Below, in pieces: positions 1 through 64,000 of a DNA stretch of 64,000 bases. Under the pieces are notes generated by a model. The model saw only the letters and a program-made list of their open reading frames with translations, was not told the DNA's origin and made no database searches. A program made the position numbers and the translations under genes. Source of the stretch: an uncultured Eubacteriales bacterium (GTDB taxonomy: Bacteria > Bacillota > Clostridia > Peptostreptococcales > Anaerovoracaceae); assembly GCA_902773835.1 (NCBI GenBank), contig CACYFZ010000005.1, positions 1-64,000 on the forward strand, written 5' to 3'. Position 1 is the stretch's first letter, and every line of letters starts with the position of its first letter.

Positions 1-120
1 GTACTTCTTGGAAAGTACGCTTGTGATTGCTGCTGTAAGAGTTGTTTTACCGTGGTCAACGTGGCCGATTGTACCGATGTTGATATGCGGTTTGGTTCTC
101 TCAAACTTTTGCTTAGCCAT
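1..120 (-). CDS. tuf: Elongation factor Tu, N-terminal part (cut by window edge)
   Basis: The first 40 residues are visible, beginning [20 protein letters not shown]. They include the G1 P-loop GHVDHGKT that binds GTP. EF-Tu carries aminoacyl-tRNA to the ribosome. The start is supported by an AAGGAGG site on the minus strand about 7 bases before the ATG. A tRNA-Thr lies just upstream on the same strand, a common tRNA-tuf arrangement, so the two may share the promoter at 289-317. The rest of the gene lies outside the window. Confidence 0.97.
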
Positions 121-150
121 TGATAACTTCCTCCTTAAAAAACGTTTTTT

Positions 151-186
151 AAAAAATATAGCTAGGGACAAGCGTCCCTGTCCCTA
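151..186 (-). terminator. Stem-loop with T-run between tRNA-Thr and tuf
   Basis: Read on the minus strand, TAGGGACA and TGTCCCTA form an 8-bp stem around an 8-base loop, followed shortly by TATATTTTTT. This fits a rho-independent terminator or attenuator between the tRNA and tuf. It may set how much transcription from the tRNA promoter reaches tuf, or help release the tRNA 3' end. Confidence 0.6.
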
Positions 187-197
187 TGCGGGTTTGC

Positions 198-275
198 TGG
201 AGCTGATGAGCAGACTCGAACTGCCGAAACCTCTTCCTTACCAAGGAAGTGCTCTACCTACTGAGCTACATCAGC
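198..275 (-). tRNA. tRNA-Thr (anticodon GGT)
   Basis: A cloverleaf reads on the minus strand: acceptor GCTGATG/CATCAGC, D-arm GCTC/GAGC, anticodon stem CTTCC/GGAAG with loop TTGGTAA (anticodon GGT), and T-loop TTCGAGT. The 3' CCA is encoded at 200-198. The anticodon reads the threonine codon ACC. A promoter lies 14 bases upstream and tuf lies downstream. Confidence 0.95.
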
Positions 276-288
276 GCATAGCACGTTG

Positions 289-317
289 ATGTTACATTAT
301 CAGCCTTTGGTTGTCAA
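289..317 (-). promoter_or_regulatory. Promoter for tRNA-Thr and tuf
   Basis: On the minus strand TTGACA (317-312), a 17-base spacer and TAACAT (294-289) match the housekeeping sigma consensus. The -10 box ends about 14 bases before the mature tRNA 5' end, as expected for a short leader. Confidence 0.75.
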
Positions 318-459
318 GGATTCCGAGAGCTTAGCATCTGTTAATTAATATAGTTTTAAAGGGTGTTTTGTGTTAGAATGTCAGCATAATTTGTAACGTT
401 TATTACGGAATGCAACGTAATTTTTATCACTCGAAAAATTAAGGAATTAATTTAGATTT

Positions 460-1089
460 ATGAGTTCATTCTTTTCAAGAGGCAGCACTGCCAAAAATGT
501 CGTTTCCGAAGACAATCGCACTCTGGCGATAAATCGTTTGAAACCGCATTTTCTGAATAACATTCTGAGCACCATTTATTACCTTTGTGATTCTGATCCT
601 CAGAAGGCGCAGACCGTAACGGCAACTTTTTCGGAATATCTCCTTGGGGCTCTGGAGGCACTGAAAAAGGATGATCTTGCATCCTTTTCCTGGGAGATGG
701 GACTTATTCGCAGCTATCTCTCGCTGGAAAAGATTCGTCTGGATGACAAGCTGGCTATAGATTATGACGTGGATATTACCGACTTTAACATACCGCCCCT
801 GTCTGTACTTTTCTTAGTTGAAGATGCAGTTAAGCGCGGTATTTCAGGTCTTAACAAAACCGGAACGGTAAAGATATCTACCAGAAGGCTTGCCGGTGGT
901 GTTATACAGATAAAGGTTTGTGACGACGGCAATCCTCACGAAGAACCTAATCCTCAGAAAGCTGAAGAAATTAAAAAAGATTATGAAATCGTTCGCAAAC
1001 TCATTCAGCAGAATGCGGACGGAGAATTAAACATAAGTAAAAGAGAAGGCGGAGGGACAGAAGCGACTATTACTATTAGCGCTGAATAA
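460..1089 (+). CDS. Soluble LytS-type sensor kinase-like protein without sensor domain
   Basis: This 209-residue protein has a His_kinase (LytS/YehU type) H-box, RLKPHFLNNIL at about residues 25-36, and an HATPase-like C-terminal half ending GGGTEATITI. There is no membrane segment or sensor domain, so it would act in the cytosol, perhaps with a partner. The N-box reads VEDAVKRG where the family usually has a VENA-type motif, so a key ATP/Mg-binding Asn appears to be Asp. Phosphotransfer may therefore be weak or lost. It is followed within 3 bases by an HD-GYP protein and then a GGDEF protein, so it probably belongs to a cyclic-di-GMP operon. The family call is firm; activity is uncertain. 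Confidence 0.75.
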   Translation: MSSFFSRGSTAKNVVSEDNRTLAINRLKPHFLNNILSTIYYLCDSDPQKAQTVTATFSEYLLGALEALKKDDLASFSWEMGLIRSYLSLEKIRLDDKLAIDYDVDITDFNIPPLSVLFLVEDAVKRGISGLNKTGTVKISTRRLAGGVIQIKVCDDGNPHEEPNPQKAEEIKKDYEIVRKLIQQNADGELNISKREGGGTEATITISAE

Positions 1090-1091
1090 TA

Positions 1092-2996
1092 ATGATGGAT
1101 AATGAAAAGCGCATTGCAGAACTAACTAAATATATCGAAAGAGCTAAGAGGATTTTGGTTCTCTCCTCTCCTACTCTCGATAAAATCAACAACGAAGAAG
1201 ATTACCGTAAACATCTTCTGGAGTCCTTCGGAGAGATAGGAAGACTTGGGCAGAAAAATATAGAAACATTGGAGGAGCACTTTCTTCCTCTCTTAGATCC
1301 GGACAGAGAACTCGCTGAAGACGATGTTGAGCTTCTCAGGACTTTCAGCTCCATGCTTATTGATACCACCAGCATGGAAAACATCGACCTGCCGTTGATT
1401 TATCTTCAGGCAGAAAGGCTTATGGAAGCGGCGGAAAAAAGCGGAAGCATCAGAGACAAAGTGCTCGCCGCCGATAACATGGTCATCGCCTCTTACATGA
1501 TGATTAATATTTCCATAAGGCTCTATCCTGTTTTTAATGACTGTTTCCGCTACAGAGATGTGGGTCTTGAAGCAGCCCAATCACTTCTGGAGTATTTGGA
1601 TTATGATAAGTTCCTTACTCTTCCGGATGAGGAATGTCGCGAAAAAGTCCTTGTCAATTCAAGATATATACGCTCACTCTTTGTGTGGGACGACGGGAAA
1701 TATGCGCGTGAAGAAGCAAATCGCAAAGACTTGGATATGCTTAAACGTGCGCTGGCGCTTGCAGACGATCCTTTTTATCGTGAGCACGCAAGCGAATACG
1801 ATTGGGATATTCATGTCTTCCGCACACTTCAATACTTATCCGATTTCACGGAAGACAATAACAAGCATCAGTTCAATCAGGAACAGCTTGAAGAGATATA
1901 CAGATACACCCTGCAGCTGGTGGAGTTCCTTAAGGCTCACCCGGAGCTTGAATCAGGATGCCCTCCTATAGAGCAGCAATTCTATATGGCCCGTAATTCT
2001 TACCTTTCGGGACACAGTAATATAGATGACTACCGTAAAGCTCTTCTCAAGATTATGGAGGAGGGAGACAGGCACGACTTTACGGCCAGAGGAATGTTCG
2101 TAAGCCTGACCGCACCTTTGGAGTACATATTCTCACTGGATAAGGACAATATTACTTCTGAGCAGGAAGACGTAATCAGAAGAATATACATAGATATTGC
2201 ATCTTACGCATATCATATGCCTAAGACAGGAGTACTTTCGTTCATGCTTACATTCATCTCGGATCTTCTGAAGAACTTCATAGAAGTTCCGGGCGGAATG
2301 CCTTTCAGAAGCATGTGCAGAAGGCTCATAGCCGCTATGCATCCTCCTACATACGTACACTCACTTAATGTAGCAGAGATAGCCAAATTTCTCGGCAATG
2401 AGTTGCTGGAAAAAAGGCCTGAACTCTTTTCCGGAATATACGGTGCAGAGGATGCTGAGCTGGTTCAGAGTATGCAGGATGAGATTGAGGAGTTTATCTA
2501 TAACAGCGCCCTGATGCATGACGTCGGAAAGATTTTCATTATCGAAACGATATTGACATACGGACGCAGACTGGTCATGACGGAAAAAGATTTCATTCAT
2601 ACCCACACCAGAGTGGGGGCCTCTCTTCTGCAGAGATACCCTCAGACCTCTGAATATGCAGACATAGCGCTTGCACATCATCGCTGGTATGACGACAGTC
2701 AGGGTTATCCTGAAAACTTCAGAATAGCTGATTCTAAATATAAAACGATCATTTCGATAGTTCAGGCTGCCGACTGTATAGATGCAGCTACGGACAGAAT
2801 CGGCCGAAGCTATAAGGGAGGGCTTTCACTTCCTGCGGTAATCGATGAACTCCGTCAGGGAAGCGGAACTCAGTACGCACCGTTTGTGGTGGAGCTTTTA
2901 GACGATACTGCAGTTACGGACAGACTTCATAAGATACTTACAGAAGGCCGAGATGAGAATTACAGACTCACCTATCACCTTTTGGAAAAGTTATAA
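1092..2996 (+). CDS. HD-GYP-type domain protein (probable cyclic-di-nucleotide phosphodiesterase)
   Basis: This 634-residue protein has a long alpha-helical N-terminal region of about 390 residues without recognised domains, then a C-terminal HD-GYP-like domain. Visible motifs are HSLNVAEIA, the HD pair in LMHDVGKIF, HTHTRVGA, HHRWYDDSQGYPENF (containing HH and GYP) and AADCIDAATD. HD-GYP proteins hydrolyse cyclic-di-GMP using a metal centre. The start (ATGATG at 1092) follows the previous stop by 2 bases with no clear ribosome site, suggesting translational coupling. A diguanylate cyclase follows 23 bases later, so synthesis and breakdown of the messenger are encoded together. The substrate is inferred from the family. 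Confidence 0.85.
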   Translation: MMDNEKRIAELTKYIERAKRILVLSSPTLDKINNEEDYRKHLLESFGEIGRLGQKNIETLEEHFLPLLDPDRELAEDDVELLRTFSSMLIDTTSMENIDLPLIYLQAERLMEAAEKSGSIRDKVLAADNMVIASYMMINISIRLYPVFNDCFRYRDVGLEAAQSLLEYLDYDKFLTLPDEECREKVLVNSRYIRSLFVWDDGKYAREEANRKDLDMLKRALALADDPFYREHASEYDWDIHVFRTLQYLSDFTEDNNKHQFNQEQLEEIYRYTLQLVEFLKAHPELESGCPPIEQQFYMARNSYLSGHSNIDDYRKALLKIMEEGDRHDFTARGMFVSLTAPLEYIFSLDKDNITSEQEDVIRRIYIDIASYAYHMPKTGVLSFMLTFISDLLKNFIEVPGGMPFRSMCRRLIAAMHPPTYVHSLNVAEIAKFLGNELLEKRPELFSGIYGAEDAELVQSMQDEIEEFIYNSALMHDVGKIFIIETILTYGRRLVMTEKDFIHTHTRVGASLLQRYPQTSEYADIALAHHRWYDDSQGYPENFRIADSKYKTIISIVQAADCIDAATDRIGRSYKGGLSLPAVIDELRQGSGTQYAPFVVELLDDTAVTDRLHKILTEGRDENYRLTYHLLEKL

Positions 2997-3019
2997 GATT
3001 AAGAAAGGATACTCGTTAC

Positions 3020-3985
3020 ATGGATCAAGACAAGAATTTGGAGGCGCTTCAGGAAGAACTTGAAGAACTGCAGAATAAATATGATTTTTTGCTTTCTGCA
3101 GTCGATCACCTTCCTAATCCTATTTTTATGAAGGACGACCAAGCGCGTTTCTTCTTTTTCAACAAAGCATACTCGGAATTTTTTGATATGAAGGCCGAAG
3201 ACTATTACGGTACCACGGTACTGGACCTGGACTATCTTCCTCTGGAAGACAGGGAACGCTTTCAAGTCGAGGATCTGAGAAGAATTGCCGACAAAAGCGT
3301 AATCAGCTACGATACGGTTTTTACCACCGGTGACAACGTGGATCATCCGTCATTCTATTGGTCTTGCGGCTTTCAGGATGGCAAAAGCGGCAGACAGGGT
3401 CTCGTCGGAGAGATTGTAGATATTTCCAAAGAGCGCGCCCTCCAGGAATCGCTGGATGAATCCCTCGGCAAGCTCCAGAATGCCAATGAAATGCTCAAGA
3501 CCATGGCTGAGACGGATCATGCCAGCGGTCTCTATAATCGCAGTGTTCTCTGGGATAAAGGGAAATCCATGATCGAAAGGACCTCCATGATCAACCCTGC
3601 TACATGCATGATTATGATAGACCTTGATAATTTCAAGGATGTAAACGATGAATTCGGGCATCTTAAAGGTGATGAAGCTCTGGCAAAGTTTGCGGGTATT
3701 CTGAAAAGCGAATGTCGCTCCACGGACCTTCCGGTCAGATACGGCGGCGATGAATTCCTTGTTGTAGTGTACAATATCGGCCTGGAAGAATGTGTCAAGG
3801 TGGCAGAACGCATAAAGACCAGGTGCGAAGAAGAATTAATATTGCCTGACGGCAGCAACATAACCGCCAGCATCGGAGTCATAGAAATAGACGAAAATGA
3901 AGAATTTGAGAAGAATCTTACCAGATTGGACGATCAGCTCTACAAAGCCAAAGCTCTCGGCAGAAACAGAGTGGTCTACAAATAA
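3020..3985 (+). CDS. PAS-GGDEF diguanylate cyclase
   Basis: The 321-residue protein has a short coiled-coil start, a PAS domain (about residues 20-135, beginning LLSAVDHLPNPIFMKD) and a GGDEF domain (about 165-320). The active-site loop reads YGGDEF, and an RxxD inhibitory site (RSTD) sits five residues before it, so both catalysis and product inhibition look intact. It should make cyclic-di-GMP from two GTP. No membrane segment is present. An AAAGGA site precedes the ATG. It closes the plus-strand operon begun at 460; a perfect palindrome follows at 4016-4049. Confidence 0.93.
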   Translation: MDQDKNLEALQEELEELQNKYDFLLSAVDHLPNPIFMKDDQARFFFFNKAYSEFFDMKAEDYYGTTVLDLDYLPLEDRERFQVEDLRRIADKSVISYDTVFTTGDNVDHPSFYWSCGFQDGKSGRQGLVGEIVDISKERALQESLDESLGKLQNANEMLKTMAETDHASGLYNRSVLWDKGKSMIERTSMINPATCMIMIDLDNFKDVNDEFGHLKGDEALAKFAGILKSECRSTDLPVRYGGDEFLVVVYNIGLEECVKVAERIKTRCEEELILPDGSNITASIGVIEIDENEEFEKNLTRLDDQLYKAKALGRNRVVYK

Positions 3986-4015
3986 GATTCATAAACATAT
4001 GTGTCAATAATCAAG

Positions 4016-4049
4016 AAACAGGGACTCGGATTAATCCGAGTCCCTGTTT
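4016..4049. terminator. Perfect 34-bp palindrome between convergent genes
   Basis: The two 17-base halves (4016-4032 and 4033-4049) are exact reverse complements with no unpaired loop base in the DNA. They lie between the convergent cyclase and hybrid kinase genes. As RNA it would form a strong hairpin from either strand. T-rich sequence follows but no long uninterrupted T-run, so a bidirectional terminator is likely but not certain. Confidence 0.65.
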
Positions 4050-4083
4050 ACTTATCCTTTTCTGTCCCTGTCTTGCCTGCGGC

Positions 4084-6744
4084 CTAGCCCTTTGTTTCGT
4101 AGGTCAAGCCTATCGCATTGGATCCGCAGTTTACGTAGGTCGCAGCAGAGCACTTATTCAGTATAATCTCGTCGAATTGTATATAGTGCTCTATTTCTTC
4201 CAGTATATGCTGCCTCAGTTCAGGCGAGCAACCGGAGAACGTAACAATAAGTCTCTTCCTCTTTATGTTGTTTTTATGCAGGAAGCAGCCTCTGATAAAC
4301 TCTTCATGGGTCGTTCTTACGTAGCCGAAGAGGAATCTCTTCACACGTATACGCCCCTTTCTTATTACAAACGAAGGCTCCAGATTGAATGTACTCATCA
4401 TGATGCGAGCGATAAGGTTTCCTTTGTACTTCGAACTTGTGCTCAGTATTGAAGGAACAATATAATCCACGGATATCGTTTTCCTGTACTGATCTAAATC
4501 CTTTTCTAACTCCTCAAAGCGCATTCCCTTGCTAAGCATATCCGCAGCTCTCAAAACCATCAGTCCGAGACCTGAAGATGAAAGCCCGGAATCAATTACA
4601 TGTACGTTTCCGAAACTATCGGCAGCCGTACTGGCATTGTAATATGCCGACGAGATATCCTTTGAACTTGAAATATGGACAACGGTTCTGGCTTCTGTCA
4701 GTGCATTTCCGAAGAATTCTTCATATTCCTCTACGGATGCCGGAAGTGAAGTGACCATATTTCTTTCCGATTGTTCCATCTGCTCTAAGTTATCTGAGTC
4801 TATCTCCTCTATATCTCTGAACCTTCCCTTGGCCGTCGATATATAATACGGCATTATCTCCAGTTCGAACTGTCTTATATACTCAAGCGGAATATCGCAT
4901 ATTGAATCCGTAGTTACTATAAATGGTCGTTTGTGAACGGCGCCCGTTATCTGAACGGATTCTTCCTCAGACTCCACGAATGAATGCTCTATGAGATCGG
5001 CAGGCAGACAGGCCATCAGTATAGCTTCCAATCGGCTCGACTGTATCGGCTTTGAAAGATATGCCGAGAATCCTTTTTCCATATAGAAAGCATCCATGTC
5101 GCTTCCTGCGTTGGCTGTAAGTGCAACTACCGGTGTCTCTCTGCAGAGTCCGTCGGTCTGTTGACGTATCTTATGGAGGGTTTCGATTCCGTCCATCTGA
5201 GGCATTTCGTGATCCATAAAGATCGCATCGTAATGTTTTTCTCTCGTCATCTCCAGGCACTCTCTGCCGGATTCAGCAAGATCTACTTTTACTCTAGTAG
5301 CCCTCAGAAGCTTGCGACATACGATTCTGTTCATATCGTTGTCGTCAACCACCAGGACCGTGGCTTTAGGCGCCTCGAAACTATGCTGATATTCAGGCTT
5401 TTCATGAATCATGAGATCCGGTTTCTTGAATGTCGCACCTTCGCCGGCCACCACTCCCTGCGGTATCTCCACACGGAATACAGAGCCCTTGGTGTAAATA
5501 CTGTTTACGGTGATATTGCCTCCCATAAGCTCTACCAGCTGTTTGGCTATGGAAAGACCGAGTCCCGTGCCCTCTATGTTCTTTGTATCCTCACCTTCAA
5601 CTCTCCTGAATGCATCGAAGAGATACTGAATGTTTTCTTTACGAATACCCATTCCGGTATCTTCTACGTCAACGTTCAGCATAAACTTATCGTCATTTAT
5701 TTTCTCTCCTCCGAAACGGAGTATAACCGAACCCTCATCGGTATACTTGATGGCATTGCTCAGTAGATTTACGATTACCTGCTTGATTCTGGTCTCATCT
5801 CCGTAGAGTGTCGGCGGGATATTATCAGCCACCTCAATGTCGAAGCTAAGGTTCTTTTCCATTGCTCGATTCCAATGCAGATTGGTTATATCACTGAGCA
5901 TGCTGCTGGTATCGTATTCAGTAGGAACGATTTCCATATTCCCGGACTGAATCTTGGACATATCCAGCAGGTCATTTATGAGAGACAACAGCATCTTACT
6001 CGCGGTCTGGATATTCACTGTGTTTTCCAGAACTTCTGCAGGAAGCGATTTCTCACGCATGGTCATCTCATTTAGTCCGATTATGGTACTTATAGGTGTA
6101 CGAATCTCGTGGCTCATAGACGAGAAAAAGCTGTTCTGCTGTTCGTTCAGTTTTTCAATCTCGTCTCTTTGCTTGTCCGTGTTCTCTATTTCCTTCTCCA
6201 GCACTGAGTTTTGGAAGAAGAAAAGCATACCTATTGAGAAGGAAACCAAAATGAGGGAAATATACGTATCCATATATTTAGTATATCCCTCCTGCAGTGG
6301 TACTACCCATTCCGGATGGTATTCGCTGGTGAAGATTGTCACTGCGAAGCTTGCGCATGTGATCAGGAAAAAGGCAAGCAGCATCTTTCCTCTGAAGTAT
6401 ACAAATACAATAACAAGTGCCAAAACCAGCCAAAGTGCCGCACCGCTGTCAATGCCGCCGCCGAGCATGTATCCCGGAGGAACTACCAACACATTAGAGA
6501 TAAACAGAATCAGGCTGGCACCCAATGTGTACTTTTTGGTTTTGATGGATAAATAAATAATTCCCGCCATCAGCACTTCCATCAATACCAGAATTACAGA
6601 AAAGCGCATGCTCTGGTTTGATGTAATTGTGCTTAAAAGCACGGCGAATACAGCAACGCAAGCTACGGTTCCGGTCAGTATGAACCTGCGCTCCTCTATT
6701 GAATACCCTTTTGAAAACATAAATTCTTTTATCTTTTTAAACAT
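4084..6744 (-). CDS. Hybrid histidine kinase with REC and C-terminal DegV domain
   Basis: The 886-residue protein has about six membrane segments (residues 22-180), a HisKA domain with H-box MSHEIRTP (His212), an HATPase domain (N-box VNLLSNAIKY, G-boxes DTGMGI and GTGLGL), and a receiver at about 460-580 with VDDND and phospho-acceptor Asp511 in FMDHEMP. Residues 606-884 then form a DegV/FakB-like domain: TTDSICDIPLEYI, TSLPASVEEY, HISSSKDISSAYYNA, VIDSGLSSSGLGLMV and FNLEPSFVIRKGRI. DegV proteins bind fatty acids and in FakB present them to the kinase FakA. Here the domain could sense or bind lipid next to a phosphorelay. It lies 2 bases downstream of another hybrid kinase gene, so the two are co-transcribed. 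Domain calls are firm; the ligand is inferred. Confidence 0.9.
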   Translation of the reverse strand: MFKKIKEFMFSKGYSIEERRFILTGTVACVAVFAVLLSTITSNQSMRFSVILVLMEVLMAGIIYLSIKTKKYTLGASLILFISNVLVVPPGYMLGGGIDSGAALWLVLALVIVFVYFRGKMLLAFFLITCASFAVTIFTSEYHPEWVVPLQEGYTKYMDTYISLILVSFSIGMLFFFQNSVLEKEIENTDKQRDEIEKLNEQQNSFFSSMSHEIRTPISTIIGLNEMTMREKSLPAEVLENTVNIQTASKMLLSLINDLLDMSKIQSGNMEIVPTEYDTSSMLSDITNLHWNRAMEKNLSFDIEVADNIPPTLYGDETRIKQVIVNLLSNAIKYTDEGSVILRFGGEKINDDKFMLNVDVEDTGMGIRKENIQYLFDAFRRVEGEDTKNIEGTGLGLSIAKQLVELMGGNITVNSIYTKGSVFRVEIPQGVVAGEGATFKKPDLMIHEKPEYQHSFEAPKATVLVVDDNDMNRIVCRKLLRATRVKVDLAESGRECLEMTREKHYDAIFMDHEMPQMDGIETLHKIRQQTDGLCRETPVVALTANAGSDMDAFYMEKGFSAYLSKPIQSSRLEAILMACLPADLIEHSFVESEEESVQITGAVHKRPFIVTTDSICDIPLEYIRQFELEIMPYYISTAKGRFRDIEEIDSDNLEQMEQSERNMVTSLPASVEEYEEFFGNALTEARTVVHISSSKDISSAYYNASTAADSFGNVHVIDSGLSSSGLGLMVLRAADMLSKGMRFEELEKDLDQYRKTISVDYIVPSILSTSSKYKGNLIARIMMSTFNLEPSFVIRKGRIRVKRFLFGYVRTTHEEFIRGCFLHKNNIKRKRLIVTFSGCSPELRQHILEEIEHYIQFDEIILNKCSAATYVNCGSNAIGLTYETKG

Positions 6745-6746
6745 GC

Positions 6747-9581
6747 CTAACCTCCGATTTCATCCAACGTGGCGATAGCGCCTTCAAAATCAAAATTAGA
6801 GGCTTTTTCCAGTACGTCGGAGAGCACCGTTTCAATAGGTTTACCTCCGAGTTTCCGTCCCTTTACGGAGTCAAGACATTCTTCGAAAGAATTTGTTTCA
6901 AATGACTCCAAGCAAGTCTTCATCTTCTTTTTAAGCTCATCCCAGTTCTCAATATCCTTTCCTCCTGCAGGAGTAGATACCGAAATCTCTCCCGACGCTT
7001 CATTCTCAGAATTAGCTTCGTCATCTCTGAGGCAGGCTTCTATTTGGCTAAGGATCTTAGCGTATTTGTCGATAAACTCCTGATGGTTGGCTCGAACGGC
7101 TTCCTCATCTCCGTCTTTGGCCGCCATTTCCTGAACGAGGGCCGTTTCCGAAAGGTCCGCGGCGCCGAGCGTCTTGGATGTGCTCTTAACGGTATGCGAT
7201 ACAAGTGCATAATTCTTCATATCCGCACTTTCAAGTGCTTCCTCCAGTTTTTCTGAGTATGTCTTTCCGCTGGCGCAGTACACTTCAGCAAGCTCCAGAA
7301 AATCCTCAGTAGATCCGCAGTACATAATCGCGGTTTCTTTATCTATGTCAGGTAAAGCATCAAACGGGTCTCTTCCTTTCTTAACAACAGGGGCAGGCTT
7401 CTCCGCTTTTTTCGATTTTTCGCTTTTTCCTGCTTTTTCATCCTTCTTTTTCGGCTTCTTTGAAGTGCTCTTTCTGCTTCTTTTATCTTCTTTAGGAGCA
7501 GGATTTGTTACTTCTGCCAGATCTTCCTCATCGAACTGCTTCTCAATAGGAATAAATCTATGCAGGATATCATTCAGAAGTGCCGTATCGATAGGTTTGG
7601 CGATAAACTCATTGAAGCCCTCGCCCAGGAACATCTCTCTGGAACCGGCAATGGCGTTGGCTGTAAGAGCTATGATAGGAACCTGCTTAAAGTAAGCTCC
7701 CTGCTTGTCCCTTATATGGTGGAAGCATTCGACACCGTCCATACCCGGCATCATATGATCCATGAATACGAAGTCGTAGTCCCTGGAATCTATCAAGTTG
7801 AGAGCTTCTTCTCCGGATGTGGCTGCCACGATTTTTATCTTATATTTACGCATCAGACCTTCCACAACCTTAAGGTTCATAAGGTTATCATCTACAACGA
7901 GAATCTTGGCCTTAGGCGCAACGAATCTTCTCTGCTTCTTCTTCTGTGTAAGCTGAGCTGTTTCGCTTCCGTTGAATATCTCCGCCAGCATCATCGCATT
8001 GTACGGTTTGTACAATACATGAATCCTAGGGCCTGTCTTCGGCGGTTGACTTCTGTCTGCTACCAATATTATTGTCTTTGTTTCGGACAATTCATCAAAG
8101 TATTCCTTATCCTGATTGTATTCTGTCTGGCCGATAATCAGGTGTGTTGTTTTTCCGCGAGATACACGGCGCTTGCACTCCTCAAGAGAAGTAGCTCTCT
8201 GTGATACAATGCCGAAATAGTCCGAAAAGTGTTTAATATGGTCAACAAATGCATCTCGCATCGTAGGAACATTGGACTGCGGATTGTAGAACCATATGAG
8301 TTTAATTGCTCCCGGTTTTTTAAGAGAGATGCAAGGCTGATCGTTCAATACCTTCTGCGGAATCGAGAAGGTAAACTCGCTTCCCTCTCCCGGCTGAGAC
8401 TTTATCGTCAGGAATCCTCCCATCTTCTTGATAAGTGCGGAAGAAATCGTAAGGCCGAGACCTACGCCGGAGCTTCTTCTGTTTCTGTCACTGTCCGTCT
8501 GATAGAAGTCTCTGAGAATTCTCTCGCATTCTTCCAGGCTGAGTCCGACGCCCGTATCTTTTACGGAAACGATAAGATTGATTCCGTATTCTTCCGGCCT
8601 GTATGTAACACGTACCAAAAGACCTCCCTCTGAAGTGAATTTTATGGCATTGCTTATGAGGTTGTTCAGAATTCTCCTAAGCTGCTGTTCATCCCCCTCC
8701 AAAAGGCACGGGATATTAGGATCGCAATCGTATATTATCTCAAGATGCTTTTCTCTGTTCTCGAATACTGTCATATTCATTACATCGTTGAGAGTGGATG
8801 TAATATTGTATGCACGAGGTGAGAGCTCCATGGTTCCGGACTCAAGCGCTGCGTAGTCCATGATATCCGTAACGATGTTCTGAAGTTCCACTCCCGTCAT
8901 CTGAACGTCCAGTACTCCTGCGTGAATATCGTCAGGGAGGTTCTTCTGCAGCAGGATCTCGCACATTCCCGAGATGGTATTTACCGGGGTGCGAAGTTCG
9001 TGTGATGTGTTGGCCATGAAGTCGTCCTTGACCTTCTTTTCCACCTTGACCTGGTTTTCCAAAACCACCACGTCATTTTCTTCCTGGACATGATGATAAA
9101 TTCTGTATATACAAAGAACTATTAGTATCACGAGTGAAAGCAGTTGCAATAACATTCTGTTTTTTTCAGTTGAATCTTCCGGAAGAATAAAATTGTGCTT
9201 AACAGCTGCGTGATAGAAAAACAGAATAAGCGTCTGCGCTATGGCTATATCCATTATTCTCGGAAGCTCATACAATGACAGCAGAACGACTTCCACGCAC
9301 AACGTAGGAATCAATACATTGAAATTCTCTCCGTGAACGGCGTACAGTAATACATTCAGGCATATCATAAATGTGCCCATAAAGGCACGGAAGAGATATG
9401 ATTGGAAGTTGGTCGCATAACTCCACCAAATGTAAGCGAGCTCGCAAGCGATGAGCGGCACATACCATACCGGCCAGTTCATCAGAGCGGTCTCAACAAT
9501 CATCAGAACGGAGAATATCGTAAACGAAAATGTAATTACTAATTCTCTTCGACGTTGCCTGTTTGCTATATGATCATTCAT
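6747..9581 (-). CDS. Hybrid histidine kinase with pseudo-receiver, receiver and HPt domain
   Basis: This 944-residue protein has about five N-terminal membrane segments, HisKA with NTSHELRTP (His194), and HATPase with LNNLISNAIKF, DTGVGL and GVGLGL. A degenerate receiver-like stretch without the usual acidic pocket follows (about 425-560), then a full receiver with VVDDNLMN and FMDHMMPGMDG. A Lys/Ser-rich linker leads to an HPt domain with SHTVKSTSKTLGA, whose His is the likely phospho-relay residue, and a roughly 60-residue helical tail. It can therefore hold a complete His-Asp-His relay. Its start overlaps the end of the HD-GYP regulator gene by 4 bases, so that regulator is the obvious output partner. 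Confidence 0.92.
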   Translation of the reverse strand: MNDHIANRQRRRELVITFSFTIFSVLMIVETALMNWPVWYVPLIACELAYIWWSYATNFQSYLFRAFMGTFMICLNVLLYAVHGENFNVLIPTLCVEVVLLSLYELPRIMDIAIAQTLILFFYHAAVKHNFILPEDSTEKNRMLLQLLSLVILIVLCIYRIYHHVQEENDVVVLENQVKVEKKVKDDFMANTSHELRTPVNTISGMCEILLQKNLPDDIHAGVLDVQMTGVELQNIVTDIMDYAALESGTMELSPRAYNITSTLNDVMNMTVFENREKHLEIIYDCDPNIPCLLEGDEQQLRRILNNLISNAIKFTSEGGLLVRVTYRPEEYGINLIVSVKDTGVGLSLEECERILRDFYQTDSDRNRRSSGVGLGLTISSALIKKMGGFLTIKSQPGEGSEFTFSIPQKVLNDQPCISLKKPGAIKLIWFYNPQSNVPTMRDAFVDHIKHFSDYFGIVSQRATSLEECKRRVSRGKTTHLIIGQTEYNQDKEYFDELSETKTIILVADRSQPPKTGPRIHVLYKPYNAMMLAEIFNGSETAQLTQKKKQRRFVAPKAKILVVDDNLMNLKVVEGLMRKYKIKIVAATSGEEALNLIDSRDYDFVFMDHMMPGMDGVECFHHIRDKQGAYFKQVPIIALTANAIAGSREMFLGEGFNEFIAKPIDTALLNDILHRFIPIEKQFDEEDLAEVTNPAPKEDKRSRKSTSKKPKKKDEKAGKSEKSKKAEKPAPVVKKGRDPFDALPDIDKETAIMYCGSTEDFLELAEVYCASGKTYSEKLEEALESADMKNYALVSHTVKSTSKTLGAADLSETALVQEMAAKDGDEEAVRANHQEFIDKYAKILSQIEACLRDDEANSENEASGEISVSTPAGGKDIENWDELKKKMKTCLESFETNSFEECLDSVKGRKLGGKPIETVLSDVLEKASNFDFEGAIATLDEIGG

Positions 9582-10654
9582 ACTGTATCCTCATCTTCCA
9601 CGTATGCTTTTAGCTTGTCTCTGAGTCCGACAAACACTTCAGTAAGTGTAGGATCGAACTGAGTTCCGCCTGATTCTTCTATTATGGACAGAACGGTATC
9701 CACACTTCTGATTCCTCTGTGATATACCCTGTCCTCACACAGGGCATCGAACACGTCCGCTATAGCCATAATACGTGCGCTGAGCGGTATCTCTTCTGCC
9801 AAGAGGCCTTCCGGATAGCCGTTTCCGTCCCAACGCTCGTGATGGTAAAGAGCCACGTCTCTTGCTATCTCCAGATACTCGGGGTCTTCTATTCCGCCGA
9901 GTATTTCCTCCACTATATCCGCACCGTACCTGGTGTGGCTCTGAATGATTCGGTACTCTTCTTCGGAAAGCTTGCCCGGCTTCTGAAGAATGAGATCCGT
10001 AATCTTTATCTTTCCTACGTCATGGAGAGGTGCAGCTTTAATGAGCTTCTCTCTGTACGCTTCATCCAATGTTTCCGGGAAGAGCTCTTTTTCCATAAGA
10101 GCAGCACTCAGCAAGTCTACATAAGTTTTCGTGTTCTTAACATGACGTCCCGTGCTGTTATCTCTCTCTTCAATGAGATTGGCCATTCCTTCGATTATCG
10201 CATCCTGGATCTCTTCCAGTTGCTCACTTTGGTCGTGTATGTTCCGGGCCTGCTCCTCAACCGTCGTTTCAAGTTGCTTTCTGTACTGATACAGTTCCAG
10301 AATTCTGCGCACTCTGCCCTTCAATACAAGCGGTACGAATGGCTTGCTGACATAATCGACCGCTCCGGCCTCCAGACATTTGGCCTCTATCTGCGGTGTC
10401 TGCGATGCAGATAAAAAAATCACCGGAATATTATCAAACTTAGAATCTTCTTTCAGCTTTTCCATGACTTCGAAACCGTCAAGGTCAGGCATATTAAGAT
10501 CCAGCAGTATAAGATCCGGTGTATTGTTTTTCAGATATTTAAGTGCCATCTCTCCGCTGATGGCCGCCGCCACTCTGTAATCGTTCTCAAGAATTCCCTT
10601 AGCCAATTTTAGGCTGGTAGTATCATCGTCAACGATCAAAATAATCTGGTCCAT
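9578..10654 (-). CDS. Response regulator with HD-GYP output domain
   Basis: The 358-residue protein has a receiver domain (residues 1-120) with VDDD and DLILLDLNMPDLDG, a coiled-coil linker (about 125-160) and a complete HD-GYP domain: GRHVKNTKTYV, HDVGKIKI, SHTRYGADI, HHERWDGNGYPEGL and ADVFDAL. This RpfG-type layout cleaves cyclic-di-GMP when the receiver is phosphorylated. It is the first gene of a three-gene minus-strand operon and overlaps the next gene by 4 bases. The HPt of that gene's product is the likely phosphate donor. Confidence 0.94.
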   Translation of the reverse strand: MDQIILIVDDDTTSLKLAKGILENDYRVAAAISGEMALKYLKNNTPDLILLDLNMPDLDGFEVMEKLKEDSKFDNIPVIFLSASQTPQIEAKCLEAGAVDYVSKPFVPLVLKGRVRRILELYQYRKQLETTVEEQARNIHDQSEQLEEIQDAIIEGMANLIEERDNSTGRHVKNTKTYVDLLSAALMEKELFPETLDEAYREKLIKAAPLHDVGKIKITDLILQKPGKLSEEEYRIIQSHTRYGADIVEEILGGIEDPEYLEIARDVALYHHERWDGNGYPEGLLAEEIPLSARIMAIADVFDALCEDRVYHRGIRSVDTVLSIIEESGGTQFDPTLTEVFVGLRDKLKAYVEDEDTV

Positions 10655-10824
10655 TGTGATGTTTTTTCTCCTATATCTCTCAGAATCAGAGCAAAATTTT
10701 CCTCATAAATAATACCATAAAAACGCTCGGATTTGAACACGCAGCCCGTCCGTTATTATTAGTATCGCTATCACAAGTCGTCGAGCTTACCTTACAATTT
10801 TGAACACTTGTTATGTATATGATT

Positions 10825-10854
10825 TTGACGACAGACAATCGCATATGAGATAAT
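10825..10854 (+). promoter_or_regulatory. Promoter for the interrupted sulfotransferase gene
   Basis: TTGACG (10825-10830), an 18-base spacer and GATAAT (10849-10854) lie 45 bases upstream of the TTG start at 10900. The match to the housekeeping consensus is good. It suggests that the gene was recently functional. Confidence 0.6.
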
Positions 10855-10899
10855 TACACAATACAAATCTTAAGGTATTACATAAACAGGAGAAGTATA

Positions 10900-11946
10900 T
10901 TGGGAAAAATCGTCATTCACATCGGCTTTCCGAAGACAGGAACAACCTCTATTCAGGCGTTTCTTTATAAGAATCGTAAGCTCCTTAGAGCCCAAAATAT
11001 TTATTACGAAATGTTTTCAAAATCCAGAGATAATATAATCGGAGATGTTGAGCCATATCGAAACGGTACTTTTCTTGAAATAGATAATCCTCTTTATGAA
11101 AAAGATAAGACCGTAAAGAAGCTTATCACTTTTATCGATAAGAGCACGTTAAAAAGATTATCCAAGAACAATCACACTGCTTTATTTTCATATGAAAATC
11201 TGTCTCTTACATGTTACGTTGATTAGTCATTAATAGCGGAATTGTTAAAGCAATGCGGCTTTGATAATGTAAGTATTATCGTATACATCAGACCGCAGGA
11301 TAGCTTTCTTCTCTCTTCATGGAAAATGAGCATTAAAGGATGCTATGAAGGTTCCAAAATGGACTTCTTTGACTACTGCAAAAGCTTCGAACGGAATGCA
11401 CATTATGATATACGCCTTGAAGAAATCGAGACGAATTTAGAATCTTTTCAGAGTGAAATAAATGTCAGAATATACGACAGAAACAGATTTGAAGGCGGCG
11501 ATATTTATCATGACTTTTGCTCTGCAATCGGATGCAAGTGGGATCCGCGTTTTGAGATTCCGCAGGATGTGAACACTACAACCACTCTTGATGTAACCGA
11601 AGCTCTTCGCATTATAAACAAAATGGGATATCCCGGCATTCACGACAATAAAGAAAAGCGCAATCGTATTATGAGAGCTGCAGAGGGATATTCAAGAGAA
11701 CATCCGGAAACTGTTAGAATGTATCCTCTTGCGCCCGACAAGCGCCGGGAGTTAATGAATCAATTTATAGAATGCAATAATAAATTGGCTGAGCGATACC
11801 TAAAAGAAGGACAGAAGGATATCATTCTTGGCTGGAAGGCAGAAAGCGATTACGATCTGTGGCAGCCTGATGAAGAAAAAGCCGAATCCATTGCAGCAGA
11901 GATCCTGAAGCGAGCCGGTTTAAAAAAAACATCCGATGATAAGTGA
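10900..11946 (+). pseudogene. PAPS-dependent sulfotransferase, interrupted by an in-frame TAG
   Basis: Reading starts at TTG 10900 after an AGGAG site and would give about 348 residues but for a TAG at 11224-11226. The frame is the same on both sides, so this is one nonsense codon and not a frameshift. The N-terminal piece has the PAPS-binding loop HIGFPKTGTTSIQ; the piece after the stop has YIRPQDSFLLSSW, matching the FRRQDDWLESAW region of the intact paralogue at 11962-13026. A sulfotransferase would move sulfate from PAPS to a glycan. Split in this way, neither piece should be active unless the stop is read through. A sequencing error cannot be excluded from this window alone. Confidence 0.85.
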
Positions 11947-11961
11947 TGCACAGAAAAGTAT

Positions 11962-13026
11962 TTATTCATTTAGAATGTTTTTTAAAGCTCCTGCATTTGG
12001 AGGCCAGTATCCAAGCTGCAGCATAGAGGCTTCGTGCTTTTGATTTTCTCGCAGTACCCCCCTATTTTCCGGTTCATCGAAGAGTTTATCCTCTCCGAAA
12101 TATGTCCGGGCAATATACCGATTATCTTCTTCGAACTCTTTTAACAGCGTTCTACGCTCTTCTATATTCAACAACCTTTCTCCTTTCGGATCCGGATGTT
12201 TTTCGGAAAAAGAGAGTGCCTCTTCATACAACTCGCACACAGTAATGTCCGATTTAAAAAGTTTCAGTATTATCGGAGCCATAAAGTTAATACGCCTGAA
12301 TATATTAGTCAATAACCACACGCCCTCTGATGCAGCATTACTCAATGAAGCGTTAGTCAAATTCTCGGGCACAACAAACCTGTCATCCCACTCTAGGCCT
12401 ATAGATTCTATGAAATCCCGACAGATACCTTTCTTTATCAGATTCTTATCGTATTTTCGGACTAGGAAGTTTTCTCTTCCGTATGACTTTTCAAGAAATA
12501 GCATTCTCTTTCCGTAATGCAGAAATTCATCAAATCTTTTTTTATAGCTGTGTATACTGAGACTGTTGACGTTCGTCCTGCTTTTTTTGTCTTCTTTCCA
12601 CGCAGATTCAAGCCAGTCATCTTGTCTTCTGAAATAAACTACCGGCACTATGTCCGCACCGGAAAACATCTCATTTAAGAAAGGTCTCAGGCTGCGCATT
12701 CCTCCCGGAAGGCTGTACAACACCTCGTCCGACAAAATAATAGTTTCATAGTCTTTCGACCATTCCTTTAGTTTGGATAAATCCTCTTCTACAAGTTTTT
12801 CATCAGCCCATATTCCTTCACCGCAAAGTAACATCGACTTAAATTTCAATGCCTCAGCATTCTTATATGGCTGAAACGGGCTGCTGATAACAGATGAATT
12901 GTAATATCCCGCACCCTGTTCCGATAGAAGTTCTTTATTATCAACTAAAAATTTTTGAAGCGCCGTGCTCCCGGTTTTTGTAATTCCGATATGCAGTATT
13001 ATCTTCTTATTTCCGCTATAACTCAT
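11962..13026 (-). CDS. PAPS-dependent sulfotransferase
   Basis: The 354-residue protein carries the 5'-phosphosulfate loop ILHIGITKTGSTALQ at residues 9-23 and a likely 3'-phosphate-binding segment VVYFRRQDDWLESAWKED near 130-147. No signal peptide or membrane segment is seen, so it should act in the cytosol. The acceptor is probably a nucleotide- or lipid-linked glycan made by the same operon. It is the last gene of the long glycan operon, 44 bases after the TSUP transporter gene. It is related to the genes at 10900 and 16692. The family is clear; the acceptor is unknown. Confidence 0.85.
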   Translation of the reverse strand: MSYSGNKKIILHIGITKTGSTALQKFLVDNKELLSEQGAGYYNSSVISSPFQPYKNAEALKFKSMLLCGEGIWADEKLVEEDLSKLKEWSKDYETIILSDEVLYSLPGGMRSLRPFLNEMFSGADIVPVVYFRRQDDWLESAWKEDKKSRTNVNSLSIHSYKKRFDEFLHYGKRMLFLEKSYGRENFLVRKYDKNLIKKGICRDFIESIGLEWDDRFVVPENLTNASLSNAASEGVWLLTNIFRRINFMAPIILKLFKSDITVCELYEEALSFSEKHPDPKGERLLNIEERRTLLKEFEEDNRYIARTYFGEDKLFDEPENRGVLRENQKHEASMLQLGYWPPNAGALKNILNE

Positions 13027-13070
13027 GTCTTGCTTGATTTACTCTTTTCATGTTCGGTCACTTTTCCGTT

Positions 13071-13826
13071 CTACCCTCTCATCCAGGTAACAAAATTTAT
13101 TATATTCAGTATGATGATCAGAACTCCTACGGCAACCATCAGCGGCCTGTGGGGCAGTTTTTTGCAGAAAAATGCTGCAAGAGGCGCTGCAACAACGCCG
13201 CCGATAATCATGGCAAGTATCATAAAGCCATAAGATTTAATATCGCTGATTAATACAGCGAATGTAGTTGTCTCTGCTAAGGTAACCAAAAATTCCGCCG
13301 CATTGACCGTTCCTATACTTTTCTTAACATCGCTTCCGGATGCCACCATAGTAGAAGTAACTATAGGGCCCCAGCCTCCGCCTCCGGCAGCATCGAAAAA
13401 GCCGCCTGCGAATCCGAGCGGATATATAACCTTATCTATATCCACTTTTTTATTATCTTTGCTCATAGCTTTACGCAATATGACAATTCCCATAATGATG
13501 AGGTAAACATCTATGAAAGGTTCCAGCTTGTCTCCGGCACCTGACAGAAACCATGCACCTATAACACCTCCGATAACTCCGGGGATCATAAGCTTTTTGA
13601 ATCTGTTTTTGTCGACATTCCCGAGCTTAAAATGAGAGACGCCCGATACCAGCGTCGTAGGAACTTCCGCTGCATGTATGACCGCACTCGCCAGTGCAGA
13701 CGGGAGCCCTGCCACAGTCTTAAGAAAGGTGCGGCCCGAAACACCGTAAGCCATGCCCAGAGTACCGTCTATCATCTGAGCCAGAAAGCCTATCAATATG
13801 AATAATAAAAAACTCTTTAACTCCAT
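13071..13826 (-). CDS. TSUP family membrane transporter (TauE/SafE type), probable sulfate importer
   Basis: About 251 residues from the ATG at 13826, chosen because a GGGGAT site lies just before it; an in-frame start 11 codons upstream is less likely. The protein is mostly hydrophobic with about eight membrane segments and has the glycine-rich family pattern (IDGTLGMAYGVSGRTFL near the start, FFDAAGGGGWGPIV in the middle). TSUP proteins move sulfite, sulfonates, sulfate or sulfur compounds. Because it directly follows cysD and cysNC in the operon, sulfate uptake for PAPS synthesis is the most likely role. Direction and substrate are inferred from context only. Confidence 0.85.
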   Translation of the reverse strand: MELKSFLLFILIGFLAQMIDGTLGMAYGVSGRTFLKTVAGLPSALASAVIHAAEVPTTLVSGVSHFKLGNVDKNRFKKLMIPGVIGGVIGAWFLSGAGDKLEPFIDVYLIIMGIVILRKAMSKDNKKVDIDKVIYPLGFAGGFFDAAGGGGWGPIVTSTMVASGSDVKKSIGTVNAAEFLVTLAETTTFAVLISDIKSYGFMILAMIIGGVVAAPLAAFFCKKLPHRPLMVAVGVLIIILNIINFVTWMRG

Positions 13827-13878
13827 ATAACAATCCCCATCTATTATCTGCAGTAACAATTAATCGCCTGTAGTTGCG

Positions 13879-15699
13879 CTATTTCATCTTTTTGCTGATT
13901 TCCCTTATCAGTAAAGCTGCTGCATCCTCCGGAGACCCTTCGCTCATATCTATGGTGAAGTCCGGATTATCCGGTCTTTCAAACGGGCTGCTCACTCCCG
14001 TAAACTCGGCAATCTCTCCGGACCTGGCCTTCTTATACAAGCCCTTTACATCCCTCGATTCGCATACTTCGATAGGTGTATCTACAAAGACTTCAAAGAA
14101 AGCATCCTTACCTATTATCTTACGAGCCAGTTTTCTGTCTTCTTGATAAGGCGAAATAAATGCGGTAAGCACGATAAGTCCTGCATCATTCATAAGTTTG
14201 GAAACTTCAGCCACTCTTCTTATGTTCTCAGCTCTGTCATCTTCGTTAAATCCCAAGTCATTATTAAGACCGAGTCTTACATTATCTCCGTCAAGAAGCA
14301 TGGTATGCCTACCCATGGCGTGCATAGCAGTCTCTACCGCGTTGGCCAACGTGGATTTTCCGGCACCTGAAAGTCCGGACATCCATATCGTCAGAGGCTT
14401 CTGACCCATAGCTTCAGACCTTAGTTCTTTTGTAATATCTGTAGCATGATATGTTAAGTTCGTTCCTGCTTCTTTAGTTGAAACTATAGTTCCGCATGCC
14501 GCAGTGGCATTGCTTACCCTGTTTATCAGCAAGAATCTTCCCAGTGCCGGAAGTTCCTCGAATTTAGTGCAGACTATCTTCCTGGATATTCTGATTTTTA
14601 CACAGGCTATATTGTTTTTTTCTACTTTCTCTGACTTTTGCTTTTCTCCGCTTGAAGCGTCTTCCAGGTAAGATATTTCATTCACCTGAGCGGGAACGCT
14701 GCACGTTCCGAGTTTTATGTAGTACGAGCTGTTAAGATCCAAAGGCTCATCATCAAACCAAATAATCTTGGCTTCTATGCTGTCAGTCTTCCTCAGAGTT
14801 TCGGAGTCAGTGATTACATCTCCCCTGCTTATATCTATATCTCTGTCTATTGTTATGGTAACAGGGCTTCCGGCAGAGGCAGTCTCTTTATCTTCCGCCG
14901 CCTTTATTATCGATGTTATTTTTGCATATTCATTGCCGGGCAGCACCCTTACCCGTGATCCTATACCGATGCTGCCTGCAGCGATTTCTCCTTCATATCC
15001 TCTGTAGTCTGCATTTGGTCTGCAGACTCTCTGCACCGGCATTACAAAATCCTTGCACGGAATATCTACATCGATTTTTACTCCCTCCATGTACGAGAGA
15101 AGGTTCGGTCCGTCATACCAAGGCATGCGCTCTGATTTCTTCGCAACATTGTCACCATCATATGCGGATAGAGGTATGATGCAAAGTTCATCTATTCCCA
15201 GATTTTCCGAAAGTGACATTAACTCAGTCTCAACACTTTTGAAAACATCTTCTGAGAAATCTACCGTGTCCATTTTGTTGACTGCGAACACAAAGCTTTT
15301 TATGCCCATCAATCTGCATATTCTGGCATGTCTGTACGTCTGAGTCTTTATGCCTTTGGATGCATCCAAAAGGATTACAGCCAAGTCGGCAAATGATGCT
15401 CCTACAGCCATGTTCCGTGTATATTGCTCATGTCCCGGCGTATCTGCAACTATGAAGCTACGCTCTTTGGTAGTGAAGTAGCGATAGGCGACATCTATTG
15501 TGATACCCTGCTCTCTTTCATCGGTAAGACCGTCCAGTAAATCTGCATATTCAAATCTGCTTCCGTCAGTCGGCCCTTTCTCCAGTTCTTCCTGCTGGTC
15601 GTCGAAAAGCAGTCCTGCGTCATAGAGCAACCTTCCCATCAAGGTGGACTTTCCGTCATCTACGCTGCCGCATGTGAGGAATTTCAATAATTCTTTCAT
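13879..15699 (-). CDS. cysNC: Bifunctional sulfate adenylyltransferase GTPase subunit / APS kinase (CysN-CysC fusion)
   Basis: In this 606-residue fusion, residues 1-420 are CysN, an EF-Tu-like GTPase: CGSVDDGKST P-loop, DTPGHEQY and NKMD motifs. Residues about 435-606 are CysC: P-loop GLSGAGKSTLA and DGDNVRLGLNNDLGF. With CysD it makes APS from ATP and sulfate, driven by GTP hydrolysis, and the CysC part phosphorylates APS to PAPS. The start overlaps the cysD stop (TAATG). No PAPS or sulfite reductase gene is present in the window, while sulfotransferases sit on both sides, so PAPS here probably feeds sulfation and not cysteine synthesis. The same fusion (NodQ) serves sulfation in rhizobia. 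Confidence 0.95.
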   Translation of the reverse strand: MKELLKFLTCGSVDDGKSTLMGRLLYDAGLLFDDQQEELEKGPTDGSRFEYADLLDGLTDEREQGITIDVAYRYFTTKERSFIVADTPGHEQYTRNMAVGASFADLAVILLDASKGIKTQTYRHARICRLMGIKSFVFAVNKMDTVDFSEDVFKSVETELMSLSENLGIDELCIIPLSAYDGDNVAKKSERMPWYDGPNLLSYMEGVKIDVDIPCKDFVMPVQRVCRPNADYRGYEGEIAAGSIGIGSRVRVLPGNEYAKITSIIKAAEDKETASAGSPVTITIDRDIDISRGDVITDSETLRKTDSIEAKIIWFDDEPLDLNSSYYIKLGTCSVPAQVNEISYLEDASSGEKQKSEKVEKNNIACVKIRISRKIVCTKFEELPALGRFLLINRVSNATAACGTIVSTKEAGTNLTYHATDITKELRSEAMGQKPLTIWMSGLSGAGKSTLANAVETAMHAMGRHTMLLDGDNVRLGLNNDLGFNEDDRAENIRRVAEVSKLMNDAGLIVLTAFISPYQEDRKLARKIIGKDAFFEVFVDTPIEVCESRDVKGLYKKARSGEIAEFTGVSSPFERPDNPDFTIDMSEGSPEDAAALLIREISKKMK

Positions 15700-16613
15700 T
15701 AGAAATATCCCTCCTTCTTTCTCATTTCCATGCTGGCAGAGCCTCCGTCCTTATCTATAATTCTGGTGGTCCTCTCGGATGCGGATGCGTGAAGAGTCTC
15801 TTCAACCACTTCTTCAATTGTATCCGCTTCAGATAATGATCCTCCCGTGAGAGGATAACATCCGAGCGTGCGGAATCTCACACTAAGCTCCTCAATCTTC
15901 TCTCCGTCTTTCAGCTTTAGTCTTTCATCATCTACCAATATGTACTGTCCGTCTCTGCATACCACTGGTCTCTTCTTTGCAAAGTAAAGTGGTACAATTT
16001 CAATATTTTCCTGCATTATGTATTGCCACACATCCTTTTCCGTCCAATTGGAAAGAGGGAATACTCTCATGCTCTCTCCTTTGGCAATCCTCGTGTTATA
16101 CAGATTCCACATCTCAGGTCTTTGATTTCTCGGATCCCATGCCTGGTTAGCATCCCTGAAAGAGAACACCCTCTCCTTTGCTCTGGATTTCTCTTCGTCT
16201 CTTCTGGCACCTCCGAATGCCGCCGTAAATCCGTACTTCGTAAGAGCCTGTTTCAGCGCTTCCGTCTTCATGATATCCGTATATGCAGCACCATGGTCGA
16301 ACGGATTTATTCCCTTACGAACACCTTCTTCATTTGTATGCACAATAAGTTCGAGACCTTTCTCTTTCATTACTCGGTCCCGAAACTCTATCATTTCCTT
16401 AAATTTCCATCCTGTATCTATATGCATAAAAGGGAACGGCGGTTTTTCCGGGTAAAAAGCCTTTTCCGCCAGTCTGAGCATGACGGAAGAATCCTTTCCA
16501 ATAGAATAAAGCATAACGGGCTTTTCACACTCTGCTGCAACCTCCCGTATTATGTAGATAGCCTCTGCTTCCAACCTGTCTAAATGTGTTTTGCTTACCA
16601 ATTCGGTTTTCAT
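15699..16613 (-). CDS. cysD: Sulfate adenylyltransferase subunit 2 (CysD)
   Basis: About 304 residues from the ATG at 16613. The short upstream extension is rejected because the truncated copy at 17844-18179 starts at the matching codon. The PP-loop for ATP is [13 protein letters not shown], and [17 protein letters not shown] and [12 protein letters not shown] are typical CysD segments. CysD catalyses adenylation of sulfate to APS with CysN as partner. The gene is translationally coupled to cysNC and lies 78 bases after a sulfotransferase gene. A second, partial cysD copy on the other side of that sulfotransferase marks a rearrangement. Confidence 0.96.
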
Positions 16614-16691
16614 CTTCTTTTGTAAAAATCTCCTTACTCTCATTCGTTATAATATTTCACACAATCATTAATAATCTCTCAATTAATCGAT

Positions 16692-17816
16692 TTAAATCTT
16701 TTTCTTGCTTTTTATCTTTTCACGCAGTATAAGTGGACAATATTTACCCAATATTATAGCGCTATAGACAGCATCTCTAAACAAATTCGGTCTCACTACT
16801 ATTCCTTCATCCAGTTTATTATCGAAAAAATCTCTTCCTTGCATATATCTTTCCGATATTGATCTGTTTCCTTCTTCACAACGTCCCAGCAAGGCTTCTC
16901 TTTCTTCTTTGGTCTGAACTTGATTCCGTATTTTATAATTGTGGTTAAGCCTTGATTCTATATCGGTGAGCGTGTACCCGGCCCAGACAGTCCTTCTGAG
17001 CAGCTTTCTGACCGCATGTCTGTTAAGGAAACTCATTGCGTGCGCAGCAGTAACGCTTATAGAACTATTTTTTCCGGCAAACTCGCTTGCATCGCTTAAG
17101 CTGTCAGTTGGTATGCCTAACGTCTCCAGAAAATCTATTATTATATTCCCTTCTCTCAGGCTTCTGCGTTCTGCACTTCTTACTACTACATGCTCTCTCC
17201 CAAAAACTTTTTCCATATCCTGCAGTATTGAGTAATAATCGAGATACCCTATCTTCTCGTACTCATACAAGGTTTTTTCAAAACTCCACGAATCCGCTAT
17301 TTCGTTGGTCATATCTTCCTTCCATTTGGAGAGTATCCATCTGTCTTGTCTGCGATAGTATGTCACCACATCTATTACTATATCGTTTCCACAGCACTCT
17401 GTGATATAGTCTCGTATTACCAGCCACCAATCCGAATAGAAAACAGCATAGTGCCATAATACTTCCTCTGAGAGAATGATAGTGTCATATTCCGAAGCAT
17501 ATTTCTTAAAATTCTCTTTTTCTTCAAGAAGATTCTTCTTTTTCTCTCCATTAAGACGGAGCATGCAAATATTCAGAGAATCGTTGGAACGAAGCCAGTC
17601 TCTCTTGTTTTTATCTTTGGGTTCTCCAAGCCGTTTCAAAGCTTCCGCCCATATAAACTGTGCGTTTGCCTCTCCTCCCCACGGATCATATATGTATAAG
17701 GGATTATAATATCCCACTCCTTCTTTCTCAAGATTATCTTCGTTATGTCTCAAATATCCTTGAAGTGCAGTGCTGCCTGCCTTAGGTGTTCCTACGTGTA
17801 AAACTATTCTTTTCAT
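16692..17816 (-). CDS. PAPS-dependent sulfotransferase
   Basis: The 374-residue protein has the PAPS 5'-loop VLHVGTPKAGSTALQ at residues 5-19 and a downstream YYRRQDRWILSKWKED segment (about 156-171) that resembles the other two sulfotransferases here. The C-terminus is very basic (KSKKKI). No signal peptide is seen. The gene sits between the truncated cysD copy and the complete cysD, so it may have arrived as part of a cassette exchange. The acceptor is unknown; a glycan of this operon is the simplest guess. Confidence 0.85.
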   Translation of the reverse strand: MKRIVLHVGTPKAGSTALQGYLRHNEDNLEKEGVGYYNPLYIYDPWGGEANAQFIWAEALKRLGEPKDKNKRDWLRSNDSLNICMLRLNGEKKKNLLEEKENFKKYASEYDTIILSEEVLWHYAVFYSDWWLVIRDYITECCGNDIVIDVVTYYRRQDRWILSKWKEDMTNEIADSWSFEKTLYEYEKIGYLDYYSILQDMEKVFGREHVVVRSAERRSLREGNIIIDFLETLGIPTDSLSDASEFAGKNSSISVTAAHAMSFLNRHAVRKLLRRTVWAGYTLTDIESRLNHNYKIRNQVQTKEEREALLGRCEEGNRSISERYMQGRDFFDNKLDEGIVVRPNLFRDAVYSAIILGKYCPLILREKIKSKKKI

Positions 17817-17843
17817 TTTCTTATTATTTCAATATACTAGCTA

Positions 17844-18179
17844 TTATTTGAAACAGTCATCGCATTTATTAAACAATGTATTACGTAGCATCTCCGCTCT
17901 TATGCGCACTGCTCTTAGCATAAGCCACTTAAGATTATGCCCTTTTTCTTTGGAGGTCATCTCTTTAAATTTCCATCCTGTATCTATATGCATAAAAGGG
18001 AACGGAGGCTTTTCAGGATAAAAGGCTTTCTCCGCCAGTCTGAGCATAACGGATGAATCCTTTCCGATGGAATACAGCATAACGGGTTTTTCACACTCTG
18101 CTGCAACCTCCCTGATAATGTATATAGCCTCCGCTTCCAATCTGTCTAAATGTGTTTTACTTACCAATTCGGTGCTCAT
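17844..18179 (-). pseudogene. Truncated duplicate of cysD fused to an unrelated tail
   Basis: The first about 73 residues ([19 protein letters not shown] onward, including the PP-loop) equal those of the intact CysD at 15699-16613 except for residue 2. Similarity stops after WKFKEM. A basic tail of about 37 residues without CysD features follows, perhaps the 3' end of another lost gene. By eye the DNA differs at about 24 of 222 positions (around 89% identity), nearly all silent. It therefore looks like the remnant of a once-functional allele from a related strain and not a fresh tandem copy. No complete adenylyltransferase could be made. Confidence 0.85.
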
Positions 18180-18217
18180 TCTTCATCTCCATGTAACAGG
18201 TTCTTTTTTATTATTCA

Positions 18218-19336
18218 TTAAAGCCTGTTTCCGATTGTGAGTTTTCTTAGCTTGTTAATTGCTCTTTTATTAAAATCTTTGGCTTTCCACTCCAGTTTTT
18301 TCCGTCTCTCATTCAAGCAATACTTGGCCCTCATCGGCCAGTAGCAGTCCGCCAGTATAAATCTCACCAGTAATCGGTCGGACAGGGACGAATTTCGATA
18401 TTGTTCTTTCATTGCTTCGTCAGCAGATTGCTCTGTCCATATCTCCTTTAGTCGTTTATACTCCGATGCGCGCTCCTCTTTTTCATTTTTCTCGCATATC
18501 TTTTTGGCAATGTACAGATATTTATAATATCTGTACCTCTTATAATGGTCTGTGTCGTAATCTCCAAATGAAAGTGCCAGTTTATCAAGGACTGAGATTC
18601 TTTCTAAAAAATTATCAATGTCGAAGTACAACAGGCTTTTCTTATCATCAAAAGCAGGACGGTAGCTGACTTTATACATCGGTTTATCTGTATATGCAAA
18701 GCCATTTGCAAAATGCGAGAAAGTGTATATAAATATATGGTCCTCGCCATTGAGCACTTCCTCTGAAAATCTTATGTCATGTTCATCCAGGAGTGATCTT
18801 CGATATATTGACATGCATACTGTGCTGATATTAAATTCCATTCCTTCCGGAGGAGTAAAACAAGCCTCAATTAACGTTGCCCTCGCATCTTCGCCGAAGA
18901 GTAGTACACCATCTTTAAAAAAATGTCTTTCAAGCGGATAGGCCTCAGGCCACAGCGGAAAGACGAGCTGCCAAGCGCAGAGCACATAGTCAAGCTCATT
19001 TTTATTTGCGATATCCGTCAACGTCTGAAGGTAGTCCTCAGTTACGGTATCATCCGCATCAATGAACGCTATGAAGATGCCTTTGGCATCGTTAAGGCCG
19101 ACATTTCTTGCTTTCGATACCCCTCCGTGAGGAATAGATATCACCCTTATCCTGTCGTCCGCTGCACTAAGATCCTTGCATAGACTTAAAGTCTCATCCT
19201 CTGAACCGTCATCAACCAATATAATCTCAAAGTCACTATATGTACCCGCTAAAACAGACTTTACAGCGTCCTCTATAAACTCTGCTGCATTATAAACGGG
19301 TATTATTACACTGGTTTCCGGTTTATTGTTTCCCAT
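18218..19336 (-). CDS. Family 2 glycosyltransferase
   Basis: About 372 residues from the ATG at 19336, preceded by an AAAGGA site; a longer in-frame start is possible. The GT-A core shows SVIIPVYNAAEFI, ILVDDGSEDET, KARNVGLNDA and the metal-binding DADD motif (FIDADDT), as in the GT2 family. The C-terminal third is basic and helical and may touch membrane or acceptor. It transfers a sugar from a nucleotide donor that cannot be read from the sequence. It overlaps the previous GT2 gene by 14 bases and resembles it, suggesting duplication. Confidence 0.9.
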   Translation of the reverse strand: MGNNKPETSVIIPVYNAAEFIEDAVKSVLAGTYSDFEIILVDDGSEDETLSLCKDLSAADDRIRVISIPHGGVSKARNVGLNDAKGIFIAFIDADDTVTEDYLQTLTDIANKNELDYVLCAWQLVFPLWPEAYPLERHFFKDGVLLFGEDARATLIEACFTPPEGMEFNISTVCMSIYRRSLLDEHDIRFSEEVLNGEDHIFIYTFSHFANGFAYTDKPMYKVSYRPAFDDKKSLLYFDIDNFLERISVLDKLALSFGDYDTDHYKRYRYYKYLYIAKKICEKNEKEERASEYKRLKEIWTEQSADEAMKEQYRNSSLSDRLLVRFILADCYWPMRAKYCLNERRKKLEWKAKDFNKRAINKLRKLTIGNRL

Positions 19337-20435
19337 TACGTCCTTTCTCCCTGGCCTTGCGTCCGCGATGCTCATATGCGGAGCGAACCGGGTTCATGAG
19401 ATTGCTGTACCATATATCATTAAGTGCAAGAACTGCTTTGCAGTGATTGTGTTTAGTCAACCATAAAATAAGCTTGGAGCTTCTGGCTATATCAATCCGC
19501 CTTACAGGTATTTTGCATCTTTCGCTGAATCTCATTGATGTTAGTTCGAGGGCTTCCATTAAGTCCGTTCTGTCACTCCCCTTGAGTATTTCTCTGACTA
19601 TATGAAAATATGCCAGAGTCTCAAACTGAGCGTAGCAATTCCTTTCATGATCTCCGCACTCTGCTGCCTTTTCGTATATCGCATCCAAGAAATCCAAATT
19701 GATGCGAACAAAGTCCATAGGCTTTTGGGAATGCGAAGCGGAGTCTTTATGTTGTATGTAAATATACAGTGGTCTGTCTATATACTTGGCCCCTCTTATG
19801 AAATGGAGATAGGTGAATACAAACAATGTATCCTCCCCATATTCGATGTCTTCCCTGAATCTGATATCATGCTCCTCGATTATCGATCTGCGGTACAACG
19901 ACATACATGATGTGCTGAGTTTAAAAGCGCATCCCCTTTGTGTTAACAGGCATGCTTCAGTGAGAACTCCGTTACCATAGAATGTTTTATCACCAGAAAA
20001 ATATCCGAATTTTTCCCCTTCTTTTCTCCCCTCATAATCCTCTTCGCATAAAAAACCGCAGAGCGCATAATCAATATTCTCGCATTTTATCGCATCGGTC
20101 AGGGTCTGAAGATATTCGGGCTCTACCATATCATCTGAATCAATAAATGAAACGAACTCTCCCCTTGCCTGTCTGAGTCCTTCATTTCTGGCTGATGACA
20201 CTCCTCCGTGAGCTTTGGATATCAGACGTATTCTTTCATCTTTATTTTTTATTTCTTCACAGACTTTCAGAGTATCTTCATCCGAACCGTCATCAACAAT
20301 AATGATTTCAAAGTCTCTGTAGGTTCCGGATAAAATCGAGTTAATACAAAACTCTAAATACTCAGGCCTGTTATAAACCGGTACTATTACGCTTGTCTCG
20401 GGTAGAATGCGGCTACTTGATTTAGATTCAGTCAT
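19323..20435 (-). CDS. Family 2 glycosyltransferase
   Basis: This 370-residue GT2 enzyme shows SVIVPVYNRPEYLEF, IIIVDDGSDEDT, SSARNEGLRQA and FIDSDDM (DxD-type motif). The C-terminal region is basic. It is similar in layout to the neighbour at 18218 (shared STSCMSLYRRSIIEEHDIRF-type segment; STVCMSIYRRSLLDEHDIRF in the neighbour), so the two are probably paralogues using different acceptors. Its start overlaps the stop of the upstream GT2 gene by one base. Donor and linkage are unknown. Confidence 0.9.
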   Translation of the reverse strand: MTESKSSSRILPETSVIVPVYNRPEYLEFCINSILSGTYRDFEIIIVDDGSDEDTLKVCEEIKNKDERIRLISKAHGGVSSARNEGLRQARGEFVSFIDSDDMVEPEYLQTLTDAIKCENIDYALCGFLCEEDYEGRKEGEKFGYFSGDKTFYGNGVLTEACLLTQRGCAFKLSTSCMSLYRRSIIEEHDIRFREDIEYGEDTLFVFTYLHFIRGAKYIDRPLYIYIQHKDSASHSQKPMDFVRINLDFLDAIYEKAAECGDHERNCYAQFETLAYFHIVREILKGSDRTDLMEALELTSMRFSERCKIPVRRIDIARSSKLILWLTKHNHCKAVLALNDIWYSNLMNPVRSAYEHRGRKAREKGRNGKQ

Positions 20436-21487
20436 TAAAGCAAGCCTCCCTTTTCCAATCTTCTTAAGTCAAATCTTATCCTGACCATATTAACTATCAC
20501 ATTTATACTGCGTCTCAGTGTTGTCCCGTGACCGATATATCTAATCGGGGATATCAAAAATCGCCCCTTTGAATTCCTTTTCATATCATTCATGTAGTAT
20601 CTTATTCCCTGCAGAAAAATGTCCCGTGTCTTTTCATGACATTCCGCACCCCTTAATTTAGCAGATGTTTTTAAACATTTTCTACAGTGATAGCAGAGTT
20701 GGCCGAAGGCCAGAAGGGCATAATCATAATAGTCGTTTTCATTGTAAAACGTGAGTCTTTCAAACATTGCCTCGCAAATATTATACTCGGCTCTAAGCCC
20801 TTTGTTATGAGTTATGCTTTCCTCATGTTGATAATAAAGATGAAGCTTCTTATCTGTTACTGCCACCTTATCTGCAACTGACAATTCTTTGTGTATCACA
20901 AATTCATCTTCATGAATCTTTCCCGAAGGATATCTCAGATTATCAAAAATCTTCTTTCGGTACAGCTTATTCCATTGCACCACCCAGTCAAGCCAGGTTT
21001 CAGAATAATATCCCAGGATTGTAAATCTGTCTCTTCCCTCGTAAACTTTTATATTTCCGAGATCAGACGGGTTGAACTCACCTGTTCTTTGAATCCGTTC
21101 AGCCTCATCATTGGATATCCATATCGTGCCGCACTGTGATATGTCTGCACCTGTTTTATGCATAACATGCCATAGTGTTTCCACCATTACGGGCATCATT
21201 TCATCATCGCTGTCAAGAAAAACATAGTAGTCGGAATCGGCAACATCAAGTCCCGTGTTTCTGGCAACCGACAAGCCTCCGTTTTCTTGGTGTATCACTC
21301 GGATTCTTTTATCCTGCTTTTCATATTCATCACATATCTCTGCCGACGAGTCGGTGGATCCGTCATCTATTAAAATAATATCCAAATCCGAATAGGTTTG
21401 GGCGCGCACGGAATCTATACATCTTCTCAGATATTTCTCGCAGTTATATACGGGTATTATTACACTTACAGTTTCTGTTTTACTCAT
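20435..21487 (-). CDS. Family 2 glycosyltransferase
   Basis: About 350 residues from the ATG at 21487 (a TTG four codons upstream is also in frame). The GT2 core reads SVIIPVYNCEKYLRRCIDS, LDIILIDDGSTDSS, LSVARNTGLDVA and FLDSDDEM. It resembles the GT2 at 24772 in its middle part (GADISQCG, VVQWNKLYRKKIFDNLRYPSGK, IHEDEFVIHKELS), so the two form a second paralogous pair in the operon. It is followed directly by another GT2 gene. Specificity is unknown. Confidence 0.9.
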   Translation of the reverse strand: MSKTETVSVIIPVYNCEKYLRRCIDSVRAQTYSDLDIILIDDGSTDSSAEICDEYEKQDKRIRVIHQENGGLSVARNTGLDVADSDYYVFLDSDDEMMPVMVETLWHVMHKTGADISQCGTIWISNDEAERIQRTGEFNPSDLGNIKVYEGRDRFTILGYYSETWLDWVVQWNKLYRKKIFDNLRYPSGKIHEDEFVIHKELSVADKVAVTDKKLHLYYQHEESITHNKGLRAEYNICEAMFERLTFYNENDYYDYALLAFGQLCYHCRKCLKTSAKLRGAECHEKTRDIFLQGIRYYMNDMKRNSKGRFLISPIRYIGHGTTLRRSINVIVNMVRIRFDLRRLEKGGLL

Positions 21488-21535
21488 TTCATGAATCAAT
21501 TATTCAATATCAGTTGCTTACATATACTCAGGCAT

Positions 21536-22537
21536 CTAACTTTCGACTTTAAGAAAAACCGCACTTCCTTCTATTTCAAATTCCACAGATCCTGCGGGTA
21601 CGAATACACATGTACCGGTCTTAATCGGCCTTCCGCTTCCGGCCCACTTTATCTCAGCCTGCCCGTCAATGCAAATAAGTATTTCGAATGACGATTCTCC
21701 GCTACCGTGCCTTATCACGCTGTCATTAACTGCTAATCGATGTAAATCGAAATATCTGCATCTTCCGAGCAGTTCCGTTGACCCACCGGGATAAAAACTG
21801 AGTTGACGTATAGGTCTTCTTATGTCCCTGCCCTTCTTATAGTTCATGACATCAAGAGCTTTGGAAAGATGTAATTCTCTTTTGTTTCCGAATTCGTCGG
21901 TTCTGTCGTAATCCCATATTCTGTACGTTATGTCTGATCTCTCCTGAACCTCGACTATTACAGGGCCTGCATTAATACCGTGTACTGTGCCGGCATCCAC
22001 AAGTACTACATCTCCTTTTTTTACCGGAACTATCCTCAGATGTTTTCCCAAGCTTCCTTCGAGAATCCACCTCTCTGCTTCTTCACGAGAACTGTCATGT
22101 AAAAAGCCGTGGGTAACAGCTGATCCTTCCTCTGCATCCAGTACATACCATAGTTCTGTTTTACCGAGTTCATCTTCTTCATGCGCTTCGGCATAATCAT
22201 CATCGGGATGCACCTGAAGAGACAGGGCCTTTCCCGCGTCTATCATTTTAACCATAATAGGAAGATCTCTCAGACCATCATTTTTAGTGCCCAGCATCTC
22301 CGGATGTATACCTATGATTTCACGGAGGCTCCTTCCGTCATAAGCACCACCGTCTGCAATACTCTCATTCTCAGGATATGTACTGCAGAGCCATACTTCC
22401 GCAAGTGATGTTCCCGAAGTCTTCCGAGAATTCGGAAACATTTCACAAAGCCTGTCCCCGCCCCAGAATGAATATCTGAAAGACGGAGTCAGTATGATTG
22501 GTTCTTTATAGCTCATGTTTGATTTTGTCTCGGACAT
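21536..22537 (-). CDS. manA: Mannose-6-phosphate isomerase, class I
   Basis: The 333-residue cupin enzyme interconverts fructose-6-phosphate and mannose-6-phosphate. Zinc-site segments are visible: LQVHPDDDYA, GKTELWYVLDAEEG and DAGTVHGI. WGGDRL and LCSTYPENES are typical of Bacillota ManA. The ATG at 22537 is chosen because a GGGAGGG site lies 7 bases before it; this makes the gene overlap manC by 32 bases. It supplies mannose-6-phosphate for GDP-mannose; the phosphomannomutase step is not encoded in the window. Confidence 0.94.
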   Translation of the reverse strand: MSETKSNMSYKEPIILTPSFRYSFWGGDRLCEMFPNSRKTSGTSLAEVWLCSTYPENESIADGGAYDGRSLREIIGIHPEMLGTKNDGLRDLPIMVKMIDAGKALSLQVHPDDDYAEAHEEDELGKTELWYVLDAEEGSAVTHGFLHDSSREEAERWILEGSLGKHLRIVPVKKGDVVLVDAGTVHGINAGPVIVEVQERSDITYRIWDYDRTDEFGNKRELHLSKALDVMNYKKGRDIRRPIRQLSFYPGGSTELLGRCRYFDLHRLAVNDSVIRHGSGESSFEILICIDGQAEIKWAGSGRPIKTGTCVFVPAGSVEFEIEGSAVFLKVES

Positions 22538-23804
22538 CTATGTCCCTCCCGAGCTGAACCTCTATTATGACCATGTGAGTTTCAGCTGCAACTGTATGCT
22601 TGCAACCGGCCATTACCGTTACAACATCGCCCTGTTTGACTTCTTGCTGCATGCCGTCAACTGTAATAAAGCCGCTCCCCTGAGCAATTACCCAGACTTC
22701 ATCTCTGAACTCGTGACTGTGGTAATTCATTGAACTGCCGGGCTCCAGAGTAACTTTAATGGTCAAACTCTCGGAAGTTGTGTCTATCACATGGTAGCTT
22801 CCCCAGCTCTTTTCCGCATACATAACTTCTGCATCAAGCCTGTCTACATATTCCTTCATGTGAGAGGATCTGTTTTTGTCGCTTATAAGAATGCCGTCAG
22901 GCGAAGCCGCAATCACCACATCTTTAAGTCCCATAGCCAACACAGGTATATCTAACTGATTCACAGCTACAACACCGTCGCAGCTTTCATCCAAAAGAGC
23001 ATCTCCTACTGTATCTTCCGGCATTATCTCAGAGAATGTATTCCAGGTTCCTATGTCCTTCCATTCGCCCTTGTATCTAAGAACCTGCATTTTCTCTTCA
23101 TGCTCGCACACGGCGTAGTCGAAGCTGATCGCCTTCTGCTCCTCATAATGGGTCAAGTATTCATCATAATCCATCCCGCCTGAGAGCTTCGCAATCTCCC
23201 CGATGCGGAATGCGAAAACGCCGAGGTTCCAAAGGCCTCCTTCATCTATATATGTCTGCGCGGTCTTTTCATCAGGTTTTTCGCAGAACTTCTTTACTCC
23301 GCTGATCCGCTCCTCATTTGCAGGGATAATGTATCCGTATTTGGCACTCGGATATGTAGGAACTCCTCCGAGCAGACTTATTCTGTAATCGGAGTCTTCT
23401 GCCAATTCACTGAGTTCCTTTAAGGCGTCGAAGAAGCTGTCATCTGTATAAGGATCTACAGGACAAACCACTACAGTTTCATCATCTTTCTTCCCTTTGA
23501 TATCTCTCAGGTATAAAGTTGCGAGCAGTATAGCAGGAAAAGTATCTCTTCTCGCAGGTTCTACGCAAACATCAACAGAGTCTCCCAATTGATTGACTGT
23601 AGATGAAACCTGAGACTTTCCTGTTGCGATTGTTATTTCAGAGCTTTCATCAGCTCGTTTTATTTGTCTGTAAACGCGCTGAAGCATTGATTCATAATCG
23701 CCCTCATCATTTTTAAGAAGCTTTATGAATTGCTTGGATCTGACGTCATTTGACAGAGGCCAAAGCCTGCGCCCGGAGCCTCCCGATAACAGTATAATGT
23801 TCAT
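22506..23804 (-). CDS. manC: Mannose-1-phosphate guanylyltransferase with C-terminal cupin
   Basis: The 432-residue protein begins with the nucleotidyltransferase signature LSGGSGRRLWPLSNDVRSKQF (in part) and has the sugar-phosphate region FCEKPDEKTA. The C-terminal about 100 residues are a cupin with YHSHEFRDEVWVI, as in ManC/type II PMI enzymes. It makes GDP-mannose from GTP and mannose-1-phosphate. It lies between fcl and manA, so the operon holds most of the GDP-fucose pathway. Whether the cupin has isomerase activity is unclear given a separate manA. Confidence 0.93.
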   Translation of the reverse strand: MNIILLSGGSGRRLWPLSNDVRSKQFIKLLKNDEGDYESMLQRVYRQIKRADESSEITIATGKSQVSSTVNQLGDSVDVCVEPARRDTFPAILLATLYLRDIKGKKDDETVVVCPVDPYTDDSFFDALKELSELAEDSDYRISLLGGVPTYPSAKYGYIIPANEERISGVKKFCEKPDEKTAQTYIDEGGLWNLGVFAFRIGEIAKLSGGMDYDEYLTHYEEQKAISFDYAVCEHEEKMQVLRYKGEWKDIGTWNTFSEIMPEDTVGDALLDESCDGVVAVNQLDIPVLAMGLKDVVIAASPDGILISDKNRSSHMKEYVDRLDAEVMYAEKSWGSYHVIDTTSESLTIKVTLEPGSSMNYHSHEFRDEVWVIAQGSGFITVDGMQQEVKQGDVVTVMAGCKHTVAAETHMVIIEVQLGRDIDVRDKIKHEL

Positions 23805-23815
23805 AAATCAGTACC

Positions 23816-24739
23816 CTATAATCTTTCCAGGAAATCTTTATATGCCGCTTTAAGGCCTTCTTTAAGCTCGGTACGAGGCTTCCAGCCCATAGACATCAAC
23901 TTCGATGAATCCATAAGCTTTCGCGGCGTACCGTTCGGCATACTTTCATCCCAAACTATATCTCCTTCATAGCCTACCGCATTTGCGACAGTCTCAGATA
24001 GTTCCTTTATACTCACTTCTTTTCCGCTGCCGACATTTATAAGCCCCTCCTCATCGCTCAGCATCAGATCTACGGCCGCTTCTGCCAGATCGTCTGCATA
24101 CAGGAATTCTCTGAGAGGGCTTCCGTCTCCCCAGCATACTACCTCAGCTGCTTTGTTTTCTTTGGCTTTATGGAACCTTTGAATAAGAGCCGGGATTACG
24201 TGTGAGTTAACATCATCATATGTGTCTCCTATTCCGTACAGATTGCATGGCATAAGAGAAATGCAGCTTATAAGCCCTTTGTTTGATAGGTATTCTCCGT
24301 ATTTCAGACCGCATATTTTGGCCAAGGCATAGCCTTCATTGGTAGGCTCTAAAGCGGAGGTAAGCAAAGCTTCTTCTTTTATAGGCTGTTCTGCGAATTT
24401 CGGGTATATGCAGGAAGATCCCATAAACTCGAATCTCTTACATCCGTTTTCGGCTGCCGATTTCAGGCAGTTAAGTGCCATCATCATGTTTTCATACAGG
24501 AATTCATCAGGATTGTTTCTGTTAGCTTCTATCCCTCCGACCCTGGCTGCGCAGAAGAACATGAATTCCGGTTTTTCTGTTTCAAAAAAAGCCGCTACGG
24601 CTCTTTGATCTGTCAAATCCAGGTCTTTATGCGTCTTAAGCAAAAGGTTATTGTATCCTCTTCGGCTGAGCTCTCTTACAACGGCGGCACCTACCATGCC
24701 CCTGTGCCCTGCCACGTAAATTTTTGATTCTTTTTTCAC
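23816..24739 (-). CDS. fcl: GDP-L-fucose synthase
   Basis: The 307-residue SDR enzyme converts GDP-4-keto-6-deoxymannose to GDP-L-fucose with NADPH. The Rossmann motif is GHRGMVGAA near the N-terminus; catalytic-region features include MGSSCIYP and the YxxxK motif YALAK, and the substrate region reads WGDGSPLREFLYADD. The start is GTG, supported by a GGAGA site. Its substrate is made by Gmd, encoded at 32141-33184. The product feeds the GT10 and GT11 enzymes nearby. Confidence 0.95.
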   Translation of the reverse strand: MKKESKIYVAGHRGMVGAAVVRELSRRGYNNLLLKTHKDLDLTDQRAVAAFFETEKPEFMFFCAARVGGIEANRNNPDEFLYENMMMALNCLKSAAENGCKRFEFMGSSCIYPKFAEQPIKEEALLTSALEPTNEGYALAKICGLKYGEYLSNKGLISCISLMPCNLYGIGDTYDDVNSHVIPALIQRFHKAKENKAAEVVCWGDGSPLREFLYADDLAEAAVDLMLSDEEGLINVGSGKEVSIKELSETVANAVGYEGDIVWDESMPNGTPRKLMDSSKLMSMGWKPRTELKEGLKAAYKDFLERL

Positions 24740-24771
24740 AGCTGTCTCCTTCCGCTTATTAAGTCCCTTTC

Positions 24772-25824
24772 CTATGCTATATTTATCTTCCCCTTTGATG
24801 CTTTATACATAATAAGTTTTAATCTGCCATGGATGCCACGAAGCATTAAGTGATAAACCATGTCGATTTTATCCTTTTTATAAGCTCCGGAATATCTTAT
24901 CTGTCTAAGCCGCTCCATTTCCAAATTCTTAATCCAATATGATGTACCCTCTGCATATAAGGCATTAATCGCAGGCTTCCATTCCTCGATATCAGCATAA
25001 TCCGTAAAGTCTGACTCTTTAAGCTTAGCATGATATAAAAATGATTCATATGCCGATACAGCCAATTCTTGATATCCTTCTTCTTGAAAGAACTTGACGC
25101 GATCGAGCATCGCCTCTATTACATCATGTTTTCTCTTAGCGGTTTTCAATGCCGTTATTCCGCCGTCATGTTTGTAATACATGTAAAGCGGCGTTTTTAC
25201 ATAGGCAAATATATCGGCAGCAGCCAGTTCCCTGTGTATAACATATTCGTCCTCATGATATGCACCTTGAGGAAATCTGATCTCATCGAATATGCTCTTT
25301 TTGAAAAGCTTATTCCACTGCACCACGCATACCCATGACCATGGTTTCAGGTCATATATCTTAAGCAGTTTTTCATTGCCTTCGTATACTTCAATATCTC
25401 CGACTTCCTTCGGATTAAATACCTTGCTCTCGTGTACGCCTTCCCTGTCTTCAATGCCGAATATCGGCTGTAATCCGCACTGGGATATATCGGCGCCGGT
25501 TTCCTGCATCACATACCAAAGTGTGTCTATCATTGTCGGAAGTATCTCGTCGTCCGCATCTACAAATACATAATAGTCCGTTGTTGCGGCTTCCATCCCG
25601 GCGTTCCTCGCTGCAGACAGGCCTCCGTTTTCCTGATGAATCACTTTGACTCTTTCTTCTTTTTCAGCATATTCATCACAAATAGACGGAGTGTTATCTG
25701 TTGATCCGTCATCTACAAGTATTATCTCTAAATCCTTATATGTTTGGGATGTAATCGAATCCACACATCGTCTGAGGAATTCTTCGGCATTGTATGCCGG
25801 AACTATTACGCTGATTTTCTCCAT
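24772..25824 (-). CDS. Family 2 glycosyltransferase
   Basis: This 350-residue GT2 enzyme shows ISVIVPAYNAEEFLRRCVDS, LEIILVDDGSTDNT, LSAARNAGMEAA and FVDADDEI. The middle segment (GADISQCGLQ, VVQWNKLFKKSIFDEIRFPQG) is close to that of the GT2 at 20435, so they are likely paralogues. No clear membrane span is seen. It lies 14 bases after the GT14 gene. Donor sugar and linkage cannot be read from the sequence. Confidence 0.9.
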   Translation of the reverse strand: MEKISVIVPAYNAEEFLRRCVDSITSQTYKDLEIILVDDGSTDNTPSICDEYAEKEERVKVIHQENGGLSAARNAGMEAATTDYYVFVDADDEILPTMIDTLWYVMQETGADISQCGLQPIFGIEDREGVHESKVFNPKEVGDIEVYEGNEKLLKIYDLKPWSWVCVVQWNKLFKKSIFDEIRFPQGAYHEDEYVIHRELAAADIFAYVKTPLYMYYKHDGGITALKTAKRKHDVIEAMLDRVKFFQEEGYQELAVSAYESFLYHAKLKESDFTDYADIEEWKPAINALYAEGTSYWIKNLEMERLRQIRYSGAYKKDKIDMVYHLMLRGIHGRLKLIMYKASKGKINIA

Positions 25825-25838
25825 TTATACGATATCCC

Positions 25839-26750
25839 TTAATAATTGCTCTTTTTTATTTCTTCTATCAATTTGAGTCCGTCAGATCCTTCGAACTTGA
25901 GTGCAAAGAGACTGTTTTTATCATTGAGAATAAACTCCTTATCTTCCATGGTGAAATTGTGGTTCTGTCTCTTTATGCCGTTATCTTCCAGAGGCCAAGT
26001 TGTAAGTCTCAATGAACCATGTGTCTTTCCGTCCTTGTCGAACAATCTGTCCCTATACTCACTATTATAAGCAATAGTCTGCATAAATACTTCATCACCG
26101 CATTCGGAATATTTCATCATGTCCCTGATAAGTTTTCTGTTGGCAACCGTGTGTGATGCCATACCGTTTGTGATAGACCAATAGGCGAGTCCCTTTTTAT
26201 GTTCCATATTGAATTTCTTAAATCTGTCAACTCCCCGCCTTCTTTGTATATCCAAATACTTTTCTCTGATCTGCCACATGAGCCTTGCTTTTCTGCCTTG
26301 TGCTCTGAAGCTCTCATTGAACAAATATCTGTACATCACTCTTTCGGGAACCGGATTATCAATGTCCATAAACTCTTCCGTCGGATGATTATCGAAAAAG
26401 GAGTGGATATAGTCCTGATTTCTCAGAGGGAAACTGCCTCCGGTAATCAGATGATATCTTGAATAACCGCCTCTCCTTACTGCATCTTCGAGCATATTAA
26501 GAGTACATTCGATTTGGGAGTATCCGGCCCAATTAACTCTTATACGTTTTGTTAAAAACAAAGAGCTCTCATTAGTTGAAAACAATGATGGATTCATGTC
26601 CTCATTTGCTTTCTTATCAATGTGAAGATAAATGTCATTTCTCTTATCATCGAGCGACTCAAGAAGTTTTTTCAGCAAATCCGGCCTTTGATGTGCCATC
26701 ACCAAATATGCGTGTTTGTTTGCTGTATCTGTTTTATCCTTATTACTCAT
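25839..26750 (-). CDS. GT14-type beta-1,6-N-acetylglucosaminyltransferase-like enzyme
   Basis: About 303 residues from the ATG at 26750, which has an AGGA site 8 bases upstream. The protein matches the core-2/I-branching family: AYLVMAHQRPDLLKKLLESL, DDKRNDIYLHIDKK, RIRVNWAGYSQIECTL, LITGGSFPLRNQDYIHSFF, and a later GDEVFMQTIAYNS segment. Animal members make beta-1,6-GlcNAc branches; bacterial members work on surface glycans. It could form a branch point in the polymer made here. A GC-rich stem-loop lies between it and the upstream fucosyltransferase gene. The exact sugar is inferred. Confidence 0.85.
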   Translation of the reverse strand: MSNKDKTDTANKHAYLVMAHQRPDLLKKLLESLDDKRNDIYLHIDKKANEDMNPSLFSTNESSLFLTKRIRVNWAGYSQIECTLNMLEDAVRRGGYSRYHLITGGSFPLRNQDYIHSFFDNHPTEEFMDIDNPVPERVMYRYLFNESFRAQGRKARLMWQIREKYLDIQRRRGVDRFKKFNMEHKKGLAYWSITNGMASHTVANRKLIRDMMKYSECGDEVFMQTIAYNSEYRDRLFDKDGKTHGSLRLTTWPLEDNGIKRQNHNFTMEDKEFILNDKNSLFALKFEGSDGLKLIEEIKKSNY

Positions 26751-26784
26751 AATCAATATCCTAATCCGCTCATCGCTCTGATTT

Positions 26785-26821
26785 CAACCAGGAGCGAAGC
26801 TCCATCAAGCTCGCTTGGTTG
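26785..26821 (-). repeat. Inverted repeat (stem-loop) between the GT11 and GT14 genes
   Basis: Read on the minus strand, CAACCAAGCGA pairs with TCGCT and TGGTTG (a two-base bulge), with a 13-base loop. A second small palindrome GGAGCgaaGCTCC overlaps it. The GC-rich character differs from the genes around it. No T-run follows, so a processing or stability element is more likely than a terminator. Confidence 0.5.
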
Positions 26822-26855
26822 GAGCGAGCGACGCCGTCAACAGACGACGGGAGCT

Positions 26856-27776
26856 TCAGCTCATGAGATCGTCAGTCGGTCGGGCTTGTTTAAGCAGGAC
26901 CCCCCCGCACGACACGATGTTCATTCTTTTCATATGAAGATGTGGTTGAGTCGGTTTGTTGAGCCATTTCTCAGGCGCCACCTTTATCGAATTCGGATTG
27001 TCGTCCAGCCATGCGGACCACCAAGAGAATGTAGAATTAGCCAAAACATGATGTTTGCACGAACTCATAAGAAAGAATTCGTCTAAATCATCCAAATTGT
27101 CATCGTCTACTATTATAAATCTTTCATCATTGTACTTTTCTCTTATATATTCCTTATCGTCGGAAAATACATAGAAAATCGCATCCTTTTCTTTTGACAA
27201 AACTATCTCTATTGCCTTTTGATAATACTCTTCAGTGCATATTCCTCCGTATAAAGCCACGTTGCCTCCTTGCAAATAGTCATCTCGACGAAAGTGTAAA
27301 CTTGCTGAAGGAGTATTCTTAATACGGTTCAGCCATTCGGAAAATGCAGGCTTGTTTTTTCTCTCGTCAGTGAAAGTAAGTTCATTTCTCAGCCTCTTAC
27401 TTACTTTTCTGCTCTTGAATATCCGATAGTCCTGAAAATATGAGTGAACTATTATTCTTTGCTTTCTGAAGAATGAATACCAATATTTATCTGCGAGCAG
27501 CAACAACAAATATTTGTAGTATTCAAGGTGCGCTTTTGCAAATCTGTTCTCGGGGCCTGCCTCGTAATACTCACAAAGGGGGATTTCATCCATTTTTTCA
27601 TCGTATCTTTCATAGTCCAATCCAAATGCTTCTTTAAGCATTGCCTTTCGCACGACATACTGCGGAGCTATGTTGTCATCTATGTTGCATTCAATGCCCT
27701 TTTCTTGAAACGCAACATACAGAGCATATTGGAATAACTGATTACCAAGCCCTCCCAGAAGTCTAACGGTTATCAT
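26856..27776 (-). CDS. GT11 alpha-1,2-fucosyltransferase
   Basis: This 306-residue enzyme shows the GT11 motifs: N-terminal VRLLGGLGNQLFQYA, the GDP-binding HFRRDDYL (HxRRxDY pattern), YVFSDDKEYI, and the C-terminal block HHVLANSTFSWWSAWL. Enzymes of this family add L-fucose alpha-1,2 to galactose, making H-antigen-type ends. The start overlaps the GT10 gene by 14 bases. A run of seven G on the coding strand (26906-26900) lies near the 3' end; one more G would end the protein six residues after that point. The family is firm; the acceptor is inferred. Confidence 0.93.
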   Translation of the reverse strand: MITVRLLGGLGNQLFQYALYVAFQEKGIECNIDDNIAPQYVVRKAMLKEAFGLDYERYDEKMDEIPLCEYYEAGPENRFAKAHLEYYKYLLLLLADKYWYSFFRKQRIIVHSYFQDYRIFKSRKVSKRLRNELTFTDERKNKPAFSEWLNRIKNTPSASLHFRRDDYLQGGNVALYGGICTEEYYQKAIEIVLSKEKDAIFYVFSDDKEYIREKYNDERFIIVDDDNLDDLDEFFLMSSCKHHVLANSTFSWWSAWLDDNPNSIKVAPEKWLNKPTQPHLHMKRMNIVSCGGVLLKQARPTDDLMS

Positions 27777-28860
27777 CCTTCTTCTCCTGTTTATTCTTTT
27801 TTATATCACGCTTCGTCAGCCATTTTATTATCGCTAAAGCTGACTTTGCTTTGAAAGAATCCGCATATAATCTGCTTTTCAAATAGTTTGCCTTTTTTTC
27901 TATATAAAATATCTCATCACTTTTTTTAGGCATATAATTATTGTGCGTATGAGTGCCTCTTCGAATAGCTTCTTCAGGTTCCTGGTCAAAAATATTGCAC
28001 AGGAATTTCTCAAGATTCGGAATGGCGTTCTCAAACTTCTCCTCCATTCCCGGCAGTATCGCAGGTTGCTTAAGCATATGCAGATATAGTTCATCATCAT
28101 TATCGATAGCCTTTATTCTCTCGATTGCAGAAGGTATATCATCTTCATCTTTGATTATCACCATGGCCTCGGGATTAAAGTACTTATCTACATTGGCAGC
28201 CCCCCAATAAACAGGAACCGTACATGCAGCGAAAGACTGAACAATCTTTTCGGTAATGTAATCAGCTCTTGAATGATGCTCAAAAGCGACTGAAAATTTA
28301 TGTTTTGACTCAAAATCTACTACTGCAAAGCTGCCATTCGGTATATCAATATTATGTCCTACGCTTCCCGGGCAGTCTACATGTTTATATTTACTGAGTT
28401 CCTTTAATATGGATAACCTCATGTCAGTTTCGTGCGATGAGGTAAGTGAGCAAAAGGCATTCTTTTTCTTTAGCATTTCATCTGCCACAAGGTGCTTTTT
28501 TTTCATGCCCTCTGTTATTGAATCTGCATACTCTTCGAAAAAGAAATAATTCGGCAGCCATAGGTGTCTGTCCATGTATTCATAATCATCAAAGTCGATG
28601 ATGTAGTCAGCCTGCATGAGCGATCCGGAGCAATTCTCACCGGAATAAAAAATCCTGACTGCGTCATATAGCTCTATGTCGCTCTCCCACAAAGAATAAA
28701 TCACGAAATCTGGATTCTTCTCATCCACAACAACATTGTAATGCTTTCGAAGAATACGCATGAGGTATGTATACTCGTAAGTAAAAGTACTGTCATTTGT
28801 CGAATCCCACCACCAAAAACCGACAAATTTTACTTTTATCGTCTTCTTGCTTTCTCTCAT
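27763..28860 (-). CDS. GT10 alpha-1,3/1,4-fucosyltransferase
   Basis: This 365-residue protein carries the GT10 signature: IRIFYSGEN in the acceptor half, then FSVAFEHHSRADYITEKIVQ and TVPVYWGA in the GDP-fucose-binding half. In Helicobacter pylori such enzymes make Lewis x and Lewis b-type structures. The C-terminus is basic and amphipathic (KKANYLKSRLY, DIKKNKQEKK), suited to membrane association as in the H. pylori enzymes. Coupled by overlap to the GT11 gene downstream. GDP-fucose comes from Fcl of the same operon. Whether linkage is alpha-1,3 or 1,4 cannot be told. Confidence 0.93.
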   Translation of the reverse strand: MRESKKTIKVKFVGFWWWDSTNDSTFTYEYTYLMRILRKHYNVVVDEKNPDFVIYSLWESDIELYDAVRIFYSGENCSGSLMQADYIIDFDDYEYMDRHLWLPNYFFFEEYADSITEGMKKKHLVADEMLKKKNAFCSLTSSHETDMRLSILKELSKYKHVDCPGSVGHNIDIPNGSFAVVDFESKHKFSVAFEHHSRADYITEKIVQSFAACTVPVYWGAANVDKYFNPEAMVIIKDEDDIPSAIERIKAIDNDDELYLHMLKQPAILPGMEEKFENAIPNLEKFLCNIFDQEPEEAIRRGTHTHNNYMPKKSDEIFYIEKKANYLKSRLYADSFKAKSALAIIKWLTKRDIKKNKQEKKDDNR

Positions 28861-28883
28861 AACAGTCCTCCTCCAAGCATTAA

Positions 28884-30149
28884 CTAATCAGGTATCTGAA
28901 CACCCCACCATTCAGTGTGCCATGCGAACTCCTCTTCGTTGTATGCTTGATCGATGACAATGTCCATGCCTTGTACCTGATCCAGATTAAGAGCATCGCC
29001 GTATTTACCGGGTCTCATAAGAGTGTATTTTGTTGCGTAGGTGCCTCTTGCCAGCATTCTGAGATCCAGGTAAAAAGTATCGGAATAAACCTTGCCGATC
29101 TCGTCATGCTCCAAATTCTTATAAAGTTTTGTAGCTAACGCTCGATCATATCGGGTTCTGATTTCAATTCTCAAATTGAGGTCTTTGCACTCTTCTTTTA
29201 TCTGCCATGATATATCAATAGGAAGTATGCCGTTTTCATCTATTGTTTGTTCGCCATTCGGATAAGCAGCACTTACAAAGAGGGCCTCGGAAAGCATCGT
29301 ATGCGGATTTATGTGCATATTATTGCTTTCGTAGTTCATGCTGGCTCCTCCGGATAGTTCACCGCGGTATATCTGCTCCGCATGAGCTACGTCCCCTTCG
29401 TAAACCAGCTTCCCTTCCTCGAGGACTATGCATCTGTCACAAAGCTCATGTACAGTGCTCATATTATGGCTGACGTAGAGAATTGTTTTGTTCTCATTTT
29501 CAGCTATTTCCTTCATGCGATTGATGCACTTCCTCTGAAAACTTACGTCACCCACCGCGAGCACCTCATCCATTATTAATATGTCAGCGTTGAGATGTGC
29601 TGATACCGCAAATGCCAGTCTTACATACATACCGGATGAATAGCGCTTTACAGGCGTGTCTATGAACTTGCCGATTTCAGAGAATTCAACGATGTCATCA
29701 AATTTTGCATCTATCTCTTCCTTGGTCATTCCGATGATGGCTCCGTTAAGATATATATTCTCACGACCCGTGAGTTCTCCGTTAAAACCCGTACCTACCT
29801 CCAGCATGCTCGTTACTTTGCCGTTATATGATATTGAGCCTTCTGTCGGAGCGGTTATTCTTGATATAAGTTTAAGGAGTGTTGATTTTCCGGCGCCGTT
29901 CTTCCCGATTATTCCCAGACGCTCGCCTTTTTTTACTTCAAAAGAAACATCCTTCAAGGCGTATATATAGTCGCCATTCTCTCCGAATCTGTCGTTATTC
30001 TCTCCTATTTTGCTGTTTGGATCTTCTAAGCCCCTCATCTTAGCTATTCGGCTCTGAAGGTCCGCTTTTAAGGTTCCTCTTCCGAGTACACCCAGCCTGT
30101 ATTTCTTAGATACATTTTCGATTTTGATTATTGTTTCCTGTTCACTCAT
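28884..30149 (-). CDS. Polysaccharide ABC exporter, ATP-binding subunit (Wzt/TagH type)
   Basis: This 421-residue protein has an ABC ATPase domain (1-245) with Walker A IIGKNGAGKSTLLKLI, signature YSSGMYVRLAFAVSA and Walker B ILIMDEVLAVGD. A C-terminal domain of about 150 residues is typical of Wzt proteins that recognise the capping group of a glycan before export. It lies 9 bases downstream of the permease gene. Together they should move a lipid-linked glycan across the membrane. The C-terminal domain probably decides which finished polymer is exported. Confidence 0.94.
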   Translation of the reverse strand: MSEQETIIKIENVSKKYRLGVLGRGTLKADLQSRIAKMRGLEDPNSKIGENNDRFGENGDYIYALKDVSFEVKKGERLGIIGKNGAGKSTLLKLISRITAPTEGSISYNGKVTSMLEVGTGFNGELTGRENIYLNGAIIGMTKEEIDAKFDDIVEFSEIGKFIDTPVKRYSSGMYVRLAFAVSAHLNADILIMDEVLAVGDVSFQRKCINRMKEIAENENKTILYVSHNMSTVHELCDRCIVLEEGKLVYEGDVAHAEQIYRGELSGGASMNYESNNMHINPHTMLSEALFVSAAYPNGEQTIDENGILPIDISWQIKEECKDLNLRIEIRTRYDRALATKLYKNLEHDEIGKVYSDTFYLDLRMLARGTYATKYTLMRPGKYGDALNLDQVQGMDIVIDQAYNEEEFAWHTEWWGVQIPD

Positions 30150-30158
30150 AGATGTCCC

Positions 30159-31007
30159 CTATATAGTGTCTATAAATGTTCTTTCCGTTTTGTTGAAGAC
30201 TTTATAACCTGCGATGAGGAGGAGTATACCCACCGCAAGACTTATAAAGTAGTAATTCCATGTCAACATACCTTGGCTGAACACAGCGTATCTGATGTGA
30301 TTAATAACAGGCGCCACGGGATTCAGAAGATAAATCTTCAGGAATCGTTCAGGCACGATGCCGATGTCGTAAACGATAGGGCTCAAGTAACTCCAAAATG
30401 ATGTAAGATAGCCGATAAGGAATACCGTGTCTCTGTATTTGGTGGTAAATGCAGATAATATGGAGCCCACTCCGACACCTATTACTGCCAAATGAGCTAA
30501 GTAAAAAGGAAGCAAAACGATAGTCCAATGAGGTCTTATCGCTGCTCCTGATATTACAAACCCTATATAAAATGCAGCAAAAATAGCCAGTTGTATCAGA
30601 AGTGAGATACACCTGGACATCACATCTGTTATCGGCATTACAAATCTGGGGAAATAGACTTTGCTGAGCAACCCGGAATGATTTAAGAAAACATTCGCAC
30701 TCCCGTTCAAGCTCCCCGAGAAGAACCCCCAGGATACCTGCCCTATCATATAAAACAGGAATGTAGGAATTCCCGATGGCGAAAGGCCGGCAAGACCACC
30801 GAATACAAAAGCGGTTATTATCGCTGATACGATTGGCTGGATTACGGCCCATGTCGGGCCGAGAATGGTTTGCTTATAATTTGCTATGATGTCTCTTCTC
30901 AGCATAAGAAGCATCATATCCTTATATCTGAATAATTCGGAAATAACCGAACTTCCTCCGCGATTTTCCGGAGTGATAACTATGTCAAATTCTTTATTCT
31001 TACCCAA
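30159..31007 (-). CDS. Polysaccharide ABC exporter, permease subunit (Wzm/TagG type)
   Basis: This 282-residue protein has six predicted membrane segments and the ABC-2 pattern LLMLRRDIIANYKQTILGPTW near the N-terminus and GYLTSFWSYLSPIVYDI in the middle. The start is TTG at 31007, since no ATG gives the usual length; a GAGG site lies upstream. It is the first gene of the 19-kb glycan operon and pairs with the ATPase that follows. The GT6 gene is divergent from it. Confidence 0.92.
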   Translation of the reverse strand: MGKNKEFDIVITPENRGGSSVISELFRYKDMMLLMLRRDIIANYKQTILGPTWAVIQPIVSAIITAFVFGGLAGLSPSGIPTFLFYMIGQVSWGFFSGSLNGSANVFLNHSGLLSKVYFPRFVMPITDVMSRCISLLIQLAIFAAFYIGFVISGAAIRPHWTIVLLPFYLAHLAVIGVGVGSILSAFTTKYRDTVFLIGYLTSFWSYLSPIVYDIGIVPERFLKIYLLNPVAPVINHIRYAVFSQGMLTWNYYFISLAVGILLLIAGYKVFNKTERTFIDTI

Positions 31008-31161
31008 GTTGAAATATACCTCATACTATATAGTTTATGGTTCTGCGCTTATAAAAAGCGCAATCATATGAAATTATATAGTGTCTCATCTCTGAAAACA
31101 AGGTAATACATATCGCGGCTAGTCTGTAGCTTGTTGTTTATGAATACTCTCAGCTTCGTTA

Positions 31162-31170
31162 TGTTATAAT
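31162..31170 (+). promoter_or_regulatory. Extended -10 element before the GT6 gene
   Basis: TGTTATAAT is a full extended -10 (TGnTATAAT) 40 bases before the ATG at 31210. No good -35 box is seen at the normal distance, which is common for extended -10 promoters. Confidence 0.5.
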
Positions 31171-31209
31171 TTCATATATAAGACCTTCGGATAAACCTTA
31201 GGAGAGTAT

Positions 31210-32055
31210 ATGACGAATAAAGTAGCGATTCTGTATATTGCAATCGGAAAATATATCAATTTTTGGCCTGGTTTTTACAATTCTTTTAATGAAAGATTCT
31301 TGACAAATTCTCACAAGGAGTTCTTTGTGTTCACGGATGCACAGTGTGTTCCGTTTGAAAACGAAGATTCCAACATCCACAGAATCCATCAAGAGGATTT
31401 GGGCTGGCCGGGCGACACTCTTTACAGATTTGACATGTTTCTTAAGGTTGAGGACTATCTTAAGTCTTTTGACTATTGTTTTTTTATGAATGCCAACCTT
31501 GTCTGTCAGGAAGTCATTACTGAGGAAGAATTCCTTCCCCGAAAAGATCAGTTGTTGGTGGTTAAGCACCCCTGGTACAATTGGACTGACAGATCTCTTC
31601 TTCCTTATGAGCGCGATAAACGTTCCGCTGCGTATATTCCTCTATTCTCAAAAAAAGCTCAGCACTACTTTTGCGGTGGTGTTAACGGGGGGGGCGTTGA
31701 GCCCGCCCTCGAAATGTATCACACTCTATCTGAACGAATTCGAAGCGATGAGGAAAAGGGCATAATTGCCATATGGAATGATGAATCTCATCTCAATAAA
31801 TACATGAGCGAACAGGATGATTATAAATATCTTGATTCTTCGTATGCATATCCGGAAGATGAGGATTTCCCCTTCCCTGTTCGCATACTTATTTTGAAAA
31901 AAAGAAACTATATTGAATTATCCGATTCAAAGAAAAACGCCACGCATTCGGCTGAGGCAAAGCAACGTAAAAACGTCCCGCTTTTGCTCAGAATTATTGT
32001 CAAGGCTCGTAATACCGCTTATTACCTGAAATCAAAACTCTTCAATCAACTATAG
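31210..32055 (+). CDS. GT6 family alpha-1,3-GalNAc/Gal transferase (histo-blood-group ABO-like)
   Basis: This 281-residue protein matches the GT6 family: FTDAQCVPFE, IHQEDLGWPGDTLYRFDMF, FFMNANLVC and the C-terminal IWNDESHLNKYM. The DxD of animal enzymes is NAN (residues 94-96), as reported for metal-independent bacterial GT6 enzymes. The donor-choice region reads YFCGGVNGGG; the glycine matching human residue 268 is the A-type (GalNAc) state, while B enzymes have Ala. A G8 run (31687-31694) encodes part of this region. RBS AGGAGAG precedes the ATG. It runs opposite to the operon, between gmd and the exporter. The family is firm; donor preference is inferred. Confidence 0.9.
   Translation: MTNKVAILYIAIGKYINFWPGFYNSFNERFLTNSHKEFFVFTDAQCVPFENEDSNIHRIHQEDLGWPGDTLYRFDMFLKVEDYLKSFDYCFFMNANLVCQEVITEEEFLPRKDQLLVVKHPWYNWTDRSLLPYERDKRSAAYIPLFSKKAQHYFCGGVNGGGVEPALEMYHTLSERIRSDEEKGIIAIWNDESHLNKYMSEQDDYKYLDSSYAYPEDEDFPFPVRILILKKRNYIELSDSKKNATHSAEAKQRKNVPLLLRIIVKARNTAYYLKSKLFNQL
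31687..31694 (+). repeat. G8 homopolymer tract inside the GT6 gene
   Basis: Eight G encode Gly160-Gly162 of the GT6 enzyme. With nine G the frame meets TGA two codons later; with seven it ends about 25 codons on. Either change would remove the NDESHLNKY block needed for activity. The gene is in frame in this sequence. Confidence 0.75.
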
Positions 32056-32140
32056 GATAGTAAAGATCATCGTACGGGTCGTCGTTACCGTAGCCAATTA
32101 CGTCTTCAGCAAATTATTGGTTTTCAGAAAGTAAGTATAT

Positions 32141-33184
32141 CTATACCTCAGATGCTGCTTTCTCTTTTTTTGCAAGTGCGCGGTCATGCTCTGCCATGAT
32201 ACGTACGAGCTCTTCATATGAAGTCTTCTGAGGATTCCATCCCAGCTCGGACTTGGCCTTCGTTGGGTCTCCGAGAAGGTTGTCTACTTCAGTAGGTCTG
32301 AACCATTGAGGGTTTACGCACACCAGCATCTTTCCGGTCTTTGCGTCATATCCTTTTTCATCTACACCGCTTCCTTCCCATCTGATTTCAATGCCGTTGG
32401 CCGCGAAGGCTTTTTCTGTAAAATCTCTTACAGTGTGTTGCTCTCCTGTCGCGATTACGTAATCATCCGGCTCATCCTGCTGGAGCATCAACCACATGCA
32501 TTCAACGTAGTCCTTGGCATATCCCCAGTCTCTGAGGCTGTCCATATTTCCGAGTTCCAGATGATCTTGGAGCCCTTCGGCAATTCTGCCTGCAGCAAGG
32601 GTAATCTTTCGTGTTACAAAGGTCTCTTCGCGTCTTTCGGATTCATGATTGAAAAGAATGCCGTTACATGCGAACATGCCGTAAGCCTCTCTATACTCTT
32701 TGGTAATCCAAAAGCCGTACTGTTTGGCAACAGCATACGGGCTGTATGGATGAAACGGAGTGGTCTCTTTCTGCGGAACCTCTTCCACCTTTCCGAAGAG
32801 TTCGGATGTGGATGCCTGATACACTTTAGTGCTTTCTGTAAGTCCGAGTATCCTTACCGCCTCCAGAACGCGAAGTGTTCCGAGTGCATCTACGTCCCCA
32901 CTGTACTCAGGTGCATCGAAAGAAACGTGTACATGCGACTGCGCAGCGAGGTTATATATCTCATCCGGCTTAACGGATGCGATTATTCCGATCAGAGAAG
33001 AACTGTCCGTGAGGTCTCCGTCATGCAAAATGATCTTTTCCAAGAGATGATCTATCCTCTGCGTGTTAGATGTGGATGCTCTTCTTCTAATGCCGTGAAC
33101 TTCATATCCTTTTTCAAGTAGAAATTCTGCAAGGTATGATCCATCCTGTCCGGTTATTCCTGTTATGAGCGCTTTTTTCTTCAT
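32141..33184 (-). CDS. gmd: GDP-mannose 4,6-dehydratase
   Basis: The 347-residue SDR enzyme starts with the NAD(P)-binding [19 protein letters not shown] and contains [29 protein letters not shown], the YxxxK motif YAVAK and [17 protein letters not shown]. These are diagnostic of Gmd. It dehydrates GDP-mannose to GDP-4-keto-6-deoxy-D-mannose, the substrate of Fcl (23816-24739). It is transcribed apart from the main operon, from an extended -10 (TGTTAAAAT) about 80 bases upstream, with an AGGAGAGG site before the ATG. Length is normal. Confidence 0.97.
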
Positions 33185-33370
33185 TCTTTTCCTCTCCTGT
33201 TTCGATTTTTCGTATATGAATCTTCACAGCGTATTTTTTCTCAGTTCATAACCGAAAAATACGTATATTATTTTAACATACTTTTACCTGCTACCGCATT
33301 CCGGCAGAGCGACTTATAGTTACGCCTAAACACAAGACCCCGAACCGGAATCAGCGATCTGTTTCATTGT

Positions 33371-33399
33371 TTGCATCACCTAAATAACACGGTTATACT
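33371..33399 (+). promoter_or_regulatory. Promoter abutting the 33406 start codon
   Basis: TTGCAT (33371-33376), a 17-base spacer and TATACT (33394-33399) form a good promoter. The -10 box ends 6 bases before the ATG at 33406, so transcription would begin at or next to the start codon. Confidence 0.55.
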
Positions 33400-33405
33400 T
33401 TATTC

Positions 33406-33825
33406 ATGAACGCAAAAGATTTACTTATTAACAACAGATACTGCTCGGAGCATTTTAACAGGGATGAATATCCCATGCTCTTTGAGCGTGTGAAAGAAGA
33501 GCTTGTTGGTTTTTTGGCTTCTTTGGAGGATTCGGAGACAGCTGCAAAGGCTGCTGTAGATGATATTCTTGAAGAAGTGTGCTCCAATATGGACAGGCAC
33601 AGATTTAAATTTCGAAAAGGCAGTGTTCTCGCAGATGACCACTTCGTGCTCTCCCTCTTCATCGCACCGGTATTGGCAAGGATAGGGACTCCGAAGGCTG
33701 TGAAGTTTGCTGAACTACTGGCCTCCGGCTGGGAGGAGCGCTTCCCGGGCTCCACCTTTAAGATCGGAGACTACGACGAAATCATGGAAGGATTCAAGTG
33801 GAAGATAACGCTCCCATTCACATAA
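33406..33825 (+). CDS. Hypothetical protein, 139 residues
   Basis: I do not recognise this protein. It is soluble, mixed helical, and acidic overall, with no signal peptide, membrane segment or known motif; Trp/Phe residues cluster near the end (SGWEERFPGSTFKIGDYDEIMEGFKWK). No ribosome site precedes the ATG, and the promoter at 33371-33399 places the transcript start at the ATG, so it may be leaderless. A hairpin terminator follows at 33870-33897. The codon use looks like that of its neighbours, supporting a real gene. It stands alone between the glycan locus and a sugar transporter. Confidence 0.7.
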   Translation: MNAKDLLINNRYCSEHFNRDEYPMLFERVKEELVGFLASLEDSETAAKAAVDDILEEVCSNMDRHRFKFRKGSVLADDHFVLSLFIAPVLARIGTPKAVKFAELLASGWEERFPGSTFKIGDYDEIMEGFKWKITLPFT

Positions 33826-33869
33826 AAGCGAAAGAGCGGGCGTAAACGAACTTTCGCAGGCATATGAAA

Positions 33870-33897
33870 AAGGCTGCCATTTCAGGCAACCTTTTTT
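33870..33897 (+). terminator. Rho-independent terminator after the 139-residue gene
   Basis: AAGGCTGCC and GGCAACCTT form a 9-bp stem with one mismatch around ATTTCA, followed by a T-run. A run of A on the other side of the stem means it can also serve the minus-strand ABC permease gene that ends at 33941. Confidence 0.75.
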
Positions 33898-33940
33898 CTT
33901 GTCCTTCATTACGGCAATGCCGTTTGTATCGAGGTGTATT

Positions 33941-35125
33941 TTACTTGCTGCGTGTCCTTACATCGAAGGCTACGGCGATGATGAAGATGATACCCTTTAC
34001 GATGTACTGATAAGAGATATCTACCGACATCAGATTCATGCCGTTGGTGAGCGACATGATTACGAATGTACCGATGATGGCATTGGTTACTTTACCTACA
34101 CCACCGGATACTGCCGTACCGCCGATGTATGAGGATGCGATAGCGTCCAGCTCGAATGCAACTCCGGCAGTCGGTGTTGCTGATGACAGTCTCGATGTGT
34201 ACATGATGCCTGCGAGGGCAGCCAGTGTGGACATAGAGATGAAGGCGAACTGTGTTACCTTCTTTACGTCTACGCCTGAGAGCTCTGCAGCCTGATCGTT
34301 TCCGCCGATACCGTAGATATATCTTCCGAGCTTAGTCTTGCTGAGCATGAATGTGTAAATCGCGAGGATTACTCCTACGATTACGGAGCTCCAAGGAAGA
34401 CCTTTGTACTCAGCGAGGATGTAGAACACCAGCAGAATAACTGCAGAAACCAGAACGAGTCCGCCTACAAAGATAGGACCCGATACTACTTCGAAGTTAT
34501 ATTTCTGTCTGCTGCGACGTTTCTTCAGCTGGCTGAAGACTACTCCGATTACGGCTATAACACCGATGATCATAGTCAGAACGTGGAACTCACTGTTCTT
34601 AACAATGTCAGGAATGAAGCCGTTACAAAGTGCCAGGAAGCCCGGCTGACTGATGACTATAGTACCCGACTTTGCAAGCGACAGTGAGAGCAGTCCTCTG
34701 AAGATGAACATGCCGGCCAGTGTCGTTACGAATGCAGGTACGCCCACTCTCATTACCAAAGTACCCTGATAGAGTCCGATCAAGAATCCGACAGCGAGTA
34801 CTATGAGAATGGCGAGCCACTGATTCACTCCGTACGATGCCATAAGAATCGCTGCGATGGCTCCTCCGAATCCGGCAACATAACCTACCGAAAGGTCGAT
34901 GTGTTTCAGGATGAGTATGAGAGTCATACCTATAGCAAGGATTGCTACATATGCAGCCTGGTTGAACAGGTTGGATATATTGGATGCCTTAAAGAACATA
35001 CCGCCTGACCATATCTGGAACACCAGCATGATGACTACCAAGGCGATGTACATCATGTAAGACTTGATGTTGTCTTTAAGGAGCTGAGCTAATTCCTGCC
35101 CGATGGATTTTTTAGTGTTTTCCAT
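33941..35125 (-). CDS. Sugar ABC transporter permease (GguB/XylH/MglC type)
   Basis: About 394 residues from the ATG at 35125, which has a GGAGA site; an upstream in-frame extension that overlaps the ATPase gene is rejected. The protein is very hydrophobic with about ten membrane segments and the family pattern GMTLILILKHIDLSVGYVAGFGGAI and VVKVGVPAFVTTLAGMF-like stretch. It forms the channel of a monosaccharide importer. It is the last gene of the order binding protein, ATPase, permease. The large size and GguB-like middle insert (KKRRSRQKYNFEV) suggest a multiple-monosaccharide system; the sugar is unknown. Confidence 0.93.
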   Translation of the reverse strand: MENTKKSIGQELAQLLKDNIKSYMMYIALVVIMLVFQIWSGGMFFKASNISNLFNQAAYVAILAIGMTLILILKHIDLSVGYVAGFGGAIAAILMASYGVNQWLAILIVLAVGFLIGLYQGTLVMRVGVPAFVTTLAGMFIFRGLLSLSLAKSGTIVISQPGFLALCNGFIPDIVKNSEFHVLTMIIGVIAVIGVVFSQLKKRRSRQKYNFEVVSGPIFVGGLVLVSAVILLVFYILAEYKGLPWSSVIVGVILAIYTFMLSKTKLGRYIYGIGGNDQAAELSGVDVKKVTQFAFISMSTLAALAGIMYTSRLSSATPTAGVAFELDAIASSYIGGTAVSGGVGKVTNAIIGTFVIMSLTNGMNLMSVDISYQYIVKGIIFIIAVAFDVRTRSK

Positions 35126-35141
35126 ATTACAATCTCCTTCT

Positions 35142-36674
35142 CTAATTACCTTTGATGGCCATGGCCATAACTTTCTCTTCGGTGGCATCCTCGATGTTGA
35201 GTTCGCCTGTGATATATCCCTCACTCATTACGTAGAGTCTGTCTGACATACCGAGTACCTCAGGGAGCTCGGAAGAGATCATGATGATGCTCATGCCGTC
35301 CTCTACCATCTTGTTCATGAGTGAGTAAATCTCGAATTTCGCTCCTACGTCGATACCTCTTGTAGGCTCGTCGAGTATAAGCACCTTAGGTTCTACGAAG
35401 AGCCACTTGGCTATCTGAACCTTCTGCTGGTTACCACCCGAGAGATTGCCGACTTTCTGTGCGATGGAAGGAGCTTTTATATTAATATCGTCCTTGAATT
35501 TATTGGCCACCACAACTTCTTTGTTTTCGTCGATAACAAGACCTTCCGACAGTGCCTTCAGATTGGCGAGGGTCGTATTGTATCTGATGTCCTGGATGAG
35601 GATCAGACCGTTACCCTTTCTGTCTTCCGTAACGTATGCGAGTCCGTTTTTAATCGCATCGCTCGGACTCTTGAAGAATGTCTCCTTACCGTCGATAACT
35701 ACCGAACCCGATTTAATATTGTATCCGTAAGGGTTTCCGAATACCGAAAGTGCGCACTCCGTACGTCCGGCTCCCATGAGTCCCTGCAGACCCACGATCT
35801 CACCCTTTCTGACTTTGAGATTTACGTCGTGAAGTATCTCTCTGCCAGTCTTAGGATCCTCTACAGTCAGGTTCTTTATCTCAAAAGCAACATCTCCGAA
35901 TTCATGCTCGGGGCGCTTAGGATATACATTGTCCATGCTTCGACCTACCATGTGCTTGATGATATTGGCCTCGGAAATATCGTCGGTCTCGGCATCAAGC
36001 GAGCATATTGTAGTTCCGTCACGAAGTACGGTAATAGTATCTGCAATTGCCGTTACTTCACGCAGTTTATGGGAGATCATGATGCAGGTAATTCCGCTGT
36101 CTCTGAGCTCTCTCATGATGTCGAGGAGGTTCTGAGAGTCGTCCTCGTTGAGAGATGATGTAGGCTCGTCGAAGATGATGAGTTTACAGTTCTTGGACAA
36201 GGCCTTAGCAATCTCTACGAGCTGCTGATTACCTGTATTGAGACGCTTGACAGGAAGAGACGGGTCTACGTCCAGGCGTACTTTCTTAAGCATCTCTCTG
36301 GACTGGATGATGGTCTCGTTCCAGTCTATGGTCTTTCCGTTCATGATCTCATGGCCGAAGTAAATATTTTCGTATATAGGCAGTTCAGGGAAGAGCGCCA
36401 GCTCCTGATAGATGATGGCGATTCCTTTAGCTTCACTGTCAGCTATGTGATTGAACTGCTGGACTTCACCTTCATATACAATATCTCCGGTATAAGTTCC
36501 GTATTTCCACACCCCGGACAATACTTTCATCAAGGTAGATTTACCGGCACCGTTCTCTCCTACCAGACAATGTATCTCCCCCTTCTTAACTTTGAAATTT
36601 ACATTGTCCAGAGCCTTGACGCCGGGGAACTCCTTGGTGATATTTCTCATTTCAAGAATATATTCATTATCCAT
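35142..36674 (-). CDS. Sugar ABC transporter ATP-binding protein with two ABC domains (GguA/XylG/MglA type)
   Basis: The 510-residue protein has two ABC modules. The first has Walker A GENGAGKSTLMKVL, a degenerate signature LNTGNQQLVEIAKAL and Walker B LIIFDEPTSSL. The second has an altered Walker A region GLMGAGRTECAL, signature LSGGNQQKVQIAKWL and Walker B VLILDEPTRGID. This unequal pairing is normal for monosaccharide transporters of the RbsA/MglA type. It powers uptake with the permease encoded 16 bases downstream. A stem-loop separates it from the binding-protein gene upstream. Confidence 0.96.
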   Translation of the reverse strand: MDNEYILEMRNITKEFPGVKALDNVNFKVKKGEIHCLVGENGAGKSTLMKVLSGVWKYGTYTGDIVYEGEVQQFNHIADSEAKGIAIIYQELALFPELPIYENIYFGHEIMNGKTIDWNETIIQSREMLKKVRLDVDPSLPVKRLNTGNQQLVEIAKALSKNCKLIIFDEPTSSLNEDDSQNLLDIMRELRDSGITCIMISHKLREVTAIADTITVLRDGTTICSLDAETDDISEANIIKHMVGRSMDNVYPKRPEHEFGDVAFEIKNLTVEDPKTGREILHDVNLKVRKGEIVGLQGLMGAGRTECALSVFGNPYGYNIKSGSVVIDGKETFFKSPSDAIKNGLAYVTEDRKGNGLILIQDIRYNTTLANLKALSEGLVIDENKEVVVANKFKDDINIKAPSIAQKVGNLSGGNQQKVQIAKWLFVEPKVLILDEPTRGIDVGAKFEIYSLMNKMVEDGMSIIMISSELPEVLGMSDRLYVMSEGYITGELNIEDATEEKVMAMAIKGN

Positions 36675-36702
36675 GAGTTTCTCCTAGTTCATAATGTTAA
36701 AT

Positions 36703-36733
36703 GACCGGCCCCGCGGTGTCCGCGGAACCGGTC
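36703..36733 (-). promoter_or_regulatory. Intercistronic stem-loop after the sugar-binding protein gene
   Basis: GACCGG..CCGCGG and CCGCGG..CCGGTC form a very stable GC-rich hairpin between the binding-protein stop and the ATPase start. No T-run follows. Such hairpins commonly protect the upstream mRNA so that the binding protein is made in excess over the membrane parts. Confidence 0.65.
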
Positions 36734-36753
36734 TGCATGCTAATAAGTGCTAA

Positions 36754-37881
36754 TTACTTAGCGTTGTCGATATCGTCCTGGCTGAAGTCGCCGTTCTTAA
36801 CGAGTTCTTCCAGTTTAGCCTTATCAACTACTACGATCTCAGCCTGAATTGAAGGAACGTCCTTCTTCTGGTTGTTGTATGTAGCGTCTGTCTTTGGTGT
36901 ACCGCCACCGAGAATCTCACTTACCATATCGCAAGTTGTCTTTGCGAGAGTTGCAGTATTCTTCCATACTGTCATGCTCTGCTTGTCGTCCTGGATATAT
37001 TTCAGGGAAGCGAGCTCAGCGTCCTGACCTGTTACAGCATAGCTTGTAACTGCGTTGTCAGCGCTGAATGCGTCAGCGATAGCTCTTGCAGTACCATCGT
37101 TAGGTGCGAGAATTGCTACGTCGCCCTTCTCACCGCTCTGAAGAGCAGCCTCTGCAAGTGTCTTAGCTGTGTTGAAGTCCCAGTTTGTGTCGATTGTACC
37201 GAGAACCTTTGAAAGTGCATCGTGATCCTTATCGGCATCGAGTTCCTTGCCAACATAGTCAGCGATAGCATCGCAGTTCTGGATCTTGAACTGACCGTCT
37301 GCAACAGCCTTGTTCAGAACTGACCAAGCGCCTGAGAAGAAGATGAATGCGTTGTTGTCTGTCTTAGCTCCTGAGAAGAGATACAGAGGAACGTCCTTCT
37401 TACCTGCATACTTGTCGATCAGATACTGACCCTGTGCTTTTCCTACTCCGAAGGAGTCGAATGTTACATAGTAGTCAACAGCGTCTGTTCCTGTGATCAG
37501 TCTGTCGTAGCATACTACAGTAACGCCGGCATCCTTAGCTGCCTGTACAGCTGCGCCTGCTGCTGCACCGTCCTGTGCACAGATAACGAGAACCTTTACG
37601 CCTTTCTCTACGAGAGACTCAACGTTGGAAAGCTCTGTAGCTGTGCTGCCCTGTGAGAACATAACCTCGGATGTGAATCCTGCGCTCTCAAGAGCTGTTG
37701 TAAATGAAGCCTCATCCTGAAGCCAACGTGGCTCATCCTTTGTAGGAAGTACGATACCTACCTGAACGCCGCCTTCGCCGCCGCCGTCAGAAGATTCTTC
37801 TCCGCCGCCACCGCCGCCGCATGCTGCGAGTGTTCCGAGCATAAGTGCGAGTGTCAGCAATAATGCAAGAAATTTTTTCAT
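36754..37881 (-). CDS. Sugar ABC transporter substrate-binding lipoprotein (ChvE/XylF type)
   Basis: About 375 residues from the ATG at 37881, with an AAGGAGG site upstream; an earlier in-frame start is rejected. A lipoprotein signal ends in the lipobox LAAC followed by a glycine-rich linker. The periplasmic-binding fold shows VQVGIVLPTKDEPRWLQDE, VVCYDRLITGTDAVDYYVTFD and ILAPNDGTARAIADAF, typical of the multiple-monosaccharide-binding ChvE group. It is the first gene of the operon behind a clear promoter (37937-37966). The sugar cannot be read from sequence. Confidence 0.94.
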   Translation of the reverse strand: MKKFLALLLTLALMLGTLAACGGGGGGEESSDGGGEGGVQVGIVLPTKDEPRWLQDEASFTTALESAGFTSEVMFSQGSTATELSNVESLVEKGVKVLVICAQDGAAAGAAVQAAKDAGVTVVCYDRLITGTDAVDYYVTFDSFGVGKAQGQYLIDKYAGKKDVPLYLFSGAKTDNNAFIFFSGAWSVLNKAVADGQFKIQNCDAIADYVGKELDADKDHDALSKVLGTIDTNWDFNTAKTLAEAALQSGEKGDVAILAPNDGTARAIADAFSADNAVTSYAVTGQDAELASLKYIQDDKQSMTVWKNTATLAKTTCDMVSEILGGGTPKTDATYNNQKKDVPSIQAEIVVVDKAKLEELVKNGDFSQDDIDNAK

Positions 37882-37936
37882 AGTTACAATCCTCCTTAAC
37901 ACAATAGAAATACCCTATAAAAAAATTGCCAATAAG

Positions 37937-37966
37937 ATTTTACCCTTTAATAAATGTGATAGTCAA
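37937..37966 (-). promoter_or_regulatory. Promoter of the sugar ABC transporter operon
   Basis: On the minus strand TTGACT (37966-37961), an 18-base spacer and TAAAAT (37942-37937) lie 56 bases upstream of the binding-protein ATG. I see no clear catabolite-repression operator. Confidence 0.65.
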
Positions 37967-38001
37967 TTGTTTCCCCTTTTTAGTACACGAAAAAACTTGA
38001 C

Positions 38002-39315
38002 CTATTTAGTATAAATTGGTCTGCTGTTTCTGAGAATTTTCTCGAGGGAAGAGCGTATGCGTTCTTCTTTTCCGTCGGCAATCCCGGAGATTTCGGACTC
38101 CAGCCCGCAGATATTACAGCCTTCTTCTTTGAGTTTTTTAACGGCTCTTCTGTGTTCCGCAGCGTCTTCTGAAGCGCAGCAGTCCTCTATTATAGTGACT
38201 TCATAGCCTCTTTCCTTAAACCCGAGTGCGGTCTGAAGAACCGCCATGTGAGTCTCTACCCCCGCGATGAGGACTCGTTTTGAATCTATTAGTTCCGTGT
38301 ATTTTTCCATGTCCTTAGCCATCCAAGGATCTGTCTGCATTCTCTCCACCACTTCCGAGCGAGAGGCATGTTTCAACACATCGTCAATGATTTCCGCTTT
38401 ACCGTACTGCTTGGTAAAAAGAATCGGCATGTCCAAACGGTCTATACAATGTGCCAGCGCAGCGAGCTTTGACTCGAGGCCGTTTTCATTTTCCGTCTCT
38501 TCCAATAAATCCGGCTGTGCATCGACTATTACCGTAAGAACCTTGTCAGTTGCATATGCGTTACGGAGCCTTGAAAGTGAGACCGCATCCGACATGGAAG
38601 TCGGCACCGGGGATATTGATGCATAGCGTGCTGCTACGGCATCGAAGTCATACCTTATAGTATCTCCCAGTCTGGCAGGATGCGATGTCATCTGGTAGTG
38701 ACCGTCTCCGGCCTCATCAAAGTCGAATGTCTCCCCGTATCCGAAAGGAGCTGTCTCCACAACCTTGTACCCCTTTATCTTACCCGGCGGAAGCTCGGGT
38801 GCATTTACGCTTACAATAACATCTGGATTCACCTTATCCGCCATCTCCATAAGCATCGGTATGAGGCTTATGATGTAATCAAATTCACTCGCATCGAATA
38901 CCGCATGGCCTCCGACTGAGAGGGCTATTGAGCGTATACCGTTTAAGGCTCCTTCTCTCGCGCCTGCTACAGTACCCGAATAGTATGCCGCGAGTCCCGT
39001 ATTCATACCGTGGTTAATACCGCTGAAAACAAAGTCGGGCACGATGCCTTCATCCGCCAGCATCCCAAGCCCCCATTTCACGCAGTCCACGGGAGTTCCG
39101 TCGACGGCGTATGCCGCTACGGCTCCTTTCAGCTCTCTTTTTTCGGGCTTTATTGTTCTGAGAAAAGTTATGCTGTGAGATTTGGCGCTCTGCTGCTCAG
39201 ACGGCGCCACAACGTAAACATCCGCCAACGGCGACAGTGCCTCAGCTAATGTTTGAATGCCCAATGCGTCTATTCCGTCATCGTTTGTAACAAGTATTTT
39301 TTTAATTTCCTTCAT
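38002..39315 (-). CDS. surE: SurE nucleotidase fused to a cysteine-less isochorismatase-like domain
   Basis: Residues 1-255 are SurE, a metal-dependent 5'-nucleotidase: LVTNDDGIDALGI with the DD metal ligands, VAPSEQQSAKSHSIT and SGINHGMNTG. Residues about 258-410 follow without a break and resemble isochorismatase/nicotinamidase hydrolases: VIVDAQPDL (Asp265 at the catalytic Asp position) and AGVETHMAVLQTALGF. In the family the position of Ala358 is usually the nucleophilic Cys, so this half is probably not a normal amidase. It overlaps the apbE stop by 14 bases. SurE function is secure; the role of the second half is unknown. Confidence 0.9.
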   Translation of the reverse strand: MKEIKKILVTNDDGIDALGIQTLAEALSPLADVYVVAPSEQQSAKSHSITFLRTIKPEKRELKGAVAAYAVDGTPVDCVKWGLGMLADEGIVPDFVFSGINHGMNTGLAAYYSGTVAGAREGALNGIRSIALSVGGHAVFDASEFDYIISLIPMLMEMADKVNPDVIVSVNAPELPPGKIKGYKVVETAPFGYGETFDFDEAGDGHYQMTSHPARLGDTIRYDFDAVAARYASISPVPTSMSDAVSLSRLRNAYATDKVLTVIVDAQPDLLEETENENGLESKLAALAHCIDRLDMPILFTKQYGKAEIIDDVLKHASRSEVVERMQTDPWMAKDMEKYTELIDSKRVLIAGVETHMAVLQTALGFKERGYEVTIIEDCCASEDAAEHRRAVKKLKEEGCNICGLESEISGIADGKEERIRSSLEKILRNSRPIYTK

Positions 39316-40318
39316 ATTCCATTCCGCTGCTCTTTTTTATGCTTCCGTCTTTCAGAACGAACAAGCCTTCAATACCCTCTTCATTTTCTATGGTTTTTAA
39401 TCCTTCTTCTGCTCCTTTTATCAGGCAGATGGTGCTCAGCGCATCTATATCTGCCGAGCGACCCTTTTCCGCGACTAAGGTCACGGCGTCGAGATCTGTC
39501 TCTACGGGCCATCCCGTTTTGCTGTTAAGTATATGATGGTAAGTCTTTCCGTCCACTTCTATTTTACGCTCATATATGCCGGATGTAACAAGCGTTTTAT
39601 CCCTCGATTTTACTTTTCCTATTATTTCCGTCCTGTCACTGAACGGAGCTTCCACGCCTATGACGAAATCCTCTTTATCTGTCTTTCCTCCCATGCATAT
39701 AACATTGCCCCCGAGATTAATGATGCCCGATGTCACGCCTGCTTCCTCAAGACATTCCGTCATCTTGTCTCCTATATATCCCTTGGCAATTCCTCCGAGG
39801 TCTATCTCGGCTTTCGGGTCTTTCAGGCGCACCATATTCCCGTCAATTTCCACATTCTTATAATCAACGTGCGCCGCAGCTTCCGTAAGCATCTTTTCAT
39901 CCGGTAGTTTTTCCTTTCCTTCAGCTGCATGAAAGTCCCACTGCTCCGTAATGCCGCCGACAGTGATATCAAAGGCGCCTTCGGAAAGTTCTGAATACTC
40001 CAGCCCTTTTTTAATTATCTCTATTGTCTCATCGCTGACTTCCACCCAGTCTCCATTCGCAGCATTGATTCTGCCTACATCTGAGTCCTTCCTGGTGCGG
40101 CTCAGCTTATCTTCCAGGGCCATGCATAATTCGAAAGCTTTTTCAATAGCAGCTTCTGCCTCAGTGCCTTCTGTTTTATATACGGAAATACTGCAGATTG
40201 TATCCAGCAAATACTCCTCTCGTGAGACGGGCTCGGCAGCTTTCGATCCGAGAGCGCCGCAGGCTGTCTGTGTTATAATCATTAATGATATTAAAATTGA
40301 TAAAAATAGTTTTTTCAT
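39302..40318 (-). CDS. apbE: FAD:protein FMN transferase lipoprotein
   Basis: This 338-residue protein has a lipoprotein signal (lipobox TAC-G near residue 20) and ApbE motifs: YLLDTICSISVY, GAFDITVGGI, IDLGGIAKGYIGDKM, GIINLGGNVICMGG, and HILNSKTGWPVETDLDAVTLVAE. It moves FMN from FAD onto Thr/Ser of target proteins outside the membrane. The likely targets are RnfG and RnfD, encoded at 57-59 kb. Its ATG shares the palindrome CATG with the ATG of the divergent gene at 40317, so the promoter must lie inside that gene. It is coupled to surE. Confidence 0.95.
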   Translation of the reverse strand: MKKLFLSILISLMIITQTACGALGSKAAEPVSREEYLLDTICSISVYKTEGTEAEAAIEKAFELCMALEDKLSRTRKDSDVGRINAANGDWVEVSDETIEIIKKGLEYSELSEGAFDITVGGITEQWDFHAAEGKEKLPDEKMLTEAAAHVDYKNVEIDGNMVRLKDPKAEIDLGGIAKGYIGDKMTECLEEAGVTSGIINLGGNVICMGGKTDKEDFVIGVEAPFSDRTEIIGKVKSRDKTLVTSGIYERKIEVDGKTYHHILNSKTGWPVETDLDAVTLVAEKGRSADIDALSTICLIKGAEEGLKTIENEEGIEGLFVLKDGSIKKSSGMEYEGN

Positions 40319-40748
40319 GAAACAGCTTATTCGTAAAGCAGATGTAATACTTTTTATAGTGCTGATCGCAGTCGGCCTGGCTGCATCGGCTGTTCTTTCA
40401 GTGCACAGCGGCAGCAGTACCGACGCTAAGGTTGTAATAAAATCCGGAGGCAGGGTCTACGCGCGCTATCCTCTGTCAGAGGATGCGGAACTTGAGATAC
40501 CCGCCCCGGGGAGCGCTGGGTCTTCGGCATCTTCAGAGACTGATGAGTGCACTCATTATCTTAATTACAATGTAGTAAGTATAAAGGACGGAAGAGTCTC
40601 CGTGAGCAAAGCATCCTGTAAGAATCAGGTCTGCGTCAGACACGGCAGCATTTCCATGCCGGGAGAGACCATCGTCTGTCTTCCGAACCGTTTGGTTGTC
40701 AGCATTGAAGGAGATGAAGGAGGCGGATATGACTCAATCACCTCGTAA
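40317..40748 (+). CDS. NusG domain II-containing secreted/membrane-anchored protein
   Basis: About 143 residues from ATG 40317: one N-terminal membrane segment (LFIVLIAVGLAASAVLSV), then a NusG-II-like domain ending with ASCKNQVCVRHGSISMPGETIVCLPNRLVVSIEG. This C-x-N-x-x-C-V-R pattern followed by a C is typical of the family, which often lies beside apbE and a Gx transporter gene in Bacillota. Its function is not known; a link to flavinylated redox systems is suspected. The ATG overlaps that of apbE in CATG, and no clear ribosome site is visible. The next gene overlaps its end by 20 bases. Confidence 0.85.
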   Translation: MKQLIRKADVILFIVLIAVGLAASAVLSVHSGSSTDAKVVIKSGGRVYARYPLSEDAELEIPAPGSAGSSASSETDECTHYLNYNVVSIKDGRVSVSKASCKNQVCVRHGSISMPGETIVCLPNRLVVSIEGDEGGGYDSITS

Positions 40749-41244
40749 TCATTCATCTCTCAGTACATCATTTATCGCCAGAGTCGGGCTCTTGTCAGCC
40801 CTGGCCCTTATCTTTTCATATGTCGAAGCAATTATACCATACAGCCCTGCCGTACCCGGCATCAAACTGGGCATAGCAAATGTAGTGACAGTCATAGCGC
40901 TCTATAAGTTCGGATCCAAAGATGCCGTCTGCGTAAGCGTTATCAGAATAGTAATCGCAGGTCTTCTTTTTAACGGGCTTTTCGGAATGTTGTACTCACT
41001 GGCGGGTGCGACTTTGAGCCTGGCGGGAATGATAGGGCTCAAATACACCGACAAGTTTTCGGTAGTCGGTGTCAGCATGGCCGCGGGCGTACTTCATAAC
41101 CTAGGCCAGCTGCTGGTCGCATCCGCACTCATAGAAGATCTTCGGATTTTCATTTACTTCCCCGTCCTTCTCTTCAGCGGTATAGCAGCGGGCATACTCG
41201 TCGGAGTAGCGGCTGCCCTGATACTCAGATCATTAATTCTATAA
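40729..41244 (+). CDS. Gx transporter family membrane protein (Hpre_diP_synt_I type)
   Basis: About 171 residues from ATG 40729, which has a GGAGGCGG site; the longer in-frame form is rejected. The protein has five to six membrane segments and begins with RVGLLSALALIFSYVEAIIP and PGIKLGIANVVTVIALYKFG, diagnostic of the family once annotated as heptaprenyl diphosphate synthase component I. It is now thought to be a small-molecule transporter. It follows the NusG-II gene with a 20-base overlap. The substrate is unknown. Confidence 0.88.
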   Translation: MTQSPRNHSSLSTSFIARVGLLSALALIFSYVEAIIPYSPAVPGIKLGIANVVTVIALYKFGSKDAVCVSVIRIVIAGLLFNGLFGMLYSLAGATLSLAGMIGLKYTDKFSVVGVSMAAGVLHNLGQLLVASALIEDLRIFIYFPVLLFSGIAAGILVGVAAALILRSLIL

Positions 41245-41530
41245 ACAAAACCGTGATGCAGCATACTGCAGCCACGTTTATCAGATTGGCACCAAACCAC
41301 GCAGCAATTATGCCTGCCGCAAATGCTACCAGTCCCGCTACAGGCTCATCCGTAGCTTCCACTATGGCCGGGAAAGTCATAACGGCCAGAGTCACATAGG
41401 GTACGTAGTGCAGGAACGATTTGGCGAATCTGTTCTCTATCGGCTTTCTCATGATAAGAGACGGGATTACGCGCATGCACCATGTGGCGAATGCCATAAC
41501 GAAGATATAAAGGTAGATGTTAGTCTTCAT
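41225..41530 (-). CDS. azlD: AzlD family branched-chain amino acid transport subunit
   Basis: This 101-residue protein has about four membrane segments with the AzlD pattern VMAFATWCMRVIPSLIMRKPIENRFAKSFLHYVPY (in part). AzlC and AzlD together export branched-chain amino acids and analogues. Its start overlaps the azlC stop by 11 bases. Its end overlaps the end of the convergent Gx transporter gene by 20 bases, an unusually tight tail-to-tail arrangement. Confidence 0.9.
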   Translation of the reverse strand: MKTNIYLYIFVMAFATWCMRVIPSLIMRKPIENRFAKSFLHYVPYVTLAVMTFPAIVEATDEPVAGLVAFAAGIIAAWFGANLINVAAVCCITVLFIELMI

Positions 41531-42257
41531 GACTCAGCACCTCCTTTTTTATTTCCTCGGAATCCTCCGCTCCCTCCGGCACCGGAAGTATCAAAGCAAA
41601 CAAAGCCGAAATGCCTATGGTAAGTATTATCGTGCGAGTTCCCTGAGAAAGCTCAGAGAGAGCCGGAACCGCTCCCGCTATGTATGAACATATGAATGCT
41701 GTAACAACCGCCGCCATGATGCGCCTGTCTTTTTTAGACGCCGGAATAATAGTTGCTATAAACATTCCGAAAAGTGCCACGCTGAGCGCACTCACTATCT
41801 TAGCAGGAAGTATATTACCCATCCCTATTCCTATGGCTGTGCCTGCGGCCCACATCGGAACCGCAGTAAGAAGAGCCCCGAAAGTATAATACGGCGACGG
41901 AACGCCCGGCCTCGCTATAGTGGCCCCGAATATCTCATCTGTGATGCAGCTTCCGACCAGAATTCTTCTCGAGAGAGCTGTGCCGGCAGGCATCCTCTGA
42001 TTCAGGGCAAATCCCATAAGTATGTATCTCAGATTGATTATGACTGTAAGAATTATAAGCTGCAGAATTGTGCCGTTTACGGCGTAGAGCGAAAAGCCCA
42101 TGTACTGCCCGGCCGAAGCATAGGTAATCAGGCTCGACAAAAAGCCTTGGAATGGTGTAAATCCGTAGCCTCTTGCAGCGATTCCAAGCGAAAAGGCCAC
42201 AGCAAAGTATCCGAGTCCAATGGGAAATCCTACGCGGACCCCCTCCAGAAAAAGCAT
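41520..42257 (-). CDS. azlC: AzlC family branched-chain amino acid exporter
   Basis: This 245-residue membrane protein starts MLFLEGVRVGFPIGLGYFAVAFSLG and has the AzlC pattern FQGFLSSLITYASAGQYMGFSL and INLRYILMGFALNQRM. It should form an exporter of branched-chain amino acids with AzlD, to which it is coupled. The two genes stand alone on this strand after the STAS/kinase genes. The length is typical. Confidence 0.93.
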   Translation of the reverse strand: MLFLEGVRVGFPIGLGYFAVAFSLGIAARGYGFTPFQGFLSSLITYASAGQYMGFSLYAVNGTILQLIILTVIINLRYILMGFALNQRMPAGTALSRRILVGSCITDEIFGATIARPGVPSPYYTFGALLTAVPMWAAGTAIGIGMGNILPAKIVSALSVALFGMFIATIIPASKKDRRIMAAVVTAFICSYIAGAVPALSELSQGTRTIILTIGISALFALILPVPEGAEDSEEIKKEVLSHED

Positions 42258-42320
42258 GCTGCCGCCTCTGTTATTTATAATATTCGCCTTTTTATAATCC
42301 CCTATAACAATACCCTTTTC

Positions 42321-43907
42321 TTATAAATTCTTTTTCAAAGTCAGTATATTACTACCGTCCTTATACTCATAAGTCACGTCGTCCATCACCTGTTTGGTCA
42401 TGAATATTCCGAGTCCTCCTATCTCGCGTTCTTCTGCGGACAGTGTTACATCCGGATCTTCCTTGGCCAGAGGATCGTAAGGCTTTCCGTGGTCGATGAA
42501 TGTAATTGTTACGGTAACAGGGTCTTCAGTTACGTCAACTCTCACCTTAGCATTTCCCTTGTCAGGTGCATAAGCATAATTGGCAATATTGGTGAAGATC
42601 TCTTCTACCGCTATATCTATCTGCATGCATGCCTTAGGCGGGCAGTTAACTGCTTGCAGGTTCCTGCTTACGAAGTTCATTACCTCGGGTAAGTTCTCTC
42701 TTGACGCCTCTATTTCAAGTTCTCCGGATGAATCACCCGTGCTGTCGTCTCCGACTGCTTCGAATTCCAAAGTATCGATTTCTCCCAGCAATTTTATAAG
42801 CTGCTCGGTCCAATAATCAATCTCGGCTTTTCTTTCAGGTATATTCAGACCATCTCTTCTGATGGAGCGTCTGATCAAGCGAGTGTATCCTACGATTCTG
42901 GATTTATCTTCCACATCCTTTAGGACGGCCTCATCCTCAGTTCCGAAGTACTCTACCAATACCTTATGCCAGAATAGCAATGCCATGTCGAAATCGAAGC
43001 CCTGGAACTCTTTTACATTTTCATGATTTAGCTCTGAGAATCCGATAAACGCATTGTAAATCGATGCAAATTCGAAGACCGGGTCTCCTACGGCGAGAGT
43101 ATCCATATCTATGAGAAGGACTTCGTCTCCCTGAAGTTCCAAATTCTTAGTATGGTAGTCTCCGTGAATCATATGGTCGTTATGAGGAACCGCTTCCACC
43201 AAAGAGACGAGTTTATCGCCTGCTTCTTTCGGCAGATAGTCCTGAACGAACTTGGCCCAGTCGACAGCCACCTCTTTCATATCCGGAAGTTTTCCCTCCG
43301 GCACCTCAGTGGAGTGGATGAGCTTCAGCATATCCACATACTCTTTTACGCACCAGTCGAGTTTATCCGGCTCCGTAGTAAGAATCTTAGAAAACGATCT
43401 GGCATTCAGAAGTTCAAAAACGGATCCGTAGCTGTCTCCGACTCTGACAACATCATAGGATATGGCCGTCGGAACGCCCAGAATGAGAGCCAGTCTGGCA
43501 ACTTCCCTCTCATGCTGTATTTCTTCCAGCGCATCAGCGTTATTATACACTTTTACGACATTGTCCTTGTCGATGCGATATATGGTCCCGTTGGCTCCGC
43601 GTCCTATCTCTTCGCAACCTTCAACGGAAACAACCCTGTATGCCTTTTCTATCGGCATCATCTGAGTGAATCCGGTCATGTCAAATATTTCATAAACATC
43701 GGAACGCACATTAACAACCTTCAAATCAGGGTTGTCCTTTCTGAGATGAAGTATGGTACGAAGTCCTGCACTGGAAATATATTCCAGATCCGAAGCGTCC
43801 AATATAAGTGCTTCTTCAGCTGGCTTGCCCTCTATTTCTTTTAAAATGCGACCTTCAACTTCTGCGGCATTTCCGGAATCAATTCTACCTGATAAATTGA
43901 TAATCAT
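42321..43907 (-). CDS. Three-domain STAS - APH-like kinase - RsbW-like protein
   Basis: About 528 residues from ATG 43907, chosen for its GGGGAG site. Residues 1-90 are a STAS (anti-anti-sigma) domain with the usual phosphorylatable Ser in YISSAGLRT. Residues about 95-345 resemble aminoglycoside/choline kinases: GRGANGTIYRI, MIHGDYHTKNLEL (catalytic Asp) and LLIDMDTLAVGDP (metal Asp). Residues about 400-528 are an RsbW/SpoIIAB-type ATPase: EEIFTNIANYAYA and GGLGIFMTKQVMDDVTYE. One chain thus has a switch substrate, a small-molecule-kinase-like module and a serine-kinase-type domain. A separate STAS gene lies 50 bases upstream. No sigma factor or PP2C phosphatase gene is seen nearby. Confidence 0.88.
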   Translation of the reverse strand: MIINLSGRIDSGNAAEVEGRILKEIEGKPAEEALILDASDLEYISSAGLRTILHLRKDNPDLKVVNVRSDVYEIFDMTGFTQMMPIEKAYRVVSVEGCEEIGRGANGTIYRIDKDNVVKVYNNADALEEIQHEREVARLALILGVPTAISYDVVRVGDSYGSVFELLNARSFSKILTTEPDKLDWCVKEYVDMLKLIHSTEVPEGKLPDMKEVAVDWAKFVQDYLPKEAGDKLVSLVEAVPHNDHMIHGDYHTKNLELQGDEVLLIDMDTLAVGDPVFEFASIYNAFIGFSELNHENVKEFQGFDFDMALLFWHKVLVEYFGTEDEAVLKDVEDKSRIVGYTRLIRRSIRRDGLNIPERKAEIDYWTEQLIKLLGEIDTLEFEAVGDDSTGDSSGELEIEASRENLPEVMNFVSRNLQAVNCPPKACMQIDIAVEEIFTNIANYAYAPDKGNAKVRVDVTEDPVTVTITFIDHGKPYDPLAKEDPDVTLSAEEREIGGLGIFMTKQVMDDVTYEYKDGSNILTLKKNL

Positions 43908-43957
43908 AATCCTGCTCCCCGTTTTAACCTCACATCGCAAGCGATGCAAAGTGCTTA

Positions 43958-44257
43958 TTACTCAATGGTAAGGATGTCTGTGAATCCGGTAACGTCGAAG
44001 ATTTCCATGATGATATCGTTGACATTGATAAGCTTCATGCTTCCTTCCTGTCCGATCATCTTCTGAGCAGCTAACAGCACTCTGAGGCCTGCGGAAGAAA
44101 TGTATTCAAGCTTAGCAAAATCAAGAACCAAATCTTTTACATCGCCGATTGTTCCTTTAAGTTCTGTTTCAAACTCAGGAGCCGTTACGGTATCGAGTCT
44201 GCCTTCGAGTTCGAATGTAGCAATTCCGTCTTCAATTTTTTTGTTAATATTCAGCAT
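43958..44257 (-). CDS. STAS-domain anti-anti-sigma factor
   Basis: The ATG at 44257 has a GGGAGGA site; about 99 residues result. The fold pattern is that of SpoIIAA/RsbV: IATFELEGRLDTVTAPEFE, LVLDFAKLEYISSAGLRVLLAAQK and EIFDVTGFTDILTIE. The Ser in YISSAGLR is the expected phosphorylation site. It is very similar to the STAS domain of the fusion encoded next, which is the likely kinase for it. Its target anti-sigma factor may be that same protein. Confidence 0.92.
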   Translation of the reverse strand: MLNINKKIEDGIATFELEGRLDTVTAPEFETELKGTIGDVKDLVLDFAKLEYISSAGLRVLLAAQKMIGQEGSMKLINVNDIIMEIFDVTGFTDILTIE

Positions 44258-44323
44258 TTTTCTTATTCCTCCCAAGCCATATTATACAATAATGTCTTAG
44301 CATTCGCCATTTCCGACTTCATT

Positions 44324-44433
44324 ATTCTCCGCTACCGGAAATCATCTTCTTGCTGATGGTGACAATCAGCATGTTATTTTCTGAAGCCGCCGCTTTCTAC
44401 ATTAAACACTGTTACAACAACATTAGTTTTCAT
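44324..44433 (-). pseudogene. Tiny gene remnant split between two frames
   Basis: An ATG at 44433 with an AAGGAGA site opens a 19-codon frame (MKTNVVVTVFNVESGGFRK, stop at 44376-44374). A second frame overlapping it reads ASENNMLIVTISKKMISGSGE and stops near 44324. Joined by a one-base shift at the GGCGGC these give a single peptide of about 35 residues. It looks like a decayed or much shortened small gene. A real peptide of 19 residues is possible but weaker. No family is recognised with confidence. Confidence 0.35.
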
Positions 44434-44510
44434 AAGTATCTCCTTTCAAGCAGTCTCTGAAACTGTCTTTTACAGGTTTATGATACTCAGATTCGGTCAC
44501 ATGAGAGTTA

Positions 44511-44765
44511 TTATTCGTAATTATCTCTGCCTTCTTCTGCCGCAGTGATTCGTTTTACTTCTTCTTTGTCAGCTTCTCTTTGCATCTCCAAGCGCTCGAA
44601 TCTGTTCTCATCAATTTCCAACAGCTTTTCTCCGAGCAGCTTAGCTCCGGCCACCAAAAAAGCTCCGCCTGTAATACCTGCGGCAATCAAACCGAATAAT
44701 ACGCCACCCAGACCGCTACCGGATTGTTCTCTGGGCTCGCTCATTCCTGTTTTATTACTTGCCAT
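44511..44765 (-). CDS. Small single-span membrane protein, unknown
   Basis: I do not recognise this 84-residue protein. A polar N-terminus with Ser/Gly is followed by one membrane segment (about residues 19-43, GGVLFGLIAAGITGGAFLVAG) and a strongly charged helical tail rich in Glu/Arg/Lys. The tail pattern suggests a coiled coil at the inner membrane face. It lies 33 bases after the gene at 44799, which also encodes a one-span protein, so the two may form one unit. Confidence 0.7.
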   Translation of the reverse strand: MASNKTGMSEPREQSGSGLGGVLFGLIAAGITGGAFLVAGAKLLGEKLLEIDENRFERLEMQREADKEEVKRITAAEEGRDNYE

Positions 44766-44798
44766 TTCACGCCCCCTTTTCTCAGTTTTCCGATATGA

Positions 44799-45323
44799 CT
44801 AAAAAATCGGAAGCAAACCTTTGGTATAAAGGTATCCCGCAGCGGCTCCGAGAGCAATCAGCAGAAGAAGTGGTATCAGCCAAACAGCTTTACTCTTCTT
44901 CTTTTTCTTTTTCCCTGCCTCTTTATCAGCGCCTACTTTTACATCAAAATTCGTATCGGCTTTTACATCAGCATTCGTTTCGACTTTAGCCTTTTCAGCT
45001 TCAGGAGCAGTTTCCTTTTCGGCAGATTGTGCTGCAGCTTTTTCCGTTTCAGGAGCAACTTCCTTTACTGCATCCTCCCCGTAATCGGCGGAGAGCATCA
45101 TCTCCTCCCCCTTGATTCTCTTATTCTCTTTATCTATCAGCTCCTGAAAAGCCGCCTGCTTCTGATACAAGGTATAGAACTTGTCTATTCTCTTTGTCTC
45201 TCCGTACTCTCCTGCGTCCGTGTCTTCTCCGAAAATCTCGCTTTCCAGTTCTTCCAATGACATAGCGTCAGTCGGTTTCTTGTTTTCTACGTTTTCATTT
45301 CCCTTATCTGTATTCTTTACCAT
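44799..45323 (-). CDS. Tail-anchored membrane protein with low-complexity Glu/Ala/Lys region
   Basis: This 174-residue protein is unknown to me. Residues 1-75 are acidic and contain a helical segment (RIDKFYTLYQKQAAFQELID). Residues 80-140 are a low-complexity stretch rich in Ala, Glu and Lys with repeated APE and DVK units. A KKKKKKSK cluster then precedes a single C-terminal membrane span (AVWLIPLLLLIALGAAAGYLY), so the bulk of the protein should stay in the cytosol. It is followed by another small membrane protein gene. Confidence 0.65.
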   Translation of the reverse strand: MVKNTDKGNENVENKKPTDAMSLEELESEIFGEDTDAGEYGETKRIDKFYTLYQKQAAFQELIDKENKRIKGEEMMLSADYGEDAVKEVAPETEKAAAQSAEKETAPEAEKAKVETNADVKADTNFDVKVGADKEAGKKKKKKSKAVWLIPLLLLIALGAAAGYLYTKGLLPIF

Positions 45324-45420
45324 GCTTACTATTTTCTCCTACTAAAAAACTGTACCTTTACCTCACTGATTATATACTATTTTATCAGTTCTTCGCACGA
45401 GACACGCAAATATAAGCAAT

Positions 45421-45454
45421 AAAAAACTCGAACCTTTGTATTTCTACAGGGGTT
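45421..45454 (-). terminator. Terminator after the radical SAM gene
   Basis: On the minus strand AACCCCTGTA and TACAAAGGTT pair (with G-U pairs) around GAAA, followed by CGAG and six T. It closely resembles the hairpin after ssrA at 46596-46618 in position and sequence, as discussed in the findings. Confidence 0.7.
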
Positions 45455-45465
45455 CAAGTGTGGTA

Positions 45466-45475
45466 CTTTTGGTGG
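45466..45475. repeat. Possible attachment-site copy matching the ssrA 3' end
   Basis: CTTTTGGTGG is repeated at 46631-46640, where it covers the encoded CCA end of tmRNA. The copies flank the radical SAM gene and sit at the same distance from similar hairpins. Ten bases alone could arise by chance. Confidence 0.35.
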
Positions 45476-45519
45476 GACTGTTGGGTCATTACTCGAACAA
45501 TATTACCATCTTTACTGCA

Positions 45520-46584
45520 TCAGATGCCAGGATGAATAGTTTTCCCATATTTATGTCTACTCTTCCAAATGCTACAGTTTCTACAGGGAATACCTTCCAT
45601 TTGATTTTGTGAAGGATTCTTGGCTTTGAGGATAGCCCTCATTCTCTGAAAATCCTCATCTTGGAGACATTTCTCAAGTCCATCGACGAAAAGATTGGAT
45701 TTAAAAAAAGCCCATTCATTGCGGCAGCACCCCAAAAGCATCCCGTCCCAATTAAATTGCGGATCACAGAAAACCTGCAAGCAATCATCATTTAAATATG
45801 GGATCTTATACTTCTCAAGATACTCTTGTCTTGTTACTTCTGTAAGTCCGGTTTCAGTCTTCAAACGTTCCGGATCCTTTGGTACATAGCTAGTCATAAA
45901 GTTCAGTTTGAAAACAATAGGAATCCCTAATTTAGCCGCTATGGCTTTGGCCTGCAAAACATCATCCTCATTGTGTTCATTAGGAACAAATTGCCATTGA
46001 AGTTTCGGATATATAACTCCGCGTTCTTTTTTTAGATCTTGGAGTCTTTTCACATTTGCTATTACACGGTCAAAATCCCCACCAATACGATATTTTGAAT
46101 AACTTTCCTGAGATGCCCCATCAATAGAAAGGGATAGAAAACGAAACTCATATTTAACCAAAGCCTGCATTTGATCCTCAGAAACAGTGTTAAAATTAAC
46201 TCCCATAGCTGCTTCTAATGCAACACCTTTTTTATGTGCATAAGCCATGATTTCAATTAGATCGGGGTTTAAAAATATTTCTCCATAATTTGACAATTCG
46301 ACTCGCGTTATTTGTGGGTTTTTATCAATAAAATCTACAAAATGCTCCAAGGTCAGGTAACCATATCCCAATTCCCTCCCGTTACTCTTTTGGAATCCAC
46401 AACCAGTGCAACGGAGTTGACATATACTTGAAGCATCTATACGAATAGTATTTATTTGCATTTTAGAAGTCTCAAATTGCCTTTTTCTAGTAAACGCACC
46501 TCTAAAAACATTCAGTATTCTAGAACGAATCATATACGCACCTATTTCCCTCTTATAGTAATACGTGGTCATTGTTGTATCCAT
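45520..46584 (-). CDS. Radical SAM/SPASM protein of unknown function
   Basis: This 354-residue protein has the radical SAM cluster motif CQLRCTGC (CxxxCxxC) at about residues 55-62, a glycine-rich ELSNYGEIF segment, and a C-terminal SPASM-like region with CDPQFNWDGMLLGCCRNEW and CRNC for an extra Fe-S cluster. Such enzymes modify peptides or small molecules by radical chemistry. No precursor peptide gene is evident beside it. The start may be an internal Met (MIRSRIL or MQINTIR). The base composition is more AT-rich than neighbours, and the gene lies against the 3' end of ssrA, both signs of horizontal arrival. Confidence 0.85.
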   Translation of the reverse strand: MDTTMTTYYYKREIGAYMIRSRILNVFRGAFTRKRQFETSKMQINTIRIDASSICQLRCTGCGFQKSNGRELGYGYLTLEHFVDFIDKNPQITRVELSNYGEIFLNPDLIEIMAYAHKKGVALEAAMGVNFNTVSEDQMQALVKYEFRFLSLSIDGASQESYSKYRIGGDFDRVIANVKRLQDLKKERGVIYPKLQWQFVPNEHNEDDVLQAKAIAAKLGIPIVFKLNFMTSYVPKDPERLKTETGLTEVTRQEYLEKYKIPYLNDDCLQVFCDPQFNWDGMLLGCCRNEWAFFKSNLFVDGLEKCLQDEDFQRMRAILKAKNPSQNQMEGIPCRNCSIWKSRHKYGKTIHPGI

Positions 46585-46595
46585 ATAGAAATCAA

Positions 46596-46618
46596 ACTTC
46601 TGTATTCTTTACAGAAGT
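46596..46618 (-). terminator. Terminator of ssrA
   Basis: On the minus strand ACTTCTGTA pairs with TACAGAAGT around a 5-base loop, 17 bases after the CCA end of tmRNA, followed by TTTGATTTC. This fits a moderate intrinsic terminator. Confidence 0.6.
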
Positions 46619-46634
46619 CCGAGCAAATATCTTT

Positions 46635-46989
46635 TGGTGGAAGCGGTGGGAGTCGAACCCACGTCCAAGAATGTTTCCGGAAGACTTTCTCCGAGCGGAG
46701 CCGCTTGTTTTTTATTCACGCGCCTATCGCCAATACGGCAAACTCAAGACGTCGCTATCTCGTGGATACTCACACGCTACCGAGAAATCACGCATGAGGT
46801 CCCTGCATAATCGACGCCGGATTCTCAGGCTGCAGGTGACCTGAGGCCGACGCGCGGGGCTGAACTATGCAGCCAGTGCGAAATTGTTGTTTGTTTTAGC
46901 GTTTCTTTTTAACGAGTACTTTTTGCGTGGATCACCACCACGGCTCGCTTATCTTCGTTCCACATACCTGTCGAAACCTTTACGCCCCC
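46635..46989 (-). ncRNA. ssrA: Transfer-messenger RNA
   Basis: The 355-base gene starts GGGGGCGTAAAGGTTTCGAC and ends GGGTTCGACTCCCACCGC plus TTCCACCA, forming the tRNA-like domain with a G-U-rich acceptor stem (GGGGGCG/CGCTTCC). The tag frame lies at 46900-46865 and reads AKTNNNFALAA then TAG. tmRNA rescues stalled ribosomes with SmpB, which is encoded at 55172-55648. A promoter lies 28 bases upstream and a terminator follows. Confidence 0.97.
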
Positions 46990-47016
46990 AAGTACGTGCC
47001 GTTTGTGCGGTACTAC

Positions 47017-47044
47017 ATATTACCACAATAAACCTTGATTTCAA
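47017..47044 (-). promoter_or_regulatory. Promoter of ssrA
   Basis: On the minus strand TTGAAA (47044-47039), a 16-base spacer and TAATAT (47022-47017) precede the mature 5' end by 28 bases, leaving a short leader to be removed by RNase P. Confidence 0.6.
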
Positions 47045-47068
47045 ATACTTTTGCACTAAACTTGCCGT

Positions 47069-47788
47069 TTAATCACATGCACTTTCAAAGACCGATTTCA
47101 GATCTCCCCGGATTATCAGGCTTGCCCTTTTATCTACCGAAGTTTCTTCATTATTTATTACAATGAGATTGCGTCCGTTGAAATTCTCCAGAAGAGATGC
47201 AGCAGGTTCTACGGCAAGTGATGTTCCGGCAACTATCAATGTGTCGGCGTTAGACAGCTCTCTGCAAGCTCCTATCATAGTATACTTGTCCGGTGCCTCT
47301 CCGTAGAGGACAACCCATGGTTTTATGATTCCTCCGCATTTATCGCAGCGTGGCACACCCTCGCTCTTCATTATCTTCTCCAGCGGGTATGAAGCCTCGC
47401 AATCCACGCAGTAATTCTCATGGATATTGCCGTGGAGTTCATATACTCTTTTGTTTCCTGCCGCCTTATGAAGTCCGTCAATATTCTGAGTAACTATCCC
47501 TCGAAGTCTGTCCTCCTTTTCCAATTCATACAGATATCTGTGAACGACATTCGGCTTCGCATCGGGATGTATCATATGCTTTTTATAGTAGTCATAGAAT
47601 TCTTCGGTATGGAGCATGAAAAACATAGCGCTCAGTATCTCCTCGGGAGATCTTCCTCCGTATTCTTCGCTGTAGAGTCCGGACGCAGAACGAAAGTCCG
47701 GAATGCCACTGGCCGTAGACACACCGGCTCCTCCGAAAAAGACTATTCTCCGGGATCTTTTAATTATCTCTGTCAGTTTTTCATTCAT
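47069..47788 (-). CDS. cobB: NAD-dependent deacylase of the Sir2 family
   Basis: About 239 residues from ATG 47788 (an upstream in-frame start overlapping the previous gene is less likely). Sirtuin motifs are complete: GGAGVSTASGIPDFRS, TQNIDGLH, the catalytic His in YELHGNIHENYC, zinc Cys pairs CVDC and CDKC, and VVLYGEAPD. It removes acyl groups from lysines using NAD and releases nicotinamide. It is the last gene of a coupled operon with the YkgJ-like, surface protein, barstar and barnase genes. pncB, which rebuilds NAD precursors, lies upstream. Confidence 0.94.
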   Translation of the reverse strand: MNEKLTEIIKRSRRIVFFGGAGVSTASGIPDFRSASGLYSEEYGGRSPEEILSAMFFMLHTEEFYDYYKKHMIHPDAKPNVVHRYLYELEKEDRLRGIVTQNIDGLHKAAGNKRVYELHGNIHENYCVDCEASYPLEKIMKSEGVPRCDKCGGIIKPWVVLYGEAPDKYTMIGACRELSNADTLIVAGTSLAVEPAASLLENFNGRNLIVINNEETSVDKRASLIIRGDLKSVFESACD

Positions 47789-48317
47789 AATTATCTCTGT
47801 CCCGGGACTCTTTCCACACCAAGTCATAAATCAGAGGATCGCAGATGAGATGCTTCCATACGGTAAAAGTCGCCTTGATGAACCTCTCATCCAGTTCTGT
47901 TTCTTCTTCTATCATCGGGCAGACATACGGGAGGTCGAAATCGTTATAGACCAACGAGAGCTCTCCATCTTCGCTGATATGCGGCAACAACGGAAAGCTT
48001 CTGCACTGAATAGGTCTCTTTTCTCTCGGGCATTTCGGTGGGGTCTGGCATCTTACGAACCAAACCTTTCCGTCCCATGATTCAGGAAATTCATACTCGT
48101 TGGTAATGAGAGGCTCCCAAGTAAGCCAAGCATCGTTTCTGTCATGTACTTTATCCTCTCCGGGAAGCAGCATTATGCCCAGGCTATCGTCATACTTGGC
48201 CGCCGTGCAGCATGCCGCTCCGCAAATAGTCCCGCAATCAAACCGGACAGGGGAAACCCTGTCCAGTAATCTGTAAATAGCTCTGTATGTACGTTTTCGT
48301 ATCGTGCTCTTTATCAT
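47781..48317 (-). CDS. YkgJ-type cysteine-cluster protein
   Basis: This 178-residue protein has the Cys pattern of the zinc/iron-chelating YkgJ group: FDCGTICGAACCTAAKYDD near the N-terminus, CQTPPKCPREKRPIQCRSFP in the middle, and a later VCPM and HLICDP. The CxxxxRPxxCRxFP signature is typical. Function is unknown; binding of a metal or Fe-S cluster is likely. Its start overlaps the surface-protein stop by 4 bases and its stop overlaps the sirtuin start. Confidence 0.8.
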   Translation of the reverse strand: MIKSTIRKRTYRAIYRLLDRVSPVRFDCGTICGAACCTAAKYDDSLGIMLLPGEDKVHDRNDAWLTWEPLITNEYEFPESWDGKVWFVRCQTPPKCPREKRPIQCRSFPLLPHISEDGELSLVYNDFDLPYVCPMIEEETELDERFIKATFTVWKHLICDPLIYDLVWKESRDRDNYE

Positions 48318-50632
48318 CTGAATCCGTGCCTACGCAGTTTCACTATCAAAGCAACTGACACAAATGATGTAATAAGCAGCAGCGTCCATAATATATGGCG
48401 TGATGAATCGCCTGTCTTTACGCTCTTATTCTTCGTCCACTTCGCAGTGAATGTATGGTCTCCTTTTACTGCATACTTATCTCCGGGCTGATATTCGGAT
48501 CCTTCCCAGTACTCGAATGTATATCCTTTTCTCTTCGGAGCATCGATAACGATGAACTCCGATCCTTTTTCAGCTTCAATGGTTCTAACCTCTTTTCCGC
48601 CTTCTTTCCATACTCCGCCGTTCGGATCAAAAGTCAAGACAGCAGTGTCAGGTGCTACAACCTCTATAGTAACTACTGCTGATAAAGGCTCATCGTAGTT
48701 CGGATCCGAGGTCTTCAGCTTAGCGATGACTGAGATTTGGGTAACCCCGGGTGAAACAGCTGTTACAACTCCGTTTTTATCCACCGTTGCCACGTTCGTA
48801 TTAGAACTCTCATAGCTGTATATAACATCTAAATCTACATCAAGTGTCGGATTAAGCTGATATGTATCACCCACCTTCAGCGTTGCTCCGTCAACAGTTA
48901 TAATCGGGGTTAACCCTGTGATTACCGCAGGCTGCAATAAACGATGCAGCTTCGAGTCGAAGTGATTCTCATCGCCTACAGCCTTATACCAAATAAAGTA
49001 AACTCCTACATCTGTTCTCTTAGGAAACGCAGTGCTGAACTCCTCCGTCGGTCCTTCTCTGTCTCCTAAAGCATAGACCATAGTGCCGTATGATGCTTTC
49101 CCGGGCTCGACGAGTAATTCCTGTGCACTTCCGTCGTATGTAATATGCGTTTTACGAATCGGATCTTCTGTTACCGTAGCGGTATTCACTGTAACAGTGT
49201 ACTCGCTTTTTCCCTTGTAATTTCCTTTTCCGGTAATTGTTACAGTCGCCTCATGAGTTTCATTGTTATATTCTACTGACAGCTCATAATCCGTGCCGTT
49301 TTCAAGTTCTGCTGCCTTTGCAACAATCTTGTCGTTTTCGAGGGTCGGGAAGTATTTGACAGATGTGATGTCGCTGCTTATTTGAGCTTTAAGTGCCTCA
49401 GCAATTTCCTCAGCGCTTTTCCCTTCTGTGTCACAATCGTAGTTCTCCTCTAGAGCGTCTACAGCCAGCAGCTGCTCGTCGATTTCCTTATCCCTGACTT
49501 TTCTTTCTATAATCGTCGGCTCCTTATAGAAATCATTCAAGAACCAATAGTCTGTAACACCATTTTTGCGCGACGCATACGGCTGAGGCGAATACTTTGT
49601 AAAATTCGCATATTCGGCATGATATGTGCCGGTTCCGCTGCCCTTTTCTACATACTTGTCATAAAAAACCTTCTTCGTATTCTTATGCAGGGCAAATTCG
49701 TTGTACCAAGTTGCATATTCTTTCGGCTTAAATTTTTCTCCTTTTCCTATCTTCCCGTCATAGAAGTCTTTAATATTGGCCGGGATTCTTGATCTGTCAT
49801 TTTTGTCCTCCTTGAACTCAAAGGAACCGTCGGAAGGTCTCTTGTTTTCAGGTATTTCGCCGAAAGTTAAATCGATAGGTTCAAACGACCAGTCATTCTT
49901 CCCTGACATAAAGAAACTGTTTTCAGTTACATCAATATAATATGATTTGCCGTTGATATCGGGAATCCAATTGAGGGTATGATCCAGATACTTGTCGCAT
50001 CTGACGAATTTACAAGGAAGCCCTGCAGCATGACAGATAACCGCATAAGTAACCGCGATGCCTGCGCATACGGACAAATGGCCTTCACCAAGGAACACAC
50101 CATATGAATCCCACTGGTTTTTGTAATAGTCAAAGTCATAACCGCCCGACCAGTATGTATCGTCGTAAATGGCATTTGAGTTCTCCCACAGCGCCAGCAT
50201 GTAGTATTTTTCGAGGTCGCTCATATCGGATGTTAAGTTTTTCGTCACCCAATCATCAATATGTGTGATTGTCTCTTCTTTCTGCGCCGGCGTCAGGACG
50301 AAGTTCTGCTCAAAGACCTTAGGATCTTTATGTACGCCTGAACCGGAATCGTATGCCTCATTGTATTCGGGCGACGATGATTTATCAGGCCATCTTCCTA
50401 CAGTTCCTCCGTTTGTGTTCTTCGATCCGTCTGCTGCATCCATCGCATCTTGCGTTGAATCTTTTTTATTAAACGCTTCAGCTTGCTTTTTCTTCGTGTT
50501 CGGGTCCGCCTTTCCCGGGCCTTTACCATCTACAGCAAATACCGGCGCGGTAAATGTTGCCGAGAAAAGAATCACCGCAAGCAGCAGCGTCAGGAAAAAA
50601 GTTGTCTTTTCGAATCTTTTACTCTTCTTCAT
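48314..50632 (-). CDS. Surface-exposed transglutaminase-like protein with Ig-like and repeat domains
   Basis: About 772 residues from ATG 50632. A signal peptide ends near PVFA-VDG. A transglutaminase-like domain (about 120-280) keeps the triad: Cys in LSVCAGIAVTYA, His in YLDHTLNW and Asp in YYIDVTEN. MBG/Ig-like regions follow, then a Big_2 domain (STNTNVATVDKNGVVTAVSPG-type; here SSNTNVATVDKNGVVTAVSPG in part) and an InlB/Flg_new-type repeat (LTFDPNGGVW...FTAKWTKN). The end is VKTGD, a membrane span and RRHGFR, resembling a cell-wall sorting signal. It should work outside the cell as a cross-linking enzyme or protease. It overlaps the barstar gene by 14 bases. Confidence 0.88.
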   Translation of the reverse strand: MKKSKRFEKTTFFLTLLLAVILFSATFTAPVFAVDGKGPGKADPNTKKKQAEAFNKKDSTQDAMDAADGSKNTNGGTVGRWPDKSSSPEYNEAYDSGSGVHKDPKVFEQNFVLTPAQKEETITHIDDWVTKNLTSDMSDLEKYYMLALWENSNAIYDDTYWSGGYDFDYYKNQWDSYGVFLGEGHLSVCAGIAVTYAVICHAAGLPCKFVRCDKYLDHTLNWIPDINGKSYYIDVTENSFFMSGKNDWSFEPIDLTFGEIPENKRPSDGSFEFKEDKNDRSRIPANIKDFYDGKIGKGEKFKPKEYATWYNEFALHKNTKKVFYDKYVEKGSGTGTYHAEYANFTKYSPQPYASRKNGVTDYWFLNDFYKEPTIIERKVRDKEIDEQLLAVDALEENYDCDTEGKSAEEIAEALKAQISSDITSVKYFPTLENDKIVAKAAELENGTDYELSVEYNNETHEATVTITGKGNYKGKSEYTVTVNTATVTEDPIRKTHITYDGSAQELLVEPGKASYGTMVYALGDREGPTEEFSTAFPKRTDVGVYFIWYKAVGDENHFDSKLHRLLQPAVITGLTPIITVDGATLKVGDTYQLNPTLDVDLDVIYSYESSNTNVATVDKNGVVTAVSPGVTQISVIAKLKTSDPNYDEPLSAVVTIEVVAPDTAVLTFDPNGGVWKEGGKEVRTIEAEKGSEFIVIDAPKRKGYTFEYWEGSEYQPGDKYAVKGDHTFTAKWTKNKSVKTGDSSRHILWTLLLITSFVSVALIVKLRRHGFR

Positions 50633-50924
50633 AATCCTCACCCTTTTCTTCTGTTATAGCCGGGAAATAAAGATGAATGTTTTCATTATCAAGTGCAGCA
50701 TCTACGATTGTATCGAAAAGTGACATATACCATTCCGATGACTCGTCATCAAAGATCGGATCGATTGCGATATTTGTTTTTTCTTCTACGTCGATAAGGC
50801 AGTCGAAAAGCGCATCGAGATTTCCGCCGAAGTAGTCCGGGAATTCCAGATTTTCAGCTATGAATTCCATTGCGTCTTTCTTTCTTTTAAAATCATTTTC
50901 TCGTATAACAAGTATCTTTTCCAT
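50619..50924 (-). CDS. Barstar-family RNase inhibitor (immunity protein)
   Basis: This 101-residue acidic protein matches barstar: MEFIAENLEFPDYFGGNLDALFDCLID corresponds to the helix and loop that plug the barnase active site, with the conserved YFGGNLDAL(F/W)D block. It lacks a signal peptide, so it stays in the cytosol. The gene starts 11 bases after the stop of a barnase-type gene and ends overlapping the surface-protein gene by 14 bases. It should neutralise that RNase inside the cell. Confidence 0.9.
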   Translation of the reverse strand: MEKILVIRENDFKRKKDAMEFIAENLEFPDYFGGNLDALFDCLIDVEEKTNIAIDPIFDDESSEWYMSLFDTIVDAALDNENIHLYFPAITEEKGEDYEEE

Positions 50925-50935
50925 CCTGTCACCTC

Positions 50936-51652
50936 TCAGTACAGTTGCTCATACGATTTATAGTGATCAGTCGTGTGGTATACCTTTCCGTCCTTGGTAA
51001 ATACCAGTCTGTTTACACCTCTTCGGTCTCCGTTATAGTCGACATCGCATTCGTAGTATTCTTCGTCCTCCGGAAGGAGCTTCTCTCTGTTCTGAAATCT
51101 TCTGCCGCCTATCATTATGCCGTAGTCAGCCGGACATTCACTTTTCTTCCATCCCATCTTCTTGGCCTCTTTGTCCAAGACGTAATTAGGCGGCAATTTA
51201 TGGTACTTGTGAATGTACGCCGCTACATCCGCTGCTGTGGTATACTCGCCGTTCTCATCTATACCGCCGGCTGAGACTTTTGAATCATCCTCTTCATATT
51301 GATTCTTATACTTATTATCCGATTCATTATTATAGCCGTATGCGGAATCATCATCAGAATCGTTATTGTCCTCGTACTGACTGTTCGAAGACGAGTTGTC
51401 GAAGTCCTGCTCTTCCGAAGTCGAATAATCACTTCCGCTTTTATCTGCAGTCTCCTCTTGTTTATTGCCTCCGAGCAGCAATCTTCCGGCGAGCACTGCT
51501 CCCAAAAGCAGGGATATCGCAAGGAGCACGGTAAGAATCCTCACGCTCCTCTTCAAGCTGTTCACTGATTTTGTAAGTTCTCTGATTTCCGCCTGCGCAT
51601 CACCGGAATTCATTTCTTCATTCTCTATTCTTTCCATTTCTTCTTTTCTCAT
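50936..51652 (-). CDS. Membrane-anchored barnase-type ribonuclease
   Basis: This 238-residue protein has a short cytosolic helical N-terminus, one membrane span (about 38-61, VLLAISLLLGAVLAG), a low-complexity acidic Ser/Asp/Asn linker of about 65 residues, and a C-terminal barnase domain (about 130-238). It matches barnase segments: DVAAYIHKYHKLPPNYV, KEAKKMGW, IGGRRFQNREKLLP, then Glu201 in YYECDVDY, Arg215 in VNRLVF and His230 in TTDHYKSY, the three catalytic positions. It would cut RNA outside the cell or after release. The inhibitor gene follows directly. No export system specific to it is seen. Confidence 0.92.
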   Translation of the reverse strand: MRKEEMERIENEEMNSGDAQAEIRELTKSVNSLKRSVRILTVLLAISLLLGAVLAGRLLLGGNKQEETADKSGSDYSTSEEQDFDNSSSNSQYEDNNDSDDDSAYGYNNESDNKYKNQYEEDDSKVSAGGIDENGEYTTAADVAAYIHKYHKLPPNYVLDKEAKKMGWKKSECPADYGIMIGGRRFQNREKLLPEDEEYYECDVDYNGDRRGVNRLVFTKDGKVYHTTDHYKSYEQLY

Positions 51653-51734
51653 TTATCTGCAATGTGAGCGGAGCTCTCTTCTGTGAGCCAACAATCTCTT
51701 TTACTTACAGAATTAGCAAAGGAATAATTCTTGC

Positions 51735-53195
51735 TTACAGATTGTCGGAGCCGTGCTTCTTGAGGAGCTCGTGCTTGAGATCCCAAAGGTTCTGTGACAG
51801 GTCCACATAGTAAGTCTGCGGATTTTCGAAACGCAGCATTTCTCCCCAAAGCGTATCAATTTGCTCGCGGCAGGTCTTCTTTATGTCTTCGATATCCGGT
51901 TCTTCATATACAAGTCGTCCCTTATCGAATATTTGGACCAGAAGCTCTTTAACTTCATAATTTTCGAGCAGCTTGCGCTTCCATACTGCATTCGGATCGA
52001 AGATCTCATAAGGACTTCCGTCCGGAAGAGCTTCGTCTCTCAGCATAATCAGGTCCGCCATAGCCTTCCCGGTTTCCTTGCTGAAGAATCTTACAAGTTT
52101 TTTGAAACCCGGGTTGGTAATTTTCTCAACATTTTCCGAGATCTTCATTCTCGGCTCAAGATTGTCTCCCTTTCCTATCCCCGAGAGTTTGTACACGCCG
52201 CCGAATACAGGTTCCGAACGCGCGGTTATAAGTCTCTCTCCGACTCCGAAGGAATCAATCTGCGCACCCTCCTGGATTACATCTCGGATGATGTACTCAT
52301 CCAGTGAGTTGCTGATTACGATGGAGCAATCCTGAAGTCCCTCTTCATCGAGAATCCTGCGGCACTCCTTGGTGAGATATGTAATATCTCCCGAGTCGAG
52401 CCTTACACCCATCTTCTCAGGTTTGAGCTCCTTGAATACCTTAATGGCATTCGGAAGGCCGGATTTAAGTACGTTATATGTGTCAATCAGAAGCGTTGCG
52501 TTCTGAGGATAAATAGCGGTGTAAGTCTTGAATGCTTCATATTCTGATTCAAAGCTCTGTATCCAGCTGTGAGCCATTGTTCCCAGCGCAGGCACGAAGT
52601 GATTTCTGTCGGCAATTGTGCATGCCGTACCCACACAGCCTGCTATATATGCGGCCCTGGCTCCGTAAACTGCAGCGTCTGCTCCCTGAGCCCTCCTGGT
52701 TCCGAATTCCATTACGGGCCTTCCCTGAGCCGATCTTACTATTCTGTTTGACTTCGTGGCAATCAAGCTCTGGTGGTTGAACTGCATAAGAATGAATGTC
52801 TCAACGAACTGCGCCTGAATCAGAGGTCCCTTTACTATCATTACAGGTTCGTAAGGGAATATTGGATATCCCTCCGGAACGGACCACACATCGCAGCTGA
52901 ATTCAAAATTCTTAAGATACTCAAGGAAGTCATCGCTGAACATCTTCTTTGATCTGAGATATTCAATGTCCTCTTCCATGAATTGCAGCCTCTTCATATA
53001 TGCAATTACCTGTTCCAAACCTGCCATTATGGCAAATCCGCCGCCGTCGGGCACCCTCCTGAAGAATACGTCGAAGCAGGCTTCTTTGTCGTGATTCTCC
53101 GAGTTAAAATAGCCGTTTGCCATTGTGATTTCATAGAAATCCGTCAGCATGGTCAGGTTATAGTCATTAAGCTTCTGATAATCTTTCTTTTTCAT
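51735..53195 (-). CDS. pncB: Nicotinate phosphoribosyltransferase
   Basis: This 486-residue enzyme joins nicotinate to PRPP to make nicotinate mononucleotide for NAD salvage. Family segments are visible: MLTDFYEITMANGYF, EFGTRRAQGADAAVYGARAAYIAGC, GTMAHSWIQSF (with the conserved His), DTYNVLKSG, VRLDSGDI and FGVGERLI. The protein has the usual length. It lies 82 bases upstream of the barnase gene on the same strand, so it may be part of the same transcript that ends in the NAD-consuming sirtuin. Confidence 0.95.
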   Translation of the reverse strand: MKKKDYQKLNDYNLTMLTDFYEITMANGYFNSENHDKEACFDVFFRRVPDGGGFAIMAGLEQVIAYMKRLQFMEEDIEYLRSKKMFSDDFLEYLKNFEFSCDVWSVPEGYPIFPYEPVMIVKGPLIQAQFVETFILMQFNHQSLIATKSNRIVRSAQGRPVMEFGTRRAQGADAAVYGARAAYIAGCVGTACTIADRNHFVPALGTMAHSWIQSFESEYEAFKTYTAIYPQNATLLIDTYNVLKSGLPNAIKVFKELKPEKMGVRLDSGDITYLTKECRRILDEEGLQDCSIVISNSLDEYIIRDVIQEGAQIDSFGVGERLITARSEPVFGGVYKLSGIGKGDNLEPRMKISENVEKITNPGFKKLVRFFSKETGKAMADLIMLRDEALPDGSPYEIFDPNAVWKRKLLENYEVKELLVQIFDKGRLVYEEPDIEDIKKTCREQIDTLWGEMLRFENPQTYYVDLSQNLWDLKHELLKKHGSDNL

Positions 53196-53380
53196 TTCTT
53201 AACTCCGGGTTATTTCCCTCAAAAGATATGCTCGCGCGATAATCTCCTTCACTCGCGTCGAAGCTCATACATAATTATTTTACCCTCTGCACCGGGCATT
53301 TGCAATCAATCTGTGTTGAGCATTGACGGGCTCTGTGCTAAAATGTTAGCTGTGTTTCAGGCCTTGAGCCGAGGAGGATT

Positions 53381-54451
53381 ATGAGAGAAATTACTATCAC
53401 GGCAAACGATGCAGGAAGACGTTTGGACCGCTTCCTGAGAAAATATCTCAAGTCCGCCTCTCTTGGTGAGATTTACAAATTCATCCGTAAAGACGTAAAA
53501 GTCGACGGAAAGAGAAAAAGTGAATCATATATATTAAATGAAGGCGAAGTCCTCTCGCTATACCTCTCCGACGATGTGCTGACTAAGCTCAGCGGCGGAC
53601 GCTTTCAAATAGAAAGCAGCAGCGGCGGGGGCAAAGATATATCAATCAAAAGAATACACGCCGATATAAAACGCAACTTCGACTTAGTGTACGAAGATGA
53701 GCAGATTCTCATTGCGAATAAGCCGTACGGACTCCTGACTCACGGTGATTCCCGAGAAAAGAAGGATCATCTGGCCAACCGCGTTAAAGACTATCTCATC
53801 GCAAGCGGCTCGTACGATCCCGGAGCAGAGAAGGTCTTCGCACCGGCACCGGTCAACAGACTGGACAGAAACACCTCGGGTATAGTTCTCTTCGGTAAGA
53901 CTTCCGAATCTTTGAGAGAGCTTACACGTATGATACGCGAGGACGAGATCAGAAAATACTATCTGACAATAGCCTGCGGAGAGATTAACGAAGAGTTACA
54001 TCTCTCCGGTAGTCTTGTAAAAGATGCGAAAAAAAATAAAGTTGAGATTCTCAGGGCTGGTGAATCGTCGGAATATGCGAAGAATATTGAGACTGTCGTG
54101 AGGCCGCTGGAAGTTCTGAGCTTCGGGGTAGGATACAAAGCCACGCTCTGCAAAGTGGAGCTGATAACAGGCCGCTCTCATCAAATCAGAGCACACCTGG
54201 CGGCAGTCGGACACCCTCTGATCGGTGACGGCAAATACGCCCTCAGAAGATACTCGGACGAAAATGCATTTGCCAAAGATGCTGCAGGCATAAGTACACA
54301 GTTCCTGCATGCTGCGGAAATCATCTTTGCACAGGATGTCGGCACTTCGGATTGCCTCGGATACCTGGCAGGCAAATCATTCAAATGCAATTTGCCTAAT
54401 AGGCTCAGCGAAGTTTACTTTGCGCTGGGAGGCGCCGGTACAGACTTATAA
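53381..54451 (+). CDS. RluC/RluD-family 23S rRNA pseudouridine synthase
   Basis: This 356-residue protein has an N-terminal S4 RNA-binding domain (NDAGRRLDRFLRKYL, about residues 8-75) and a pseudouridine synthase domain with the catalytic Asp in PVNRLDRNTSGIVLFGKT and later TGRSHQIRAHLAAVGHPLIGD. It converts uridine to pseudouridine in rRNA. A strong GAGGAGG site precedes the ATG. It heads a plus-strand run with lepB and smpB. Which rRNA site it uses (RluC or RluD type) is not clear. Confidence 0.92.
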   Translation: MREITITANDAGRRLDRFLRKYLKSASLGEIYKFIRKDVKVDGKRKSESYILNEGEVLSLYLSDDVLTKLSGGRFQIESSSGGGKDISIKRIHADIKRNFDLVYEDEQILIANKPYGLLTHGDSREKKDHLANRVKDYLIASGSYDPGAEKVFAPAPVNRLDRNTSGIVLFGKTSESLRELTRMIREDEIRKYYLTIACGEINEELHLSGSLVKDAKKNKVEILRAGESSEYAKNIETVVRPLEVLSFGVGYKATLCKVELITGRSHQIRAHLAAVGHPLIGDGKYALRRYSDENAFAKDAAGISTQFLHAAEIIFAQDVGTSDCLGYLAGKSFKCNLPNRLSEVYFALGGAGTDL

Positions 54452-54483
54452 GATAACATAATAAAGCGAAGGATAATTATAAG

Positions 54484-55155
54484 ATGAGAAGTGATAAGAA
54501 TATGAAATCAGCAAATGATGTAAATGCAGATAACGAAATCAAAGAAGTAAAGACCCGGGATGTCTCAATGGTAACAGAGCCGAGACATGCAGCAGCCGAA
54601 TCCGGCGAAAGCAGTGCTGCCGACATCATAAAGAGCCTGGCTATAGACGTAGTAATCGCATTCTGCCTGGCAGGCGCGCTTTTGTATTTCATAAGACCGA
54701 CCATTGTTAAGCAAAGCTCTATGGAGGATACGCTGCACAATAACGACTATATGATCATGTACCGTCAGGCCTATAGGAATCACGGGCCTGAGCGCGGAGA
54801 TATCATCATCTTCCAGAGCGAGCTTCCTAACGACAACGGAGAGGGAAGCAAACTCCTTATTAAGCGCGTGATCGGGCTTCCGGGAGACAAGATTGAAATC
54901 AAAGACGATCAGCTCTACATAAACGGAAAAGCTTATCACGAAGATTATTTGAAGGACGGATACACACCTATTGTAGAGATCCCGGCAGAAGGAGAATCAA
55001 TTACCGTTCCTGATAACTCATACTTCTGTATGGGAGATAACAGAGCGGGAAGCACGGACTCCCGCGATTCCAGTGTAGGCTGTGTAACTTCAGACCTCAT
55101 CAAAGGTAAAGTCGTTCTGAGGCTCTTCCCGTTCAATAAGATAAGGAGATTCTAG
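54484..55155 (+). CDS. lepB: Signal peptidase I
   Basis: This 223-residue protein has a long charged N-terminal tail, one membrane span (about 56-74) and the S26 protease domain. The catalytic Ser lies in KQSSMEDTL and the general-base Lys in LLIKRVIGLPGDKIEI; the C-terminal boxes FCMGDNRAGSTDSRDSS are intact. It cleaves signal peptides of exported proteins at the outer membrane face. The N-terminal tail of about 45 residues is longer than in Bacillus enzymes. It is followed by smpB after 16 bases. Confidence 0.95.
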   Translation: MRSDKNMKSANDVNADNEIKEVKTRDVSMVTEPRHAAAESGESSAADIIKSLAIDVVIAFCLAGALLYFIRPTIVKQSSMEDTLHNNDYMIMYRQAYRNHGPERGDIIIFQSELPNDNGEGSKLLIKRVIGLPGDKIEIKDDQLYINGKAYHEDYLKDGYTPIVEIPAEGESITVPDNSYFCMGDNRAGSTDSRDSSVGCVTSDLIKGKVVLRLFPFNKIRRF

Positions 55156-55171
55156 GGCGGATTAATCGGCT

Positions 55172-55648
55172 ATGGCAAAGAAATCAAAAAAAGTAGTTGC
55201 GAATAATAAAAAAGCGTTCCACGACTTTCACGTCGAGGAGCGTTTTGAAGTGGGCATAGTTCTGACCGGGACGGAGATTAAGTCCGTTAGAGCAGGCGGA
55301 GTCAGCATAAAGGAAAGTTATGCTAAGATCACCAATAAAGGAGAGCTCATAATAACCGGCATGCACATCGCACCGTATGAGCAGGGAAACCGCTTCAATG
55401 TAGATCCTCTGCGCGTCCGCACCCTGCTGATGCATAAGAAAGAGATCAACAAGTTATACGGGACACTTAAGACCCAGCAGGGACTGACTCTTATACCTCT
55501 TTCCCTTTATCTCGATGAGAACGGACGCTGCAAGCTGGAGCTCGGCCTCTGCCGAGGAAAGAAACTCTATGACAAGCGCGAATCAGACGCTAAGCGAGAC
55601 GCCGAGCGCAAGATGGATAAGGCCATAAAGGCGTCAAGAAACCGCTAA
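55172..55648 (+). CDS. smpB: SsrA-binding protein
   Basis: This 158-residue protein shows the SmpB pattern: NKKAFHDFHVEERFEVGIVLTGTEIKSVRAG (in part), ESYAKITNKGEL, HIAPYEQGN, and the basic tail GRCKLELGLCRGKKLYDKRES. It binds tmRNA and brings it to stalled ribosomes; ssrA lies at 46635-46989. The length is normal, and the C-terminal basic tail that probes the mRNA channel is present. A terminator follows directly. Confidence 0.97.
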   Translation: MAKKSKKVVANNKKAFHDFHVEERFEVGIVLTGTEIKSVRAGGVSIKESYAKITNKGELIITGMHIAPYEQGNRFNVDPLRVRTLLMHKKEINKLYGTLKTQQGLTLIPLSLYLDENGRCKLELGLCRGKKLYDKRESDAKRDAERKMDKAIKASRNR

Positions 55649-55655
55649 AGGAAAT

Positions 55656-55704
55656 AAAAATGAATCCCATTCGATGATTTTCGTCAGATGGGATTCATTT
55701 TTTT
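55656..55704. terminator. Bidirectional terminator between smpB and rnfB
   Basis: AATGAATCCCAT and ATGGGATTCATT form a 12-bp stem around a 17-base partly paired loop. Runs of A before and T after allow termination of both smpB (plus) and the rnf operon (minus). Confidence 0.85.
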
Positions 55705-55712
55705 AGCAAATC

Positions 55713-56597
55713 TTAAGCTTTGGCTTCGGCCTTTTCTTTGGCTTTGGCAGCGGCTGCCTTTTTAGCAGCGGCTGCTTTTTCTGCTGCGGCCTTAGGCGGC
55801 AGCTTCTTGAAGCTGTTGATAGCTCCGGTCGGGCAGACTACAGCGCAGAGTCCGCAGGACTTGCACTTGGCTACATCTATTCTGGCCAGGTTGTCTTCGA
55901 CTGTTATGGCGCCGAAGTTGCAGACCGTGGTGCACTTGGTGCAGCCGATGCATGCGTTGTCGCAGTTTTTCTTGGCGACTGCGCCCTTGTCCGTGGACGA
56001 GCAGAGCACGTGCACCTGTGCCTTTACAGGAACGAGCTTGATTATCTTCTGCGGACAAGCGCCTACACAGGCGCCGCATGCCACGCAGTTTTCTCTGTTT
56101 ACTTTAGCGATTCCGTCTACGATGCCGATGGCGTCGAACTGGCATGCGTCGGCGCAGTCGCCGAGTCCCATGCAGCCGTACATGCAGGCGTTAGGAGATG
56201 AGAACCATCCCTTGGCTCCCTTGCAGGAGCTCATTCCCTGCCAATCGAGTACGGTACGTCTTGCATCGCACACGCCGTTACACATTACCTGAGCGACTTC
56301 AGGCTCTGCGTCTCCTGCGGCTCTGCCGAGTATTTCAGCTATGGCAGATGCCGTGCCGGCGCCTCCCGGAGAACATTTTGTAAGAGGAAGATCCTCATCT
56401 TCAACCAGGGCCGCAGCGTATGCGTCGCAACCTGCGAATCCGCAGCCGCCGCAGTTAGCGCCCGGAAGCGCTTCTCTGACCTGCGTTACCCTCTCGTCAA
56501 CTGCAACGTGGAATACCTTTGATGCGAATACCAGAAGTGCTGCGCAGATAAGTCCGATTACTGCTACCAGCAGTACGGGTGTCATAATACCATTCAT
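55713..56597 (-). CDS. rnfB: Rnf complex subunit B (Fe-S protein)
   Basis: This 294-residue protein has an N-terminal membrane anchor, the cluster segment LPGANCGGCGFAGCDAYA with a later CSPGG, and several ferredoxin-like motifs (CVACGACVGACP, CIGCTKCTTVC, CKSCGLCAVVCPTGAI). RnfB passes electrons from reduced ferredoxin into the membrane complex. The C-terminus is a tail of about 30 residues of Ala, Lys and Glu, not needed for clusters and perhaps a helix contacting other parts. It is the last gene of the rnfCDGEAB operon. Confidence 0.97.
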   Translation of the reverse strand: MNGIMTPVLLVAVIGLICAALLVFASKVFHVAVDERVTQVREALPGANCGGCGFAGCDAYAAALVEDEDLPLTKCSPGGAGTASAIAEILGRAAGDAEPEVAQVMCNGVCDARRTVLDWQGMSSCKGAKGWFSSPNACMYGCMGLGDCADACQFDAIGIVDGIAKVNRENCVACGACVGACPQKIIKLVPVKAQVHVLCSSTDKGAVAKKNCDNACIGCTKCTTVCNFGAITVEDNLARIDVAKCKSCGLCAVVCPTGAINSFKKLPPKAAAEKAAAAKKAAAAKAKEKAEAKA

Positions 56598-56609
56598 CCG
56601 TGCACCTCC

Positions 56610-57191
56610 TTACTGGAACATTCCCGTGAAGCCCATGAACGACAGAGCCATGATGGACGCTGCCACGAGGATGATTCCGACTCCCTGGAACGGAGCAGGA
56701 ATACCGTCCATATTGTTGAGCTTCTCTTCACGAATGCCTGCGAAGAGGACCATTGCTACCATGTAGCCGACTCCTGCTCCGAAAGCATATACGACTGACT
56801 GCAGATATGAATATCCGTAGCTTATTGCGTTAATAGTCGCACCCAGGATAGCGCAGTTGGTAGTGATCAGCGGAAGGAAGATACCGAGGGCCTTCTGGAG
56901 AGCCGGAAGATATCTCTTCATGAACATCTCTACGAACTGTACGAGGGCGGCGATTACGAGAATGAACACCACCGTCTGAAGGTATGCAAGGTCGAAGCGG
57001 TTCAGAATCTGCATTACCGGCCATGTAACCAGCTCTGCGATTACCATTACGAATACAACCGCGCCGCCCATACCGACGGAAGAACTCATTTTATTCGATA
57101 CTCCGAGGAATGAACAAATTCCCAGGAACTGCGACAGTACGAAGTTATTAACGAGGACTATCGCCATAAAGATTACTATAAGGTTTACCAT
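56610..57191 (-). CDS. rnfA: Rnf complex subunit A
   Basis: This 193-residue membrane protein begins MVNLIVIFMAIVLVNNFVLSQFLGICSFLG, with the conserved Cys near residue 26 that binds a [2Fe-2S] cluster with RnfE. It has six membrane segments, including ITTNCAILGATINAI with the second conserved Cys. Together RnfA and RnfE form the ion-translocating core. Spacing to rnfB is 12 bases. Length and sequence are typical. Confidence 0.97.
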   Translation of the reverse strand: MVNLIVIFMAIVLVNNFVLSQFLGICSFLGVSNKMSSSVGMGGAVVFVMVIAELVTWPVMQILNRFDLAYLQTVVFILVIAALVQFVEMFMKRYLPALQKALGIFLPLITTNCAILGATINAISYGYSYLQSVVYAFGAGVGYMVAMVLFAGIREEKLNNMDGIPAPFQGVGIILVAASIMALSFMGFTGMFQ

Positions 57192-57208
57192 TTATGTCGT
57201 CCTCCTTT

Positions 57209-57937
57209 CTATACTGCCTCGGCAGCGCCTGCCTTGCCGGCTTCCTTGGCTGCCTTCTCTTCTGCAACTTCTTCATTGGCCTCAGCGGTATTGCATGAAT
57301 TGTACATAGGGCAAAGTCCGCAGCTGAATCCCTTGGCCTTGAGAGCACGTCCCTTTGTTGCGGCCTGCATAACGGCGATAAGTACGCCGAATACGAAGAA
57401 TCCGCCCGGAGGGAGATTGAAGAATCCGATCGAGAAGTTCGGAATAATGGTTATGCCGAGGAGGCAACCTGTTCCGAAGAACTCTCTGATGGCGCCCATG
57501 AATGCGAGGGCCAGTGTGAATCCGAGTCCCATTCCGATTCCGTCGATCGCAGAGTCGATTACCGTATTCTTATTGGCAAAGGCCTCAGCACGGCCGAGAA
57601 TGATGCAGTTTACTACGATAAGCGGGATGAACACTCCGAGAGCCTTGTTAATCTCAGGCGCATAAGCCTGAAGAACGAACTGAACCAGCGTTACGAAGCC
57701 CGCGATTACTACGATGTAGCAAGGAATTCTGACCTTGTCGGGAATTACCTTACGCAAAAGCGAAATAACGATATTGGAACAAATCAGTACAGCCGTAGCC
57801 GACAGCCCCATTCCGAGCGCATTTATAAGTGAGCTGGAAGTGGCCAGGAACGGACATGTTCCGAGAAGAAGCACCAGTACAGGGTTTTCCTTAATTATTC
57901 CGTTCGTAAGGATTGCAAGTTTACTTTTCTTTTCCAT
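57209..57937 (-). CDS. rnfE: Rnf complex subunit E
   Basis: This 242-residue membrane protein starts KLAILTNGIIKENPVLVLLLGTCPFLATS and has IVVNCIILGRAEAFA, the conserved Cys-bearing helices matching RnfA. The C-terminal tail of about 45 residues carries an extra Cys cluster (SCGLCPMYNSC) and an Ala/Glu/Lys-rich end, beyond the core fold. It lies between rnfG (1-base overlap with its stop) and rnfA (17 bases). The complex couples ferredoxin:NAD exchange to Na+ or H+ movement. Confidence 0.96.
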   Translation of the reverse strand: MEKKSKLAILTNGIIKENPVLVLLLGTCPFLATSSSLINALGMGLSATAVLICSNIVISLLRKVIPDKVRIPCYIVVIAGFVTLVQFVLQAYAPEINKALGVFIPLIVVNCIILGRAEAFANKNTVIDSAIDGIGMGLGFTLALAFMGAIREFFGTGCLLGITIIPNFSIGFFNLPPGGFFVFGVLIAVMQAATKGRALKAKGFSCGLCPMYNSCNTAEANEEVAEEKAAKEAGKAGAAEAV

Positions 57938-58518
57938 TACTTGGCACCTCCCATCTCTTTATATTGCTCGAGAGCGCAGTAGACGGCTTTGTGGACGGCG
58001 CCTGAGGATACGGAAGCTCCCGTTACCTCTACGATATCGTCGGCATGGGCCTTGATATTATTGCTGCCGAGTTCTGTCTTACCTATATACTGCGAGAGAT
58101 GGCCCGGATCCTGGGCTTTGGTTCCCACGCCCGGTGTGTCGGCGTGTTCTGTTACTTTCACGCCCGTGACCTCTCCGTTCTTATTGATTCCTACCATAGC
58201 GGTGAGCATGCCACCGTATGAGTTGGATTTAACTGTTACTACCACGCCGGCGCCGTTCTTTGCTTTATAGCAATCTTCGGCATATACCTTACCCGGCTCA
58301 TACTCTACGAGCTCTACTCCTGCGTCTTCAAATTCGCCCTTGGCATCTTCAAGGAGTTCGGATCTGGCTTCACTTGCTGCCGCCTCTGTATTGGCAGCGA
58401 TTATAGGTGCCGTAACTCCGTAGGTAAACGCCAGAAGGAAGGTTACTGCGAAGCAGATTGCCACCAGTACCAGTACAGGCGAGATGAAGTCTTTGAAAGC
58501 GCTGTTCTTAGTTTCCAT
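57937..58518 (-). CDS. rnfG: Rnf complex subunit G (FMN-binding)
   Basis: About 193 residues from ATG 58518, preferred over a start 3 codons earlier. One N-terminal membrane span is followed by an extracytoplasmic FMN-binding domain (ISPVLVLVAICFAVTFLLA; GVKVTEHADTPGVGTKAQDP). The flavinylation motif reads VTGASVSSGAV: the position normally filled by Thr (S/TGAT) is Ser. ApbE (39302-40318) is the likely FMN donor enzyme. It overlaps rnfD and rnfE at its ends, so translation is coupled. Confidence 0.95.
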   Translation of the reverse strand: METKNSAFKDFISPVLVLVAICFAVTFLLAFTYGVTAPIIAANTEAAASEARSELLEDAKGEFEDAGVELVEYEPGKVYAEDCYKAKNGAGVVVTVKSNSYGGMLTAMVGINKNGEVTGVKVTEHADTPGVGTKAQDPGHLSQYIGKTELGSNNIKAHADDIVEVTGASVSSGAVHKAVYCALEQYKEMGGAK

Positions 58519-59488
58519 TCTTGGCACCTCCCTCCTTCAGATAGAACTTGTAGGACAGGTTGTTGAAAAGCGGTACGCACAGGTTCATCAGAAGTATTGA
58601 GAAGGATACGCCTTCAGGGTACGATCCGAAGAGCCTGATGCTCATTGTTATTATTCCGCAGCCTATTCCGAAAAGAAGCTGTCCCAGCGGGAGCTTCGGG
58701 CTTGTGACATAGTCAGTTGCCATAAAGAAAGCTCCGAGCATCACACCGCCTGAGAGCACATGGAAGAGCGCCCAGTGCAGGCTTCCTGTTGCGATAAGTC
58801 CGAAAACGAATACGGTTCCGATAAATGCGCAAGGGATAATCGGGCTGATTACCTTGCGGATTATCAGGTAGATGCCTCCGAGGAGAAGTGCGAGCGCGCA
58901 GACTTCTCCGGTGGATCCGCCGTGGAATCCGATAAACATATGCCAAAGATCGGGAATCTGACTGATCTGATCTTTGCCGCCCTCCGCGTAAAGTGCAAGA
59001 GGCGTAGGACCCGTCACGCCGTCGACTGCAGGCTGAAGCCTGGTCAAAGGCCAGGTGGACATGGCGGATGAGAATGAAATAAACAGGAAGATTCTGGCTG
59101 TAATAGCCGGGTTACTGAAGTTTCTTCCGAGTCCGCCGAAGAGTTGCTTTACCACCACGATTGCGAACAAGCATCCGAGGATGGCCATCCAGAACGGGAA
59201 GCTTGACGGAACATTAAATGCTATCAGAAGTCCCGTGAGAGCAGCCGACAGGTCCTTGATGGTCTGCTTCTTATGTGTAATAACGTTGTAAATATATTCA
59301 AAGGCCACGCTTGCTACTACGCATACGATTGAAAGCACTGCTGCTCTCAGCCCGAATATGTAAATGCTTGCTACCCACGCAGGAGCTAGTGCCAAAAGCA
59401 CCGACCCCATCAGGCGGGTTGTATCCGACTCGGTTACGATATGCGGTGAAGAGGATACGACTAAATTGCCATGATACTTATTGTCCAT
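58508..59488 (-). CDS. rnfD: Rnf complex subunit D (FMN-binding membrane subunit)
   Basis: This 326-residue membrane protein has eight to ten membrane segments and the family start NLVVSSSPHIVTESDTTRLMGSVLLALAPA (in part). The flavin attachment motif is DGVTGPTPLAL, where the usual SGAT is TGPT with the acceptor Thr kept. It passes electrons across the membrane between RnfG and RnfC/RnfB. It overlaps the rnfG start and lies 1 base after the rnfC stop. The length is typical. Confidence 0.96.
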   Translation of the reverse strand: MDNKYHGNLVVSSSPHIVTESDTTRLMGSVLLALAPAWVASIYIFGLRAAVLSIVCVVASVAFEYIYNVITHKKQTIKDLSAALTGLLIAFNVPSSFPFWMAILGCLFAIVVVKQLFGGLGRNFSNPAITARIFLFISFSSAMSTWPLTRLQPAVDGVTGPTPLALYAEGGKDQISQIPDLWHMFIGFHGGSTGEVCALALLLGGIYLIIRKVISPIIPCAFIGTVFVFGLIATGSLHWALFHVLSGGVMLGAFFMATDYVTSPKLPLGQLLFGIGCGIITMSIRLFGSYPEGVSFSILLMNLCVPLFNNLSYKFYLKEGGAKNGN

Positions 59489-59489
59489 A

Positions 59490-60800
59490 TTAGTTCGATG
59501 CCTCCTTTACCATCATCTTCGCGAGTTTGTTAGTCAGTGCCAGCGGTCTGCGAGCCGGGCATGTGTATGAACAGCTTCCGCATTCCATGCACTGCATAAC
59601 CTTGAATCTGTTTAATTTATCTACGTCCTTGGCCTCGTATGCGTCGGCGAATATGCTAGGCATAAGACCGAACGGGCAGGCTGTGTGACAGCGCTGGCAG
59701 TTGAGGCAGGCAGTCTCTTCCTTTACCTCCGCCATCTCAGCTCCGAAGCAGAGTACGGCTGATGTATTTTTCATTGTCGGAGAATCATCGCCTTTGGTGG
59801 CACGACCCATCATAGGGCCTCCCATGATAATCTTACGAGGCTCTTTTTTGTAGCCGCCGCAGAACTCGATGATGTCTGCGATTCTGGTCCCGATAGGAAC
59901 GTATACGTTCTGAGGATTCTGAACGGCATCTCCGTCTATGGTTACTCTTCTTCTGATTATAGGCATACCGGTCTTGAAGTACTCAGCCATAACGCCTACC
60001 GTAGAAACGTTGTCGAGTATTACACCGAGCTGTGCCGGGAGAACTCCCGCATCCATGGTCTTTCCGGTGACCTCGTAGATGAGAACACGCTCAGCACCCT
60101 TCGGATAGCTGGACGGAAGCTCCACGATCTCAATATTATCAATCTCATTTTGATCGATAAGTCTCTTCAGATTGGCAATCGCCTCAGGCTTATTAGTCTC
60201 AACTCCGATAAATCCCTTTTTCAGGTCGAGATAGTGCATGATCAGTTTCATTCCGTCAAGAACGTCCTGACCGTTCTCAATCATCTCTCGGTTATCTGTT
60301 GTGATGAAAGGCTCACACTCTGCGGCGTTGACCACGAGGTACTCGCATTCATCTAAATTCTTAGGATTAAGCTTAATATGTGTCGGGAAAGATGCTCCTC
60401 CGAGTCCGACCATGCCGCTGTCTCTTGCAGCCTTGACGAACTCCTCGAAATTGCCCACTTCCGGCACCTTTACCTCTTCGCTTACCTCCTGCTTTTTATC
60501 AGTTTCGATCACGATATGTGTCTCAAAGCCGCCCATTGAACCGCGGACCTGCTCAATAGCCTTTACGGTTCCGCTTACGCTCGAAAAGATAGGTGCACTT
60601 ACAAAGGCATCGACATCACCGATCCTCTGTCCTACCTTTACATAATCACCTGCCGCCACAAGCGGGGTGCAAGGAGCGCCTATGTTTTGGGACATGCTTA
60701 TGCTGACTTCATCCGGTATCGGCATCGTAACGGTCTCTGCTCCGGCCGTATTCTTATGATGCGGTACATGGATGCTTGGCAAATGTTTTCTTTGGCTCAT
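59490..60800 (-). CDS. rnfC: Rnf complex subunit C (NADH-binding, Fe-S)
   Basis: About 436 residues from ATG 60800; a longer in-frame start lacks support. Features are the N-terminal biotinyl-like segment (PLVAAGDYVKVGQRIGDVDAFVSAPIFSSVSG, in part), the NADH/flavin-binding region VGLGGASFPTHIKL and VNAAECEPFITTD, and two [4Fe-4S] motifs CLNCQRCHTACP and CMECGSCSYTCP. RnfC is the peripheral subunit that meets NAD. It is the first gene of the operon; a TATAAT box (minus strand, 60888-60883) lies about 85 bases upstream. Confidence 0.97.
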   Translation of the reverse strand: MSQRKHLPSIHVPHHKNTAGAETVTMPIPDEVSISMSQNIGAPCTPLVAAGDYVKVGQRIGDVDAFVSAPIFSSVSGTVKAIEQVRGSMGGFETHIVIETDKKQEVSEEVKVPEVGNFEEFVKAARDSGMVGLGGASFPTHIKLNPKNLDECEYLVVNAAECEPFITTDNREMIENGQDVLDGMKLIMHYLDLKKGFIGVETNKPEAIANLKRLIDQNEIDNIEIVELPSSYPKGAERVLIYEVTGKTMDAGVLPAQLGVILDNVSTVGVMAEYFKTGMPIIRRRVTIDGDAVQNPQNVYVPIGTRIADIIEFCGGYKKEPRKIIMGGPMMGRATKGDDSPTMKNTSAVLCFGAEMAEVKEETACLNCQRCHTACPFGLMPSIFADAYEAKDVDKLNRFKVMQCMECGSCSYTCPARRPLALTNKLAKMMVKEASN

Positions 60801-60882
60801 CCCTTGGAAAACTCCTTTCCTGTTGTTGCAATATCTACCTTTTGGGAGCACAAAAAAAATAATCTCCCCGTTTAACGCGTAC

Positions 60883-60888
60883 ATTATA
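60883..60888 (-). promoter_or_regulatory. Probable -10 box of the rnf operon
   Basis: A perfect TATAAT reads on the minus strand 83 bases before the rnfC ATG. No good -35 box is visible at 16-18 bases, so an activator may be involved. The leader contains GGGAG and CTCCC that could pair around a T-rich loop. Confidence 0.45.
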
Positions 60889-60988
60889 TATTATTTACCT
60901 TAAAAAAACATTGATTGATGCAAAAAACACAAGCCCCAAACTGTCTGTTTTTCAAAGCAATCGCGTTATTTTTTTGACTCTCTCAAAC

Positions 60989-61017
60989 TTGCGAGAGCAG
61001 GCCGATAAAAATATAAT
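60989..61017 (+). promoter_or_regulatory. Promoter of the decarboxylase-type gene
   Basis: TTGCGA (60989-60994), a 17-base spacer and TATAAT (61012-61017) predict a transcript start near 61024, between the TTG at 61017 and the GGAGG at 61046. This supports a start codon downstream of 61046. Confidence 0.65.
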
Positions 61018-61058
61018 TGAAGCATCAATATCCGAGCATCAAAGCGGAGGTATTTAAG

Positions 61059-62567
61059 CTGGCAAACAAAATCACGATAATAGATTTTCTGAATGAGAAT
61101 GCGTCCAAAAGCAGTGTATCTTTTCATATGCCCGGACACAAAAGTCGCAGGAGCATGTACTCTCAGTACGGCTATGCCGACCTTCTTAACGATGCAATAA
61201 AATATGACATCACTGAGATCCCGGGTGCGGATGCCCTCTATCACCCGCAGTCTACTCTTCGCGCCGTGATGGAAAACTACTCAGAGCTTTACGGAGTCAG
61301 GCACACGGAGCTTCTCGTCAACGGATCCAGTGCGGGTATCATAGCTGCCGTCTTGGCGTGCGTGCCTATTGGAGGAAAACTGATTCTCGGCAGGAATTCA
61401 CATCACTCAGCATTCAGCGCCCTCAGGCTCGGAGGCATCAATCCCGTATACATACAGCCCGAGACGGAGCCTCGCTATAACCTGAGTGCGGAAATTTCTC
61501 CGTACGCTTTGGAAGATGCCTGCAAGTCTCATCCCGACGCATCGGCAGTGCTTATTACAAGCCCTAACTACTGCGGCATGCTCTCGGACATTGCCCTTTT
61601 AGCAGATACGGCCCATGAGTACGGAATGACACTCATTGTAGATCAGGCTCACGGTTCACATCTTAAATTCTTTGACTATGACGCGAAGGCCCTCAGAGAT
61701 TCCGGTGCCTTTGTTCCGCATATCTCACACTCAGCCGAAACTTTAGGCGCGGACATAGTAATTAACAGCACGCATAAAACCCTGCTCAGTTTTACCGGCA
61801 GCGGCATATTAAATATCTGCACTGCCAGAGTCGATGAGGACGCAGTAAGCGATATGCTCCGAATGCTTCAGACCACCAGCCCGTCCTATCTCCTCATGGC
61901 CAGTTTGGATATAAACGAGAGGATAATGCGAGAGCACGGACGTGAGATTGTCACATCTTGGAAGGCCGACCTCGAATACTTCTATAAAGAAGCTGCCAAA
62001 ATACGAGGTCTTACCGTGGTTCAAGGCGGAGGCGAGCACGGCACGGGTGCCAAAGACGAGGAGTGCTTCCCTCTCTACAGATATCGCGAAGGACCTGATA
62101 TCACAAAGATAAACATTAGTATGGCAGAGCTCGGTCTTTCGGGAGAGAGATTAGAAAAAGAGCTCAGATACAAGGACATAGTGTCCGAGATGGTGCACGG
62201 AGAATACCTGCTGCTTATGACAGGTGCCGGCAATCAGCGCATTGACTATGAAAAACTTCTCTCCGCCCTCAGAGAAATCGCGGACAGTTACGGAGTCGGC
62301 ATAGTCGGAGAACACACTCCACGCTCATTCGATGCTCCGATTCCGGAGATAGCAGACGTCCCTACGGAAGCGGATCTCATCCCGCTGTACGAATCGGAAG
62401 GGCGAGTTGTATACGACCCTATAATCACATACCCACCGGGCACACCGGTCGTATGCCCGGGAGAGATAATGTCTATGGAAGTCATAGGCTACATACAAGA
62501 TCTGCTTGAAAACGGAGACCGTATCTCCGGAGTAGATGAAGAAGGCATGATAAAAGTCGGGCTTTAA
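61059..62567 (+). CDS. Orn/Lys/Arg decarboxylase-type PLP enzyme, probably started by CTG
   Basis: About 502 residues. Family motifs are FHMPGHKSRR, VNGSSAGIIAAVLA, ILGRNSHHSAFSALRLGG, DQAHGSHLKF (PLP Asp and His), STHKTLLSFTGSG with the PLP lysine, and the C-terminal YPPGTPVVCPGE. It is the short form without the N-terminal wing domain of E. coli CadA, as in Bacillus SpeA/YaaO. It removes CO2 from arginine, lysine or ornithine; which one is unclear. No ATG or GTG fits the start: a GGAGG (61046-61050) lies 8 bases before an in-frame CTG (61059), and the family's conserved N-terminus begins just after it. Confidence 0.88.
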   Translation: MANKITIIDFLNENASKSSVSFHMPGHKSRRSMYSQYGYADLLNDAIKYDITEIPGADALYHPQSTLRAVMENYSELYGVRHTELLVNGSSAGIIAAVLACVPIGGKLILGRNSHHSAFSALRLGGINPVYIQPETEPRYNLSAEISPYALEDACKSHPDASAVLITSPNYCGMLSDIALLADTAHEYGMTLIVDQAHGSHLKFFDYDAKALRDSGAFVPHISHSAETLGADIVINSTHKTLLSFTGSGILNICTARVDEDAVSDMLRMLQTTSPSYLLMASLDINERIMREHGREIVTSWKADLEYFYKEAAKIRGLTVVQGGGEHGTGAKDEECFPLYRYREGPDITKINISMAELGLSGERLEKELRYKDIVSEMVHGEYLLLMTGAGNQRIDYEKLLSALREIADSYGVGIVGEHTPRSFDAPIPEIADVPTEADLIPLYESEGRVVYDPIITYPPGTPVVCPGEIMSMEVIGYIQDLLENGDRISGVDEEGMIKVGL

Positions 62568-62581
62568 ACCCGACTTTTGAA

Positions 62582-63862
<1,281 letters not shown>

Positions 63863-64000
63863 TTAAAAAATATTTCTGCGGTATCTGTCATATACATCTG
63901 CAAGTTCTTCCAGCTTTTCCTCTATTTCAAGTTCGAGCTTGGAAAGTTCCGGATAATCACTTCTCTCGATTGCGTTTCTGGCCTGCATCAAAAGTGATAC
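63863..64000 (-). CDS. C-terminal end of an unknown gene (cut by window edge)
   Basis: Forty-five C-terminal residues are visible (MQARNAIERSDYPELSKLEL is part of it), stopping at TAA 63865-63863. The sequence is helical and rich in Glu, Lys and Arg, consistent with a coiled coil. No family can be named from so little. The serS ATG follows within 9 bases, so it is probably the previous gene of the same operon. Confidence 0.6.
   Translation of the reverse strand, partial: VSLLMQARNAIERSDYPELSKLELEIEEKLEELADVYDRYRRNIF

Follow-up and report, generated by a model that had tools for sequence, protein, structure and literature searches.

A membrane hybrid histidine kinase (HK2) that continues into a complete DegV domain is encoded near one end of the window, which is the whole 64,000-nucleotide stretch of DNA analysed. 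The same fusion is found in 22 sampled proteins, which come from at least three families of the class Clostridia and from many assemblies. DegV proteins are known to carry fatty acids and pass them on to FakA. The DegV domain of HK2 may well be a FakB-derived intracellular sensor of a ligand, probably a fatty acid, that feeds an Rpf-like c-di-GMP relay.

The HK2 protein and recurrence of the fusion

The frame of HK2 occupies exactly 4084..6744 on the minus strand and encodes 886 aa without internal stops, as revealed by ORF reading. Its parts are as follows.

4084..6744, minus strand: HK2, histidine kinase-receiver-DegV protein (single ORF, Pfam domains, orthologues)
6175..6744, minus strand: membrane region, residues 1-190, about six predicted transmembrane segments (hydropathy, AlphaFold helices)
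5941..6138, minus strand: HisKA, residues 203-268, phospho-acceptor H212 (Pfam 1.3e-16, motif)
5458..5802, minus strand: HATPase_c, residues 315-429 (Pfam 3.2e-25)
5020..5358, minus strand: receiver (Response_reg), residues 463-575, phospho-acceptor D511 (Pfam 3.8e-26, motif)
4927..5004, minus strand: variable, poorly ordered REC-DegV linker, residues 581-606 (31-58% identity; pLDDT below 50 at 586-604)
4093..4917, minus strand: DegV domain, residues 610-884 (Pfam 5.1e-30; AlphaFold pLDDT 85.6; Foldseek match 2dt8, TM 0.84, E 5e-26)

Hydropathy places the roughly six transmembrane segments within residues 20-182. The kinase motifs are intact (H212 in SHEIRTP, SNAIKY, DTGMGI, GTGLGL), as are those of the receiver (D511 in FMDHEMP, K565). 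With the HisKA histidine, the N and G boxes of the HATPase and the Asp and Lys of the receiver, HK2 qualifies as a hybrid histidine kinase. The DegV family profile PF02645 matches with 105 bits (cut-off 27) over profile positions 4-279 of 280, and the NCBIfam DegV model with 115 bits (cut-off 99.7). The motifs TTDS, TSLPAS, HISSS and IDSGLSSSGLG are all present. The Pfam domains, the open frame and the presence of all motifs named beforehand confirm the original prediction that one chain joins a hybrid kinase (HisKA, HATPase, REC) to a full-length DegV domain.

The AlphaFold model of the DegV part (pTM 0.86) retrieved only DegV/FakB chains among its top 45 Foldseek matches in the PDB; in many of these a fatty acid is bound. 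The best match, 2dt8, is a fatty-acid-binding DegV protein; FakB1 reaches a TM score of about 0.83-0.85. The least confident stretch of the model, residues 767-774 of the protein, coincides with the dynamic, membrane-inserting region of FakB1 (PMC8892158). In the full-length model of HK2, the REC-DegV linker is disordered, and the domain arrangement was left uninterpreted because of the low pTM (0.39).

A species genome scan detected the fusion in nine orthologous loci. Eight align over the full length with 51-65% identity, and the ninth is truncated where its contig ends. They come from rumen and gut assemblies, one of which is labelled Mogibacterium (Anaerovoracaceae). Profile searches added 12 more divergent fusions, which come from three further genera of this family and, within the class, from the families f37 and f53. 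The order HisKA-HATPase-REC-DegV was confirmed by Pfam in those divergent proteins that were scanned. When about 400 genomes from across the phylum were searched, their matches included no fused frame from outside the class Clostridia. The distribution of the gene in the genus is patchy (five of 47 genomes), with DegV attached in every case. The nearest relative lacking DegV is a 586-aa HK-REC frame in genome G008, which scores 566 bits as against about 1650.

The source genome is a draft assembly of 42 contigs, in which two genes might have been merged by a sequencing, assembly or frame error. However, the frame is open throughout, and the same junction is seen in 22 proteins of many assemblies. 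This recurrence therefore excludes a frame error or assembly join, and we regard the chance of such an artefact as negligible. A close DegV-less orthologue was not found among the 47 genomes of the genus. One of the other loci is a mosaic: L037:2-2332 (the same gene as L019, genome G017) has a transmembrane start equal to that of L031, while its remainder is about 95% L034-like. Either a recombination event or chimeric assembly near the end of the contig can account for this.

When 22 fused DegV domains and 37 free ones were placed in one maximum-likelihood tree, a branch with 100/100 support separated all fused domains from the free ones. This fits a single origin of the fused domains, and since they form one clade, repeated independent fusion is rejected within the sample. 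For the DegV part, close pairs give dN/dS ratios of about 0.05-0.10 and a wider pair gives 0.22, which indicates purifying selection on this domain. Among orthologues, the conservation of DegV is intermediate: the kinase core and the receiver are better conserved, the transmembrane part and the REC-DegV linker generally less well.

Operon structure and the Hpt domain

HK2 is the last gene of an operon, preceded by a REC-HD-GYP regulator and a second kinase (HK1). Three further genes converge on it.

9578..10654, minus strand: REC-HD-GYP response regulator, 358 aa, stop overlapping the HK1 start (Pfam Response_reg and HD_5)
6747..9581, minus strand: HK1, HisKA-HATPase-REC-Hpt protein with about five transmembrane segments, 944 aa, upstream of HK2 at a distance of 2 bp (Pfam, including Hpt at 7.5e-07)
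3020..3985, plus strand: convergent PAS-GGDEF gene (Pfam; by eye, a similar neighbour in L032, L033, L034 and L037)
1092..2996, plus strand: convergent HD-domain gene (Pfam HD; by eye, a similar gene in L031)
460..1089, plus strand: convergent small LytS-type His_kinase gene (PF06580; by eye, a similar small gene near most genus-level orthologues)

The orthologous loci of sufficient length repeat the order regulator-HK1-HK2, as do most of the distant ones; the HK1 of L055 was recovered by tblastn. Exceptions are L088, which has no adjacent regulator, and L095, where a receiver protein is located downstream instead. In L088, from an f37 genome, the place of the regulator immediately upstream of HK1 is taken by a CheW gene and a chemotaxis receptor gene (L088:1462-3320). 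Elsewhere the regulator takes the forms REC-HD-GYP, REC-GGDEF-REC, REC-GGDEF-REC-HD-GYP or REC-Hpt, while in L054, L055, L056 and L089 it is a protein of about 120 aa which by eye resembles REC alone.

Each module has one recognizable Hpt domain, usually on HK1, with a weak match in some HK1 proteins. In L095 it is found behind the DegV domain of HK2, and in L094 on the regulator; in both loci HK1 is devoid of Hpt. As a single Hpt relocates among the members of the module, the two kinases are probably parts of the same phosphorelay. Judging from gene order and Hpt placement, both probably feed a relay that ends mostly in c-di-GMP turnover. The convergent genes at 460-3985 of the window and their similar neighbours in other loci suggest a wider c-di-GMP locus. 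On the other side of the operon (window 10900-16643), the ORF list shows sulphotransferase-like ORFs beside apparent sulphate-assimilation genes (CysN/C-like, CysD-like and a TauE-like permease).

Ligand-site residues, FakA and candidate functions

In FakB1, the fatty-acid carboxylate is held by a network of Thr62, Ser95, Ser171 and His270, while Arg173 is catalytic and doubles as a latch, and Arg205 is required for FakA binding (PMC8892158). The corresponding positions of HK2 are listed below. The counts come from an alignment that covers 37 free DegV domains as well as the 22 fused ones; its FakB mapping carries a shift of one to two residues near the HISSS motif.

4327..4329, minus strand: F806 at FakB1 Arg205 (FakA docking); Arg in 37/37 free and 1/22 fused domains
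4423..4425, minus strand: K774 at FakB1 Arg173 (catalysis, latch); Arg in 37/37 free and 6/22 fused domains
4129..4131, minus strand: N872 at FakB1 His270; Asn in 21/22 fused, His in 36/37 free domains
4651..4653, minus strand: S698 at FakB1 Ser95 (carboxylate ligand); Ser in 15/22 fused domains, invariant in genus-level orthologues
4747..4749, minus strand: S666 at FakB1 Thr62; Ser/Thr in 17/22 fused, Thr/Ser in 37/37 free domains

The Ser171 position is Lys, Ser or Ala among the fused domains and Lys (K772) in HK2. Thus, two of the four positions of the carboxylate network are altered in HK2 (K772, N872), and S666 and S698 are plausible members of it. Ser95 is not retained in f53 and some f37 members. 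The conserved Gly-Gly preceding Arg173 is lost in the fused domains, and the docking Arg205 is also missing from most fused proteins of FakA-bearing genomes.

The source genome (96% complete) has no DegV besides the fused one and contains PlsX; neither FakA-like_C above the cut-off nor Dak2 was found in it. FakA-like_C above the cut-off is absent from all 24 genus genomes examined, whereas of 16 genomes from elsewhere in the order 15 have it. Within this genus sample neither FakA nor a free DegV is encoded (0/24), while nearly all genomes have PlsX. The use of exogenous fatty acids via Fak thus appears to have been lost in the genus lineage. Among the 13 genomes carrying the fusion, seven have neither FakA (above the cut-off) nor another DegV, and six have both.

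It had been predicted that the kinase might control fatty-acid loading by phosphorylation, HK2 then being a FakB whose receiver governs loading for FakA. Membership in the DegV family and the presence of FakA in six of 13 carrier genomes are compatible with this. However, FakA and Dak2 are missing in the source genome, FakA is missing in seven of the 13 carriers (the source and six others, which also lack a free DegV), and both the docking and the catalytic arginine are gone. The absence of FakA and the loss of the arginines make a role as FakA partner very unlikely, and FakA-dependent loading is rejected. The other function originally predicted, cytosolic fatty-acid sensing, can still be inferred from the fold, from purifying selection and from the Thr62/Ser95 hydroxyls in close orthologues.

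We distinguish this role from two others which accept the same domain structure. The DegV domain could recognize a ligand other than a fatty acid, such as another acyl compound or a polar metabolite, with the exchange of His for Asn marking a new specificity. The change at His270 in 21 of 22 fused domains and the loss of the Gly-Gly before Arg173 would agree with this, as would the retained fold and purifying selection; against it, the nearest solved structures are all DegV proteins, many of them fatty-acid-bound, and the hydroxyls of Thr62 and Ser95 persist in close orthologues. We consider such a ligand unlikely. Similarly doubtful is a ligand-free scaffold for protein-protein contacts or dimerization, which might, for example, hold REC in place for phosphotransfer to the HK1 Hpt. 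In the related kinase L040, an Hpt-like segment by eye takes the place that DegV has in HK2, and the ligand-network residues drift in distant members. Yet hydroxyls at two carboxylate positions are retained in most members, and a scaffold has no need for a near-invariant Asn at a ligand position.

In the sensor reading that we prefer, a FakB-type fold would have been repurposed as an intracellular sensor on a membrane-anchored kinase. The ligand would most likely be a free fatty acid or another acyl lipid acquired at the membrane. Once in the pocket, it might rearrange DegV and REC and thereby shift the kinase/phosphatase balance of HK2. Phosphate would then pass from the HK2 receiver to the one Hpt that the module has, which HK1 usually carries, and on to the REC-HD-GYP regulator, a putative phosphodiesterase that would lower c-di-GMP; HK1 would be a second input to the same relay. 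More specifically, and more tentatively, the fused proteins could represent a FakB-derived, FakA-independent family of fatty-acid receptors which couples the free fatty-acid pool to c-di-GMP via a two-kinase, one-Hpt relay in Clostridia and persists where Fak has been lost.

To our knowledge, inputs have been established for only a minority of the hybrid kinases in anaerobic Clostridia. If the proposal is correct, a clade of DegV proteins has left FakA and joined a kinase, so that a carrier has turned into a receptor, and a direct route would lead from the intracellular lipid state to c-di-GMP in these organisms. The exchanges at Arg173, Arg205 and His270 make the sensor hypothesis accessible to simple biochemistry.

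Comparison with known systems

At the outset, no described protein with the HK-REC-DegV architecture was known to the first observer, and searches of the open literature for DegV in connection with sensor or histidine kinases and response regulators agree: no description was found, and one paper mentions DegV merely as a neighbour gene (PMC3146951). The component parts are of known kinds; their combination and the move away from FakA are apparently new, at least to us.

HK2 shares the HisKA-HATPase-REC core with hybrid kinases of the TorS/BarA/ArcB type. In contrast to these, it scores far below the equivalog cut-offs and has a C-terminal DegV domain where they have Hpt.

HK1 and the regulator resemble, in domain layout, RpfC and RpfG of the Xanthomonas DSF system, a 5-TM HK-REC-Hpt kinase which senses a fatty acid and an HD-GYP regulator (PMC5391125). 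We take this pair as a working precedent by analogy for a fatty-acid input into an HK-REC-Hpt/HD-GYP pair. RpfC, however, lacks a DegV domain and uses a region of 22 residues at its N terminus for sensing, whereas here a second kinase bears a DegV domain.

With FakB1 and FakB2 of Staphylococcus aureus, the DegV domain of HK2 has in common the fold, the TDS and Ser motifs and the flexible ligand-portal region; hydroxyls at the Thr62 and Ser95 positions of the carboxylate network are retained in the close orthologues. It differs in being joined to a membrane hybrid kinase, in the altered Arg173, Arg205 and His270 positions, and in that many carrier genomes are without FakA.

By eye, other families of the order contain proteins of about 600 aa in which an apparent Dak2/FakA-type domain is fused to DegV, for example L119:200-2017 (minus strand). 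DegV is likewise the C-terminal domain in these Dak2-DegV proteins; in contrast to HK2, the partner is apparently a FakA-type kinase domain, the GGR sequence is retained, and the fusion is metabolic rather than signalling.
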